Source of the DNA: Chloroflexota bacterium
Lineage (GTDB): Bacteria > Chloroflexota > UBA6077 > FW602-bin22 > JAMCYS01
Assembly (NCBI GenBank): GCA_023473795.1
Contig: JAMCYS010000146.1
Span: 1 to 49,581 of the forward strand
DNA length: 49,581 nt
Reading direction: 5' to 3'
Below the pieces are notes generated by a model, which was not told where the DNA came from, did no database searches, and saw only the letters and a list, made by a program, of their open reading frames with translations. Shown here piece by piece: positions 1-49,581 of this stretch. The first letter of the stretch is position 1. The number at the start of each line of letters is the position of its first letter. A program made the position numbers and the translations under genes.

Positions 1-1
1 G

Positions 2-829
2 GCCAAGCTGCAGGAGGAGGGCGAGCGTAAGAGGGGCGCGTCGCACGCGCAGCTCTACTCCGTGCGCAAGGAGGGCGCCGGTCAAGTGGCGCTGATCGGG
101 CCACCCAACGCCGGCAAGTCGCGACTGGTCTCAGTGCTCACCGGCGCCAGCCCCAAGGTGGGCGATTACCCCTTCACCACTCAGCAGCCTTTCCCGGCGA
201 TGTTGCCGGTGGACAACGTGCAGATCCAGTTGGTGGACCTGCCCCCAGTGGCCGCCGAGCTGACGCCCCACTGGCTGAGCTCCCTGGCGCGTCAAGCCGA
301 CCTCTTGCTCCTGGTGCTCGATCTCAGTTTCGATCCACTAGCCAACCTCGACCTGGCTCTCGCGGAATTGCGGCGGCTGCGCCTGGCAGCGGTGGATCAG
401 GGCGAAGAGGGTATTGGCGAGGACGGTATCCTCAGGAAGAGGGCTCTGGTCGCGGCCAACAAGTCGGATGCCCCCGACGCCCCCGATAATTTGGAGCTGC
501 TGCGCCTGGAGCTCGGCGGGCGCCTGCCGCTAATCCCAGTTTCGGCAGTCACGGGGGAGAACCTGGAGGAGCTGAAGCGCCAGCTCTTCCAGGCGCTCGC
601 GGTCATCCGCGTCTACACCCGCGCGCCCGGCCAGCAAGAGATCGATCGTCGCCATCCCTTCGTCATGCCCAGCGGCAGCACGGTCGGCGACCTGGCGGAG
701 AGCGTCCACAAGGACCTGCTGCGCGGCCTCAAGTACGCGCTGGTCTGGGGCTCGGGCAAGTTCGCCGGCCAGCGGGTGAGCCGCGAGTTCGTCCTCTCCG
801 ACGAGGACACGGTGGAGATAGTGGCCTAA
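2..829 (+). CDS. Obg/HflX-superfamily GTPase with C-terminal TGS domain (DRG-like), 5' truncated by the window edge
   Basis: The reading frame is open from base 2, so the gene begins outside the window; the GTG at 62 is internal. The visible start of the protein is charged (KLQEEGERKRG), as expected of the helical stretch before the G domain in DRG-type GTPases. The P-loop GPPNAGKS (G1) is followed by a switch-II DLPP motif (G3), NKSD (G4) and SAVTG (G5). The last ~75 residues form a TGS domain (RVYTRAPGQ through DTVEIVA). DRG/Obg relatives bind GTP and associate with ribosomes or RNA; the substrate of this one is unknown. The end is intact and is followed by short inverted repeats (858-872). 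Confidence 0.9.
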   Translation, partial: AKLQEEGERKRGASHAQLYSVRKEGAGQVALIGPPNAGKSRLVSVLTGASPKVGDYPFTTQQPFPAMLPVDNVQIQLVDLPPVAAELTPHWLSSLARQADLLLLVLDLSFDPLANLDLALAELRRLRLAAVDQGEEGIGEDGILRKRALVAANKSDAPDAPDNLELLRLELGGRLPLIPVSAVTGENLEELKRQLFQALAVIRVYTRAPGQQEIDRRHPFVMPSGSTVGDLAESVHKDLLRGLKYALVWGSGKFAGQRVSREFVLSDEDTVEIVA

Positions 830-1151
830 GACGCTGAAGGGAGGCTCCCTCCGTGAGTGCCCAGTCTGGGCAGTGACACTAGGCTCCCCTCCGCGTAGAA
901 CCGATCACGCACGGGGGGGGCGGTACTGGCCCGCCGGTTTCTTAGGGGCGGGGCATGCCCCGCCCGCCAGGGCCCCGCAGGGCCCACATAGGCACTGTGC
1001 CGGCACGCGGGGTCCCTGCCCGCAGGGTAGGGGGAGTCCGGCCCCTACGGTACGAAGAGGGTCACGCGTCTACATTGAATCACCCGTCTGTAAGCGATGG
1101 GACGGGGTGAAGTCAGGCCGCCTGCCTAAGTCGCGACTTCTGCTGCCAGCC
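830..1151. other. Intergenic region rich in GC palindromes
   Basis: No convincing gene. It holds a 6-bp inverted repeat TGCCCA/TGGGCA (858-872) just after the GTPase gene, possibly a weak terminator, and a perfect 20-bp palindrome at 946-965 (half-site GGGCGGGGCA). Further GC-rich hairpins follow to about 1050. These resemble short dispersed palindromic elements seen elsewhere in this window (7056, 22307, 41702, 48301). Confidence 0.5.
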
Positions 1152-2258
1152 CTACCGCGCCGCTACGCTGAACTCGACGGTCGCCTGCTGCGGCACGCCG
1201 CGCGCCGTCAGCCAGCTCCGGGCGGAGTAGCGACCGGGCGACACCAGTTGTCCGGTCGGGTCTTTCTGGTCCCAGGTCGCGTCGTAAGTCAGACTCTGGC
1301 CCGGCGCCAATTCCTGGCTGCTCATCACCTGAGTGAAAACCCTCCCGGCAGACCAGCGCCAGATCTCCCTGCCCGTGGCGTCCTGCACCACCATGTCGAA
1401 GCGCTGGCCGCTGGCGAAGCTTAGAGTGACGGGTGTCGTGCCGGCATTGCGGGCCGTCAGCTTGAATGACACCTTGGTGCCCGTAATGTAAGTGGGGGCG
1501 CCTGTGGCCAGATCGAGGGTCAAACGGCTGCCCGGGGCCGGCGTGGACCCGCTTTGCGAGGTTGGTGCTGGTGGTGTCACGGCGCGATACTCCTTCCCGT
1601 CCCAGCGGTAGGTGGTGCTCTCGGAGGCGGCAGGGCCATAGGTAGCCACGATCTCGGGCACCCCGTCGCCGTTGAGGTCCTCCAAACGCACGCCGGTGTC
1701 GCCGAAGCTCTGCCGGCCGCCAAAGTAGCCGCCCTGGGGCGCCAGAAACCCGTAGTGGTCGCCCTGCCAGCCGAAGACGTACAGCGTCTCTCCGGCTGCT
1801 CCCATCGACTGTACCGACAGCACCTCGGGCCGGCCGTCTTTGTTGATGTCCTCCACCTGTAACGGCTCGGCCCGATCGCCCAGCAGTTTGTCGCTGTGCC
1901 AAGTCTGGCTGTAGCCGCCGGGGCCCGGGCTGAATACGAAGAGCTCCAGGGTCTGGGCCGAGCGTTTGTCGGCCGAGGCGCCTTGAGCCGCCAGAATCAC
2001 CCGCTCCTTCTGGCCGTTGCCGCGCAGGTCGGCCTCCACCTCCCGCAGACGCGTGTAGCCGGCGGGCAGCTGCGGCGCGGCCTGAGTCGGCGTGGGCGCG
2101 ACCGTGGGCACGGGGGCGGCCGTCGGCGCGGGTAGGGTTGGGGTCGATCGCAACGCCGTCGGCGACGGGGCGGCGCCGGCCTGCGGTGACGTGCAGCCCA
2201 CGATGGCCAGCGAAATTAGTAGAAGGAACAAGGCAGCAACGTACGGTCGTCGGGTCAT
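1152..2258 (-). CDS. Secreted lipoprotein with FG-GAP/VCBS-like repeats and a C-terminal BsuPI-type domain
   Basis: 368 aa. The ATG at 2258 is preceded by a strong purine-rich Shine-Dalgarno (GGAGGAGGAG); longer upstream starts lack one. Residues 1-22 are a lipoprotein signal peptide (MTRRPY, hydrophobic core, IVG-Cys22), so the protein is probably lipid-anchored outside the membrane. A Pro/Thr/Ala linker follows. The middle has two calcium-binding-type FG-GAP/VCBS motifs, VEDINKDGRPEV and LEDLNGDGVPEI, typical of extracellular beta-propeller-like repeats. The last ~110 residues match the BsuPI fold (intracellular proteinase inhibitor family): SFKLTARNAG, FDMVVQDATGREIWRWS, LAPGQSLTYDATWDQ. 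The substrate is unknown. It is convergent with the GTPase gene and divergent from pspA. Confidence 0.8.
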   Translation of the reverse strand: MTRRPYVAALFLLLISLAIVGCTSPQAGAAPSPTALRSTPTLPAPTAAPVPTVAPTPTQAAPQLPAGYTRLREVEADLRGNGQKERVILAAQGASADKRSAQTLELFVFSPGPGGYSQTWHSDKLLGDRAEPLQVEDINKDGRPEVLSVQSMGAAGETLYVFGWQGDHYGFLAPQGGYFGGRQSFGDTGVRLEDLNGDGVPEIVATYGPAASESTTYRWDGKEYRAVTPPAPTSQSGSTPAPGSRLTLDLATGAPTYITGTKVSFKLTARNAGTTPVTLSFASGQRFDMVVQDATGREIWRWSAGRVFTQVMSSQELAPGQSLTYDATWDQKDPTGQLVSPGRYSARSWLTARGVPQQATVEFSVAAR

Positions 2259-2420
2259 CGGTCTCCTCCTCCCTAGAGGTCTGCGGCCGGCGCGGCCGTC
2301 TGCCGGACGAGACGTTGTAGAGGCCGCTCGGGTTCCCGGCGGAGTGGCGGCCTTTCCCTCGAAATGGTACGCTAGCTGCGGCAAGCTGCATGATCAGATC
2401 GTTCTAGGGAGGTGCTTTCT

Positions 2421-3179
2421 TTGGGCATTATAGACCGAATGTCCACTATCCTGCGCTCCAAGATGCAGGCGCTGTTCGATCGCGCGGAGGACCCACGGGA
2501 GACGCTCGACTACTCCTACGAGCGCCAGGTACAGATGCTGCAGCAGGTCAAGCGTGGGGTGGTAGACGTTATCACGGCCAAGCGGCGCCTGGAGCTGCAG
2601 GCGGTCCGCCTGCACGACCAAGCGGATCAGATGGAGGCGCAGGCGCGCCAGGCGCTACAAGCGGGGCGCGAGGACCTGGCACGGGCTGCCCTACAGCGCC
2701 GCCAGGAGATACTGTTGCAGCTGCAGGAGCTGGACGCTCAGATTGGCGACCTCGAAAAGGAGCAGGCGAAGCTGGCCGCCAGCGACCAGCGCCTCACCAC
2801 GAAGGTCGAGAGCTTCCGCACTAAGAAGGAGACCATCAAGGCCCAGTATTCCGCCGCCGAGGCCGAGGTCAAGATCGGCGAGTCCGTCACCGGCCTCTCC
2901 GAAGAGATGGCTGACGTCTCTCTGGCCGTGCAGCGGGCGCAAGAGAAGACCGACCGCCTGCGGTCCCGGGCGGCGGCCATCGACGAGATGGTGCAGGAGG
3001 GGTTGCTCAAGGACGTCACGGCCGTCGGCGACCCTGTAGAGCGGGAGCTCAATCGCCTCTCCGCTACGCAGAACGTGGAGAACGAGCTGGCCAGTCTCAA
3101 GGCCGAGGTCAACCAGGGCAAAGCCCAGTTGCCACCTGCCAGTAAAACACTGCCGCCCGGCCAGGAGGAGCCAAAATGA
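2421..3179 (+). CDS. pspA: PspA/IM30 (Vipp1) family membrane-stress protein
   Basis: 252 aa from TTG at 2421. AGGGAGGT sits 7 bases before it, and starting here gives the family-typical N-terminus MGIIDRMSTILRSKMQALFDRAEDP. The GTG at 2412 overlaps the Shine-Dalgarno and is less likely. Almost the whole protein is alpha-helical coiled coil (about 25-215) with the Gln/Glu/Arg/Ala-rich composition of PspA. The last ~30 residues are a proline-rich tail. PspA-family proteins assemble on the inner face of the membrane and maintain it under envelope stress. Its stop overlaps the start of the next gene (ATGA), so the two are translationally coupled. The convergent pspAB/htpX genes belong to the same known neighbourhood. 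Confidence 0.93.
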   Translation: MGIIDRMSTILRSKMQALFDRAEDPRETLDYSYERQVQMLQQVKRGVVDVITAKRRLELQAVRLHDQADQMEAQARQALQAGREDLARAALQRRQEILLQLQELDAQIGDLEKEQAKLAASDQRLTTKVESFRTKKETIKAQYSAAEAEVKIGESVTGLSEEMADVSLAVQRAQEKTDRLRSRAAAIDEMVQEGLLKDVTAVGDPVERELNRLSATQNVENELASLKAEVNQGKAQLPPASKTLPPGQEEPK

Positions 3180-3454
3180 TTGTGCGCATCGCGAGCGAGG
3201 GCCAGTATCGACTGGACGATTCGCACCTCGCTCGTCTCAACGAACTGGACAACCGGCTGGTAGTCGCGGTGCAGAAGAGCGATGCCCAGTCCTTCGAGAG
3301 CCTTTTCAAGCAGCTCGTCGGTCTGGTGCGGGAGAATGGTCAGCGCCTTGCCGATGAGGAGATCCTGCCCTCGGACCTCTACCTGCCGGCGCCGGACACG
3401 ACGCTAGCAGAGGCGAGCGCGATCTTCGCGGGCGAAGGCATGATTCCCGGGTAG
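3176..3454 (+). CDS. pspAA: PspA-associated protein PspAA
   Basis: 92 aa, overlapping pspA by four bases (ATGA). The sequence MIVRIASEGQYRLDDSHLARLNELDNRLVVAV followed by a helical middle and PSDLYLPAPDTTLAEASAIFAGEGMIPG is characteristic of the small PspAA domain found beside PspA in actinobacteria, archaea and Chloroflexota. The conserved 'LPSDLxLPxPDxTLxE' segment is clear. It is thought to partner PspA; its biochemical activity is not established. No membrane segment is visible. The gene ends 38 bases before the convergent pspAB. Confidence 0.85.
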   Translation: MIVRIASEGQYRLDDSHLARLNELDNRLVVAVQKSDAQSFESLFKQLVGLVRENGQRLADEEILPSDLYLPAPDTTLAEASAIFAGEGMIPG

Positions 3455-3492
3455 TCGCGTGCTCCCTGCCTGTCTGGTAGAGGGAGCGGCGC

Positions 3493-4068
3493 CTAGACCG
3501 GCGCGCCCCAGAGGGGATACCAGCGCTCCAGGTCGGGCTCGACGGGCAGCTCCTTCTCCATCGCGGACCGCAGGCGCAGCTCGTAGGCGTTGTCGCGCCG
3601 CCGGTCGCCCGGCAGGGGGGCAAAGGGATAGAACGAGCCGCGTTTGTAGTTGTAGACCCAGTAGACGGTCCTGCCGTCGGCCACGAACTTGAACACGGCC
3701 GCTAGCAGCGCCTCGCCGAAGCCTTCGTCGTGCAGCGTCTGGCTGAAGACGTGAATTGTCGCCACCAAGTCCTCAAAATCCGGGTCGGAGATCACTGCCC
3801 AACGGAAGCCGTAGCCGTCGTCCTGCCACTCGGTCTGGCTACCCGTCTCCCGCGCCGAGAGCTCGAGCAGGCGCTCCAGGTCTGGTTTGAGCTTGTCGAA
3901 TGCCGCCGAGGCCAGCGGCCGGAAGCACACCCCGGCCCTCTCGCCGGGGCGGAGAGGCAGCTCCGTGGTCAGTGTGATGTAGGCGGTGGAGAGCGCGAAA
4001 AGTTGGTCCATCTTCGGTGGGATGGGCTTGCTGCGCCCCAGCAGGGCGTCGAAGAACTCGCGCACCAA
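3493..4068 (-). CDS. pspAB: PspA-associated protein PspAB
   Basis: 191 aa. The TTG at 4068 is chosen because AGGGAGGT lies 8 bases upstream, overlapping the htpX stop region. The N-terminus (VREFFDALLGRSKPIPPKMDQLFALSTAYITL) and the later GYGFRWAVISDPDFEDLVATIHVFSQTL and NYKRGSFYPFAPLPGDRRRDNAYELRL segments match the PspAB family, which sits with pspA and htpX in many genomes. It is soluble, with mixed alpha/beta character; its role in the stress response is unknown. It lies 14 bases after htpX on the same strand, so the two are an operon facing pspA-pspAA. Confidence 0.82.
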   Translation of the reverse strand: MVREFFDALLGRSKPIPPKMDQLFALSTAYITLTTELPLRPGERAGVCFRPLASAAFDKLKPDLERLLELSARETGSQTEWQDDGYGFRWAVISDPDFEDLVATIHVFSQTLHDEGFGEALLAAVFKFVADGRTVYWVYNYKRGSFYPFAPLPGDRRRDNAYELRLRSAMEKELPVEPDLERWYPLWGAPV

Positions 4069-4082
4069 GTGCCGCTACCTCC

Positions 4083-4997
4083 CTAGCGAGGGCCTAAGCC
4101 CTCCATTTGCTCCTGCAACCGGCTCAGCCGGGCGAGGCGATGCTCCAGCGAAGGATGCGTCGACAGGAGCTCTGTGAACGAGTTGCCCACCGCTGCCGGT
4201 ACGATGAAGAACGCGTTCATGCCCTCCACCTCGCGCAGGTCGCGCTGGGGAATGCGCGCCATCTGGCCGCTGATCTTCATCAGGGCCGAGGCGAGGGTCG
4301 ACGGCGCGCCGGTGATGATGGCCGAGCCCCGGTCGGCGGCGTATTCCCGGTAGCGCGAGAGCGCCCTGATCAGGAAGAAGCTGATCACCCACACTATCAA
4401 CGACGCCAGGTAGATCAGCACCAGCCCGCCCCCGTTCTGGTCCCGCCGGCGGCCATAGCCGCCACCGAACATGCCGAGGAAGAAGCCGCTGCGCATCACG
4501 AAGAAGGCCACGGTGGCGAAGAAGCTGGCGAGAGTGATGACGGTGGCATCGCGGTTCTTGATGTGGGTCAGCTCGTGCGCCAGCACGCCCTCCAGTTCGT
4601 TTTCGTCGAGCCTTTGCATCAGGCCAGTCGTTACGGCCACCACCGCATGCTGTGGGTCCCGGCCTGTCGCCAAGGCGTTGGGCACGTCGGTGCGGATGAT
4701 GGCCACCCTGGGCTTCGGCAGGTCGGCCATGGCCGAGAGTCGGGTGACAACGGCGTGCAGCTCCGGCGCCTGATGCTCATCCACTACCTGCGCCCCCAGA
4801 GACAGCAGCACCAATTTGTCGGAGAAGTAGTACTGGGCCGCCAGGAGAATTGCGGCGATGACTATGATCGTACTGTAGCCGAGCCCAGCCTGGTAGAGGA
4901 CGAAGACGAAAGCCAGGTAGAGCGCCGCCAGCAAGAACATGACGATGAACATGCGAACCGAGAGTTCGGTGTCGCGACCGTAAAGAGATCTGCGCAT
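4083..4997 (-). CDS. htpX: Membrane-bound zinc metalloprotease HtpX (M48)
   Basis: 304 aa from ATG 4997, which has a GAAAGGTG ribosome-binding site; an in-frame upstream extension lacks hydrophobic or conserved character. Two membrane helices (about 16-55) come first, then the peptidase domain with the zinc motif HELTH (141-145), two more helices after it (about 155-215), and the third zinc-ligand segment RYREYAADRGSA. HtpX degrades misfolded membrane proteins, with its active site on the cytoplasmic side. Its coupling to pspAB and proximity to pspA fit a role in envelope quality control. Length and motif order are normal. Confidence 0.93.
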   Translation of the reverse strand: MRRSLYGRDTELSVRMFIVMFLLAALYLAFVFVLYQAGLGYSTIIVIAAILLAAQYYFSDKLVLLSLGAQVVDEHQAPELHAVVTRLSAMADLPKPRVAIIRTDVPNALATGRDPQHAVVAVTTGLMQRLDENELEGVLAHELTHIKNRDATVITLASFFATVAFFVMRSGFFLGMFGGGYGRRRDQNGGGLVLIYLASLIVWVISFFLIRALSRYREYAADRGSAIITGAPSTLASALMKISGQMARIPQRDLREVEGMNAFFIVPAAVGNSFTELLSTHPSLEHRLARLSRLQEQMEGLGPR

Positions 4998-5155
4998 TTC
5001 AGCACCTTTCTGGACTGGGGCACGCAACAGCCCTGTGGCCGTCACGCGACGCCCGACTAGTAGGGGAGCAAGTCTCGTGCCAGCGGCCAGGGTGCGTCGC
5101 TTGACCGCTGGGCGACAGGCGGGCATAATTGGCCGATGGCAGTTAGGAGGGCAGC

Positions 5156-6364
5156 ATGCAGGTACGTTCGATCACCTTGGGCTTCGACATAGACTACCCG
5201 CTCCGGGCCGACACGGTTGCCCGGGTCGGCCGCTTCCTTAAGGAGGCGCGGCGCCGCTACGTAGAGGCGGGCATCGGCGTGGAGACGGTCCGTTGCGCCA
5301 CCCAGCCCTTTCCACAGGCCCTGAACTGGGAGGAGCCCACCCGGGCGGTCAAGCTGGCCGTCGAATTCGAGCGCGCCAGCGCCGCCGAAGGGATTGAATA
5401 CTGCTCCCTGGGTACCGTGCCCGCCGGCTGCGGCCCCGACGCCTTGCCCTTTCTCCAGGTGCTGCCCGAATTGATTTGCGGTACGCAGGGCGTTTTCGCC
5501 ACGATCGAGGTCTCCAGCCGGACCGCCGGGGTCGACTTCGCCGCGGTTGCGGCCGCCGCCCGTGTCATTGCTGCCGTCAGCTGCCAGAGCGAGCTCGGCT
5601 TCGGCAACCTGCGCTTTGCCGCCCTGGCCAATTGCCCGCCGAACATCCCCTTCTTTCCCGCCGCCTACCACGCCGGCGGGCCCGACCGCTTCTCTCTCGC
5701 CCTGGAAATGGCGGACCTGGCCGTGCGGGCTCTGGCCACGGGCTCTCCGGCCGAGGCCGAGGCGCGTCTCACCGCCGACGTCGAAGAGGCGGTGGGTCGC
5801 GTCGAAGCCGTGGCCCTGAGCCTGGAGCGCGACCTGGGTGCCGGCTACGTTGGCACCGACCTTTCGCCCGCGCCCTTCCCGGCCCCGGGACTGAGCATCG
5901 GCGAGGCGGTGGAGAATCTCGGCGTCGGCGCCTTTGGCACCTCCGGCACGCTGTACGCCGCGGCCCTCGTCACCCGCGCCCTGCGCCGCGCCAAAGTGCG
6001 TCGCTGCGGCTTCTCCGGTCTGATGATGCCCGTCCTGGAGGACGGCGTACTGGCGCGACGGGCGGCCGAGGGACTCTTCAGCGTCCAGGAAGCCCTCCTC
6101 TACTCCGCGGTTTGCGGCACGGGCCTGGACACGGTGCCGCTGCCGGGAGACGCCAGCGAGGGACAGCTCGCGGGCGTGCTGCTGGACGTAGCGACCCTGG
6201 CGACGACCCTCGACAAGCCGCTCACCGCCAGGCTGATGCCCATTCCGGGCAAGAAGGCCGGCGAGGCGACCGAGTTCGCCTTCGCCTACTTCGCCAACAG
6301 CGCCGTAATGTCGCTGGCGGGCCCCGGCGCTGGCGAACTGCTGCGTCGCGGCCTGGCAGGCTAA
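5156..6364 (+). CDS. DUF711 (UPF0210) family protein
   Basis: 402 aa; ATG 5156 follows TTAGGAGGGCAGC. The sequence MQVRSITLGFDID, PAGCGPDALPF, NCPPNIPFFPAAYH, ERDLGAGYVGTDLSPAPFPAP, SIGEAVENLGVGAFGTSGT and CGFSGLMMPVLEDGVLA matches the DUF711/UPF0210 family along its whole length. The function of the family is not established. The protein is soluble, with several conserved Cys and Asp residues. A perfect 10-bp inverted repeat (6375-6404) lies 10 bases past the stop and probably helps end transcription before the oppositely oriented gene pair. Confidence 0.88.
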   Translation: MQVRSITLGFDIDYPLRADTVARVGRFLKEARRRYVEAGIGVETVRCATQPFPQALNWEEPTRAVKLAVEFERASAAEGIEYCSLGTVPAGCGPDALPFLQVLPELICGTQGVFATIEVSSRTAGVDFAAVAAAARVIAAVSCQSELGFGNLRFAALANCPPNIPFFPAAYHAGGPDRFSLALEMADLAVRALATGSPAEAEARLTADVEEAVGRVEAVALSLERDLGAGYVGTDLSPAPFPAPGLSIGEAVENLGVGAFGTSGTLYAAALVTRALRRAKVRRCGFSGLMMPVLEDGVLARRAAEGLFSVQEALLYSAVCGTGLDTVPLPGDASEGQLAGVLLDVATLATTLDKPLTARLMPIPGKKAGEATEFAFAYFANSAVMSLAGPGAGELLRRGLAG

Positions 6365-6374
6365 GCGGCAGAAC

Positions 6375-6404
6375 GGGCGGACTTTGCCACAGCCAAGTCC
6401 GCCC
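6375..6404 (+). terminator. Terminator-like hairpin after the DUF711 gene
   Basis: Perfect 10-bp inverted repeat: GGGCGGACTT (6375-6384) and AAGTCCGCCC (6395-6404) with a 10-base loop. There is no clear T-tract, so rho-independent termination is uncertain. It also lies just beyond the end of the minus-strand gene at 6467 and could serve both directions. Confidence 0.5.
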
Positions 6405-6466
6405 CGCGGCGTCAAGACCCTGCGATCTGCAACCGTCTTCTCTTCCCTACACAATCCAATGAATGG

Positions 6467-6682
6467 CTAACGGGCAGCCAAGACCTGAGCGCGCGCCTTC
6501 TTGGCGGCGTTCGCCCGGCCGACGAAGAAAGTGCCGAGCGCCATGCAAACGAGATGGAAGGCGTAGGCCGGCCCGAGCGCCAGCACGTCTGTAAACCCCT
6601 CCGCGTGGGAGAAGACCCCTCCCAGTATGGAGGCTATTCAGATCAAGCCTATCAACAATAAAGGATAGCCGAATATTCTGAT
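6467..6682 (-). CDS. Putative small membrane selenoprotein B (in-frame TGA at 6638-6640), unusual ATC start
   Basis: Reading through one TGA gives a 71-residue, two-helix membrane protein: N-terminus (I/M)RIFGYPLLLIGLI, then the TGA-encoded residue 15, then IASILGGVF, a loop, GPAYAFHLVCMALGTFFVG and a basic tail ending LAAR with TAG at 6467. It is a diverged paralogue of the gene just upstream, sharing 'VF', PAYAFH and VGxA. The TGA falls at the same aligned site. A 6-bp stem with loop GGGUCUU follows (6606-6624). The start is odd: AGGAG (6693-6697) is 10 bases before an ATC codon and no in-frame ATG exists, so it may use a rare ATC start or have lost its start. Positive-inside topology suggests a cytoplasmic C-terminus. 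Function unknown. The alternative is a decayed gene. Confidence 0.5.
6606..6624 (-). promoter_or_regulatory. Candidate bacterial SECIS hairpin in gene B
   Basis: In RNA sense: stem UGGGAG / CUCCCA (6 perfect pairs) with a 7-base apical loop GGGUCUU. The loop starts 20 bases after the in-frame UGA. A G in the first two loop positions and a UGA-to-loop distance of 16-37 bases are the published bacterial SECIS criteria as I recall them; both are met. The loop also contains GGUCU, as in the E. coli fdhF SECIS loop. A competing hairpin (CCUCC/GGAGG) can form slightly upstream. Confidence 0.45.
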
Positions 6683-6722
6683 GTTATTGTATCTCCTAAG
6701 CTAATTCTCTACGTTGCACCCG

Positions 6723-6908
6723 TCACGCCTGCAGGGCCTGGCCGACCAGCCAGAGGACCAGCACGGCGGTAACGCCGTGAAAGGCGTAGGCGGGGAACAG
6801 TGATAAGCTGAGACCCGAGGTCTTGCCGCGGAACACGTCCGCCATCACGTAGAAGATTCAGGCCGCCGAAACCAGCCAGACGAGGGCGGCCCCTATCCAC
6901 CAGAGCAT
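6723..6908 (-). CDS. Putative small membrane selenoprotein A (in-frame TGA at 6858-6860)
   Basis: ATG 6908 has a near-perfect Shine-Dalgarno (AAGGAGG, 6 bases upstream). Sixteen codons (MLWWIGAALVWLVSAA) lead to TGA, then 44 more sense codons to the TGA stop at 6723. Read through, it is a 61-residue protein with two membrane helices: LWWIGAALVWLVSAA-U-IFYVMADVF and LFPAYAFHGVTAVLVLWLVGQAL. The TGA residue lies inside helix 1, and a conserved PAYAFH opens helix 2. Codon use after the TGA stays coding-like. A paralogue follows 40 bases downstream with its TGA at the equivalent position. Many genes in this window end in TGA, so TGA is a normal stop in this genome. Selenocysteine insertion is my inference; a nonsense-mutated gene is the alternative. 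I do not recognise the family. Confidence 0.55.
6828..6842 (-). promoter_or_regulatory. Candidate bacterial SECIS hairpin in gene A
   Basis: In RNA sense: stem GCGGA / UCCGC (5 perfect pairs) with apical loop CGUGU. The loop's G is 22 bases after the in-frame UGA, inside the 16-37-base range of bacterial SECIS elements, and is the second loop base as the consensus requires. Its position mirrors the hairpin in gene B. Confidence 0.45.
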
Positions 6909-7251
6909 CGCGTTACCTCCTTACGATTGCTTCGCCCCCATCGTAGCGCGGTTGGACCGCCATAGATTCGGGCAACTGGCCAGAACGGCCCTGGCCTGGT
7001 GGCCGGTTCTCAGACTGTACCGGTGGCCAGGCTCGGGCAGGGGACCCTCACCCTGCCCTCTCCCAGTGGGAGAGGGAGAAGAGCGGCCTGCGGGTCGCGC
7101 GCCCACGTGGTTCAGAGCGAAGCGTCGGACCACGCCCAGGCCGACGTGGAAGGGTAACGCGCGCCGCTGCCAGATGCACGGCAGACACGTCGACTACCAG
7201 GCTAGGCTGCCGACGTGCATCCATGGCTGCGCCCGCGAGGACTTGGAGCGG
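6909..7251. other. Intergenic region between gene A and signal peptidase, with a REP-like palindrome
   Basis: No protein gene is supported. Apart from the Shine-Dalgarno of gene A (near 6915) and the palindrome at 7056-7076, no further feature is seen. The promoter of the gene A-B pair should lie between about 6920 and 7040, but no clear -35/-10 pair stands out. Confidence 0.4.
7056..7076. repeat. REP-like palindrome CCCTCTCCC/GGGAGAGGG
   Basis: Perfect 9-bp inverted repeat with a 3-base loop (AGT), embedded in CCCTCACCCTG. Elements with this core are common dispersed repeats in many GC-rich bacterial genomes. Copy number in this genome cannot be judged from the window. Confidence 0.55.
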
Positions 7252-7857
7252 TTAGGGGAAGAGGGCGAGCTGGTTGAGGGGCCAGTAGCGAAGAAAAACA
7301 CGGCCTATTATCTGGTCGCCACGCACTGACCCGAAGGATCGCGAGTCCATGCTATTGGGCCGGTTATCGCCCATGACGAAGTACTCGTCGTCGCCCAACG
7401 TCGTCGGCGTGCAGCTCGTGAGACAGGGAGTACGCAACCCGTGGAGGTAGGGTTCGTCCAATCTCTGCCCGTTGACGTAGACGCCCCCGTCGCGCAGCTC
7501 CAGAGTGTCGCCAGGTAGTCCGACTACCCGCTTGATCAATGGGTCGCCCGCGCGATCGTCGCTGCGGTAGAGCACCACGATCTGGCCACGCTGCAGCGAC
7601 ACGGGCGCCGGCCGCGGCTCGCCGGCCGCCTCGGCAATGTCCACCAACCAGCTTGGCCAGAGCATCTCCAGGCGGCTCACCACCACGCGCTGACCCTCGT
7701 GGAAGTTGGGCTCCATGCTCACCTGGTGAATCTCAAAGCGTCCGGTGAGATAGGTGAGGACGAGGAAGACGGCCAGCGCTTCCAGGCCGGTCCGCAGCAG
7801 TTCCAGCAGCGCTGACGGCTTCTTCTTAAGGGTCTGCTCCGGGACGCTTAGGCTCAA
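7252..7857 (-). CDS. lepB: Signal peptidase I (S26A)
   Basis: 201 aa from TTG 7857 (GAGGGTG upstream). One N-terminal membrane helix (about 23-38) anchors a periplasmic/extracellular catalytic domain. The nucleophile is Ser47 in HQVSMEPNF and the general base is Lys109 in DPLIKRVVGLPGD. The C-terminal box GDNRPNSMDSRSFGSV (163-178) is typical. It removes signal peptides from exported proteins, for example ones exported from this region. A Cys-containing insert (TPCLTSCTPTTLGDDEYF) precedes box E. It is transcribed alone; the same-strand UroD gene upstream ends 85 bases away. Confidence 0.93.
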   Translation of the reverse strand: MSLSVPEQTLKKKPSALLELLRTGLEALAVFLVLTYLTGRFEIHQVSMEPNFHEGQRVVVSRLEMLWPSWLVDIAEAAGEPRPAPVSLQRGQIVVLYRSDDRAGDPLIKRVVGLPGDTLELRDGGVYVNGQRLDEPYLHGLRTPCLTSCTPTTLGDDEYFVMGDNRPNSMDSRSFGSVRGDQIIGRVFLRYWPLNQLALFP

Positions 7858-7942
7858 GACAAGCGCACCCTCTGCGGCGATTCCCGACGACTATACCACC
7901 GCCAGGGGTATGCGGCAATAGCCAAATGGGGCTCTTCTTAGG

Positions 7943-8959
7943 CTAGTCGGGCGGGCGTCCGCTGCTGTCCGTTAACTCATCAACCGCCCGGCGAGCCGCT
8001 AGCAGGTTGCCGTCCGGAACCGTAAGGGGATAGGTGCAACCGGCGGCGACGATCAGTCGCCGCCCGCCTGTTTGCTCCACGGCATCGCGCACCTGGGCGA
8101 CCACATCGGACGGCGTGCCGTAGTGCAGCACGTGGTATTGCTCCACGCCCGCCGCGAGGGCTCCCGGGAAAAGACGCGCCGCCTCCGCCAGGTTCGGCCC
8201 CGAGGCGCGGTCGTGCCAGTTCACCACCTGCACGGGGTAGTCGGCCAGTTGGGCGAACATGGGGTACTTGCCGTGGAGGTGCAGCACGTTGAGCCAACCT
8301 GCCCCCGCGGCTGCCAGCACCGTCAGGTCGCCCGGGCGGGCAAACCTGTCGTGCTCCTCCGGGCTCGTAATCTCGAAGCTGGCCGCCGCGGTCGAGAGGA
8401 AGATGCCGTCGGCTCCCTCCGCCAGGGCCGCCCGCACGAAGTCGGCGGTGGTGGCCGTAATGGCCTCCAGCGCTCTCCGCAAGCGCTCCGGCTCCCGGCG
8501 CAGGTGCACGAGGTACGGCTCGTCGCCCGCCAGATAGCGGGCGATGCCGATGGGGTTGAAGACGGTCTGGATGACGGGCGTGTCGGCCGGGCGCTGCTCG
8601 ACCACCTGGCGCAGGCAGGCCAGCTGCCGGCCCAGGGCGCCCTTTCTGGGGTCGAGTGGCTCGATCCGGTCCCAGTCCTCCGGCCGCTTGATCACCCGCT
8701 CGAGGTGGTCGCGGTCGCCGATGGGCTTGCCGCGGTAGGCGTGGACCGCCCCGTAGTCGGCGACGCAGAAGGTGTGGGAAGGGGTGACTTTGAGGAAGTC
8801 CCAGTCGAAGCGCCGCTGGTAGTCCAGCGTAGCTCTGGCCAGCGACGCTGGCTCCTGGTCGTCTATCGGCCAGTGCCGCCAGAACGCCACCGGCGGCCGG
8901 TCGACCGGCTCGCCACTTATCGTGGCCCGCAATCGCTGGCGCTTGCTCATCTCCGCCAT
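7943..8959 (-). CDS. Uroporphyrinogen decarboxylase (URO-D) superfamily protein
   Basis: 338 aa from ATG 8959. The TIM-barrel URO-D fold is recognisable: KRQRLRATISGEPVDRPPVAFWRHWP, QTVFNPIGIARYLAG, EGADGIFLSTAAASFEITSPEEHDRFA, LNVLHLHGKYPMFAQLADYPVQVVNWHDRASGPNLAEAARLF, and the C-terminal LIVAAGCTYPLTVPDGNLLAARRAV. The superfamily contains heme-pathway HemE and corrinoid/methyl-transfer enzymes (MtaA/MtbA, MtgA-like). The His-x-Cys zinc pair of the methyltransferases is not obvious, although HLHG and GCTYP remain. Its true substrate is therefore open. No other heme or corrinoid genes are nearby. It lies 111 bases downstream of glgP on the same strand. Confidence 0.82.
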   Translation of the reverse strand: MAEMSKRQRLRATISGEPVDRPPVAFWRHWPIDDQEPASLARATLDYQRRFDWDFLKVTPSHTFCVADYGAVHAYRGKPIGDRDHLERVIKRPEDWDRIEPLDPRKGALGRQLACLRQVVEQRPADTPVIQTVFNPIGIARYLAGDEPYLVHLRREPERLRRALEAITATTADFVRAALAEGADGIFLSTAAASFEITSPEEHDRFARPGDLTVLAAAGAGWLNVLHLHGKYPMFAQLADYPVQVVNWHDRASGPNLAEAARLFPGALAAGVEQYHVLHYGTPSDVVAQVRDAVEQTGGRRLIVAAGCTYPLTVPDGNLLAARRAVDELTDSSGRPPD

Positions 8960-9070
8960 TAGACTCGCCCCTTCCCGCCCCGAGCGGGCGACTAGAAGTC
9001 AACTGCGCGGGCTCAGTATACAGCCTGCGCTGTAGACGTGCCGCGCCGGCCGAGGTGCTTGACCGTTGCC

Positions 9071-11680
9071 CTATAGCATCGCCAGCGGGCCGCTGGCCAC
9101 CTCCACCGAGGCAGCCGAGTCGGCCCAGATGATCAACCCGGAGGCGAGGGCATTGGCCAAGTCCTCGTTGTGCGGCAGCACCCGCAAGGTGAAACCGTAC
9201 TGGCCGGTTGTGCGGCAGGGGATCTCGCCGGTGAAGATGAAACTGCCAAAGCCGTCCTCGCCGCTCCATGCCATCGGTACGGCCTCGCCGGTCCCCAGTT
9301 CGAAGTGCGTGTCCAGGGGGCCGTAGTACAGCTCCACGGCCACCTCGTTCGGCTGCAGCTCGCCCAGATAGACGCTCGCCTGCACAGCGATTTTGCCGCC
9401 GACCTTGACGTCCGTGTTGACATCGGCCCAGATGCGCCCGACGCGCAGCTGGGGCCACTGCCTGCCCACCCGTTGCCGCCAGTCGGCCAGGGCCACCGCC
9501 CGGGCGTACTGGTTCATTTCGAGTCGCTCGGCTCGCTGGGCCCCGGCGAGGTAGAACTTGTCGAAGTACTCGTGCACCACGCGGTGGGTGTTGAAGCGAG
9601 GGCCGATGGTGCGAATCGAGTCCTTCATAAACGACACCCAGCGCCGAGGGGTGTCGTCGGCGCCCCTCTGGTAGAAGAGCGGCACGACCTCCTTCTCCAG
9701 CAGGTCGTAGATGGCGTTGGACTCGACTTCGTCCTGGTAGTCCGGGTCCTCGTACACTTCGCCCTGGCCAATGCGCCAGCCAATGCCCGGCCGGTAAGCC
9801 TCCGGCCACCACCCGTCCAGCACGCTCATGTTCAAGACTCCGTTGAGGGCCGCCTTCATGCCGCTGGTGCCGCTGGCCTCCTCCGGCCGCCGGGGGGTGT
9901 TCAGCCAGACATCCGCTCCCTGCAGCATGTAGCGAGCCACCACCGCATCGTAGTCTTCGAGGAAGACCACGTGCGAGCGGAACGGCTCCTGGCGGCAGAT
10001 GTGGACGAGCTGGCGGATGATCTCCTTGGCCCCGTTGTCCTGGGGATGGGCCTTGCCGGCGATAATCAGTTGCACCGGGTGCTGGCGGTCGTCCAGAATG
10101 CGCGCCAGCCGTTCTTGGTCCCGGAAGATCAGGAGGCCGCGTTTGTAGGCGGCGACCCGGCGACCGAAGCCGATGGTCAGCGCTGCCGGGTTCAGCACCT
10201 CACCGCCGTCGGCGATGTCGGCGTCGGCCGCCCCGCGCCGGGCTAGTTGCGCTTGCAGCCGCTGGCGAGCGAATGACACCAGCTGCTCCCGGTGTCGCTC
10301 GTGGGTGCGCCAGAGCTCCTCGCTGGGGACACGCTCCATGGCCTGCCAAACCGACTGCGCCGCCGGGTCCTCTATCCACGCTGGTCCCAGGTAGCGTTCG
10401 TAGATGCTGCTGAGGTCCGGGCTGGCTACCCAGGTGGCGACGTGCACGCCGTTGGTGATGGAGTCGATCGGCACTTCGTTGATGGGCACTCCGGGGTACA
10501 CCCCCTGCCACATCTGCCGCGAAGTGTCGCGGTGCAGCTCGCTGACGGCGTTGGCGCTATCGGTTAGATGGAGGGCCAGAATCGCCATCGAGAACGGTTC
10601 GGTTTGGTTGCCAGCGTCCTTGCGCCCCAGGGCCAGGAACTGCTCCCGGTTCAGGCCCAGGGCTGGGTAGAAGGACGAGAAGTACCTGTCCATCAATTCT
10701 GGCGCGAAGACGTCGATACCGGCGGGAACGGGCGTGTGAGTCGTGAAAAGGTTGCCCGCCGTGCAAGCTACCCGGGCTTCTTCGAAGCCGAGATGGTGTT
10801 CCATCATCAGCATCCGGATGCGCTCCAGGGCCAGGAAGGCGGAGTGGCCCTCGTTCATGTGGCACACCGTGGGGTGTATGCCGAGAGCGGTCAGAGCGCG
10901 GATGCCGCCGATGCCAAGTATTATCTCCTGTTGGATGCGCAGCTCCCGGTCGCCGCCATAGAGGCGGTCGGTGATGTCCCGCAGCGGCGATTTGTTGGCC
11001 GGCACGTTGGTGTCAAGCAGGAACAGCGGCACGCGGCCCACCTGCACGCGCCACACCTGGGCCAACACCTGGCTTTGGGGAAAGTCGAGGGCAACGGTGA
11101 CCGGGTCGCCGTTCTTATTGCGCTCGAGGGTTACCGGCAGGTTGGCGAAGTCGTTCGTCGGGTAGAGCTCGTTTTGCCAGCCGTCGGCGTTGAGATACTG
11201 GCGGAAGTAGGCTTCCTGGTAGAGCAGGCCTACGCCTGCCAAAGGCAGTCCCAGGTCCGAGGAGGACTTGAGATGGTCGCCGGCCAGCATGCCGAGACCG
11301 CCAGAGTAAGTACGCAGGCACTCAACCAGCCCGAACTCCGCCGAAAAATAGGCGATGTTGAAATCCTTGGGTTGAACCTGAGCGCGGGAGAACCAGGTGT
11401 GCTCTGCCTTCGTGTAGTCGTCCAGCGCCTGGCAAACCCGCTCGTAGTGAGCCAGAAAACCGTCGTCCGTCGCTGCCTCGTCCAGCCGCGACTGCTTGAC
11501 GGCGCCGAGCAGCAACACCGGATTGTGGCCGGTCGCCTCCCAGAGGTCACGGTCCAAACGTCGAAACAGCTCGACCGTGTCGTAGTCCCAGCTCCACCTC
11601 AAGTTGTAGGCGACCTCTCGCAGGCGGGCCAAGCGCGCGGGTACGGCGGGGACAACAGAATAGCTACGGATCGGGCGCAT
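9071..11680 (-). CDS. glgP: Alpha-glucan (glycogen/maltodextrin) phosphorylase, GT35, DUF3417-type
   Basis: 869 aa from ATG 11680 with AAGGAG 8 bases upstream; longer starts overrun non-coding DNA. Residues 1-~115 form the DUF3417 N-terminal domain (ARLREVAYNLRWSWDYDTVELFRRLDRDLW). The phosphorylase core has YFSAEFGLVE, YSGGLGMLAGDHLKS, CHMNEGHSAF, THTPVPAGIDVF and the pyridoxal-phosphate site EASGTSGMKAALNG with Lys609. About 130 C-terminal residues form an immunoglobulin-like extension common in this subfamily. The enzyme releases glucose 1-phosphate from alpha-1,4-glucans. It is in the cytoplasm and not linked to other glycogen genes here. Confidence 0.94.
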   Translation of the reverse strand: MRPIRSYSVVPAVPARLARLREVAYNLRWSWDYDTVELFRRLDRDLWEATGHNPVLLLGAVKQSRLDEAATDDGFLAHYERVCQALDDYTKAEHTWFSRAQVQPKDFNIAYFSAEFGLVECLRTYSGGLGMLAGDHLKSSSDLGLPLAGVGLLYQEAYFRQYLNADGWQNELYPTNDFANLPVTLERNKNGDPVTVALDFPQSQVLAQVWRVQVGRVPLFLLDTNVPANKSPLRDITDRLYGGDRELRIQQEIILGIGGIRALTALGIHPTVCHMNEGHSAFLALERIRMLMMEHHLGFEEARVACTAGNLFTTHTPVPAGIDVFAPELMDRYFSSFYPALGLNREQFLALGRKDAGNQTEPFSMAILALHLTDSANAVSELHRDTSRQMWQGVYPGVPINEVPIDSITNGVHVATWVASPDLSSIYERYLGPAWIEDPAAQSVWQAMERVPSEELWRTHERHREQLVSFARQRLQAQLARRGAADADIADGGEVLNPAALTIGFGRRVAAYKRGLLIFRDQERLARILDDRQHPVQLIIAGKAHPQDNGAKEIIRQLVHICRQEPFRSHVVFLEDYDAVVARYMLQGADVWLNTPRRPEEASGTSGMKAALNGVLNMSVLDGWWPEAYRPGIGWRIGQGEVYEDPDYQDEVESNAIYDLLEKEVVPLFYQRGADDTPRRWVSFMKDSIRTIGPRFNTHRVVHEYFDKFYLAGAQRAERLEMNQYARAVALADWRQRVGRQWPQLRVGRIWADVNTDVKVGGKIAVQASVYLGELQPNEVAVELYYGPLDTHFELGTGEAVPMAWSGEDGFGSFIFTGEIPCRTTGQYGFTLRVLPHNEDLANALASGLIIWADSAASVEVASGPLAML

Positions 11681-11807
11681 GCGGCAACTCCTTCTCGTGG
11701 CGGGCCGTGGCCGGCCCGGGGCAACAGTCTCACCATAACACGCGCGGGCGCCGGGGTGCAAGCCACGAACGGCCAAGGGTCCACCCTGGCGCTTCCCGCC
11801 CGCGAGC

Positions 11808-11835
11808 TTGACACGAGAATGCCTGGCCCCATAAT
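11808..11835 (+). promoter_or_regulatory. Sigma-70-type promoter for the 132-aa coiled-coil gene
   Basis: TTGACA (11808-11813), 16-base spacer, CATAAT (11830-11835). A start site near 11842 would give a leader of about 40 bases to the GTG at 11884. It lies between the divergent glgP and this gene. Confidence 0.55.
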
Positions 11836-11883
11836 GGGTCACAACGTGGGATAGAGCAGTTCGCTCGAGAAAGGCCCCGGCCC

Positions 11884-12282
11884 GTGTGGTCCAACATCAT
11901 TGTCTATTTGAGTCGCAACCCCATCGCCCTCAAGGCGCTGGCCGACCTCATTGCCCCGCTGATGCGCAACGTCGTCAAGCAAGAGACCGATCCCGAGATC
12001 GCCCGGCTCCGTCAGGAGATGGATGCCCTGAACCTGGTGGTTGGCAAGGAGTTGCCGGGCATCCTCAACGCGCTGCACGTGCGCCACAATCAAACCACCG
12101 CCGAGATGGTGGAGCTTCGCCAGCACGTGTCCGAACTGATCCGCCGCCAGGAAGAGCGCGAGTTGGCGCTCCGCCAGGAGTTGGATCGCACCAGGCAGGA
12201 GCTAGTCGAGTTGCGGCGCTCCACCGGCCAGCGCGCCCTTCCCGAGGGAGAGACTCGCCTTCGCCGTTGGTTCCCCTGGTAG
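11884..12282 (+). CDS. Small coiled-coil protein of unknown function
   Basis: 132 aa from GTG 11884 (GAGAAAGG upstream). The N-terminal part (SNIIVYLSRNPIALKALADLIAPLMRNVV) is amphipathic or weakly hydrophobic. It is followed by a long heptad-rich region (DPEIARLRQEMDALNLVV, TTAEMVELRQHVSELIRRQEERELALRQELDRTRQELVELRRS) and a short basic tail, RRWFPW. Codon use is normal for the region, and a good promoter lies 40-75 bases upstream, so I believe it is a real gene. I recognise no family. The amphipathic N-terminus suggests peripheral membrane binding. It is divergent from glgP and convergent with the chromate-transporter pair. Confidence 0.65.
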   Translation: MWSNIIVYLSRNPIALKALADLIAPLMRNVVKQETDPEIARLRQEMDALNLVVGKELPGILNALHVRHNQTTAEMVELRQHVSELIRRQEERELALRQELDRTRQELVELRRSTGQRALPEGETRLRRWFPW

Positions 12283-12298
12283 ACACCCCGACCTGCCC

Positions 12299-12823
12299 CT
12301 AGCCCAGAGCGAAGTGCAGCACCAGGCCGAAGAGCGAGGCGGCGAGCAGGCTGAGGATCGGGTTCACCTTGACGAACTGGATCAACACAAAGCCGAGGAT
12401 TAGCACCGCCAGGGCCTGGCCGCTGGTGATCGCTTCGCGGGCCAGCAGCAGGGCAGAGTAGAAGATCAAACCCAAGGCTGTCGTCGTTAGGCCCTTGAAG
12501 AACCCCTGGGCGATTCGGTTGGTCTTCAAGCGCTGGTAACCGTGGGTGAGCGCCAGAGCGCCGAAAGAAGGCAGAACGACGGCCACTAGGGCGACCACCG
12601 CGCCCGGCAGACCGTAGATCAAGTATCCCACCGCGGCGACGTAGATGTTGCCCGGACCGGGCGTGACCTGGCCGATGGCCACTGCCATCAGCAGCTGATC
12701 GCCGGTTAGCACCTGCGCTCCCTCGACCAGGTGGCCCTGGATCAGCGGGATCATCAGTAGGCCCTTGCCCAAGGTGAGCAGATTGAAGTAGAATAACCAG
12801 GCGGCGAACGCAAGGATTGACAC
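12299..12823 (-). CDS. chrA: Chromate transporter family protein, C-terminal-type half subunit
   Basis: 174 aa with GTG 12823 directly after the TAA of the preceding gene (TAAGTG), so the two are coupled. It is strongly hydrophobic with about five membrane helices. The CHR motif region AVAIGQVTPGPGNIYVAAVGYLIYGLPGAVVALVAVVLPSF is clear. It is one of two half-size CHR-domain proteins; short-chain chromate transporters work as pairs with opposite topology. CHR proteins export chromate, but many paralogues have no demonstrated substrate, so chromate itself is inferred only from the family. Confidence 0.85.
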   Translation of the reverse strand: MSILAFAAWLFYFNLLTLGKGLLMIPLIQGHLVEGAQVLTGDQLLMAVAIGQVTPGPGNIYVAAVGYLIYGLPGAVVALVAVVLPSFGALALTHGYQRLKTNRIAQGFFKGLTTTALGLIFYSALLLAREAITSGQALAVLILGFVLIQFVKVNPILSLLAASLFGLVLHFALG

Positions 12824-13396
12824 TTACTTCTTGGCCTCCTTGCGAGCCTCTCCACGGAAGAGGAAGATCCCCGCGACACCGCCCAGTACCAACACCAATC
12901 CGGGCGGCACGTGGAGCAGCAGCGCCGCTAGGAATCCCGTCGTCGCTAGGAGCGTCTCACGCTTGAGGCCGAACAGGTCCCGGCCCATGCTTACAGCGCC
13001 GACGACGATCAAGGCCAACGCTGCCGGCAGCACGGTCTTCGGCAGTAGCTCCCTGGCCCCACTGGCCACCCCGTAGGTGAACAGAGCGGTCAGCGCCACC
13101 GTGGCGACGAACACCGGCGTCAGGAGCCCCGCCACGGCCACGACGGAGCCTCTAAACCCCGCGAAATGGTTGCCCAACGAGACCGCCAGGGCAGTCTGCG
13201 TGCCGGTGGGCACTACCCTCGCCAGTGCGTAGTACGTAAGAAAATCCTGGCGGGCGATGGCCCGCCGCTTGCTGATTAGCTCGCGCTCTAGGACTGTGAT
13301 AATGGCCAGACCGCCGCCGAAGGTAAGCCCACCCAACAGGAAGATGCGAAAGAGGTCTACCAGACCAATCGGCTCGCTTTCCGTGTCCACCCGCAA
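12824..13396 (-). CDS. chrA: Chromate transporter family protein, N-terminal-type half subunit
   Basis: 190 aa. The start is either TTG 13396 or GTG 13390; neither has a strong ribosome-binding site. The CHR-domain start is typical: VDLFRIFLLGGLTFGGGLAIITVLERELISKR, then DFLTYYALARVVPTGTQTALAVSLGNHFAG, followed by four to five membrane helices and a lysine-rich C-terminus on the cytoplasmic side. It forms a short-chain pair with the next gene. A TATAAT (13436-13441, minus strand) lies upstream without an evident -35. Confidence 0.85.
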   Translation of the reverse strand: MRVDTESEPIGLVDLFRIFLLGGLTFGGGLAIITVLERELISKRRAIARQDFLTYYALARVVPTGTQTALAVSLGNHFAGFRGSVVAVAGLLTPVFVATVALTALFTYGVASGARELLPKTVLPAALALIVVGAVSMGRDLFGLKRETLLATTGFLAALLLHVPPGLVLVLGGVAGIFLFRGEARKEAKK

Positions 13397-13599
13397 CCCC
13401 GTGCCCGGAATGTAGACTTGTGCCTATCTACTTCGATTATACATGCCGGTTCGGAATGACGCTTCGCCGGCCGACTTTCGAACGATTGCCGGACGTGGCT
13501 AGCGGTCTGGCACAGCACCTGCACTAGCTATGTATCGCGCGGCCCGGACGGAGCGAAGATTGTTCCGCGCCGCGGTTAGGAATTGACGGAGGTACCTTG

Positions 13600-13881
13600 G
13601 TGGGGACTCGATTGTACGTGGGCAACCTGCCCTACACTGCGTCGGAGGACGAGATTCGTCGGCTTTTTGAGCAGGCGGGGAATGTCGACTCCGTGTATTT
13701 GCCGACGGACCGCCAGACGGGGCAGCCCCGCGGCTTCGGTTTCGTCGAAATGACCAACAGCAGCGATGCTGAGAACGCGATTCGCATGTACGACGGCTAC
13801 ACGATCGGGGGCCGGCAGATTCGCGTCAACCAGGCCCGTGAGCGCGAGGACCGGGGAGGCTACGGGGGCGGTCGCCGCTAG
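13600..13881 (+). CDS. RRM-domain RNA-binding protein with glycine-rich tail
   Basis: 93 aa. GGAGGT (13588-13593) is 6 bases before GTG 13600, giving MGTRLYVGNLPYTASEDEIRRLF; TTG 13597 is too close. RNP2 is LYVGNL and RNP1 is RGFGFVEM. The domain ends at VNQARERED and is followed by a short RGGYGGGRR tail, as in cyanobacterial and Chloroflexota Rbp proteins that bind single-stranded RNA and are often cold-induced. The long 5' region (13397-13599) may carry regulatory sequence; none is recognised with confidence. Two stable inverted repeats follow the gene. Confidence 0.92.
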   Translation: MGTRLYVGNLPYTASEDEIRRLFEQAGNVDSVYLPTDRQTGQPRGFGFVEMTNSSDAENAIRMYDGYTIGGRQIRVNQAREREDRGGYGGGRR

Positions 13882-13944
13882 GGTAACCACCGCTGCCACT
13901 TGAGGATCACCTCTCAGTGATGACGCCACGCCTGCCGAACACCG

Positions 13945-13995
13945 GTCAAGCCATTTCTCGCTGGTCCCGTGAAGGGCAGAGAGGCATGGCTTGAC
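13945..13995. repeat. Long structured inverted repeat downstream of the RRM gene
   Basis: Perfect 10-bp arms GTCAAGCCAT (13945-13954) and ATGGCTTGAC (13986-13995). Inside, UUCUC can pair with GAGAG and CCC with GGG around GUGAA, giving a long hairpin of about 51 bases. No T-tract follows. It could be a 3'-UTR structure, a small RNA, or a palindromic mobile-element relic. Confidence 0.5.
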
Positions 13996-14040
13996 GTGCC
14001 GGCGGCACAGCGAATCATTGTTGGAGAAACCGGCTAGAAG

Positions 14041-14068
14041 GGCACGCCAACCCTGGGGATGGCGTGCC
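14041..14068. terminator. Bidirectional terminator-like hairpin between the RRM gene and the lipid kinase gene
   Basis: Perfect 9-bp stem GGCACGCCA (14041-14049) / TGGCGTGCC (14060-14068) with a 10-base loop. It is followed by TGCTGGTCTTTA on the plus strand and by CTTCT on the minus strand. It sits between the convergent genes ending at 13881 and 14100. Confidence 0.6.
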
Positions 14069-14099
14069 TGCTGGTCTTTATGCGGCCCCGGCGCTTGCT

Positions 14100-15683
14100 T
14101 CACGGGCCCTGTCTTCGTGATGCCCTGAGCCGGCGCACTATGCCCCGGGCCACCGGGGCCAGCAGCAGGCCGCTCAACGCCCCGACCAGCACGTCGCTGG
14201 CGTAGTGCACGCCGAGATAGAGGCGTGAGAAGCCGACCAGAGCGGCCAGGCCGTAGAGCGGCGCCGCCCAGCGGGGGTAGTGCGCGCTCGTCAGCTGGGC
14301 CGCGGCGAAGGCAACGGCGCTGTGGGCCGAAGGGAACGAATAGCCCGTCGGCTTGGCGCCGACCACCGACGACAAGGCGAGGGCCCGGAAGGGCCTCATC
14401 CGTCCGAACAACCTTTTCACCACCAGCTCGACGGTCATGCCCGCCAACCACATCGCCGGCACCACTTCGCGGGCCGCCCGTCGGCCGGGCGCCCCGTCCA
14501 GCCTGGCCACGATCTCCAGAGCTGCCGCCCAGGCCAATCCCTTGTTCATCAACGCCGAGAGCAACCTCATGGCGAAATCGAGGGCTGGGGGATGAGGCAG
14601 CGAGTTGACCAGCAGAAAGAGCGAGGTATCCAGCTCGCCGACTGGGCCGAGCTGTCGCTGCAGAACACTCAGTCTTCGTCGGGCGCGTCGGCGCTGTTGC
14701 TCAGGCTGTTTGGCGGGATCGAAAGGCCGTTGCTCGCCCTCGTCCAGAGGCACGGCCACCCTGACGGCTGCCGGTACCACTTCAATCAGCAGTTCCGGCA
14801 AATCGAGCGCTTCTCCATCGGCCTGGGCCGGCAGAGCGCGGTCGGGCACTATGCGAACGCTACGGCGGACCCTGCCGTGCAGCAGCACAGGACTGCGCTC
14901 CACGCCCTGGAAGATGTCCCAGGCCAGCCGCAGAAAGCCTCCGATACCCCTCGTCCGCCAGACGACCAGATCCAGTTCACCGTCGGTGGCTGAGATCTGG
15001 CTTGCCCACTCCGGCCCTAGCGGCCGCATCAGGCCGGCGTTGGCGACCAACGCCCCATCGCCGCTCACCTGCGAACTCACCCCGTCGACGGTGATCGAGA
15101 AGCGGCGCGGGCGGTAGTTCAGCACCTTGCCGACGAATGTGGCGGCGTACGCCAGCATCCCCAGGCGTTTCTTCTGCTCGGGCGGCGTTTTCTGCATGAC
15201 GGTCGCCCCAAGGCCGATCTCGCCGTTCAGGAAGTAGTACCGATCGCCGATCTTGAGCGCGTCCAGGGTGGCGGTGGCGTGGTCGCCGGCAAGGAGTGCG
15301 GCCCCCAGCGAGAGGTCCGGTGGAATGCCCAGGTCGCGCGCCAGCATGTTGTCGGTGCCAGCCGGCAAAATGCCCAGCGTGAGCGATTTGCCCACAAGGT
15401 GGTGAGCGACAGCGGCCACAGTCCCGTCGCCACCGACGGCCACCACCAGACTAACGCCTTCCCGTTCGGCGCTGGCGATCGCCTCCGCCATCTGTCTGTG
15501 CGTACCGATCTCCGCCAGCGCGTAATGCCAGCCCGCCGCGACGAACTCCGTGTCGACCAGGGAGCGAAGTTTTTCATCTACGTAACTGCCGGCCTTCGGG
15601 TTGACGATCACGAGGGCACGTCGTTTCCCGGCCCTCACCACTTGTGCGTCCTGTCGTGGGTTGTCTTCAGCTCGCAGCGCCAC
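14100..15683 (-). CDS. Fusion of diacylglycerol/lipid kinase (YegS/DagK-like) and PAP2 phosphatase
   Basis: 527 aa if started at GTG 15683 (GGGAG 6 bases upstream); an upstream GTG-type start is possible. Residues ~20-320 are a lipid-kinase catalytic domain: RRALVIVNPKAGS, the glycine-rich VVAVGGDGTVAAVAHHL, GILPAGTDNMLARDLGIP, and the C-terminal QADGEAL segment. A basic linker leads to a PAP2 domain (~365-520) with five to six membrane helices and the three motifs KRLFGRMRP, PSAHS and SRLYLGVHYASD. Kinase-PAP2 fusions probably act on prenyl or diacylglycerol phosphates at the membrane. The next divergent gene is a broken PAP2 gene. Confidence 0.87.
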   Translation of the reverse strand: MALRAEDNPRQDAQVVRAGKRRALVIVNPKAGSYVDEKLRSLVDTEFVAAGWHYALAEIGTHRQMAEAIASAEREGVSLVVAVGGDGTVAAVAHHLVGKSLTLGILPAGTDNMLARDLGIPPDLSLGAALLAGDHATATLDALKIGDRYYFLNGEIGLGATVMQKTPPEQKKRLGMLAYAATFVGKVLNYRPRRFSITVDGVSSQVSGDGALVANAGLMRPLGPEWASQISATDGELDLVVWRTRGIGGFLRLAWDIFQGVERSPVLLHGRVRRSVRIVPDRALPAQADGEALDLPELLIEVVPAAVRVAVPLDEGEQRPFDPAKQPEQQRRRARRRLSVLQRQLGPVGELDTSLFLLVNSLPHPPALDFAMRLLSALMNKGLAWAAALEIVARLDGAPGRRAAREVVPAMWLAGMTVELVVKRLFGRMRPFRALALSSVVGAKPTGYSFPSAHSAVAFAAAQLTSAHYPRWAAPLYGLAALVGFSRLYLGVHYASDVLVGALSGLLLAPVARGIVRRLRASRRQGP

Positions 15684-15841
15684 TCTTGACTCCCATGTAC
15701 TGTAGTCCCTGCTGCTAAGGCACTCATCGTGCCAGGTAGATGCCGGCTCAACCGGCGCCACGCCGCGGCCAACGGCGGTCGTGCCGGCCCTGCCACGACC
15801 TCGGCCGGCGGCGGCACGGGAAGTGCCTGCAGGCCAGCGCA

Positions 15842-16203
15842 ATGGGTAGAATAAACCCCGAGGAACCGCCGAGCGGCCAGCACGGCAACTGGCGACGGCG
15901 GCTCGCCGGCCTTTCGCTGAGTCTTACCGTCGGCCTGGCGCTCGGCGTGATCGCCCTCTACGCCTTCAGTGCCCTAGCCGAAGACGTGGCGGGCAACGAA
16001 ACCCAATCATCATGGCAATTGGGCTCTCCCGCCTTTATCTAGGCGTGCACTACTTCACCGACGTGGTAGCCGGCTATCTGGCCGGCTTCGTGTGGGTGGA
16101 CGCGGTGCTGATCGGCGTGGGCAACCTCTTCCCCGACGTCGGCCCCGGCGCCCCAGGTCCTCCCCGCGGCCCACCTGGATCCAAAGGCCGGCGGCCGAGC
16201 TGA
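15842..16203 (+). pseudogene. Broken PAP2 phosphatase gene (internal deletion and frameshift)
   Basis: ATG 15842 begins a plausible N-terminus, MGRINPEEPP, with a membrane helix (LSLSLTVGLALGVIALYAFSALAEDV). At about 16010 the frame changes, and the sequence resumes directly in the last PAP2 motif, AIGLSRLYLGVHYFTDVVAGYLAGFVW, then runs to a stop at 16203. The central part with the KxxxxxxRP and PSGH motifs (roughly 110-120 residues) is missing, so it cannot be an active phosphatase. It is divergent from the intact kinase-PAP2 gene and may be a relic of a second lipid phosphatase. Confidence 0.75.
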
Positions 16204-16282
16204 GCTCCCCTGTGGCCGAACGGCGGACTTGTGACGAACGCAAACCCTCCCTTGGCGTAGCCAACGGGCCTTGGCAGCACCG

Positions 16283-16311
16283 TTGACAGTGGGTCCGGCC
16301 CGCTTCATACT
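16283..16311 (+). promoter_or_regulatory. Promoter giving a near-leaderless transcript for the membrane glycosyltransferase
   Basis: TTGACA (16283-16288), exactly 17 bases, then CATACT (16306-16311). The ATG at 16320 is 9 bases past the -10 box, where transcription would be expected to start. No Shine-Dalgarno precedes that ATG, which fits a leaderless message. Confidence 0.6.
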
Positions 16312-16319
16312 TGCGCCCG

Positions 16320-17864
16320 ATGGCAGGCTTGCTGGTAGGCTTAAGGGGACGACCGCTGGGGCGGGCGGCCGGGTGGACCTACGCCGTCGCCTGGCTCGGG
16401 CTTGGCCTCTGGCTGCTCTACTACCTGGGCGTCTACTGTGGCTTCGCCTACAGTATCCTCCGCTTTCCCTTCGATTTCGACCAAGGCGAGGGCTACGACG
16501 TCAATAGCGCCTGGGCTCTGGTCCAGGGGTTGCCGATCTACGGTTCACCCGACGTGTACCCCTTCTACTCGTCCAACTACCCCCCGCTCTACACTCTCCT
16601 GCTAACCCCCGCGGTGGCCCTGCTTGGCCCCAGGCTGTCGATGGGTAGGCTGCTCTCTCTGGCGGCGACGGCTGCCGTCGCGTTGCTCATAGGCTGGGTT
16701 GTGCGTCGCCATACCAAGCGCTGGCTGCCAGCTCTGGCGGCGGGATTGCTCTTTCTCGCCTCTCCCTATGTGTATCACACCACTGCGCTGGCGCGCGTCA
16801 ACGCCCTCACCCTGGCCTTGGCCCTGGCTGGAGTGGTGGCCTGCGAGCGAGCCGGCGAGGGGACCGGTCGCCCTCGCGCTTGGACCGTGGCAACTGGGGC
16901 TCTCCTGCTGGCCGCCCTGTACACGAAGCAAACGGCTATTGATGCCGCTGCCGCCGCCTGTCTGTTTCTCGCGCTTCGCGACCGCTCCCGCGGCCTGGCC
17001 CTCGCCGCCGGACTGCTCGGGGCGGGCACGGCACTGTACCTGGCTATCGACCTGGCCACCGCCGGCGGTTTCACGCTCAACCTCGTCTGGGCCAACGCCA
17101 ATCCCTTTACTCTCGCGCAGGCCCTGACCTACTACGGGAACTTCGTCGAAACCCATCTTCTGCTGCTGGCGGGGGCAGCGGGCTTCGTCGTCGCCTCGCT
17201 GCGCCGCGGCGGCTGGCGCGGCCTGCCGGTCTACGCCTGGTACTTCCTCTTCGGCCTGCTCACCGCCGCGGGCACGGGCAAGTGGGGCGCGGGGGAATCG
17301 TACTTCCTGCCCGCGATCGCCAGCACCTGCCTGCTCTGCGGACTTGGTTTGGGCCGGCTTGAGGTGGCCTTGTCGAGGCTGCGGCCGGCGTCGGCTCTGG
17401 CGGTGACGCTGGCCCTAGCGCTGGCCGGGGGGTGGCAACTGCTGCTTCTCTGGCACGGACCGCTGGCATTTCCCCAGTGGGGCGCCTACGACCGGGGGCC
17501 GCAGGCTGGGACTTTGAGTGCTGCGCCCACCGCGGCAGACACCGCCGCCGCCTGGGGCCTGGTGGACAAGTACATTCGCAAGACGACCGGGAATGTGCTG
17601 GTCGAGGAGAGCGCCTTCCTGCTAGTAGACGGCCGGCGGGTGCTGGGCAACGCCACCCAGCAACGCAACCTTTACGAAGCAGGCAGGCACGACCCAGCCG
17701 CCCTGGTGGGACTGCTAGAGCGGCGGGAAATCGCCCTCGTGATTCTCAACGGCCAGCAGTACCCCGCGCCGGTGCTGCGGGCGATCGGCCGCAACTACTA
17801 CGCCATCGACACCGTCGAGGTACGGGGCTCCCACTTTCTGATCCTCATTCCGGGCGGGCGCTAG
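16320..17864 (+). CDS. Multi-pass membrane glycosyltransferase, GT39/ArnT-like (DPM-sugar dependent type)
   Basis: 514 aa from ATG 16320; TTG 16311 is in frame but sits in the -10 box. About ten membrane helices are visible. The first external loop carries acidic residues (FPFDFDQGEGYDVNSAWALVQGLPIYGSPDVYPFYSSNYPPLYTLLL), the pattern seen in C-type membrane glycosyltransferases that use lipid-linked sugars. The C-terminal ~130 residues are an extracytoplasmic soluble domain (DTAAAWGLVDKYIRKTTGNVLVEES through FLILIPGGR). The acceptor is unknown. It follows the PAP2 relic and precedes an apparently unrelated sugar-acid operon. Confidence 0.78.
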   Translation: MAGLLVGLRGRPLGRAAGWTYAVAWLGLGLWLLYYLGVYCGFAYSILRFPFDFDQGEGYDVNSAWALVQGLPIYGSPDVYPFYSSNYPPLYTLLLTPAVALLGPRLSMGRLLSLAATAAVALLIGWVVRRHTKRWLPALAAGLLFLASPYVYHTTALARVNALTLALALAGVVACERAGEGTGRPRAWTVATGALLLAALYTKQTAIDAAAAACLFLALRDRSRGLALAAGLLGAGTALYLAIDLATAGGFTLNLVWANANPFTLAQALTYYGNFVETHLLLLAGAAGFVVASLRRGGWRGLPVYAWYFLFGLLTAAGTGKWGAGESYFLPAIASTCLLCGLGLGRLEVALSRLRPASALAVTLALALAGGWQLLLLWHGPLAFPQWGAYDRGPQAGTLSAAPTAADTAAAWGLVDKYIRKTTGNVLVEESAFLLVDGRRVLGNATQQRNLYEAGRHDPAALVGLLERREIALVILNGQQYPAPVLRAIGRNYYAIDTVEVRGSHFLILIPGGR

Positions 17865-17936
17865 CGCTCAGTCCGCGCCTGCGGCCGCGTGCTATAATGC
17901 CTCGGCCGTCACCAAGCCTCAGTGGGTGTGAAGCCA

Positions 17937-18914
17937 ATGTACGACGTCGTCACTTTCGGCGAGACCATGGTCCGCCTCAGCCCGCCGGGCCAGAGGCGTC
18001 TCGAACAGACCAACACCCTGGAAATGGGCATCGGCGGCACCGAGCTCAACACCGCCTGCGCGCTGTCCAGACTCGGCCGTCGCGTCTGTTGGGTCTCCAA
18101 GCTGGTAGACAACGCGCTCGGCCGCTTCATCGCCAACAAAGGCCGCGAGTTCGGCGTGGACGTGGGGCAGATAGCCTGGACCGGCGAGGGCCGCGTGGGC
18201 ACCTACTTCATCGAGCAAGCGGCCCAGCCGCGACCCATCAGCATCATCTACGACCGCCGCGACTCGGCCATCACGACGCTGCGGCCGAGCGAGATCGACT
18301 GGCCCAGCCTCTTCCAGCAAGCGCGTCTGTTCCATACCACGGGCATCAACCCCGCTCTCGGACCCAACGTCGCCCGCGAGACCAAGGCGGCGATGGCCGC
18401 GGCCAAAGAGGCCGGCTGTAAGGTGAGCTTCGACCCCAACATGCGCTTCAACCTCTGGACGGTCGCAGAGGCTCGGCGCGCCTTCCTGGAGCTGCTGCCC
18501 TACGTGGACGTGCTGTTCTCGCCGGCCGAGGCCCTGGACCTGTTTTTCGACCTCAAGGGCGAGCCGATAGAAGCGGCGCAGGCGGCGCGCGAGCGCTGGC
18601 ACCTGGAAGTGGTGGTAATGGGCCGGCGGGAAAGTCTGGGGCAGCTGCGTGGCGCCTGGAGCAGCTTGGCCGTCGCCGACCAGGTCTGCGAGGGCCAGCG
18701 GCGCGAATTCGAGGTCGTGGACCGCATTGGCGCGGGCGACGCCTATGCTGCCGGCTTCTTGCACGGTTACTTGGATGGCGACCTGGCCAAAGGCGTCGCT
18801 TATGGCGACGCACTCTGCGTTCTCAAGCACACGGTGCCGGGCGACTTGCCCTGGCTAACGATGGCTGAGGTGGAAGACCTGCTGGCCGGGGGCGCTAGGA
18901 GCATCAGGAGGTAG
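17937..18914 (+). CDS. kdgK: 2-keto-3-deoxygluconate kinase (PfkB family sugar kinase)
   Basis: 325 aa from ATG 17937, giving the family-typical MYDVVTFGETMVRLSPPG; GTG 17922 or 17928 are alternatives. A TATAAT at 17893-17898 is a probable -10. PfkB signatures are MGIGGTELNTACALSRLG near the start and DRIGAGDAYAAGFLHG, with the catalytic Asp268 in GAGD, near the end. It phosphorylates 2-keto-3-deoxygluconate to KDPG. The next gene, 4 bases downstream, is KDPG aldolase, so the pair completes the lower uronate / Entner-Doudoroff branch. Closely related PfkB kinases differ in sugar specificity; the aldolase neighbour is the main support for this assignment. Confidence 0.87.
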   Translation: MYDVVTFGETMVRLSPPGQRRLEQTNTLEMGIGGTELNTACALSRLGRRVCWVSKLVDNALGRFIANKGREFGVDVGQIAWTGEGRVGTYFIEQAAQPRPISIIYDRRDSAITTLRPSEIDWPSLFQQARLFHTTGINPALGPNVARETKAAMAAAKEAGCKVSFDPNMRFNLWTVAEARRAFLELLPYVDVLFSPAEALDLFFDLKGEPIEAAQAARERWHLEVVVMGRRESLGQLRGAWSSLAVADQVCEGQRREFEVVDRIGAGDAYAAGFLHGYLDGDLAKGVAYGDALCVLKHTVPGDLPWLTMAEVEDLLAGGARSIRR

Positions 18915-18918
18915 GGCG

Positions 18919-19575
18919 ATGGGCAGGAAGGATGAAGACCTGCGACGGATAGAGGAGTGCGGCGTGGTGGCCGTGGTTCGCCTGCGGGACGCTGCGCCGC
19001 TGCTGCAGGTGGCAGAGGCTCTGCAGGCCGGCGGGATTAACGCCATCGAGTTCACGATGACCACCCCCGGCGCGCTCGACATCATCGCTCAGGTGACGGC
19101 CCGCTATCCGGAAAAGGTGGTATGGGGCGCCGGCACGGTGCTCGACCCGGAGACCTGCCGGGCGGCGATCTTGGCCGGGGCGCGCTTCGTCGTCTCCCCC
19201 ACCCTGAATCTCGAAGTGATCAGGCTGTGCCACCGCTACAGCGTGGTCTGCGTACCGGGAGCCTTCACGCCCACGGAGATACTCACCGCCTGGGAGAACG
19301 GGGCCGACGTGGTCAAGGTCTTCCCGGCCACGGCCCTGGGCCCCGCCTACTTCAAGGACGTGCTGGCGCCTCTGCCGCAGGTAAAGCTGCTGCCGACAGG
19401 CGGCGTTAGCCTGGCCAACTGCGGCGACTTCATCAAGGCGGGCGCGGTAGGCGTGGCAGTGGGCAGTGCGCTGGTGAAGCCGGACGACGTCGAAGCCGGC
19501 CGCTTCGACGTCCTAGCCGAGCGAGCCTCCCAGTTCGCCGCCGCGGTCAAAGCGGCACGGGTCCTGCGCAATTGA
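18919..19575 (+). CDS. eda: KDPG/KHG aldolase
   Basis: 218 aa; ATG 18919 with GGAGGTAG overlapping the kdgK stop. Class I aldolase TIM barrel: NAIEFTMTTPGAL with the catalytic Glu44, WGAGTVLDPE, FVVSPTLNLEVIRLC, VPGAFTPTEIL and the Schiff-base Lys133 in ADVVKVFPA, then LLPTGGVSLAN. It cleaves KDPG to pyruvate and glyceraldehyde 3-phosphate. It is in an operon with kdgK. No dehydratase or uronate isomerase lies in the window, so the source of KDG is not shown. Confidence 0.93.
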   Translation: MGRKDEDLRRIEECGVVAVVRLRDAAPLLQVAEALQAGGINAIEFTMTTPGALDIIAQVTARYPEKVVWGAGTVLDPETCRAAILAGARFVVSPTLNLEVIRLCHRYSVVCVPGAFTPTEILTAWENGADVVKVFPATALGPAYFKDVLAPLPQVKLLPTGGVSLANCGDFIKAGAVGVAVGSALVKPDDVEAGRFDVLAERASQFAAAVKAARVLRN

Positions 19576-19814
19576 CCAGCGGGCACCCCCCGTGGGTGTC
19601 CGGGTCTCGTTCTTCGCCTGCTCCGGCGAGGAGCGGGGGCGAGGGACGACGTCCGGTGGGCGGGCGAGGGCCTTTCGCGCCGGGAGCACGGCGCGCGCGG
19701 GTGGCGACACCCGCACCCATTCGGCCCGACCGTAACCACACAGCGCGGGCCGCACTTAATCGCTGGGCCCCGTGCCGTCGCCGGTCGCTCGTCGCTTTTC
19801 GCTTGTAACGCCGT
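19576..19814. other. Intergenic region with GC-rich repeats
   Basis: No gene is supported between eda and its terminator. The stretch has short imperfect inverted copies (GTGGGTGTC... and ...GACACCC) and GC-rich runs that look like decayed palindromic elements. Confidence 0.4.
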
Positions 19815-19848
19815 AGGCGCGGACATCGTCGTCCGCGCCTTTCTTTCT
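19815..19848 (+). terminator. Rho-independent terminator of the kdgK-eda operon
   Basis: Perfect 10-bp stem AGGCGCGGAC / GTCCGCGCCT with a 6-base loop, followed by TTCTTTCT. It lies just before the convergent gene ending at 19852. Confidence 0.8.
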
Positions 19849-19851
19849 GCC

Positions 19852-20481
19852 CTAGCCCAATTCCTTGGCCCGGGCCAGCACTTCCTCCGCCCGGTCGACG
19901 TTGAAGGCGCCGCAGACGCACGGTCGCGCCAGGTAGCGCGCGGCCCGAGCGGGCGTCAGCTTGCCCAGCTTGACCCAGTCGATCATTTTGCGGGCGTGGT
20001 TGTGGGAAATCATACCGTGCCCGCACATCGTGGTCAGTTCTAGCACTTGCTGGCTGGGTAGACGTTCCGTGCGGCCGAGTATGCCCAGGGAGTGCTCGAT
20101 GCTGTGGCGGACCAAACCTTGCGAACGCAGTATCTCGTCCACCACGTCGGCCAAGCCGCTGATGTTGACCGAAATGCCGAGGTCCGCCTCTTTGAGCCGC
20201 TTGACCAGCCGCCGCAACTTCTCCGGGTCGCTGAAGGTCGCGGCCACGGTCGTGGCCTCGTCGTCGACGGCCTGCACGAGCTGACGCACGTCGTCCACCG
20301 TGTAGAGGTTGCGCCCGGCCGTACCGACGTTGACCGGGCCTTCCTCTAGGGCCATCTCCAGGAAGCGGCGCACCTTCTCGCCCGAACCGTCGCGGTTGAT
20401 GCCGCGGGCAGGGTGGAGAAAGATCACGTAGTCGCGGATCAGGCTCTCGCGAGTGCCCTGCCGGTGCAGTGTGTTGGTCAT
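19852..20481 (-). CDS. Unrecognised Cys/His-rich C-terminal protein coupled to a ferredoxin-like protein
   Basis: 209 aa from ATG 20481, overlapping the stop of the upstream gene (ATGA). I do not recognise the family by name. The first ~130 residues look like an alpha/beta fold (YVIFLHPARGINRDGSGEKVRRFLEMALEEGPVNVGTAG, then ADLGISVNISGLADVVDEILRSQGL). The C-terminal part has a likely metal or cluster site: Cys153-Gly-His in TMCGHGMISHNHA, and Cys188/Cys190 in RPCVCGAFN, with His160 and His162 nearby. The strict coupling to a 2[4Fe-4S] protein suggests joint redox work. No membrane segment is visible. Confidence 0.72.
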   Translation of the reverse strand: MTNTLHRQGTRESLIRDYVIFLHPARGINRDGSGEKVRRFLEMALEEGPVNVGTAGRNLYTVDDVRQLVQAVDDEATTVAATFSDPEKLRRLVKRLKEADLGISVNISGLADVVDEILRSQGLVRHSIEHSLGILGRTERLPSQQVLELTTMCGHGMISHNHARKMIDWVKLGKLTPARAARYLARPCVCGAFNVDRAEEVLARAKELG

Positions 20482-21308
20482 GCCGGTGTCTCCGCTACAG
20501 GTGACGTTTCGGCGAAGAGCGGCCGCCCCAGGCCCAGGTTCGTCTTGCTGTTCAGCGACAGGGCGAAGCCGCAACCCTCCACCGCGGCCACATAGGGCAC
20601 TTCGCCCCGCGACCCGCAGCGCGCCGACACGCCGGCGCTAATCACCGTGTCGATGTGGCGCGCCGCTTCTTGCAACGTCGCCAGGACGGAGGGCAGGTGT
20701 TCGAGGTCGGTGCGGCACTCTATGATGGCCGACATCACCTTCTCATCCAGCACGTCCTCCCGCAAGGTGCCCGTGGCGGGATCGCTCATGAGGTGGGTCA
20801 CTGGGTTCCTTGCTTCGAAGCGGACGCCGGCCTCGGCCAGGGCTTGGGCGACGCTCTGCAGGTCGCGGAAGCGCGTTCCCAGGCCGGGCCGTCCCAGCTC
20901 GACGACCAGGCCGATGTCCCCCGCGCGCAGGCGGCCGGTGACGTCGTTACTCTTGATCTCCTCCGTTCCCCGGCCGCCCACGCCGGTGGAGGGGTGCTTG
21001 ATGGTGGGGTCGCTGAACACCGCCCGCAGCGAGCGCGGCCAGGCCAGCTGGAGTGGCATCAACGCCCCGGTAGGGCAGACGTCGGGTTCCGGATCGTAGG
21101 CCAAGCTAACGTGTCCCAGGCCCCAGCGAATCGCCCGCACGAGCAGCGGGTTGCGGCGTTCATTGCGCAGAGTCCGATAGCAGGTATTGCACTCCACGCA
21201 CTCGTTCTCATTCACCGTGACGCGGCCGCGCTCGACCGAAATCACGCCCATACTGCAGACGGGCACGCAGTTGCCGCAGCCCACGCACTTGTTCTGGTCT
21301 ATCTTCAC
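20478..21308 (-). CDS. 2[4Fe-4S] ferredoxin-domain protein with unknown C-terminal domain
   Basis: 276 aa from GTG 21308 (AGAGGA upstream). Cluster I ligands are Cys8, Cys11, Cys14 (CVGCGNC), and Cys18 probably completes the other site. Cluster II has Cys37, Cys40, Cys43 (CVECNTC), but its partner Cys-Pro (Cys78) is 34 residues further on instead of the usual 3, so there is a large insertion (RTLRNERRNPLLVRAIRWGLGHV). Residues ~90-276 form a separate alpha/beta domain (DVTGRLRAGDIGLVVELGRPGLGTRFRDLQSVAQALAEAG, later VSARCGSRGEVPYVAAVEG) that I do not recognise. It is translationally coupled to the Cys/His protein downstream. Probably a cytoplasmic redox module. Confidence 0.8.
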   Translation of the reverse strand: MKIDQNKCVGCGNCVPVCSMGVISVERGRVTVNENECVECNTCYRTLRNERRNPLLVRAIRWGLGHVSLAYDPEPDVCPTGALMPLQLAWPRSLRAVFSDPTIKHPSTGVGGRGTEEIKSNDVTGRLRAGDIGLVVELGRPGLGTRFRDLQSVAQALAEAGVRFEARNPVTHLMSDPATGTLREDVLDEKVMSAIIECRTDLEHLPSVLATLQEAARHIDTVISAGVSARCGSRGEVPYVAAVEGCGFALSLNSKTNLGLGRPLFAETSPVAETPA

Positions 21309-21410
21309 CGCAGGGTCCTCTCTTGGCAGGAAACGCCGCCTCTCTCGTGGCGGCGCTCGACGGACGCTACCGTAGCAGGGCGGTGGGGGACTGTCAACGT
21401 GGCCTGAGGT

Positions 21411-22187
21411 TTAGGACTCCGGCTCCTCCGCCCAGTCGGGCTCGTCCCCGGCGACCCCGGTTACGGCCTCGCGACCGGCCGGGCAGAGGTCAAGGAAGTC
21501 GCACCAGCGGCAGAGAAAGCTGGGGCTGGACTTGAACTCCCGCTCGGCTTCGATGTCGGCCCTGGTCGCGAATAGCTCTTCGCGCGCCCAGCGCAGGTCG
21601 GCCTCGCCCGGCTGCACGGGGCGCCGGCCCTCGCCGTTGAGGAAGAGAAACGAGGCGGAGCGGACGTCGAAGTGCAAAGATCCGGAAAGGATGAGCGCGT
21701 AGATTAGCAACTGCAGGGCATCGGCTCCCCGGCTGCTCTTGCCGGTCTTGTAGTCCACCACGTGGCAGCCCCCCGTGCCGTCTACGTCCACCCGATCGAT
21801 CTTGCCGTCCAGCCGGAAATCGCTGGTCAGATAGGTTGAGTAGGTGGCTTCCAACATAGACGGACGGGCCTGCGCTTCCTCGCAGTTGCACAACCAGCGC
21901 AGCTGCGCCAGGCCGCGGCGCCAGTACATGACCTCTTCGTCGCGTGAAGTATAGCCCGCCCGCGTCTCGGCCCAGCGATCGACGAGGATGGCCCGCGCCT
22001 GTGCGTAGCCGCGCTCGTGGTTGGCCGGGCCGAGGAACTGTTTGAGCGTGGCGTGCATCGTCTGGCCGAAGATGAGAAAAGGCCACTGTTTGTGCAGCTC
22101 GGCGTGCCGGCGGTCCACGTAACGATACCAGTAGCGCCGCCGGCACTGCCGGAAAATGCTCAGCCTGTGGGGGGAAAGCCTGAACAC
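21411..22187 (-). CDS. PD-(D/E)XK nuclease-superfamily protein with Fe-S cysteines (RecB/Cas4-like)
   Basis: 258 aa from GTG 22187. Motifs in order: SIFRQCRRRYWYRY with Cys15, GQTMHATLKQFL, MLEATYSTYL, the catalytic DGKIDRVDVDG and VVDYKTGKSS (Asp145, Lys147), QLLIYAL, and a C-terminal FLCRWCDFLDLCP with Cys226, Cys229 and Cys235. One N-terminal plus three C-terminal cysteines is the hallmark of the Fe-S AddB/Cas4/RecB-type nuclease domain. It probably acts on DNA ends in repair. No CRISPR array or cas genes are in the window, so a CRISPR role is not supported. It stands alone. Confidence 0.88.
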   Translation of the reverse strand: MFRLSPHRLSIFRQCRRRYWYRYVDRRHAELHKQWPFLIFGQTMHATLKQFLGPANHERGYAQARAILVDRWAETRAGYTSRDEEVMYWRRGLAQLRWLCNCEEAQARPSMLEATYSTYLTSDFRLDGKIDRVDVDGTGGCHVVDYKTGKSSRGADALQLLIYALILSGSLHFDVRSASFLFLNGEGRRPVQPGEADLRWAREELFATRADIEAEREFKSSPSFLCRWCDFLDLCPAGREAVTGVAGDEPDWAEEPES

Positions 22188-22306
22188 GGCACGTCCTCGC
22201 TACTGGCCCTCTATTGAAGGCCAGTATAGCGACGGTGCGTCGGGCGATCAAGCGATGACGGAGGGAAGGAGACTGCTATGAGAATGAGCACGGACCGTTG
22301 GCGCAT

Positions 22307-22357
22307 GTAGGGGCGACCGGCCCTAAAGGACTTCCTACGGTCGCCGGTCGCCCCTAC
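22307..22357. repeat. Palindromic dispersed element GTAGGGGCGACCGG
   Basis: Perfect 14-bp inverted repeat: GTAGGGGCGACCGG (22307-22320) and CCGGTCGCCCCTAC (22344-22357) around a 23-base centre. Palindromes of the GTAGGGGCG...CGCCCCTAC type are frequent in Chloroflexota-like genomes, and the sequence TGTAGGGGCGA recurs at about 48221 in this window. It creates the stop codon of the short frame begun at 22278. Confidence 0.65.
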
Positions 22358-22521
22358 CAGGCAGCTCGCGCAGCATCAGCGGGCCGCCGCCGACGAAGGT
22401 GAACTCCCCCCACTGGCAGCGATAGATGCCGGTGGCGCCTTCCAGGTCGAGGGTGTACACACCCCCTTCAGGGAAGACGACGCTCTCAGTGTCGTTCTTA
22501 TCGGCCAAAAAAGGCGTAAGG

Positions 22522-22870
22522 GGCGACATCCTTTACACCCTGCGACACCTGGCGGTTGACGAAGTCCGGGCAATCATGCTTGGCAAGAGGATGCGGCAAC
22601 AGCATCTGTCCTCAATTCGGAGCATCCAGCGGTTGCGCCAGGCGCTGCCGGAGATGATCGTCGCACCCGCGCACGATCATCTCCGCCTATATGTCGCGGT
22701 ATCTTGAGCCTTTCCTGGCCGATGGAGTGCTGTCGCCTGAGGAGCGACAGGCGATCAAAGCCCATGAAGCCCGGTTGTTCGATGGATCGGGCCACGTGCT
22801 ACCAAGCGCTCTATCACGCTACATTCCCTCAGCCGCCAAAGGACACGTGGGCACCGTGGCTGAGCCGTAG
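22522..22870 (+). pseudogene. Remnant of a metallo-beta-lactamase-fold hydrolase (frameshifted)
   Basis: One frame reads GDILYTLRHLAVDEVRAI ... SIQRLRQALPEMIVAPAHD, the segment around the late metal-binding 'PAHD' motif of MBL-fold hydrolases. The adjacent frame continues MSRYLEPFLADGVLSPEERQAIKAHEARLFDG...AKGHVGTVAEP to a stop at 22868. Together they form a family-like C-terminus split by a frameshift near 22680; the N-terminal HxHxDH region is absent. The assignment rests on pattern recognition of the PAHD region and is tentative. Confidence 0.4.
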
Positions 22871-23122
22871 TCGAGATTCAATGCTGCCCGGGAAGTGAAC
22901 GAGATAATCGAGCCGCTGTTCGCTCCCAGGACATCGGTAGGTTATTCGTCGCTGCGGGGCCGAGGGACTTACGTCACGGTGGCGCCTGCACCGCATACGC
23001 CTACAGGCAGGGCGCGGCCGCAGTCGGCTGAGAAGGCTGGAGAGCGATGGCTACTATGGCTGAAGCCTTGGGCTTCTGGGGCACGGGTTCCCATCTCGCG
23101 GCAACGCGTAACCCTGGGGTCC

Positions 23123-24985
23123 CTACAAGTAGGCCTTGATCTTGCGCGCGGCGGCCGGGCTCATGCCCGGCGCCTCCGCCAGCTCGTCGATCGTCGCGGC
23201 CCGGATGGCCGTGAGGCTGCCGAACTTGCGGAGCAGCGCGGTCTTGCGCTTGGGGCCGATGCCCGGCACTTCGTCCAGCTGGGAGCGGATGCTGCTCTGC
23301 TGGCGCAGGCCCCGATGGTAGGTCACGGCGAAGCGATGGGCCTCATCGCGGATGCGCTGCAGCAAGAACAGCCCTTGCGAGTCGCGTGGCAGGAGCACGG
23401 GCTCGCTCCTTCCCGGCACGAACAGCTCCTCGCGTTCCTTGGCCAGGCCGACTATCGGCAGCTCCTGCAGCCCCAGTTCGTCGCGCACCTCCAGCGCCGC
23501 CGAGAGCTGCCCCTTGCCGCCGTCCACGATCAGCAGGTCGGGCAGCGCCCCCCAGGGGCTATCGGGCGGGGCTTTGGCGTCTGCCTCCTCGCTCGCCTCG
23601 GCCACCCGTAGACTCTCCAGCGCTCGCTTGAAGCGGCGGGTCAGCGTTTCCTGCAGCATGGCGAAGTCGTTGGCACCTTTCACCGTCTTGATGCGGAAGC
23701 GGCGGTATTCGGAGTTCTTGGGCCGCCCTTCTTCGAAGACCACCATCGAGCCGACCGCGTTCGTGCCCTGGGTGTTGGAGATGTCGTAGCACTCGATGCG
23801 CCGCGGGTCTTCCGGCAGCCCTAGCGCCTGCGCTAGCTCCGTCACGGCGAGCGAGGTCTTCTGCTTGTCTGCCAGCCAGCGAGCGCGAATCGCCGCCAGT
23901 GCCTCGGCGGCGTTCTCGGCCACCATGTCTACCAGCAGCTTCTCCTCCACCTTGCGGGGTATAGACAGGCGAACCTGGTCGCCGCGCCGTCGCCGCAGCC
24001 AGGTCTCCAGAATCTCCATCTCGGCCGCGGCGTTCTGTAGCAGTATCTCCTCCGGAATGTAGGTGGCCTCGCTGTAGAACTGGGTGAGGAACGAGTTCAT
24101 GATGGCCCTGGCGTCCTCGTCCTGCGTGCCCTCGAGCACGAAGTGCTCGCGCCCCACTAGCTTGCCCTGGCGAACGAAGAAGACCTCCACGCAGGCCTCG
24201 CCGTCGTTGCGGGCGAAGGCAACCACGTCCTGGTCGTTGAGCGCCGTCGAGATCACCCGCTGGCGCTCGACCGTCTTCTCCACGGACTGAATCTGGTCGC
24301 GAAGGAAGGCGGCGCGCTCATACATGAGATTCTCGCTGGCCTCGTCCATCTGGGCGTGCAGCTGATCCACGATCTGTCCGGTCTTGCCCTCCAGGAAGAG
24401 GCAGACCTGGTCGATCATGGCCATATACTCTTCGCGCGTGCAGGCGCCCACGCAGGGGCCAAGGCAGCGGCCGATGTGGTACTTCAGGCAGGCCCGCTTC
24501 TGACCGTGCTCGGCCACGTTGCAGGTGCAGTAGGGGAAGATGTGGTTCAGCAGGTCGAGCGTGCGGCGCACCGATCGTGTATCCGTGAAGGGGCCGAAGT
24601 AGCGAGCGCCATCGCTGGCGATCTTGCGCCGGATCTCCGGTCGCGGCCAGGGGTCGTCGAGGCCGACCCTCAGGTAGGGGTACTGCTTGTCGTCGCGCAG
24701 GCGGACGTTGTAGCGGGGGCGGTGCTCCTTGATCAGGTTGCACTCCAGGATCAGCGCCTCGATCTCCGAGTCCGTGACGATGTACTCGAATTCGGCTACC
24801 TGGCCCATGAGGCTGCCGACCTTGGGCGATTGTCCACCGCGCTGGAAATAGGTCCGCACGCGGTTGCGCAAGTTCACCGCTTTGCCGACGTAGAGGATTC
24901 TGTTCTGGGCGTCTTTGTAGATGTAGACGCCGGGCTTGTTGGGCAGCCCCTTGACCCTGGTCTTCAGCTCGCCGTATTCCGCCAA
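23123..24985 (-). CDS. uvrC: Excinuclease ABC subunit C
   Basis: 620 aa. TTG 24985 is chosen because GGAGG is 5 bases upstream and the resulting N-terminus (AEYGELKTRVKGLPNKPGVYIYKD) is that of UvrC; the frame extends upstream to 25039 without family similarity. Order: GIY-YIG nuclease (~14-95, GVYIYKD...ILYVGKAVNLRNRVRTYF), a cysteine segment (FPYCTC...ACLKYHIGRCLGPCVGACT) likely to hold the Fe-S cluster, the UVR motif (~200-235), the UvrC RNaseH-like nuclease (IECYDISNTQGTNAVGSMVVFEEG, DLLIVDGGKGQLSAAL) and C-terminal helix-hairpin-helix (VPGIGPKRKTALLRKFGS). It makes both incisions in nucleotide-excision repair. An unusual palindrome covers its start. Confidence 0.95.
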   Translation of the reverse strand: MAEYGELKTRVKGLPNKPGVYIYKDAQNRILYVGKAVNLRNRVRTYFQRGGQSPKVGSLMGQVAEFEYIVTDSEIEALILECNLIKEHRPRYNVRLRDDKQYPYLRVGLDDPWPRPEIRRKIASDGARYFGPFTDTRSVRRTLDLLNHIFPYCTCNVAEHGQKRACLKYHIGRCLGPCVGACTREEYMAMIDQVCLFLEGKTGQIVDQLHAQMDEASENLMYERAAFLRDQIQSVEKTVERQRVISTALNDQDVVAFARNDGEACVEVFFVRQGKLVGREHFVLEGTQDEDARAIMNSFLTQFYSEATYIPEEILLQNAAAEMEILETWLRRRRGDQVRLSIPRKVEEKLLVDMVAENAAEALAAIRARWLADKQKTSLAVTELAQALGLPEDPRRIECYDISNTQGTNAVGSMVVFEEGRPKNSEYRRFRIKTVKGANDFAMLQETLTRRFKRALESLRVAEASEEADAKAPPDSPWGALPDLLIVDGGKGQLSAALEVRDELGLQELPIVGLAKEREELFVPGRSEPVLLPRDSQGLFLLQRIRDEAHRFAVTYHRGLRQQSSIRSQLDEVPGIGPKRKTALLRKFGSLTAIRAATIDELAEAPGMSPAAARKIKAYL

Positions 24986-25004
24986 TTGCGCCTCCGGCGC
25001 AATT
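24984..25004 (-). promoter_or_regulatory. uvrC: Palindrome over the uvrC ribosome-binding site and start codon
   Basis: Perfect 9-bp arms AATTGCGCC and GGCGCAATT around GGA. In mRNA sense the right arm contains part of the Shine-Dalgarno GGAGG and the first two bases of the TTG start. An extended -10 (TGTTAGAAT, 25002-25010) overlaps its outer edge. It could be an operator or a translation-controlling hairpin. Confidence 0.5.
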
Positions 25005-25150
25005 CTAACATAACGCTCCCGGCGGGCGTAGGCGAGCAAAAGGAAACCCGGCGCGCCACAGCGGCCGCGGCTAGGTGCAGGACCTATGCCCTGCTCAGCG
25101 GGCGGAACGCAGGTGTCCCGGGGTGAGTTGGAGCTGGCAACGGGCGGCGC

Positions 25151-26302
25151 TCAGCCAGCCACGGAGACCCCGATCAGACTGCCTATGGCGTAGGTGACGG
25201 CCGCAGCCGCCGCGCCGATCAGCAGCATGCGGCCGCCGCTGAACACGGGGTTGCGGCCGGTGAACAGCGAGAGCGCGGCGCCGACTCCGAAGAGGGCGAA
25301 CGCGCTCAGCAGGGCGCTAACCGCGACGGCCGTCAGCCCATGGAGGAACAAGAAAGGCAGCACGGGCAAGACGGCGCCCACCGAAAAGGCCGCGAATGAG
25401 CTGCCGGCCGCGCTCCAAGGCGAACCCAGCTCCTGGGGGTCGAGCCCCAGCTCTTCCCGCGCCAGCGTATCCAGCGCCACCTGGCTATCGCTCACCAGGG
25501 TTTGTGCCAGACGCTCTGCCTCTATCTTGGGCACGCCCTTGGCGCGGTAGATCAGCGCCAGTTCTTCCTTCTCTTCTTCCGGCGTTGCCGCCAATTCCTC
25601 CCGCTCCAGGCGCAGTTGGCGTTCGAAGACCTCCCGCTGGGCGCGCATCGAAACGTATTCCCCCGCGGCCATCGAGAAAGCGCCGGCCAGCAGGCCGGCT
25701 ATGCCCGCCAGCAGCACGAAGCGCCCGCTCTCCGGCGAGTTGGCGACCCCGCCGGCCACGCCCATAACCAGGCTGAGGTTGGACACCAGGCCGTCGTTGG
25801 CGCCGAAGACGGTGGCCCGCAAGCTGCCGCCGGCTCCGCCGCCCCGGTGCCAGTTCTCCCGGCCGGCGATGTCCGTCTCCCCGGCACCCCGGGCCAATTG
25901 GCGAAAGGTCTGGGCGTGGGAGTCCTCCTCCCATGCCAGGTCGGCCGTCCCCGGTTGGTTGGCGTAGCCGGCCGCGTCCCGCCGCTCCAGAGAGTCCACG
26001 ATGCCTATGACCGCCCTGTTGCCGAAGTGGCGGGCCAGCCAGCCCAGAACGCGGGCGCGGAAGCTGGGCCCGCCGACGTCGGCGCTGGCCCCCACGGCGC
26101 GCAACCTGGCAATCCAGAGGTCGGCGTGCCGTTGTTCGGCCCGCGCCAGGTCGGCGTACAGTTGTTTGCGTTCGGCATCCGACTCCGCCGCGGCCATTGC
26201 CCGGTAGAGGGCTACACCGTCGTTCTCCGCCTTGAGATTGGCGCGATAGCGCCGGATATCGTCCTCACGCCTCGGCCCCGAGGCGCCGTCTCGCTCTGCC
26301 AT
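25151..26302 (-). CDS. VIT1/CCC1-family iron/manganese transporter with N-terminal ferritin-like domain
   Basis: 383 aa from ATG 26302 with GGGGAGGAA upstream. Residues ~12-140 are a rubrerythrin/ferritin-like four-helix domain (RRYRANLKAENDGVALYRAMAAAESDAERKQLYADLARAEQRHADLW, WEEDSHAQTF) with Glu/His ligands for iron. Residues ~160-383 are the VIT1/CCC1 domain: ATVFGANDGLVSNLSLVMGVAGG, a cytoplasmic EEEKEELALIYRAKGVP segment rich in Glu, and about five membrane helices. Such fusions are thought to oxidise or gather Fe(II) and move it across the membrane. It is a single gene; substrate preference is not readable from sequence. Confidence 0.9.
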   Translation of the reverse strand: MAERDGASGPRREDDIRRYRANLKAENDGVALYRAMAAAESDAERKQLYADLARAEQRHADLWIARLRAVGASADVGGPSFRARVLGWLARHFGNRAVIGIVDSLERRDAAGYANQPGTADLAWEEDSHAQTFRQLARGAGETDIAGRENWHRGGGAGGSLRATVFGANDGLVSNLSLVMGVAGGVANSPESGRFVLLAGIAGLLAGAFSMAAGEYVSMRAQREVFERQLRLEREELAATPEEEKEELALIYRAKGVPKIEAERLAQTLVSDSQVALDTLAREELGLDPQELGSPWSAAGSSFAAFSVGAVLPVLPFLFLHGLTAVAVSALLSAFALFGVGAALSLFTGRNPVFSGGRMLLIGAAAAAVTYAIGSLIGVSVAG

Positions 26303-26758
26303 GCGATTCCTCCCCGTCGAAGGGCAGGCCATGCCTAGACCCGGCCATAACATCCATTGTACCACTGGGCCGCGGCTGAAGGTCAGGCTGCAACCCCCTT
26401 CGACCGTTTGGCTCTGGCGGCGGCTGGGCTTACAATTGATAGCTGCTGTCTTTGCCCATCGAGGTGCTGTTGCCTGGCCGTGGCCAGCCCCTCGTGGGCC
26501 AGGTGAACGACGACCTGGCCCGATACCTCCGCCGCCGGCCTCTCTTGTCGCGAGGGGATGCTGCCCTTGCCTCAGACTGAGACCCTCTTGACTTGATATT
26601 CCCATCCCCGTGCCTCTTCCCGGTGGTCGGCATCCGCTGCCGGCGAGCATCGGAATCGGTGAGGGGCTCCCGTCGGCACTGCCGCCTAGAGCCGTCGTCC
26701 CGGCGTTCCGCTGCAACGTGCTTCAGGCGCCGTGCCACGAAGATATGGGATTGACAGG
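26303..26758. other. 456-base intergenic region, nothing recognised
   Basis: Between the VIT1 gene (whose start region it precedes on the minus strand) and the end of the phosphatase-family gene. Open frames here lack ribosome-binding sites and coding character. No palindrome or clear promoter was seen. Confidence 0.4.
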
Positions 26759-28768
26759 CTAGGCGCAATCGTGCTTGTCCCAGGGCTGGCGGGTCTTCCG
26801 GGCCAGGGCAGCCTGCATGCGCTCCAGGCCACCCTGCAACTTGGCGATTTCCTTGTCCTTAGCCTGCGTGTCCTTCAGTGCCTGCCAGATGATGGCTCCA
26901 TCGACGGTCTCCGGCACGGGCAGGTCGGCAAGATGGCACACCGTCGGCACTACGTCCTGCAGGCCAACCGTGCGTGCTATTCGCGTGCCCTTCTTCACGC
27001 CAGGACCATTGAAGACCAGCAGGCCGCGCAAGGAGCCCAGGCTCCATTCGCCCGTCGGCAGGATGTTGCCGTGCTGGCTGCCGAACCAGGGATAGACCGC
27101 GTATACCACGTCGCCCACCCTGTCGCCGTAGAGGCCAAGTAACCTGGCGTCTTGCTTGGTCAGAGCTAGCGCCGCCGGCCGCGTGCCGGTCTTGGGATGC
27201 ACGTAGGTGAGTAGGGCGTCGACGATCTGTTGCTGCACCTGCTCGTAGTCCGCCCGCTCGACGATGCCCTCGGGATCGCGCCCCTTCAAGTTCACGTACA
27301 CGTAGCACACCCGCTGGGGGATCGCCTTGGAGCGGCTGGCGTCCGCCTGGCCGGTTAGGCCCAGCGTCTTAAGGATGTCGCCATACCAGCCCTCGCCCAC
27401 TTCGTGCCCTTCGGACTCCCTGCCGACCGCTGCCAGACCCGCCGGTACCAGGGCGTCGAAGGGATCGAAGGACGGCCCATCGGCCGTCGCGCCGTGGTCC
27501 GACACCAGCACTATCAGCGTATCCCGGCCCGCCGCCTCGACGATGCGCCCGACCATGCGGTCCTGGCTCTCGTAGATGCGCCGGTGCGCGTCCCAGAACC
27601 GCTCGCGTCTAGCGTCGTCTGGGTCCGTAGCCGGGTCGATATCGTTCATTAGCATATGATAGAGGAAATCGGGCGGGTGCGAGTGCATGCAGAATAGATC
27701 CCAATCCGGCACCGCCTGGAGAAGTGAGGTCGCCCACTCAGCGCAGAACGTGCCGTAGAGGTCGGCGCACTCGACGTAAGTCTCCAGATCGATGGTTCCG
27801 TAGGAGTACTCCACGAGGCCCATGCTGGGCACCGGTATGCCCTCGGGCGAGTCGATCTTGGCCAGGAGGTCGGGGTGGGTCATCAAGGGTGCCATGTCCA
27901 CCAAGGCGGTCAAGAACAGGCGAAAGTCCTCGGCGTCTGCCGAAAGTTCCACCAGCTTGGCGCGGAAGAAAACCTCTCTTGCCGAACCGTCGGCGAGATT
28001 CATCGTGGTCCAGACCTTGGGGCTCCACTCGCCCACGTGCAAGGTGAAGAAGGCATCTCGCAGGTTCTTGTTGGGCGAGAGGGTGATGGAGTCGTAGGTA
28101 TCGCCGCCCGACTGACGGGCCAGAACATACCAGGTGGTTGGCTCGGGCTCGCCGGCTGCCTCGGGGAAGTTTAGCTTGGCCGCCAACTCCAGCGGCTCTT
28201 CCCCGGGCTCGGTCAGGTTGAGCCAGCCCTCGGCTGACGCGAACTCAGAGCGGATGGCACCCGGGTAGATGCCGGTGGTGATCACCTGGTTGGCGCAGAA
28301 GTTGAACTTGGCCTGCAGGCCAGGCAGCCCCGTCCGCACCTCGCCTGGAGTGAGGCCAGCCCCACCCACGACCACGCCGGACGTCATCCGCGAGGGCCAG
28401 GAGACCGGGTAGTTGAAGACGATGCACTTCTTTCCTGCCTTGTCCGCCGCTTCCCAAATAGTCTCGGCTTGTACGTCGGCGCTGTCGAAGTTCTGGATGG
28501 TGTTTGCGTTGATCGGCGACTGGCCTGGCCGGTGTTGGCGCCAGAAGTCGGTGATGCCGTGGGTGCCGATTAGAGCGCCGGTGGCGATAGTGATCCAGTT
28601 GGGCGGTGTGATCGTGGGGTAGGGCACGAGGCAATTCTCGGCGAAAGCCCCTCCCTCGACAAGGCGCTTGATATTGGGTAGGTAGCCGTCCGCAAGATGC
28701 TTCTCCAGTAACGGCACTACCGGACAATCGAGGCCGATGATCGCTATGCGTTTCGGTTTGCTCGCCAT
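26759..28768 (-). CDS. Alkaline-phosphatase-superfamily phosphodiesterase/nucleotide pyrophosphatase-like protein
   Basis: 669 aa from ATG 28768 (GGGAGA upstream). The fold begins RIAIIGLDCPVVPLLE (metal-binding Asp14), LPNIKRLVEGGAFAENCLVPYPTITPPNWITIATGA with the probable nucleophile Thr54, GITDFW, then later LFCMHSHPPDFLYHMLM, IVLVSDHGATADGP and QHGNILPTGEW with metal-binding Asp/His, and DVVPTVCHLADLPVP. This order is that of type I phosphodiesterases of the AP superfamily. No signal peptide is visible, so a cytoplasmic location is likely. A coiled-coil tail (KDTQAKDKEIAKLQGGLERMQAAL) ends the protein. The substrate is unknown. It is divergent from the exopolysaccharide operon, about 290 bases away. 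Confidence 0.87.
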   Translation of the reverse strand: MASKPKRIAIIGLDCPVVPLLEKHLADGYLPNIKRLVEGGAFAENCLVPYPTITPPNWITIATGALIGTHGITDFWRQHRPGQSPINANTIQNFDSADVQAETIWEAADKAGKKCIVFNYPVSWPSRMTSGVVVGGAGLTPGEVRTGLPGLQAKFNFCANQVITTGIYPGAIRSEFASAEGWLNLTEPGEEPLELAAKLNFPEAAGEPEPTTWYVLARQSGGDTYDSITLSPNKNLRDAFFTLHVGEWSPKVWTTMNLADGSAREVFFRAKLVELSADAEDFRLFLTALVDMAPLMTHPDLLAKIDSPEGIPVPSMGLVEYSYGTIDLETYVECADLYGTFCAEWATSLLQAVPDWDLFCMHSHPPDFLYHMLMNDIDPATDPDDARRERFWDAHRRIYESQDRMVGRIVEAAGRDTLIVLVSDHGATADGPSFDPFDALVPAGLAAVGRESEGHEVGEGWYGDILKTLGLTGQADASRSKAIPQRVCYVYVNLKGRDPEGIVERADYEQVQQQIVDALLTYVHPKTGTRPAALALTKQDARLLGLYGDRVGDVVYAVYPWFGSQHGNILPTGEWSLGSLRGLLVFNGPGVKKGTRIARTVGLQDVVPTVCHLADLPVPETVDGAIIWQALKDTQAKDKEIAKLQGGLERMQAALARKTRQPWDKHDCA

Positions 28769-29016
28769 TGTCTATCTCCCTCTGGCCTAGGTTGACTGAT
28801 AGCAGGCCAGATCGCCGTTCGGCCTGCCTATCCAGCACCGGTATTCTACAGACAGCGGGCTGAACATTCTAGCTAGCTCGCCCTCATCTGACGCCACCCG
28901 CCAATAGTAACGATCGGCGTTAGGCCCCTTGACCGCTGGCGCAAGGTTCGGAGTAGCGCTGGGGGAGGAATCCCCAGATCTAGCGGCTTCGGGCCGGGTT
29001 AACGCCGGCCCACCGT

Positions 29017-29046
29017 TTGCATCGGCCTCCGGCACCCTGCTATACT
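29017..29046 (+). promoter_or_regulatory. Probable promoter of the exopolysaccharide operon
   Basis: A good -10 TATACT (29041-29046) with a weak -35 TTGCAT (29017-29022) 18 bases upstream. The GTG at 29060 and ATG at 29069 lie 14 and 23 bases beyond the -10, so the leader would be very short. Confidence 0.45.
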
Positions 29047-29059
29047 GCGCCGGTGCACG

Positions 29060-30796
29060 GTGGGCGCCATGCAATCAGTCAAGGTTAGGCGGAGCGGGCG
29101 ACGCCGAATCGGGGCCTACCCGGTCCTGATCCTGGCCGCCCTGCTTTTCCTCATACCAACGGGAGTACTACCAGGCGTCGACCTGTTCAGCGGGCGGTCG
29201 TACGCGAGTATCTCTGTGCCACGGACTATCCCCAACACCGACCTCAACCCCTACGGGGCCAATTTCTTCCTCCACCTGGAAGCCGAACAGTGGAAGATAG
29301 ACAAGACCCTGCAGATGGCCGGGGAGGCGGGGCTCGGCTGGGTGAAGCAGCAATTCCCCTGGGAGAACTTGGAGATGAGCAGCGGTCGTTTCTGGGACGA
29401 CCGCTACAACGTGAGCACTTGGGACAAGTTCGATTACATAGTGAACACGGCGGCCAAGAACGGCCTGCAGGTAATCGCCCGTCTCGACCGGCCGCCCGAC
29501 TGGGCGCGCGAGCCCAACACCACGCCCCTCTCCCCGCCCAAGGACTTCGCCGCTTACGGGCGTTTCGTGGCCGAGGTGGCCAAGCATTTCAAGGGGCGGG
29601 TGCGCTACTACCAGATATGGAACGAGCCGAACCTGACCGAGGAATGGGGCGGCAAGCCGGTCGATCCCAAGGCCTACGTCGAACTGCTCAGGGTGGCTTG
29701 CCAGGCGATCAAGAAGGTCGATCCGAACGCCTATGTTCTGAGCGCGCCTCTGGCGCAAACCGTAGAGAACAACCCGGCCCACTTGAGCGATGTCGCCTTT
29801 CTAGAGGCGATGTACAACAACGGCGCCCGGCAGTACTTCGACATCCTGTTCGCCAACGCCTATGGGTTCAGCCTTCCTCCTGAGGATGCGCCCGACCCGG
29901 CCAAGCTGAATTTCTCGCGTGTGTTGCTCATGCGGCAGGTGATGGAGCGCAACGGGGATGGAGCGAAGCCCGTTTGGTTCAACGAATTCGGCTGGAACGC
30001 CTCGCCCGCGGACCTGCCCGCGGAACGGTTGCTCTGGGGTCGGGTGACCGAGCAGCAGCAGGCCGAGTACACGGCGAGGGCCATTCAGATGGCCCGTCGT
30101 GACTGGCCTTGGGCCGGGGTGTTCAACGTCTGGTTCTTCCGCCAAACCGGCCAACAGTACCAGTGGGACGACTCGCAGTTCTATTTCCGGATGGTCGACG
30201 TGGGGTTCACCCCGCGCCTCGTCTACAAGGCGGTGCGCCAGGATACGGTGCCGCTGTTCACGGCCGGCCCCGGGAGCTACCAGGAAATGAACCCGGCGCT
30301 CGTCTTGCAGAGCAGCTGGGATTACGTGCGCGACGACAAGGCCGACGCCAAGGGTTACCTGGCGAGCGATCGCACCGGCGACAAGGTCACGGTCACGTTC
30401 CATGGCGGCTCGTTGGCTCTGCGCATTCTCAAGGGCCCGGAATGCGGGCGGCTGTACGTTTCCCTGGACGGCAACGGCGTGGAAGGGTTGCCGCACGATG
30501 CCGCGGGGCGGAGCTACCTGGATCTCTATGCGGATTCCCCGACCTGGGTGGAGTTGCCGGTGGCGGGGGGCCTCCGCGCGGGGACCCACAATCTGGCCCT
30601 CACGGTGAGCGCGGAGCGTGATGCGCGGTCGCGTGGTCGTCTGGTCGCCGTCGACGGCTTCACGGTTGGCGAGGAGGGCCCTTTCCCCTGGCCACAGGTG
30701 GCGGCCGGGGGAGCCATTTTCGGCATCCTAATGGGCATGGTGGTCTGGCGACGGCGACGCGGCCGGTCGCGGGCCAGCGGAGGTAACGGTGTCTGA
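29060..30796 (+). CDS. Membrane-anchored clan GH-A glycoside hydrolase at the head of the exopolysaccharide operon
   Basis: 578 aa from GTG 29060 (ATG 29069 is possible). A basic N-terminus and one helix (YPVLILAALLFLIPTGVLPG) export the protein. The TIM-barrel domain has WVKQQFPWENLEMSSGRFWDD, the acid/base Glu189 in YYQIWNEPN and the nucleophile Glu309 in PVWFNEFGWN, the clan GH-A pattern (GH5/GH39-like). A jelly-roll-like domain follows (~390-535), then a C-terminal helix and an Arg-rich tail (IFGILMGMVVWRRRRGRSR). The enzyme is thus tethered outside the membrane, probably trimming or releasing the polymer made by the operon. The exact linkage is unknown. Confidence 0.82.
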   Translation: MGAMQSVKVRRSGRRRIGAYPVLILAALLFLIPTGVLPGVDLFSGRSYASISVPRTIPNTDLNPYGANFFLHLEAEQWKIDKTLQMAGEAGLGWVKQQFPWENLEMSSGRFWDDRYNVSTWDKFDYIVNTAAKNGLQVIARLDRPPDWAREPNTTPLSPPKDFAAYGRFVAEVAKHFKGRVRYYQIWNEPNLTEEWGGKPVDPKAYVELLRVACQAIKKVDPNAYVLSAPLAQTVENNPAHLSDVAFLEAMYNNGARQYFDILFANAYGFSLPPEDAPDPAKLNFSRVLLMRQVMERNGDGAKPVWFNEFGWNASPADLPAERLLWGRVTEQQQAEYTARAIQMARRDWPWAGVFNVWFFRQTGQQYQWDDSQFYFRMVDVGFTPRLVYKAVRQDTVPLFTAGPGSYQEMNPALVLQSSWDYVRDDKADAKGYLASDRTGDKVTVTFHGGSLALRILKGPECGRLYVSLDGNGVEGLPHDAAGRSYLDLYADSPTWVELPVAGGLRAGTHNLALTVSAERDARSRGRLVAVDGFTVGEEGPFPWPQVAAGGAIFGILMGMVVWRRRRGRSRASGGNGV

Positions 30797-32234
30797 GGAA
30801 CGGCGCTGGACGGGCAAACGGGCAATAATGCAAGCCGCGGTGATGGTGGCTGGCATTGCCACCTATGTGCTGGCGCCCTGGAGTGGCGTGGCGCTCTCGG
30901 GGTGGATGATCTTCACACTTACGGCGGGAGCCTGGCCCGGGATGGCCCTGCGCCTGATCGTGCTGTCGACGCCTTTCTACTTATTCCCCAAGACCGTGAC
31001 CGATCTCCCCTTCTCGCCCACTGAGGCGATGCTGGTGGGGCTGCTCGTCGCCTGGCTGGTGCCCGCGCTGCGGCGCACCCTCCGCTCGGGCGGGCCGGGG
31101 CCGCGGCGGTTGCGCCTGGACTGGCCGATCGTTCTCTTTCTACTAGGGGCGGTGTTCGCGGGTCTCGCGGCGACCGACTTGGGCACGCACGCCCGCAACC
31201 TGCGCGTGGTGGTGCTGGAGCCGCTTCTCTTCTACTACCTGGCGAAGCGCGAGTCGCAGACCGAGGACGAGTTCTTCGGCTTGGTGGATGCCTGGTTGCT
31301 GGCGGGCGTGGCCGTATCGCTGTTTGCTTTCTACCAGTACCTGTTCACCAGCGATACTATCGTCGCCGAGGGCGTGGCCCGGGCCCGGGGGCTATACGGC
31401 TCGCCCAACAACCTCGGCATCTATCTGGCGCGGGTGTTGCCGGTTGCCGGCTGTCTCGCCGTTTGGGGGGAGCGCAGGCGCGGCCTCTACGCCGCGGCCT
31501 TCGCGGTTGTGGCGGCGGCCCTGGCGCTCACGTTCTCGCTGGGCGCCTGGCTGGGGGCGGCGGTGGCGCTGCTGCTCGTGGCGCTACTCGGCAGCCGTCG
31601 CCGCTTCGCCCTGGGCATCGTAGGCGTTCTGGCTCTGGCGCTGTTGGGCGGCTGGCTACTGGACCTGCCGCGGATCGTCTCGCACTTCAGCCCCGACGCG
31701 GCGACCTGGCGCTGGCGAGTCTACGTCTGGCAGGCGGGGATCAACATGGTGCGCGATCACCCCTTGCTCGGCGTCGGGCTCGACAACTTCCTGAAGCTGT
31801 ACCCGAGCTATATGCTGCCGGAGGCCTGGCCCGAGCCCGGTCTCTCTCACCCGCATAACCTCCTGCTCGACCTGTGGCTGTCCACCGGTCTACTCGGTCT
31901 TGTAGGCGGCGTCTGGTTGATAGGACGCCAGCTGTGGCGCGCCTGGCGCAGCTGGCGTTTCGCCGACAGCGTCCAGCTACGCGCGGTGGGGCTAGGGCTG
32001 TTCGCCAGCACTGTGGACTTGGTCGTGCACGGCAGCTTCGACAATGCTTACTTCTTGGTGGACCTCGCGATGGTCTTCTGGTTGGTGCAGGCTCTGGCGG
32101 GTACTCGTCCACGACCCTACAAGGCCGCAGGTGCGGCCGGGGAAGGAACGGGGATGGCATCGGGACCCGCTTGGGAAAGAGAACAAGAGGAGGAAGGGCC
32201 GGCGCCCTGGGAGACGCCGTCCCACGCATCTTGA
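30789..32234 (+). CDS. O-antigen ligase/polymerase-like membrane protein (Wzy_C family), first copy
   Basis: 481 aa from GTG 30789 with GGAGGT 5 bases upstream; it overlaps the glycosidase gene by 8 bases. It has about ten to twelve membrane helices. The Wzy_C signature region is visible: GLYGSPNNLGIYLARVLPV, then WRWRVYVWQAGINMVRDHPLLGVGLDNF and SHPHNLLLDLWLSTGLLGLVGG with the conserved His-Asn. The C-terminal ~45 residues are charged and soluble. Such proteins polymerise lipid-linked repeat units or ligate them to an acceptor outside the membrane. A second, divergent copy lies two genes downstream. Confidence 0.85.
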   Translation: MSEERRWTGKRAIMQAAVMVAGIATYVLAPWSGVALSGWMIFTLTAGAWPGMALRLIVLSTPFYLFPKTVTDLPFSPTEAMLVGLLVAWLVPALRRTLRSGGPGPRRLRLDWPIVLFLLGAVFAGLAATDLGTHARNLRVVVLEPLLFYYLAKRESQTEDEFFGLVDAWLLAGVAVSLFAFYQYLFTSDTIVAEGVARARGLYGSPNNLGIYLARVLPVAGCLAVWGERRRGLYAAAFAVVAAALALTFSLGAWLGAAVALLLVALLGSRRRFALGIVGVLALALLGGWLLDLPRIVSHFSPDAATWRWRVYVWQAGINMVRDHPLLGVGLDNFLKLYPSYMLPEAWPEPGLSHPHNLLLDLWLSTGLLGLVGGVWLIGRQLWRAWRSWRFADSVQLRAVGLGLFASTVDLVVHGSFDNAYFLVDLAMVFWLVQALAGTRPRPYKAAGAAGEGTGMASGPAWEREQEEEGPAPWETPSHAS

Positions 32235-33175
32235 AGATACTAGTTGCAGGGGGCGCCGGCTTCATCGGCTCCCATCTTTGTGAGCGCCTTCTGGCAGAGG
32301 GTGACGAAGTCTATTGTCTCGACAATCTCAGCACCGGCCAGCGGGCCAACATAGAGCCGCTGGCCGGTCAGTCGCGCTTCCACTTCCGCGAGGCCGACGT
32401 GAGCGAGTCATTGGCGGACGAGCCGGCGGTGGATGCCATCTTCCATCTGGCGAGCCCCGCCAGCCCGCCCGGCTACTTCCAGCGGCCTTTAGAGACCATG
32501 CTCGCCAACAGCCTGGGGACCCACCGGCTGCTGGCGCTGGCCCAGCGGCAGGGGGCTCGCCTGTTGTTTGCCTCCACGTCGGAGGTTTACGGCGACCCGC
32601 TCGAGCATCCCCAGAGCGAGACTTACTGGGGCAACGTCAACCCGGTGGGCATGCGCAGCTGCTACGACGAAAGCAAACGGTTCGGCGAGGCCATAACAAT
32701 GGTCTACGTGCAGAAGTACGGGGTCGACGCTCGCGTGGTCCGCATTTTCAACACCTACGGGCCGCGTTCCGACCCCGACGATGGGCGTTTGGTGCCGAAC
32801 TTCGTCACTCAGGCCCTGAGGGGTACGTCGCTCACCGTCTATGGCGATGGCAGTCAGACTCGTAGCCTCTGCTACGTCTCCGACCTGGTCGAGGGCCTGG
32901 TGCGGGCGTTGCGTACCCCCGGCACCCGGGGTGGCATCTTCAATTTGGGCAATCCGGACGAACATACGATTCTGGAGTACGCTCAGATCATCAAACGCCA
33001 GACCGCTTCGCCTTCGCCCATCGTCTTCGTCGACATGCCGAGCGAGGACGAGCCCACCCGGCGCAAGCCGGACATCGCTCGCGCTCGTGAGGTGCTGGGC
33101 TGGGAGCCGAAGGTAGGCCTTAGCGAGGGCTTGGACCGGACGATTGCCTGGTTTCGAGAGAGGCTGGATCGGTAG
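32231..33175 (+). CDS. NAD-dependent UDP-glucuronate decarboxylase/epimerase-like SDR
   Basis: 314 aa. TTG 32231 overlaps the previous stop (TTGA) and gives the expected MKILVAGGAGFIGSHLCERLL, an NAD-binding Rossmann GxxGxxG. Catalytic features are FASTSEVYGDP and the Tyr-x3-Lys in SCYDESKRFGEA. The CYDESKR wording and the NTYGPRSDPDDGRLVPNFVTQAL stretch are typical of UDP-glucuronate decarboxylases (UDP-xylose synthases) rather than simple 4-epimerases. It would supply a nucleotide sugar to the glycosyltransferases downstream. UDP-glucose 4-epimerase activity cannot be excluded by sequence alone. Confidence 0.85.
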   Translation: MKILVAGGAGFIGSHLCERLLAEGDEVYCLDNLSTGQRANIEPLAGQSRFHFREADVSESLADEPAVDAIFHLASPASPPGYFQRPLETMLANSLGTHRLLALAQRQGARLLFASTSEVYGDPLEHPQSETYWGNVNPVGMRSCYDESKRFGEAITMVYVQKYGVDARVVRIFNTYGPRSDPDDGRLVPNFVTQALRGTSLTVYGDGSQTRSLCYVSDLVEGLVRALRTPGTRGGIFNLGNPDEHTILEYAQIIKRQTASPSPIVFVDMPSEDEPTRRKPDIARAREVLGWEPKVGLSEGLDRTIAWFRERLDR

Positions 33176-34630
33176 ATGAACGCGGCGCAGGGGCACTACG
33201 TCTGGTCAGGGCTTTCGCTGCCCCGAACGCTGGCTTGGGCGGCGCTGGTGCTGGCCGTGGCCCTGCCTTTGGCTGCTCTGCCTCTGCCCTACGCGGCGGC
33301 GCTGCTGGTTGGCACGGCGGTCGTGGTTTGGAGCGTGGCACGCCCGGAGCTGGCGCTGTATCTGCTCGCCTTCTCCGTGCCTTATGAGTCGCTGCGCGAG
33401 CTAAGCGTGGGGGGAGTGGCGCTTGGCTCCACCGAGCTCTTGGTGGCGCTGCTCGCCGTCGCCTGGTCCCTGCGTTTGGCGACGGACCGCGAGCGGCCGT
33501 CGCTGCGTCCGGCCGTGGCCCTGGCGCTGCTGCCGATGTTGGCAGCCGTGCTCCTCGCGACCTTGCGGGCGACGGAACTCGGCGCGGCCTTCAAGGAGGC
33601 GTTACGCTGGCTCGAGTTGCTACTGGTGTTCCTGGCGGCCAACTACCTGCTGCGTGCGCCGCGCCAGCGAGCTACGATGTTGGCCGCGCTCCTGTTGGCC
33701 GGGGTGAGCGAGGCCCTGCTTGGTCTGGCGCAGTTCGTCCTCCGCTGGGGTCCCGAGAGTTTCCTCACGGGCAGTTTCCTCCGCGCCTACGGCACCTTCG
33801 GCCAGCCAAATCCCTACGCGGGCTACCTGGGCACGCTCTTGCCGCTGGCCTTGGCTTTGGCGTTGGTGGGCTGGTTCGATCCCGCGGCGAAGAAGCGGGC
33901 CTGGTACTGGGCGCTCGTCGCGGCGCTGTTGCTGCTGGTAGCAGCCTTCTTGGCTAGCCAGTCGCGGGGTGCCCTGCTGGGTTTCGCCGCGGCGCTGGCG
34001 GTGGTGGGTGGGCTGCTGAGCCGGCGGGCGATGCTGGCCGTGCTGGGATTGGCCTGTGCCGGGGTGCTCTTGCTGTTGCTCGGGACCTTCGATTTGCTGC
34101 CGGCCGCCGTGGCCGAACGCCTGACGCAGATCACCTCCTATTTTGGCGTCTTTGACGTGCGTACGGTGGTCTTGACGCCGGCCAACTGGGCGGTAGTGGA
34201 AAGAATGGCCGTCTGGCAGGCAGCGTGGGGCGAGTTTGAGGCCTTCCCGCTTCTCGGGGTTGGGGCGGGCAACTACGTTAGCGCCTACCCCGCTTTCGCG
34301 ATGCCCGGTTGGACCGACGCCATGGGGCATGCTCACAACCTTTATTTGAACTTGCTGGCGGAAATGGGCGCGGTCGGGTTGGCGTCCTTTCTCGTCTTCT
34401 GGCTGGGCAGCCTGGCGGCTGTGTTCCGTGCCTGGCGAACCGGCGGTGCTGGCCTCTCTTGGTGGCAGCGGGCCTTGCCGCTCGGCGTTCTGGGCGTCCT
34501 GGCGCAAATGACTACGCACAACTTCTTCGATAACCTCCTGGTGCACGGGCTGAACGTACAGCTGGCCCTACTACTGGCGCTTGCGGTCTGGCCTGGCGAG
34601 GCGAAGGGAAAGGCGGTCCCCAATTGCTAG
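33176..34630 (+). CDS. O-antigen ligase/polymerase-like membrane protein (Wzy_C family), second copy
   Basis: 484 aa from ATG 33176, immediately after the previous stop (TAGATG). It has about twelve membrane helices. Family landmarks are YGTFGQPNPYAGYLGTLLPLALALAL, ASQSRGALLGFAAALAVV, VWQAAWGEFEAFPLLGVGAGNYVSAYPAF and GHAHNLYLNLLAEMGAVGLASFLVF with His-Asn. It shares the order of motifs with the first copy but little sequence. One copy may polymerise repeat units and the other ligate the chain, or each may handle a different polymer; the sequence does not decide. Confidence 0.85.
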   Translation: MNAAQGHYVWSGLSLPRTLAWAALVLAVALPLAALPLPYAAALLVGTAVVVWSVARPELALYLLAFSVPYESLRELSVGGVALGSTELLVALLAVAWSLRLATDRERPSLRPAVALALLPMLAAVLLATLRATELGAAFKEALRWLELLLVFLAANYLLRAPRQRATMLAALLLAGVSEALLGLAQFVLRWGPESFLTGSFLRAYGTFGQPNPYAGYLGTLLPLALALALVGWFDPAAKKRAWYWALVAALLLLVAAFLASQSRGALLGFAAALAVVGGLLSRRAMLAVLGLACAGVLLLLLGTFDLLPAAVAERLTQITSYFGVFDVRTVVLTPANWAVVERMAVWQAAWGEFEAFPLLGVGAGNYVSAYPAFAMPGWTDAMGHAHNLYLNLLAEMGAVGLASFLVFWLGSLAAVFRAWRTGGAGLSWWQRALPLGVLGVLAQMTTHNFFDNLLVHGLNVQLALLLALAVWPGEAKGKAVPNC

Positions 34631-35709
34631 ATACCAGCGCGGCCAAGGAGGTAAGCACCTACGAGCCGCCGGTTGTCGAGGAGAGCGGCGCAGGGGATAT
34701 CTCCCTCGGCCGGCGCCTGCTTGACGTCAAGACGCTCGTTTCCTTTGCCATTGCCTTCGGGCTGCTCTACTTGCTCTTCCGCAACGTCCAGATTGACCTC
34801 GCGGCTACCTGGCAGACCATCAAGAGAGCGAACCTGTTCTTCTACTTCATTGGCTTTGCCCTCTATTACAGTGGCTTCCTGCTGCGCGGCTGGCGCTGGC
34901 AGCGGATGCTCGACAACGCGCACAACGGTACCGACGACGGGCAGCGCCGGGGCTCGGCTTTTCACCTGGGACAGATAGTCTACCTCTCCTGGTTCTTCAA
35001 CTGCCTGGTGCCCGCCAAGCTGGGCGACGTGGTGCGTGCCTACATGTTGCGACGCGACCTCAACGTTCGCTTCCTCAAGGCCATGGGCACGATCCTGGCC
35101 GAGCGGTTGCTCGATCTGGGCGTGCTGCTGGTCTTGCTGAGCGCCGCCGCCCTCGTCAGCTTGCACCAGGTGCTCCCCGACGACCTGGCGCGCGCCCTCG
35201 AGCTTGGCTTCGTCCTCGTGGCCGTGGGCGTGCTCGGTCTGTTGGCGCTGCATAGGTTAGACGACGTGGTGCAGCGCCTGCTGCCGGAGCGCTTCCGCGA
35301 GCGGTACTCGCGCTTCTACGAGGGCATCCTGCGCTCGTTCCACAGCCTGCCCTTCATTCTGCCTCTCACCGTGCTGATTTGGCTGACCGAGGCGGGGCGT
35401 CTGGCCTTCGTCACTTGGTCCCTGGGCCTGCGGATCGACAACAACCCGGTCACCGAAGCGCTAATGCTCATGTTCATCGCTCTGGCCGCGGCCGCCCTCA
35501 CCGCTCTGCCGGTGACCCCGGGCGGACTGGGGCTGGTGGAGGCGTTGATGGTCAAGGCCTTCTCCTGGGGAGCGGCCGCCAGCGGCGTGGCGATTGCCAA
35601 CGAGCTGGCCTGGTCCATTGCCATCTTGGACCGCAGCATCAGCTACGGCAGCATCGTGATCGTGGGCTTCATAGTCTATTTCCTCAATCAACGCCGGCAG
35701 AGACGCTAA
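34624..35709 (+). CDS. Flippase-like membrane protein (lysylphosphatidylglycerol-synthase TM / YbhN family)
   Basis: 361 aa from TTG 34624, overlapping the previous gene by 7 bases. It has about eight membrane helices: VKTLVSFAIAFGLLYLLFRNV, FFYFIGFALYYSGFLLRGWRWQRML, the conserved YLSWFFNCLVPAKLGDVVRAYMLRR, and LTALPVTPGGLGLVEALMVKAF. This 'N-x-xP-x-K-x-G-D' plus 'PGGLGxxE' pattern marks the UPF0104/LPG_synthase_TM family, several members of which sit in polysaccharide clusters as suspected lipid transporters. No canonical Wzx is present, so this protein may do the flipping here. That role is an inference. Confidence 0.8.
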   Translation: MLDTSAAKEVSTYEPPVVEESGAGDISLGRRLLDVKTLVSFAIAFGLLYLLFRNVQIDLAATWQTIKRANLFFYFIGFALYYSGFLLRGWRWQRMLDNAHNGTDDGQRRGSAFHLGQIVYLSWFFNCLVPAKLGDVVRAYMLRRDLNVRFLKAMGTILAERLLDLGVLLVLLSAAALVSLHQVLPDDLARALELGFVLVAVGVLGLLALHRLDDVVQRLLPERFRERYSRFYEGILRSFHSLPFILPLTVLIWLTEAGRLAFVTWSLGLRIDNNPVTEALMLMFIALAAAALTALPVTPGGLGLVEALMVKAFSWGAAASGVAIANELAWSIAILDRSISYGSIVIVGFIVYFLNQRRQRR

Positions 35710-36846
35710 GTGCGCATCGCGATCGACTACACCCCCGCGGTAACCCAATCGGCCGGCATCGGCCGCTACACGCGCTCGCTGGTACAGGCGCTGGCGGAAG
35801 TAGACGCCGACAATGAGTATGAGCTGTTCTACGCCTACTCCGGCCGGCACAAGCCGGACTGGCCGTTTGGGGACCACCCGAACTTCGTGGAGAAGGCGGT
35901 GAGCATCTCTGGCCGCACCCTGGCCATCCTCTGGCACCGCATCGGGCTACCGTTGCCGGTCAATCTCGTCGTCGGCAACGTAGCGGTGTTCCACGCCACG
36001 GACTTCGTGCTGCCGCCTGTGCGACGGTCGGCCGGCATCGTCACCGTGCACGATCTGTCTTTCATACTGTATCCCGACCACGCCGACTCCGGCCTGGTGA
36101 GCTACCTGGAACGGGCCGTTCCCCCCTCCGTGCGCAGAGCCCGCCTGGTGCTGGCCGACTCCGAGAACACCCGCAACGACATCTCTTGCCTACTAGACGC
36201 GCCGCCTGAGAAGGTCGAGGTCCTCTACGCCGGCGTGGATGCCAAGTTCAGGCGGGTCGAGGATGGCGGGCTGCTCGGGACGGTTCGCCAGCGCTACGGC
36301 CTGGCCTGGCCGTTCATCCTTTCGGTAGGCACCATCGAGCGGCGCAAGAACCTGATCCGTCTCGTGCAGGCTTACGGCCGGCTACGCGCGAAGCGCGGCG
36401 ACCTTCCCAAATTGCTCATCGTCGGGCGGCGGGGCTGGCTGTACGAGGACGTTTTCGAGGCGGTGGCGGACCTGGGCCTGGAGGATGACATCGTTTTCCC
36501 CGGTTTCGTGGCCGACGACGATTTGCCCGCCCTCTACAGTCTGGCGGAGGCCTTCGTCTATCCCTCCCTCTACGAAGGATTCGGCTTGCCGCCGCTGGAG
36601 GCGATGGCCTGCGGCGCGCCGGTGGTCGCGGCCAACACCTCCTCTTTGCCGGAGGTGCTGGGCGACGCCTACCTGGGCGTGGCTCCGACCGACGTTGAAG
36701 CCCTGACCGCGGCGCTCGAGCGCGTTCTAAGCGATGGGGAATTGCGCGAAGACCTGCGCCGGCGCGGTCTGGCGCGGGCGGGGACTTACGCTTGGCAGAA
36801 CTCGGCCCGGCGCCTGGTAGAGCTCTACGGTCGGGTGGTGAGCTGA
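35710..36846 (+). CDS. Glycosyltransferase family 4 (first of four)
   Basis: 378 aa from GTG 35710 directly after the previous stop. It is a GT-B fold: [92 protein letters not shown] and the donor-binding [37 protein letters not shown] with the E-x7-E pair. It transfers an NDP-activated sugar to the growing lipid-linked chain on the cytoplasmic side, retaining configuration. The sugar is not predictable. It resembles the fourth GT4 of this operon most closely (shared GxGIxRYxR start, TIExRKNL). Confidence 0.9.
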
Positions 36847-36847
36847 C

Positions 36848-37960
36848 GTGGGCCTGCGCGTCGGTCTCAACGCTGCTTTCCTGGAGAACCCCCTCACTGG
36901 CAGCGGTCAGTATCTGTTCCAGCTGCACGCCGCTCTCGCCCGGCTTGGCAACGGCCGGACCTACCGTCTGTTGGCTCCGAGGCGCGGTCAAGGGGACCGT
37001 GCCTGCGTGCCCTCCTGGCTGCCGGGCAAGCAACTGCGCAAGCTGTACCTGGAGCAGGTCGGAGTGCCCGTCGGCGGTCGCCAGGAAGGGTGCAACGTCT
37101 TGCATTACCCCTACTTCGCCGCGCCCTTGCTCAGCCCAGCGCCGGTAGTGGTCACGGTACACGACGTTATTCCGCTACTGTTGCCGGAGTACCGCGGCTC
37201 TTCGCTGGTGCGTGCTTATTCCGCCCTGGCGGCTGCCGCCACCAGGCGGGCGGCGTACGTCGTCTGCGACTCGGCTTGCTCCCAGCGCGATGCCGTGCGC
37301 TTGCTCGGGGTTCCGGTCCAGCGAACGCGCGTGGTCTATCTGGCGGCGACGCCCGGTCTCGCTCCGGCAAGCCGAGAGGAGGCGGCAGCCGCCCGCCGGC
37401 GGTTCGGTCTGGGGGAGCGCTTCTTCTTTTACATCGGCGGTTTGGACGCCCGCAAGAACCTTGGTGTGCTGCTCGAGGCTTTCGCCCGCCTGGTGGCCAA
37501 GCACCCAGAGGCCGAGCTGGCCATAGCCGGGACGGCGCCGAGCACCAGCGCCCTCTTTCCCGACTGGACAGGCCAAGTGCGGCGGCTCGGTTTGGAGAGG
37601 CAGGTACGCTTTCTCGGCCGGCTGGGCGAGGCTGACAAGAACGTGCTCTACTCGGCGGCCCTTGCCTTCGTCTATCCCTCTCTCTACGAGGGGTTCGGTT
37701 TGCCGCCGCTGGAAGCCATGGCCTGCGGCGCGCCCGTGGCCTGTGCCGATGGCTCCAGCTTGCCGGAGGTCACCGGAGAGGCCGCTTTGCTTCTGCCGCC
37801 GCGCGACGTGGCAGCCTGGGACGAGGCGCTGGGGCGGCTGTGGGAGGACGAGGGCCTGCGGCGGGAGCTGCGGCAGAGGGGTCCGGAGCAAGCCAGCCAC
37901 TTCAGCTGGGACGAGACGGCACGGCAAACGGCGGAGGTCTACGAGTGCGCGTGCTCCTGA
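36848..37960 (+). CDS. Glycosyltransferase family 4 (second of four)
   Basis: 370 aa from GTG 36848, one base after the previous stop. GT-B fold: MGLRVGLNAAFLENPLTGSGQYLFQLHAALARL, the N-terminal VTVHDVIPLLLPEYRG, YVVCDSACSQRDAVRLLGVPVQRTRVVYLAA, FFYIGGLDARKNLGVLLEAFARLV and [39 protein letters not shown] soluble or peripherally attached cytoplasmic enzyme. The last 16 bases overlap the start of the third glycosyltransferase. Confidence 0.9.
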   Translation: MGLRVGLNAAFLENPLTGSGQYLFQLHAALARLGNGRTYRLLAPRRGQGDRACVPSWLPGKQLRKLYLEQVGVPVGGRQEGCNVLHYPYFAAPLLSPAPVVVTVHDVIPLLLPEYRGSSLVRAYSALAAAATRRAAYVVCDSACSQRDAVRLLGVPVQRTRVVYLAATPGLAPASREEAAAARRRFGLGERFFFYIGGLDARKNLGVLLEAFARLVAKHPEAELAIAGTAPSTSALFPDWTGQVRRLGLERQVRFLGRLGEADKNVLYSAALAFVYPSLYEGFGLPPLEAMACGAPVACADGSSLPEVTGEAALLLPPRDVAAWDEALGRLWEDEGLRRELRQRGPEQASHFSWDETARQTAEVYECACS

Positions 37961-39051
37961 TTTCCAAGGCAATGGTGGTCGGCGCCTACCAGCGCAAGGC
38001 CGAGGAGCTGGCGAAGCTGCCCGGCGTGCAGCTTACGCTCGTCGTGCCGCCCTATTGGGATGAGGAGACCCGCCGCGTCCACCTGGAGCGCGCCTATACC
38101 GCCGGCTACGAGCTGCTCGTGCAGCCGCTTGCCTTCAGCGGTCGCTTCCACGTGCACTTCTACCCGCGCTTGGGACAGGCATTCTCCGGCAGCCGGCCAG
38201 AGGTAGTACACGCCGACGAGGAGCCTTACAATCTGGCCACGCTGCAGATGTTGCTGCTGGCCCGGCAGGCGGGCGCGCGTTCCCTGTTCTTCACCTGGCA
38301 GAACCTCTACCGCCGCTACCCGTTTCCCTTCCGTGCCGTGGAAGCGTACAACCTGGCACACTTCGACCTGGCGGTCGCGGGTAACGCCGAGGCGGTCGCG
38401 GTGCTCCGCCGTAAGGGCTTCCGCAAGGAAGTCGCCGTCATCCCGCAGTTTGGCGTCGACCCAGAACTGTTCCGCCCGCCCGAGGCTGCCGTGGAGCCGC
38501 GCCCCTTCACTGTTGGCTATCTCGGCCGCTTGGTAGAGCAGAAGGGCCTGGCCGATCTGGTGCGGGCCGTGGCGGCGCTGGGGGGCGAGACGCGGCTGGT
38601 CCTAGTGGGCGCCGGACCGCTGGAGGCTGAGCTGCGCGCTCTGGCGGCGCAGGTCGGCCTGGGCGAGCGGCTGGTGGTGCGGGCGCCCGTGCCTTCCATC
38701 ACGGTGCCGGAGGCGCTCTGGCAGTTGGACGCGCTGGTGCTGCCCTCGCGCACGCGGCCAAACTGGAAGGAGCAGTTCGGCAGGATCCTGGTCGAGGCGA
38801 TGGCCTGCGGCGTGCCCGTGGTGGGCTCGGACTCGGGCGAGATACCGAACGTGATTGGCGACGCCGGTCTGGTCTTCCCAGAGGGCGACGTCACAGCGCT
38901 CTACCGGTGTCTCGAGCGGCTGCGCGGCTCCGCCGAAGAGCGAAGTCGCCTGGCCGGACTGGGTCGCCGGCGGGCGCTGGCGCAGTTCACTCACGCCCAG
39001 GTGGCCGCTCGCTATGCCGAGGTCTACAGGCAGGTGGCGCGATGCACGTAG
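37945..39051 (+). CDS. Glycosyltransferase family 4 (third of four), divergent
   Basis: 368 aa from GTG 37945 with GGAGG 8 bases upstream; the frame extends to 37840 but that part lies inside the previous gene. MRVLLISKAMVVGAYQRKAEELAKLP at the N-terminus, PEVVHADEEPYNLATLQMLLLARQAGARSLFFTWQNLYRRYPFPFR, VGYLGRLVEQKGLADLVRAVAAL, and the donor site FGRILVEAMACGVPVVGSDSGEIPNVIGDAGLVFPEGD. The N-terminal half differs from the other three and suggests another acceptor. It overlaps the previous gene by 16 bases and the next by 10. Confidence 0.88.
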   Translation: MRVLLISKAMVVGAYQRKAEELAKLPGVQLTLVVPPYWDEETRRVHLERAYTAGYELLVQPLAFSGRFHVHFYPRLGQAFSGSRPEVVHADEEPYNLATLQMLLLARQAGARSLFFTWQNLYRRYPFPFRAVEAYNLAHFDLAVAGNAEAVAVLRRKGFRKEVAVIPQFGVDPELFRPPEAAVEPRPFTVGYLGRLVEQKGLADLVRAVAALGGETRLVLVGAGPLEAELRALAAQVGLGERLVVRAPVPSITVPEALWQLDALVLPSRTRPNWKEQFGRILVEAMACGVPVVGSDSGEIPNVIGDAGLVFPEGDVTALYRCLERLRGSAEERSRLAGLGRRRALAQFTHAQVAARYAEVYRQVARCT

Positions 39052-40199
39052 GGCTCAATGCGCACCTTCTCTCCTTCGGCACCTCCTATCGCGGCGCCGG
39101 CATTAGCCGCTACATTCGCAACCTCTTGCCCGCCCTGCGCCAGGAGGGCGACAATACTTACAGCGTCTACCTGGGCGACCGTGACTACCCGCCCGAGTTC
39201 TCGCCGGACGCGCACTTCCGCCTGCGCTTCTCACGCTTGCCGACGGGCAACCCGAGCGTGCGCATTATCTGGGAGCAACTGGTGGCGCCGCTCGTCATTG
39301 CTGCCCAGGGAGTGCAGGTGCTGCACTCCCTGGGCTACGTGCAGCCGCTCGCGGCGCGCTATCGCTCGGTCGTGACGTTTCACGATCTCAGCTACGTGCT
39401 CTATCCGGATAGTTTCAATGTCGCCAACCGGGCCTACCTGAGGTTCTTCAGCCGGTGGACGGCCCGGCGGGCCGACAGACTGATCGCGGTCTCCGAGAAC
39501 ACCAAGCAAGATCTGATGCGACTCCTCGCTACTCCCGCCGATAAGGTGGACGTGGTTCCCCACGGCATCGAGGAGGTCTTCCGTCCCTTCCCGCAGGAAG
39601 AAGTAGAGACCTTCCGTCGCCAGAAGGGACTGCCCGAGCGCTTTCTACTGTTCCTGGGCACCATCGAGCCGCGCAAGAACCTGGAGACGCTCGTTGAGGC
39701 CTACGCTCTGCTCCGGGCCGCCGGCCTCCCGCACGCGCTGGTTATCGCCGGCGCCCGCGGCTGGCAGTTTGAGGGGGTCTTTGCCAAGGTCGAGCAGCTC
39801 GGCCTGTCAGGATCGGTGCTCTTCCCGGGCTACGTACCCTACTCCGAGCAACCGCTGTGGTATAATGCGGCGGATCTGTTCGTTTATCCCTCGTTATACG
39901 AGGGCTTTGGCTTTCCACCCCTGGAGGCGATGGCCTGCGGTGCTCCGGTGGTGGCGTCTCGCACTTCCTCCCTGCCGGAGGTAGTGGGCGACGCGGGTCT
40001 TCTTTGCGACCCGCACAGTGCGGAGGCTCTGGCCGACGCGGTGCGCCGGGCCCTGACCGAGCCCGACTTGCGCCAGCATCTCGCGGCCGCTGGCCTGGCG
40101 CGGGCAGGCCTGTTTTCCTGGCGGCAGGCAGCCAAACGTACGGCTGAGGTTTACGCCAAGGCGGTGTATGGGACTTCTCTCGAGCGAGCGTCCGCCTAG
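39042..40199 (+). CDS. Glycosyltransferase family 4 (fourth of four)
   Basis: 385 aa from ATG 39042 inside the end of the previous gene. [115 protein letters not shown] and [40 protein letters not shown] are standard GT-B/GT4 features. Its closest relative here is the first GT4. Its 3' end overlaps the glycosylphosphotransferase gene by 32 bases, so the order of the operon is fixed by overlap. Confidence 0.9.
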
Positions 40200-41643
40200 T
40201 TCGGCAGCGCCGGTTGTCGCGAAGCCGCGTCCGCGGACCGCGTGGCTACGTCCCTGGCGGGTGGCGGGGGTCGATTTCGTCCTGGCCAACCTGGCCTTCG
40301 CCTTAGCCTGGTGGATTCGCTACGACAGCAACGTCGTCAGCGAGGTTGCGGCGGAGAACTACGTCAGCCTGCCCGACTATCTGGTCATCGAGCTGGCCTT
40401 CGCGTCTATCCTGGTGCTGGTTTCCGCTCTGAAGAATCTATATCGCCCCACCTTCGGCCGCACCTGGCTAGACGAGGCCGTGACCGTCTTCAGTAGCGCC
40501 ACGATCGCCTCGGCCGTTCTCGTGGTGGCCATCTTCTACTACCGGCCGTTCTCCTACTCGCGCGCCATCTTTCCCTTCGCCCTTATGCTGGCGGTGGCCC
40601 TCCTGGCGGGGGAACGCTGGCTGGAAACGCAAGTGGCGGCGGGCCTGCGCAGACGAGGGATCGGCCTCAAGCAGGTGGTCATTGTGGGCGCTGGCAGTCT
40701 CGGCCGGCGCATTATGCAGAGTTTCGTAGCTCAGCCTGGCCTTGGCTACCAAGTCGTGGGGTTCGTGGACGACGGTCGCGGCGAGGATATCGGTCGCTTC
40801 CAGGCCCTGGGGCCTGTGGCTGCCCTGCCTCGGGTGATGAACGAGCGGACGATAGACGAGGTAATCGTCGCCTTGCCCTCCGCCTCCCACGCGGAGGTCA
40901 TTCGCATCATCGAATACTGCGCCCGCCAGGGGGTCAACTTCCGCTTGGTGCCGGACTTCTACGAGCTCAGCCTGGACCGGGTTGACGTCGCCTACTTGCA
41001 CGGCGTGCCGCTGATCGGTCTTCGGGAGCCCTCCCTGAGCGGTCTCAATCGCGTTTTCAAGCGGGCGAGCGATGTGGTCTTTGCCGCCGCGGCGTTGACG
41101 CTCCTCTCGCCACTCCTGCTGGCCGTAGCGGCGGCGATCAAGCTGGACTCACCGGGACCGGTGCTCTTCAAGCAATTGCGGGTGGGGCGAGGCGGCCGCC
41201 AGTTCTGGTTCTACAAGTTCCGCTCGATGCGCGCGGACGCCGAGGAGGAGTTCTGGCGGCTAATGGAGTTGAATGAGGCTTCGGGCCCGATCTTCAAAAT
41301 GCGACGTGACCCGCGGGTGACGAAGGTCGGACGCATCATCCGGCGCGCCAGCATCGACGAATTGCCCCAGTTGATCAACGTCCTGCAGGGCGATATGAGC
41401 GTGGTTGGACCCAGACCGCCCATACCCCGTGAGGTGGAGCGCTACGAGGATTGGCACCTGCGCCGGCTGTCAGTCTCTCCCGGCATCACCGGCCTCTGGC
41501 AGGTCAGCGGCCGCAGCGAGCTGTCCTTCGACGAAATGGTCTTGCTCGACCTCTGGTACATTGAGAACTGGTCGCTCGGTCTCGACCTCAAGATCCTCCT
41601 GCGCACCATTCCCGCCGTTCTCCTCGAACACGGCGCCTACTGA
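40168..41643 (+). CDS. Polyprenyl (undecaprenyl-phosphate) glycosylphosphotransferase, WcaJ/CpsE-like
   Basis: 491 aa from ATG 40168. Four N-terminal membrane helices (about 30-145), then a Rossmann-like CoA_binding_3 domain (VVIVGAGSLGRRIMQSFVAQPGLGYQVVGFVDDG), a fifth hydrophobic segment (FKRASDVVFAAAALTLLSPLLLAVAAAIK) and the catalytic bacterial sugar transferase domain: KFRSMRADAEEEF, DPRVTKVGRIIRRASIDELPQLINVLQGDMSVVGPRPPI, SVSPGITGLWQVSGRSELSFDEMVLLDLWYIENWS. It puts the first sugar phosphate on undecaprenyl phosphate and so starts the repeat unit. Although it initiates the pathway, it is the last gene of the operon. Confidence 0.93.
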   Translation: MGLLSSERPPSSAAPVVAKPRPRTAWLRPWRVAGVDFVLANLAFALAWWIRYDSNVVSEVAAENYVSLPDYLVIELAFASILVLVSALKNLYRPTFGRTWLDEAVTVFSSATIASAVLVVAIFYYRPFSYSRAIFPFALMLAVALLAGERWLETQVAAGLRRRGIGLKQVVIVGAGSLGRRIMQSFVAQPGLGYQVVGFVDDGRGEDIGRFQALGPVAALPRVMNERTIDEVIVALPSASHAEVIRIIEYCARQGVNFRLVPDFYELSLDRVDVAYLHGVPLIGLREPSLSGLNRVFKRASDVVFAAAALTLLSPLLLAVAAAIKLDSPGPVLFKQLRVGRGGRQFWFYKFRSMRADAEEEFWRLMELNEASGPIFKMRRDPRVTKVGRIIRRASIDELPQLINVLQGDMSVVGPRPPIPREVERYEDWHLRRLSVSPGITGLWQVSGRSELSFDEMVLLDLWYIENWSLGLDLKILLRTIPAVLLEHGAY

Positions 41644-41949
41644 GTGCCTTCTTCCTACTCGGGCAGCTCGGCATCCCAGTGCGGAGGTAATACCGAGGTC
41701 GCGCGGGGGATGCCACCCGGAGGGTGGCGACCCCCGCGGCGTTGCTCAGACCGCCGGGGACGGTCGCTGGAAAGACCGACTGCGGACTGAAGTCCGCACT
41801 ACGAACGACGAAAAGTCCGGGTTTGTAGTGAGGGCTTTAGCCCTTCCCCATCCCTCCGCGTCCAGGGCTGAACCCCGCGGGGGCAGGCCCCCCCCGCGCT
41901 ACGTCCAGAGGGACTGCGTTGTGCTCTAAGGCGGCCGAACGAAGGCTGC
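41644..41949. other. Repeat-filled region after the exopolysaccharide operon
   Basis: No gene. It holds a strong nested hairpin (41702-41738: outer arms CGCGGGGG/CCCCCGCG, inner arms GCCACCC/GGGTGGC), a perfect 8-bp palindrome TGCGGACT/AGTCCGCA (41781-41798), and AGGGCTTTAGCCCT (about 41830). The text 'GGACTGAAGTCCGCACTACGA' followed by AGGGCTTTAGCCC is of the kind found as dispersed repeats in environmental Chloroflexota genomes. The first hairpin may also end operon transcription. Confidence 0.5.
41702..41738. repeat. Nested perfect hairpin, possible operon terminator
   Basis: Outer 8-bp and inner 7-bp arms, both perfect, separated by 2-by-2 internal mismatches and a GGA loop. It starts 59 bases after the last exopolysaccharide gene. 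No T-tract. Confidence 0.5.
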
Positions 41950-42258
41950 CTAGGCTTCGGCCGCCGGCACGACCTTCACCATCAGATGAGTCGGACTGTC
42001 CTGGATGCCCCACGAAAAGGCCACGGTGGCCGTGTCCCCATCGGCGGCCACTTCAGTGATCTCTGGCCAGGAATGGTTCGGGTTGCAGTATATCGGCTGG
42101 GGCCCGCCGGGACCGCGGTCGAAACGCATCGGCAACAGGCCGTGCCAGATCGCCGTTACGGCTGCCTCCTGGGGCTTCTCCGCCTCGACAACGGCTTCTC
42201 GTTGCACGGTGCCGCGCACGTAAGAAGCGCTTACTCTGAACTGACGCTGCTGTGTCAC
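41950..42258 (-). CDS. Small protein of unknown function (102 aa)
   Basis: 102 aa from GTG 42258; GAGGAGGAG lies 10 bases upstream. Its start overlaps the stop of the next upstream small gene by four bases (GTGA). Sequence: FRVSASYVRGTVQREAVVEAEKPQEAAVTAIWHGLLPMRFDRGP, a Cys/Pro/Asn segment YCNPNHSWPEITEV, then beta-like GDTATVAFSWGIQDSPTHLMVKVVP. The composition suggests a small all-beta or alpha/beta soluble protein. I recognise no family. Codon use looks coding, and overlap with the neighbour supports a real two-gene unit. Confidence 0.55.
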   Translation of the reverse strand: MTQQRQFRVSASYVRGTVQREAVVEAEKPQEAAVTAIWHGLLPMRFDRGPGGPQPIYCNPNHSWPEITEVAADGDTATVAFSWGIQDSPTHLMVKVVPAAEA

Positions 42259-42464
42259 TTGGCGGTATCTCCTCCTCGGTGTCCGCCGCCATTATGCCCG
42301 AATTGCCTTTCCCTGCCAAGTCTGGCGGCGGTGCCGCCGGAGGAATCTGGCATAGGCCGACTGAGTAAACGGGCGTTAGTGTTGGGGCACTTCCCCCATT
42401 GCCCCTGCGTGTCCGTCCATTTGTCGCCGCTGGCGAAAACCTGCATGTACTGCCATTTGGCCAC
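42255..42464 (-). CDS. Very small protein of unknown function (69 aa)
   Basis: 69 aa from GTG 42464, preceded by AGGGAGG (spacing 6). It begins MAKWQYMQVFASGDKWTDTQGQWGKCPNTN, with four Trp in the first 25 residues, and ends in a Gly/Arg/His-rich tail (RQFGHNGGGHRGGDTAK). The stop TGA overlaps the GTG of the next gene. The Shine-Dalgarno and the overlap argue for a real gene; the low-complexity tail argues for caution. No family recognised. Confidence 0.4.
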   Translation of the reverse strand: MAKWQYMQVFASGDKWTDTQGQWGKCPNTNARLLSRPMPDSSGGTAARLGRERQFGHNGGGHRGGDTAK

Positions 42465-42560
42465 GGGTGACCTCCCTGTGAGCTTCCACCTGAAGTATAC
42501 TTGCCTGCAAAGAGACCTGCCCAGTCTCAGCAACGGTGGAAGGGGTAATCCAGGCCGACG

Positions 42561-43286
42561 ATGAGCGATGGCGTAGGTGACGCGGCAGCCCCCAGCCGGG
42601 GGAATCTACAAGATCTGGCAGCGAGTAGGAGAATCAGTGTTCGTAGCCCCGACCTGTTGGCGCAGGCCCTGGTCCACCGTTCCGCCCTCAACGAGGCCCC
42701 CGAGGTTGGGCTGGCCAGCAACGAGCGCCTGGAATTTCTGGGCGACGCCATCATCGGCTACCTGGCGGCCCAGTACCTCTACTTCACCTACCCTGAATTC
42801 AGCGAGGGCGAGATGACCACGGTGCGCGCCGCCCTGGTGCGGGCGGACACCCTAGCTCGTTGGGCTCAATCTCTGGACCTTGGGCGGCACTTGCGTTTGG
42901 GCCGAGGAGAGGAGGCATCGGGCGGCCGCACCCGCCGTACGCTCCTCGCCAGCGCCTTCGAAGCGGTGGTGGCCGCCGTGGCCTTGGACCAGGGGCTGGA
43001 GGCGGCCCGGCTGGTGCTGATGCGGTTCCTTGAGCCGGAGTGCCGCAAGGTCGTCGCCGGGCAGACGGCTAAGGACGCTAAGTCGCGCCTGCAGGAGGCG
43101 ATGCAGTCGCTTCGCCAGGTGACGCCGACCTACCGAGTGGCCGAGACGCTGGGGCCTGACCACGACCGCACCTTCGTCGTGGAGGTGCTGGCGGATGAGG
43201 ATGTGCTGGCCCGTGCCAGCGGCCCCAGCAAGCAGGAGGCCGAACAGGCGGCGGCAAGAGAGGCGTTGGCCAGATTGTCTCGTTGA
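42561..43286 (+). CDS. rnc: Ribonuclease III
   Basis: 241 aa from ATG 42561 (weak ribosome-binding site). The RNase III signature NERLEFLGDAI is at 54-64 with catalytic Glu58 and Asp62; the second catalytic segment is LLASAFEAVVAAVALDQG. A double-stranded RNA-binding domain occupies ~165-240 (DAKSRLQEAMQSLRQVTPTYRV...GPSKQEAEQAAAREALARL). It cleaves double-stranded RNA, including rRNA precursors. rnc followed by smc is a widely conserved bacterial gene order. Here smc has its own promoter that begins at the rnc stop codon. Confidence 0.95.
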   Translation: MSDGVGDAAAPSRGNLQDLAASRRISVRSPDLLAQALVHRSALNEAPEVGLASNERLEFLGDAIIGYLAAQYLYFTYPEFSEGEMTTVRAALVRADTLARWAQSLDLGRHLRLGRGEEASGGRTRRTLLASAFEAVVAAVALDQGLEAARLVLMRFLEPECRKVVAGQTAKDAKSRLQEAMQSLRQVTPTYRVAETLGPDHDRTFVVEVLADEDVLARASGPSKQEAEQAAAREALARLSR

Positions 43287-43311
43287 CACTCTGCCGGCCG
43301 GCGGCTATACT
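43283..43311 (+). promoter_or_regulatory. smc: Strong sigma-70-type promoter for smc, overlapping the rnc stop
   Basis: TTGACA (43283-43288), 17 bases, TATACT (43306-43311). The rnc stop TGA (43284-43286) is part of the -35 box. The predicted start is near 43318, giving a leader of about 60 bases. Confidence 0.75.
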
Positions 43312-43318
43312 CTGGGCC

Positions 43319-43355
43319 GCGCGAGCGCTCGCACCAGGAGTACGGGCGCTCGCGC
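43319..43355 (+). promoter_or_regulatory. smc: 5'-terminal hairpin of the smc leader
   Basis: Perfect 10-bp arms GCGCGAGCGC (43319-43328) and GCGCTCGCGC (43346-43355). The 17-base loop contains CCAGGAG. It begins at the predicted transcription start and could stabilise the message or affect ribosome access. Confidence 0.5.
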
Positions 43356-43377
43356 CATCTCCGTCGCGAGGCGGCTC

Positions 43378-46300
43378 TTGCGGCTCAAACGACTCGAACT
43401 ACGCGGCTTCAAGACGTTCGCCAACCCCATCACCCTGGAGTTCGTTTCTCCCGTCACCGCCGTCGTTGGGCCCAACGGCTCGGGCAAGTCCAATGTTGCC
43501 GACGCCGTACGTTGGGTGCTGGGCGAGCAGAACGCCCGGGCGCTGCGCACCAAACGCACCGAGGACGTGATCTTCGCCGGCGGCAATGGGAGATCCCAGT
43601 TGGGCATGGCCGAGGTAGCGCTGACCTTGGATAACGAGGATGGCAGCCTCGGTCTGCCTCAGGCCGAGGTCTGCCTCAGCCGGCGGGCCTTCCGCTCCGG
43701 CGAAAACGAGTATCTCTTGAACGGCGCTCGCGCTCGCCTGCGCGACCTCAACGGCCTGGTCCTCAAGGCTGGGCTCGGCCCCAGCGGCTACACGGTCATC
43801 GGCCAGGGGATGGTGGACCTCGCTCTCAGCCTGCGTCCGGAGGAACGGCGCGCGCTCTTCGAGGAGGCAGCGGACGTGAAGCGCCACTACCTCAAGATCA
43901 GAGAGGCGCGCGACCGCCTTGCCGCCACCGAGGAGAACGTGCAGCGGGTGGTGGACCTTGCCGCCGAGCTGGCGCCGCGCGTGTCCACACTGGAGCGCCA
44001 GGCAGAGCGTGCCCGCCGTCACGAGGCCCTCTCCGCCGAGCTCAAGGCGCTGCTCAGCCGCCACTACCGCCTGCGGTGGCACCGCTCCCAGGCGCAACTG
44101 GCGCGGTTGGAGGCACGCGAGGCCGAGGCAGCGGCTCACCTTGCCGCCGTCCAGGCCGAGGCAGCGGCGCAGTCCGACCGGGCCGCCGCCGTTGGCGAGC
44201 GACGTGCGGAAATTGGGCGGGCGCTGGCCACCCTGGCGGCGGAGCTGGCTCCCCTTGGGCGAGAGCTGGAGCGGGTGACGCTCGAACTGGCCGTGGGTAG
44301 GGAGCGCGAAGCCGCGCTCGCCGCCCGGCAGGCGGAACTGGCGACCCGCCGCCAGGTTCTGGCAGAGAGCGCCAGTCGGGCCCAGGAGCAGCAAGCGGCG
44401 GCGGTCGAGTCGTACCTTGCCGCCAGGATGGAAACAGCGCGGCTGCTGGCCTCTCTGGCCAGCCTGGACGAGTCCGCCGAGTCGGCGCGCGCCCTGCGCG
44501 AGTCCTGCCAGTCCAAGCTGGCCGTTTGCCTGGCGGAGGCAGAGCGCCTCACCGAGGCCTGGGCGCAGACCCGGGCCAGCCTCGCCCGCCTCGTGGAACG
44601 CGGCGCGGCGCTCGCCCGCGACCGGGAGGCGCAGCTCGCGGCGTTGCGCGACGCCGAACGCGGGCTCGCCGAGTCGGACCGCGAGTTGGCGGAGGGCAGC
44701 GTAGCGTTGGCCGGCCTGGACGAGAGTCTGCGGGCGCTCGCCGCCGAGCGTGAGGGCAATGCGTCTCAGGCTACCGCCGCGGAGGCGGAGGTCGTCGCCG
44801 CCCAGCATCGCCTCGAGGAGGCCGGCCGGGAGCGGCAGGTGCTGGAGGCGCGACTGAACGTGCTGGAGCGCTGGCGACACGACCTCTCCGGCTACCACGC
44901 CGGGGCCAGGGCCGTGCTGCAGGCCAGCCGCTCGCCCCGGGGCGAACGGCTCTCTGGGGTCGTGGGTCTCGTCGCCTCGCTGCTGCGCGTGCCGCCCGAA
45001 CTGGAGACCGCGGTGGAGGTGGCGCTGGGTGGGCGGCTGCAGGACCTCGTGGTCGAGCGCTGGCGCGACGCCGAGGCCGCGATCGAGTATCTGAAGCGGA
45101 CCCACGCGGGCAGGGCCACCTTCCTGCCCCTAGAAACGATCCGGGCCACGCCCGCGGGCAACCCGGTTCCCGGGCAGGGCGTGTTGGGGTTGGGCTGCGA
45201 GCTGGTGCAGTGCGACCCCGCCCACGCTGGCGTCGCCCGCCACCTTCTGGGCCGCACTATCATCGTCCAGGACCTGCCCGTGGCCCGGCGGGTCCTCGGC
45301 AGCTGCCCGCAGGGCTGGCAAATCGTCACCCTGGCGGGCGAACTGGTACGCACCAACGGAGCGGTCACGGGCGGCAGTCTTGCCCCCCAGCAGGGTGGTC
45401 TGCTCGGCCAGGAGCGCGAGCTGCGCGACCTGCCCGAGCGCCTGCGCGCCCTCGCCACTGCCCATTCCCTGGCTGAGAGGCAGCTGGCCGAGCGGCGCGA
45501 GGCGCTGCGCGAGCTGCGCTCGACGGCCGCGCGCCTGGCGGAACAGGCACGGGCCCTGGAGGGACGGCGACAGCAGGAGGAAGCCAACCGGCAGGCCGGG
45601 CGGCGTGAGGTGGAGCGGCTGCGGCGCGAGGTGGCGCGTTTGCGGCAGTCGCTCCAGGCGGCCGAAAAGGATGCCGCCGGGCACGCCACGCGCGAGGCGG
45701 CGACGCGTAACGAGCTGTCTCGCCTGGAGCGAGAGCGCGAACAGGCGCGGCTGGCGGGCGAGGCGGCGCGGGCCGCGCTGGCCGCGGCCGAGGCCGCGGG
45801 CGGGGACTCGCTGCGCCGCCTCGCCGAGGTCCGGGCCGGACTCGCGGCGGCCGAGCGCGAGGAGGCGCGCCTGGGCGCCGAGCAGGCCGAACGCCAAGGC
45901 GAGCTGGCCCGCTTAGCCGAGGGCGAAGCGCGTCTCCTGGCCGAGGCGCAGGAGGGCAGAGCGCAAGCCGCGGAGCTGGCAGCCGCTCTGGGCGAATTCG
46001 CCGGACGCGCGCCCGAGCTCGCCGCCCAGCGGGAGCAACTGGCGGGGCGCGAGGCGGAGCTGCACCGTTCCCTGGCGGCGCTGGAGCGCGAACTCGCCGC
46101 CCTGGAATCGCTACGCCAGGCCACGCAGCGACGGCTGGCGGAGGCGATGGCGGGGGAGGGAGCCAGTGCCGCCGCGGTACAGCGGGCGCGGGGCGAGCTG
46201 GCGGCACTGCGCGAGCGCATTGGGGGCGACCTGGGTCTGGAGCAAGATGAGAGAACGCGCCAGCTCCGCCTGCCCTGGGAGGACGAACCGCAAGCCCCGG

Positions 46301-46983
46301 CCGGGGAAGACTACGACCCAGAACAACTGCGCCGGCAGATCGACCAGCTGCGCGCCCAGCTGCGCTCCTTGCCGGCCTTCAATCCCACGGCCGTGCAGGA
46401 CTACGAGGAACTGGCCGCGCGGCACACCTTCCTCACCGCTCAGGAGGCAGACCTGCGGCAGGCCGGCCGCGCCCTGCAGCAGGCGATCACCGACCTGGAG
46501 AAGGCCATGCGCAAGCAGTTCGAGCGCACCTTCGTGGCCGTCGCCGCCGAGTTTCGCCGCTACTTCACGCTGCTCTTCGGCGGGGGCACGGCCAGGCTCA
46601 CCCTCACCGACCCGCACAGCCTACTGCAGACGGGCGTGGATATCGTCGCCCAGCCGCCCGGCAAACGCAGCCAGAATTTGACCCTTCTTTCGGGCGGCGA
46701 GCGGGCGTTGACCGCGGTGGCGCTGCTCTTCGCCCTGCTGAGCGTGAAGCCGGCGCCTTTCTGCGTACTGGACGAGGTGGACGCCGCCCTGGATGACTCC
46801 AACGTCGCGCGCTGTCTGAGCGTGATCGCCGACCTCTCGCGCCAGACCCAGTTCATCGTCATCACCCACAACCGTGTTACCATGGAGGCGGCGGGCGCCC
46901 TGTACGGCGTCACCATCGGCCGCGACGGCGTTTCCCGGGTGGTGTCGCTGCGCCTGGAGGAAGCGACCGCCACCGCCGTCTGA
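43378..46983 (+). CDS. smc: Chromosome segregation protein SMC
   Basis: 1201 aa from TTG 43378, which gives the SMC-typical MRLKRLELRGFKTFANPITLEF; the frame is open further upstream, but that part overlaps rnc and the promoter. The length is normal. Walker A GPNGSGKSN is at 31-39, and the N-terminal head continues to FEEAADVKRHYLKIREARDRL. Coiled coils flank a hinge (~515-660: GVVGLVASLLRVPPELETAVEVALGG, FLPLETIR, NGAVTGGSL). The C-terminal head has the signature LLSGGERALTAVALLFA (~1102) and Walker B FCVLDEVDAALDDSNV (~1128). SMC loads onto DNA with ScpA/ScpB to compact chromosomes. The coiled coils are very Ala/Arg/Glu-rich, as expected in GC-rich DNA. Confidence 0.95.
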   Translation: MRLKRLELRGFKTFANPITLEFVSPVTAVVGPNGSGKSNVADAVRWVLGEQNARALRTKRTEDVIFAGGNGRSQLGMAEVALTLDNEDGSLGLPQAEVCLSRRAFRSGENEYLLNGARARLRDLNGLVLKAGLGPSGYTVIGQGMVDLALSLRPEERRALFEEAADVKRHYLKIREARDRLAATEENVQRVVDLAAELAPRVSTLERQAERARRHEALSAELKALLSRHYRLRWHRSQAQLARLEAREAEAAAHLAAVQAEAAAQSDRAAAVGERRAEIGRALATLAAELAPLGRELERVTLELAVGREREAALAARQAELATRRQVLAESASRAQEQQAAAVESYLAARMETARLLASLASLDESAESARALRESCQSKLAVCLAEAERLTEAWAQTRASLARLVERGAALARDREAQLAALRDAERGLAESDRELAEGSVALAGLDESLRALAAEREGNASQATAAEAEVVAAQHRLEEAGRERQVLEARLNVLERWRHDLSGYHAGARAVLQASRSPRGERLSGVVGLVASLLRVPPELETAVEVALGGRLQDLVVERWRDAEAAIEYLKRTHAGRATFLPLETIRATPAGNPVPGQGVLGLGCELVQCDPAHAGVARHLLGRTIIVQDLPVARRVLGSCPQGWQIVTLAGELVRTNGAVTGGSLAPQQGGLLGQERELRDLPERLRALATAHSLAERQLAERREALRELRSTAARLAEQARALEGRRQQEEANRQAGRREVERLRREVARLRQSLQAAEKDAAGHATREAATRNELSRLEREREQARLAGEAARAALAAAEAAGGDSLRRLAEVRAGLAAAEREEARLGAEQAERQGELARLAEGEARLLAEAQEGRAQAAELAAALGEFAGRAPELAAQREQLAGREAELHRSLAALERELAALESLRQATQRRLAEAMAGEGASAAAVQRARGELAALRERIGGDLGLEQDERTRQLRLPWEDEPQAPAGEDYDPEQLRRQIDQLRAQLRSLPAFNPTAVQDYEELAARHTFLTAQEADLRQAGRALQQAITDLEKAMRKQFERTFVAVAAEFRRYFTLLFGGGTARLTLTDPHSLLQTGVDIVAQPPGKRSQNLTLLSGGERALTAVALLFALLSVKPAPFCVLDEVDAALDDSNVARCLSVIADLSRQTQFIVITHNRVTMEAAGALYGVTIGRDGVSRVVSLRLEEATATAV

Positions 46984-47014
46984 ACCGACTCGCACACGTG
47001 GAGGCTTACCACAG

Positions 47015-48223
47015 ATGGCCACGGAGAGGCTCTACTACCTCGACCCTTACGCCCGCGAGTTTCGCGCGCGGGTGCTGGCTCAATGCGACCTGCGGGACAG
47101 GGTGGGCGTGGTTCTCGACCGCACCCTCTTCTACCCCAATGCGGGTGGCCAGCCCCACGATACCGGCCTTCTGGGCGGCCAGCCCGTCCTCGACGTGGTC
47201 GAGGAGGGCCAGGAGATAGTGCACTTCTTGCCGGCGCGTCTGCCGGAAGGCGAGGTCGAGGGCGTCGTCGACTGGCGGCGGCGTTTCGACCATATGCAGC
47301 AGCACACCGGCCAGCACATATTGTCCCAAGCCTTCGTGGTCAAGCTCGACGCCGAGACGGTCGCCTTCCACCTGGGGGAGGACTACGCCACCGTCGACGT
47401 CAACCATGCCGGCCTCAGCGCCGAGCAACTGGCGGCCGTGGAGGAACTGGCCAACGAGGTCGTTTTCGACGACCGACCGGTGGTGGCTGAGTTTGCCGAG
47501 CCGGAGCGCCTGGCTAAACTGCCGCTGCGTAAACCACCCAAGGTGACCGAGAACGTGCGCATCGTCGAGGTCAAGGATTTCGACTGGTCGCCCTGTGGCG
47601 GCACACACTGCCTCTCCGCCGGCCAGGTGGGGCTGATTCTGATCAGTAAGACCGAGCGCCGGGGTGGTGACACGCGGGTGGAGTTCCTCTGCGGCTGGCG
47701 GGCGCTGCGCCGCGCCCGGCGGCAGGCGGACCGGCTCAACGAGCTTGGCAGCGCCCTCTCCGTGGGCTGGGACGAGGCCGTACCCATGGCGTTGCGCGGC
47801 CTGGAGACGCTCAAGGAGCGCGAGCGCGAGCTGGAGCGGCTGCATGGCGCCGTGCAGGAGAGCGAGGCGCTGGCGCTGCTCGCCGCGGCCCCCCGACAGC
47901 AGGGCGTGGCTCTGGTGAGCCGCGTCTTCCCGGACCGCTCTCCGGACGAGCTGAAGCGGCTAGCGCTCAAGCTGGTGGCGAACGAGAAGGTGGTGGCCTT
48001 GCTGGGGGCCCAGGGCCAGAAGGGGCACGTCCTCTTTGCCCGCTCGGCCGACGTGGCCTGCGACATGAACGTCGTCTTGCGGGTGGCCCTCGGCGCGATT
48101 GGCGGCCGCGGCGGCGGCACACCCGCCCTGGCCCAGGGCGGCGCCCCCGACCCGGACCGCGTCGCCGAGGCCGTGGAGGCGGGTCGGCAGCAGCTGGCAG
48201 CATGCCTGTTCGATTCAGTGTAG
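47015..48223 (+). CDS. alaX: AlaX-type alanyl-tRNA editing protein with DHHA1 domain
   Basis: 402 aa from ATG 47015 with GGAGG about 10 bases upstream. The N-terminal part resembles the AlaRS editing region (TERLYYLDPYAREFRARVL, TLFYPNAGGQPHDTG). The zinc-binding editing site is His97-x3-His101 in HTGQHILSQAF and Cys194-x3-His198 in SPCGGTHCLSAG. A coiled linker (~265-300) leads to a DHHA1 domain ending in LGAIGGRGGGTPALAQGGAPD. It hydrolyses mischarged Ser- or Gly-tRNA(Ala). The presence of DHHA1 makes it the long AlaX form. It follows smc by 31 bases and may be cotranscribed. Confidence 0.92.
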   Translation: MATERLYYLDPYAREFRARVLAQCDLRDRVGVVLDRTLFYPNAGGQPHDTGLLGGQPVLDVVEEGQEIVHFLPARLPEGEVEGVVDWRRRFDHMQQHTGQHILSQAFVVKLDAETVAFHLGEDYATVDVNHAGLSAEQLAAVEELANEVVFDDRPVVAEFAEPERLAKLPLRKPPKVTENVRIVEVKDFDWSPCGGTHCLSAGQVGLILISKTERRGGDTRVEFLCGWRALRRARRQADRLNELGSALSVGWDEAVPMALRGLETLKERERELERLHGAVQESEALALLAAAPRQQGVALVSRVFPDRSPDELKRLALKLVANEKVVALLGAQGQKGHVLFARSADVACDMNVVLRVALGAIGGRGGGTPALAQGGAPDPDRVAEAVEAGRQQLAACLFDSV

Positions 48224-48480
48224 GGGCGAGCGGCGGCGCCATGTCCTGGACTGCCCAGGCATTTGTCCCCCGACAGGGGGGCTTGCCTGCGCTCTCGAAA
48301 GCGGCGGCTTGCCGCCGCACTCCACATCGGAGTGGCCCGCGCTCTCGTCGGACGCCTGCACGGCTGAAGGCGCGAGCGGCGACCCGAGGGGGTCCTCAAC
48401 GGCAGGTCGACCCAGGCAGCTTGTGCTTCCCTGGATGATGCCCTATCATGCGGCCAAGAAGTCGCTAGGTTTGGCTGACT
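48224..48480. other. Intergenic repeats after alaX
   Basis: GC-rich and full of short perfect inverted repeats: CCCCC/GGGGG (48267-48280) and GCGGCGGC/GCCGCCGC around TT (48301-48318). It starts with GTAGGGGCGA (from 48222), like the palindromic element at 22307. No gene recognised. Confidence 0.45.
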
Positions 48481-49360
48481 ATGGCCCCGAGGCCGCGCAA
48501 GGGAAGGGCGAGTGGCCCGAGTAAGGTTGAGGAGTGGACGGAGCGGGTCTGGGAGATGCTAGTGCGCGAGGGTCTAGGTCTGACGGTGAAGGAGCCCGAC
48601 TGGTTGGACCAACCGTGCCTCACGCAGCTCGGCGTGAGCGCTCCGACGATGTTGAAGTGGTTCGAGGATCTGAATCGGGGGAGACTCTATGCGGATCAGG
48701 TCAAGCCGTTCAACTTCATGCTTGTCGCCCACCTGGCCCCAACCGGCCACCCGGAAGGAACCGACCCCAAGCGGTTCGTCCTGGTATCGCCCTACTCAAG
48801 CGACACAGCACGGTGGCGCCAGTTTCACTGGATCAACCGCTACGATGGCAACCAGTACCGGGTCGAGCCTGAGCACGGGCAGCGTGACCCGTGAGCGGCG
48901 GGGGTAGCCACTTACCGGTCCTATCTGAACGCCTTCCGCCATCACCCCGAGGCTAAGAGTGCGGGCGTGGACGGAGGGCCTTGCGGCAGGGAAACGTTCG
49001 GTCCATTGCAGCGTCGCCACGTCCACGTCTCCTATGTTGTTTCCGTAGGCAAGGAAGCCAACAAATTGGAGCAGGTTGAGGCAGGTGCGATAAGCGATTC
49101 AGAGGAGGTCTACAACGTTTATCAAGATGACTGGGAAGATGTTCGCTTTGCTCTGAGTCAGATGCCGATCAGCAGCCTCACGCTCGCCAGCGGTCTCTCC
49201 CGACGAGGGCTCTACAGCCTGCGGACTGGACTCAGTCGGCCCCACCCAGGTAACCGAATAGCGCTGCAGAGTCTGGCCGCAAGCTGGGCAAGAGGAAGGC
49301 TTGGCACTCAGAGCATCCACCTGCACCAATTGCCAACCGATGACAGCAGCATGTTGGCAT
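48481..49360 (+). pseudogene. Uncharacterised protein with C-terminal HTH, broken by an in-frame TGA and by an IS insertion
   Basis: A single frame from ATG 48481 is interrupted by TGA at 48892-48894 and then continues without shift. The first part has VWEMLVREGLGLTVKEPDWLDQPCLTQLGVSAPTMLKWFEDLN and VKPFNFMLVAHLAPTGHPEGTDPKRFVLVSPYSSD. After the TGA come VATYRSYLNAFRHHPEAKSAGVDGGPCGRETFGPLQRRHV, SYVVSVGKEANKLEQVEAGAISDSEEVYNVYQDD and a helix-turn-helix-like end (ISSLTLASGLSRRGLYSLRTGLSRPHPGNRIALQSLAASWARGRL). I recall this layout from uncharacterised actinobacterial and Chloroflexota proteins, but know no function. CGA (Arg) to TGA is the simplest origin of the stop. The 3' end runs into an IS21-like terminus at about 49361. 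Confidence 0.65.
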
Positions 49361-49581
49361 TGTACAGACATCATGTCGACGGCCACGTAATTCACCCAGG
49401 GCTCGGCCAAACAATTCACCCACCCTGGCGTGCGGCTTGTCGTTATCCTACTCTATCGATCCCCCGCTGTGAAGGGCTCTATGGCCGTCCGGTCTTAGCC
49501 TTGGCCGGTAGCTACGACCCTCCAGTACCAGATGGTGCGAGCAGTTGATGAGTCGGTCCAGCGCCCCTTCCGCCAAGACCG
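49361..49581 (-). mobile_element. End of an IS21-family insertion sequence (continues beyond the window)
   Basis: The outer boundary is proposed at TGTACAGACATCATGTCG (49361). Two 17-base direct repeats, 49381-49397 (GGCCACGTAATTCACCC) and 49405-49421 (GGCCAAACAATTCACCC), share 14 of 17 bases and are 24 bases apart. Multiple terminal repeats of this kind are a feature of IS21 ends. An istB-like 3' end lies just inside. The boundary is inferred, since the other end and the target duplication are outside the window. Confidence 0.55.
49448..49579 (-). CDS. istB: IS21-type IstB-like ATP-binding protein, C-terminal fragment cut by the window edge
   Basis: The last 43 codons of a minus-strand gene: VLAEGALDRLINCSHHLVLEGRSYRPRLRPDGHRALHSGGSIE with stop TAG at 49448. 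The pattern 'A-x-LDRLxxxxHHLVLxGxSYRxR' is the typical C-terminus of IstB/DnaA-like transposition helper ATPases. The Walker motifs would be upstream, outside the window. IstB works with the IstA transposase in IS21 elements. Confidence 0.6.
   Translation of the reverse strand, partial: VLAEGALDRLINCSHHLVLEGRSYRPRLRPDGHRALHSGGSIE

Follow-up and report, generated by a model that had tools for sequence, protein, structure and literature searches.

The window that we analysed, a stretch of 49,581 nucleotides from a Chloroflexota bacterium, carries on its minus strand two adjacent very small genes, here called g1 and g2, with one in-frame TGA to be read through in each. The genes and the features that belong to them are as follows.

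6723..6908, minus strand: g1, encoding a predicted 61-aa two-helix membrane selenoprotein with selenocysteine (Sec, U) as residue 17
6916..6922, minus strand: strong Shine-Dalgarno sequence of g1, AAGGAGG
6858..6860, minus strand: putative Sec-encoding TGA of g1 (TGA in 11/11 g1 genes)
6828..6842, minus strand: SECIS-type hairpin of g1, GCGGA[CGUGU]UCCGC, apical loop 20 nt after the UGA
6725-6723, minus strand: ordinary TGA stop of g1
6467..6682, minus strand: g2, paralogue of g1, encoding a predicted two-helix membrane selenoprotein of ~71 aa, start codon uncertain
6693..6697, minus strand: Shine-Dalgarno-like AGGAG 5′ of g2
6638..6640, minus strand: putative Sec-encoding TGA of g2 (TGA in 11/11 g2 genes)
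6606..6624, minus strand: SECIS-type hairpin of g2, UGGGAGG[GGUCU]UCUCCCA, apical loop 20 nt after the UGA

The coordinates and readings that an earlier note on this DNA had given for the two mini-genes hold. With the TGA read as U, g1, whose ATG start codon lies 3′ of the AAGGAGG motif, gives the product MLWWIGAALVWLVSAAUIFYVMADVFRGKTSGLSLSLFPAYAFHGVTAVLVLWLVGQALQA, and g2 gives IRIFGYPLLLIGLIUIASILGGVFSHAEGFTDVLALGPAYAFHLVCMALGTFFVGRANAAKKARAQVLAAR. The note had described strongly diverged paralogues, roughly one third identical; we measured 37% pairwise identity, and a profile-profile comparison (probability 95.5, E 1.6e-8) makes their homology clear. Its placing of the g2 start needs one correction: the window g2 has neither ATG nor GTG at the expected place, where ten of ten homologous g2 genes, each with one internal TGA, have ATG. 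Translation of the window g2 may begin at AUC (at 6682) or AUA, or at a TTG downstream, or the assembly may contain a wrong base. The DNA around the pair (window 6400-7000) shows a local dip in G+C, to 0.59 against 0.63-0.73 in the flanks, which may reflect horizontal acquisition or merely intergenic stretches.

The tandem pair, always g1 then g2, was found in 11 genomes (22 genes) of one phylum, the Chloroflexota; besides the window's genome these are ten others, which span three classes and no fewer than six families. A search of 61 genomes yielded a g1 gene 68% identical to that of the window in genome G007 (contig match name: Chloroflexi bacterium FK_Sedi_B_Bin.63), with a g2 gene directly behind it and one TGA in each. 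Searching 400 genomes across the phylum brought up the pair in five genomes of a single genus, g49, and class-level searches added G553 together with G767, G854 and G878, the last three belonging to the third class. These homologue searches were confined to one phylum, and several of the genomes are fragmented draft assemblies. No relatives were found in viral contigs, and a scan of genome contigs, with search patterns that could not span the TGA, returned G007 as the sole match.

In all 22 genes the TGA stands at the same aligned site, so that what the earlier note had seen in two paralogues recurs in every known member of the family; sequencing error, which the note had named as a possible objection, is excluded because the same TGAs recur in independent genomes. 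No Cys, Trp or other residue occupies this site in any genome scanned, and the Trp or variable residues that would have refuted the note's reading are absent from 22/22 genes. The search for Cys homologues took in 400 genomes of the phylum, 393 of the class of G108, 396 of the class of G033 and 29 of the window's own class (overlapping sets), and its remaining weak matches were marginal and mostly inside long unrelated frames. Of the two kinds of homologue that the note had suggested looking for, those with TGA at the aligned residue were thus found and those with Cys were not; as no Cys homologue is known, the usual argument from Cys/Sec pairs cannot be used here. One gene departs from the pattern elsewhere: g1 of G878 (L105:1501-1683) has an additional TAG at codon 4, where all other g1 genes encode Trp, and this is either an assembly error or a sign that this g1 is a decayed copy adjoining an intact g2.

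Downstream of the UGA both frames evolve as protein, as judged from the dominance of third-position differences: beyond codon 10 after the UGA, the five g49 genomes differ at codon positions 1, 2 and 3 in the numbers 57/43/153 for g1 and 111/79/202 for g2, which bears out the note's remark that the frames stay open and coding-like past the TGA. The U, an invariant His (H) and the residues flanking them are unchanged across the three classes.

A SECIS-type hairpin follows the TGA in every gene, its loop starting 20-21 nt after the UGA and containing GU (22/22 genes). Published limits for bacterial SECIS (bSECIS) elements are a loop of 3-9 nt, a stem of at least 4 bp, a distance of 16-37 nt from the UGA, a G in the first two loop positions and a minimum free energy at or below -7.5 kcal/mol (PMC13188914). 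The four constraints of shape are satisfied by 22/22 of our hairpins and the energy limit (39 nt) by 19/22, the g1 hairpins of G108, G122 and G878 reaching only -6.5 to -7.2 kcal/mol. Such a fit proves little by itself, since 41% of the 915 TGAs in the window fit the loose model (22 of them, or 2.4%, fit the strict form), and it is the conserved position that matters. Some g1 hairpins are weak alone (-4.6 to -8 kcal/mol), a synonymous-recoding null for single genes gave only P 0.015-0.16, and Rfam returned no SECIS family match. Single-gene folding z-scores and synonymous recoding do not decide the matter by themselves; it is comparative conservation that is decisive.

This conservation is seen at the level of codons. 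Where two genes encode the same amino acid in codons 6-10 after the UGA, they use the identical codon in 96% of pairs in g1 (48% elsewhere) and in 90% in g2 (43% elsewhere); the best other five-codon window reaches 67% in g1 and 52% in g2, and among the five g49 genomes codons 6-10 of g2 show no differences at all. The g2 stem exists in two types, GGGAGG..UCUCCC in the window, G007 (with minor variation) and G553, and CGCGGC..GCCGCG in the g49 genomes, such that four pairs differ on both sides and each type is fully paired, with the loop GGUC kept and the overlying amino acids changing from GG-V-FS to AA-V-AA. The hairpins that the note had proposed to look for after each TGA are thus present, with conservation of codons and compensatory pairs. 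We take the g2 loop of the window, GGUCU, to recall the SECIS loop of E. coli fdhF. The loop GU belongs to the codon of an invariant Val shared by the two paralogues, from which we infer that part of the similarity between the g1 and g2 proteins is RNA constraint.

The machinery for selenocysteine insertion, which the note had named as a check on its reading, is largely present in the host. In the window's genome (4.44 Mb in 170 contigs, completeness 96%) there are a tRNA-Sec with anticodon TCA (71.9 bits), SelB (363 bits against a cut-off of 242, confirmed by NCBIfam) and SelA (544 bits); for canonical SelD, no match passes the cut-off of 125 bits in this genome, G007 or G553 (82-95 bits). 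A short way (35 bp) upstream of selB, the window's genome has an ORF of 334 aa (L036, contig C107, 6676-7680, minus strand) that belongs to the AIR-synthase superfamily and resembles SelD, ThiL and HypE. It scores 83 bits against the selD cut-off of 125, has a homologue in G007 (L100:1246-2259) and could possibly, by inference, stand in for SelD as a non-canonical selenophosphate synthetase. Across the pair-bearing genomes, SelB passes its cut-off in 10 of 11; in the eleventh, G553 (85% complete), a full-length SelB was not found and SelA is present. All five pair-bearing g49 genomes have canonical SelD, encoded by a gene that itself has an in-frame TGA, and selB, selA and selD are clustered in G063 and G108. 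Family f21 comprises two genera, one with genomes of 1.4-1.5 Mb that lack SelB and one with genomes of 1.7-2.1 Mb that have it: SelB is found in 8/8 g49 genomes, five of which carry the pair, and none of the three g33 genomes has either.

We conclude, from comparative sequence evidence and without experimental proof, that g1 and g2 are in all likelihood a real, translated tandem selenoprotein pair, a reading to which we give a probability of roughly 0.93. Each UGA would be read as Sec by SelB and tRNA-Sec with the aid of the hairpin whose apical loop lies 20 nt downstream. UGA can be misread as Trp, and the residues around the site are hydrophobic, so that the TGAs might be imagined to be readthrough or suppressed stops that place Trp or some other amino acid in the chain; but neither TGG nor any sense codon stands at the site in 22 genes, behind every TGA there is a SECIS-type hairpin, with G25-U26 in its loop and with conserved silent sites, and the Sec machinery is at hand, all of which leaves this explanation barely credible. 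We give next to no credence to the idea that the UGA is a true stop, ending leader peptides of 15-19 aa or marking decaying pseudogenes, with the hairpins being regulatory. Hairpins could indeed have such a role and the ORFs without readthrough are too short to be called, but the frame after the UGA remains open and evolves as protein in both genes, and U, H and their flanking residues do not vary across three classes. Nor would decay leave 22 genes with one and the same stop, an argument that the earlier note had made from two genes. Its preference for recoding as selenocysteine is strongly supported by the machinery, the 22/22 TGAs and the hairpins, with the presence of selenium itself remaining unproven.

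The two-helix membrane form that the note had read from the sequences agrees with AlphaFold2 models, in which g1 (pLDDT 95.6, pTM 0.73) is a hairpin of helices at residues 2-26 and 35-60 and g2 (pLDDT 83.6) one of helices at residues 3-29 and 34-71. In each product Sec would sit midway along helix 1, and the invariant His would follow after 26-28 residues, in helix 2; the spacing is 27 in all g1 proteins and 26-28 in all g2 proteins (11/11 genomes). In g1, Sec17 and His44 lie equally far from the turn (17+44 = 26+35) and so, as predicted from the modelled helix boundaries, should face each other mid-membrane. The net charge of g1 is +2 to +4 in the loop and about 0 at the ends, and that of g2 is +1 to +3 at the N-terminus, 0 to +5 at the C-terminus and -2 to +1 in the loop, an opposite bias that is consistent in 11/11 genomes. 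By the positive-inside rule these charges suggest that g1 and g2 insert in opposite orientations and, by extension, that they form an antiparallel four-helix heterodimer, an inference that we regard as evenly balanced. Such a heterodimer would gather two Sec and two His residues at the mid-plane of the bilayer.

No described family accounts for the pair. The models of NCBIfam release 20 and Pfam gave nothing near a cut-off for g1 or g2, a PDB sequence search with g1 and g2 profiles gave nothing credible, and Foldseek found no match in the PDB at E <= 0.001; phmmer matches of one g2 to designed SAKe proteins were discarded as many weak repeats of 4-5 bits. Nothing resembling the pair appears in a 2026 catalogue of 119 selenoprotein families (PMC13188914), and our literature search met no description of such a family. 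As in bacterial selenoproteins such as FdhA, there is an in-frame UGA, a hairpin of bSECIS form in the accepted distance range and SelA, SelB and tRNA-Sec; unlike them, the pair has no UxxC or CxxU motif and no Cys form that we could find, places Sec within a transmembrane helix of a protein of 60-80 aa and always comes as two tandem paralogues. The selenoprotein operons grdA-grdB, SAO and Tso (PMC13188914) likewise hold adjacent selenoprotein genes that are expected to cooperate, but in our pair the neighbours are paralogous to each other and the unit has two genes only. Known membrane selenoproteins include those of the YeeE/YedE thiosulfate transporter family and a mercuric transport selenoprotein (PMC13188914, Table 1), which have GUxSG or C/SxxU motifs and domain models of their own and show no detectable similarity to the pair.

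What the pair does can be proposed only tentatively. It may be a membrane selenol/diselenide redox site, or it may be a carrier or channel for a soft ligand (a thiophilic metal, metalloid or chalcogenide), and we put each of these inferences somewhat below even odds. The fuller proposal, of an obligate two-Sec antiparallel heterodimer forming a Sec-only intramembrane site that serves redox chemistry or the transport of a soft ligand and has no known counterpart with cysteine, is plausible and likewise falls short of an even chance. Gene neighbours are not conserved and so give no functional clue: in the window the pair adjoins signal peptidase I and an ORF for a conserved hypothetical protein, several g49 genomes have coaBC beside it, and its neighbours are arginine biosynthesis genes in G878 and a tRNA in G553. 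Also in the window (7943-8959, minus strand) is a gene for an MtaA/CmuA-like methyltransferase, below equivalog cut-offs, which possibly serves corrinoid methyl transfer.

We doubt, without dismissing it, that the pair is a miniature antiparallel transporter after the manner of SMR or Fluc proteins, with Sec (and His) replacing the mid-membrane binding residue. The likeness lies in tandem paralogues of inferred opposite topology, with the opposite charge bias seen in 11/11 genomes; two g49 g2 proteins weakly match SMR helices 1-2 (E 5e-4 and 5e-3), and the U-H distance of 26-28 is similar to that between E14 and Y40 in EmrE. But the best SMR score is 20.8 bits against a curated cut-off of 200, SMR is absent from the Pfam scan matches, the PDB offers neither a matching sequence nor a fold with a significant score, there are two helices per subunit rather than four, and SMR and Fluc proteins are without selenium. 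Membership of the EmrE-like SMR family is not met on score or on helix number.

In one g49 genome, G063 (L066:1-4361), the pair comes directly after three RdhA genes, two of full length and one incomplete. We infer that G063 and G108 are Dehalogenimonas, as the joint presence of selB, selA and selD in both, and of reductive dehalogenases in G063, matches what is described for that genus (PMC4918011). Most Dehalogenimonas rdhA genes are without rdhB (PMC4918011), and small hydrophobic proteins encoded beside rdhA might serve as unconventional membrane anchors or redox partners of reductive dehalogenases; we nevertheless find this role very unlikely for the pair. Among the inspected loci only G063 shows the adjacency, the other sampled loci having unrelated neighbours; not all genomes of the genus carry the pair; and RdhB, at ~90 aa and 2-3 helices, is larger, has no Sec and is not tandem-paired with a paralogue. 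An RdhB-like anchor as a general role was rejected, conserved rdhA adjacency not being met. With no family or structure match, and with SMR and RdhB memberships not met, we class the pair as a new Sec-only type of selenoprotein that matches none of the families so far described.

Nearly every selenoprotein known so far has a cysteine counterpart, and Sec/Cys pairing was the route to many of them (PMC13188914), so that a tiny, Sec-only membrane pair would be missed by current methods and by gene callers. If g49 is indeed Dehalogenimonas, a cultivable organohalide-respiring genus, the pair would be directly testable there. If our reading is true, selenocysteine is used inside the lipid bilayer by a self-contained unit of two genes, in which the constraints of the SECIS element visibly shape the protein, through the invariant Val encoded by the loop GU.
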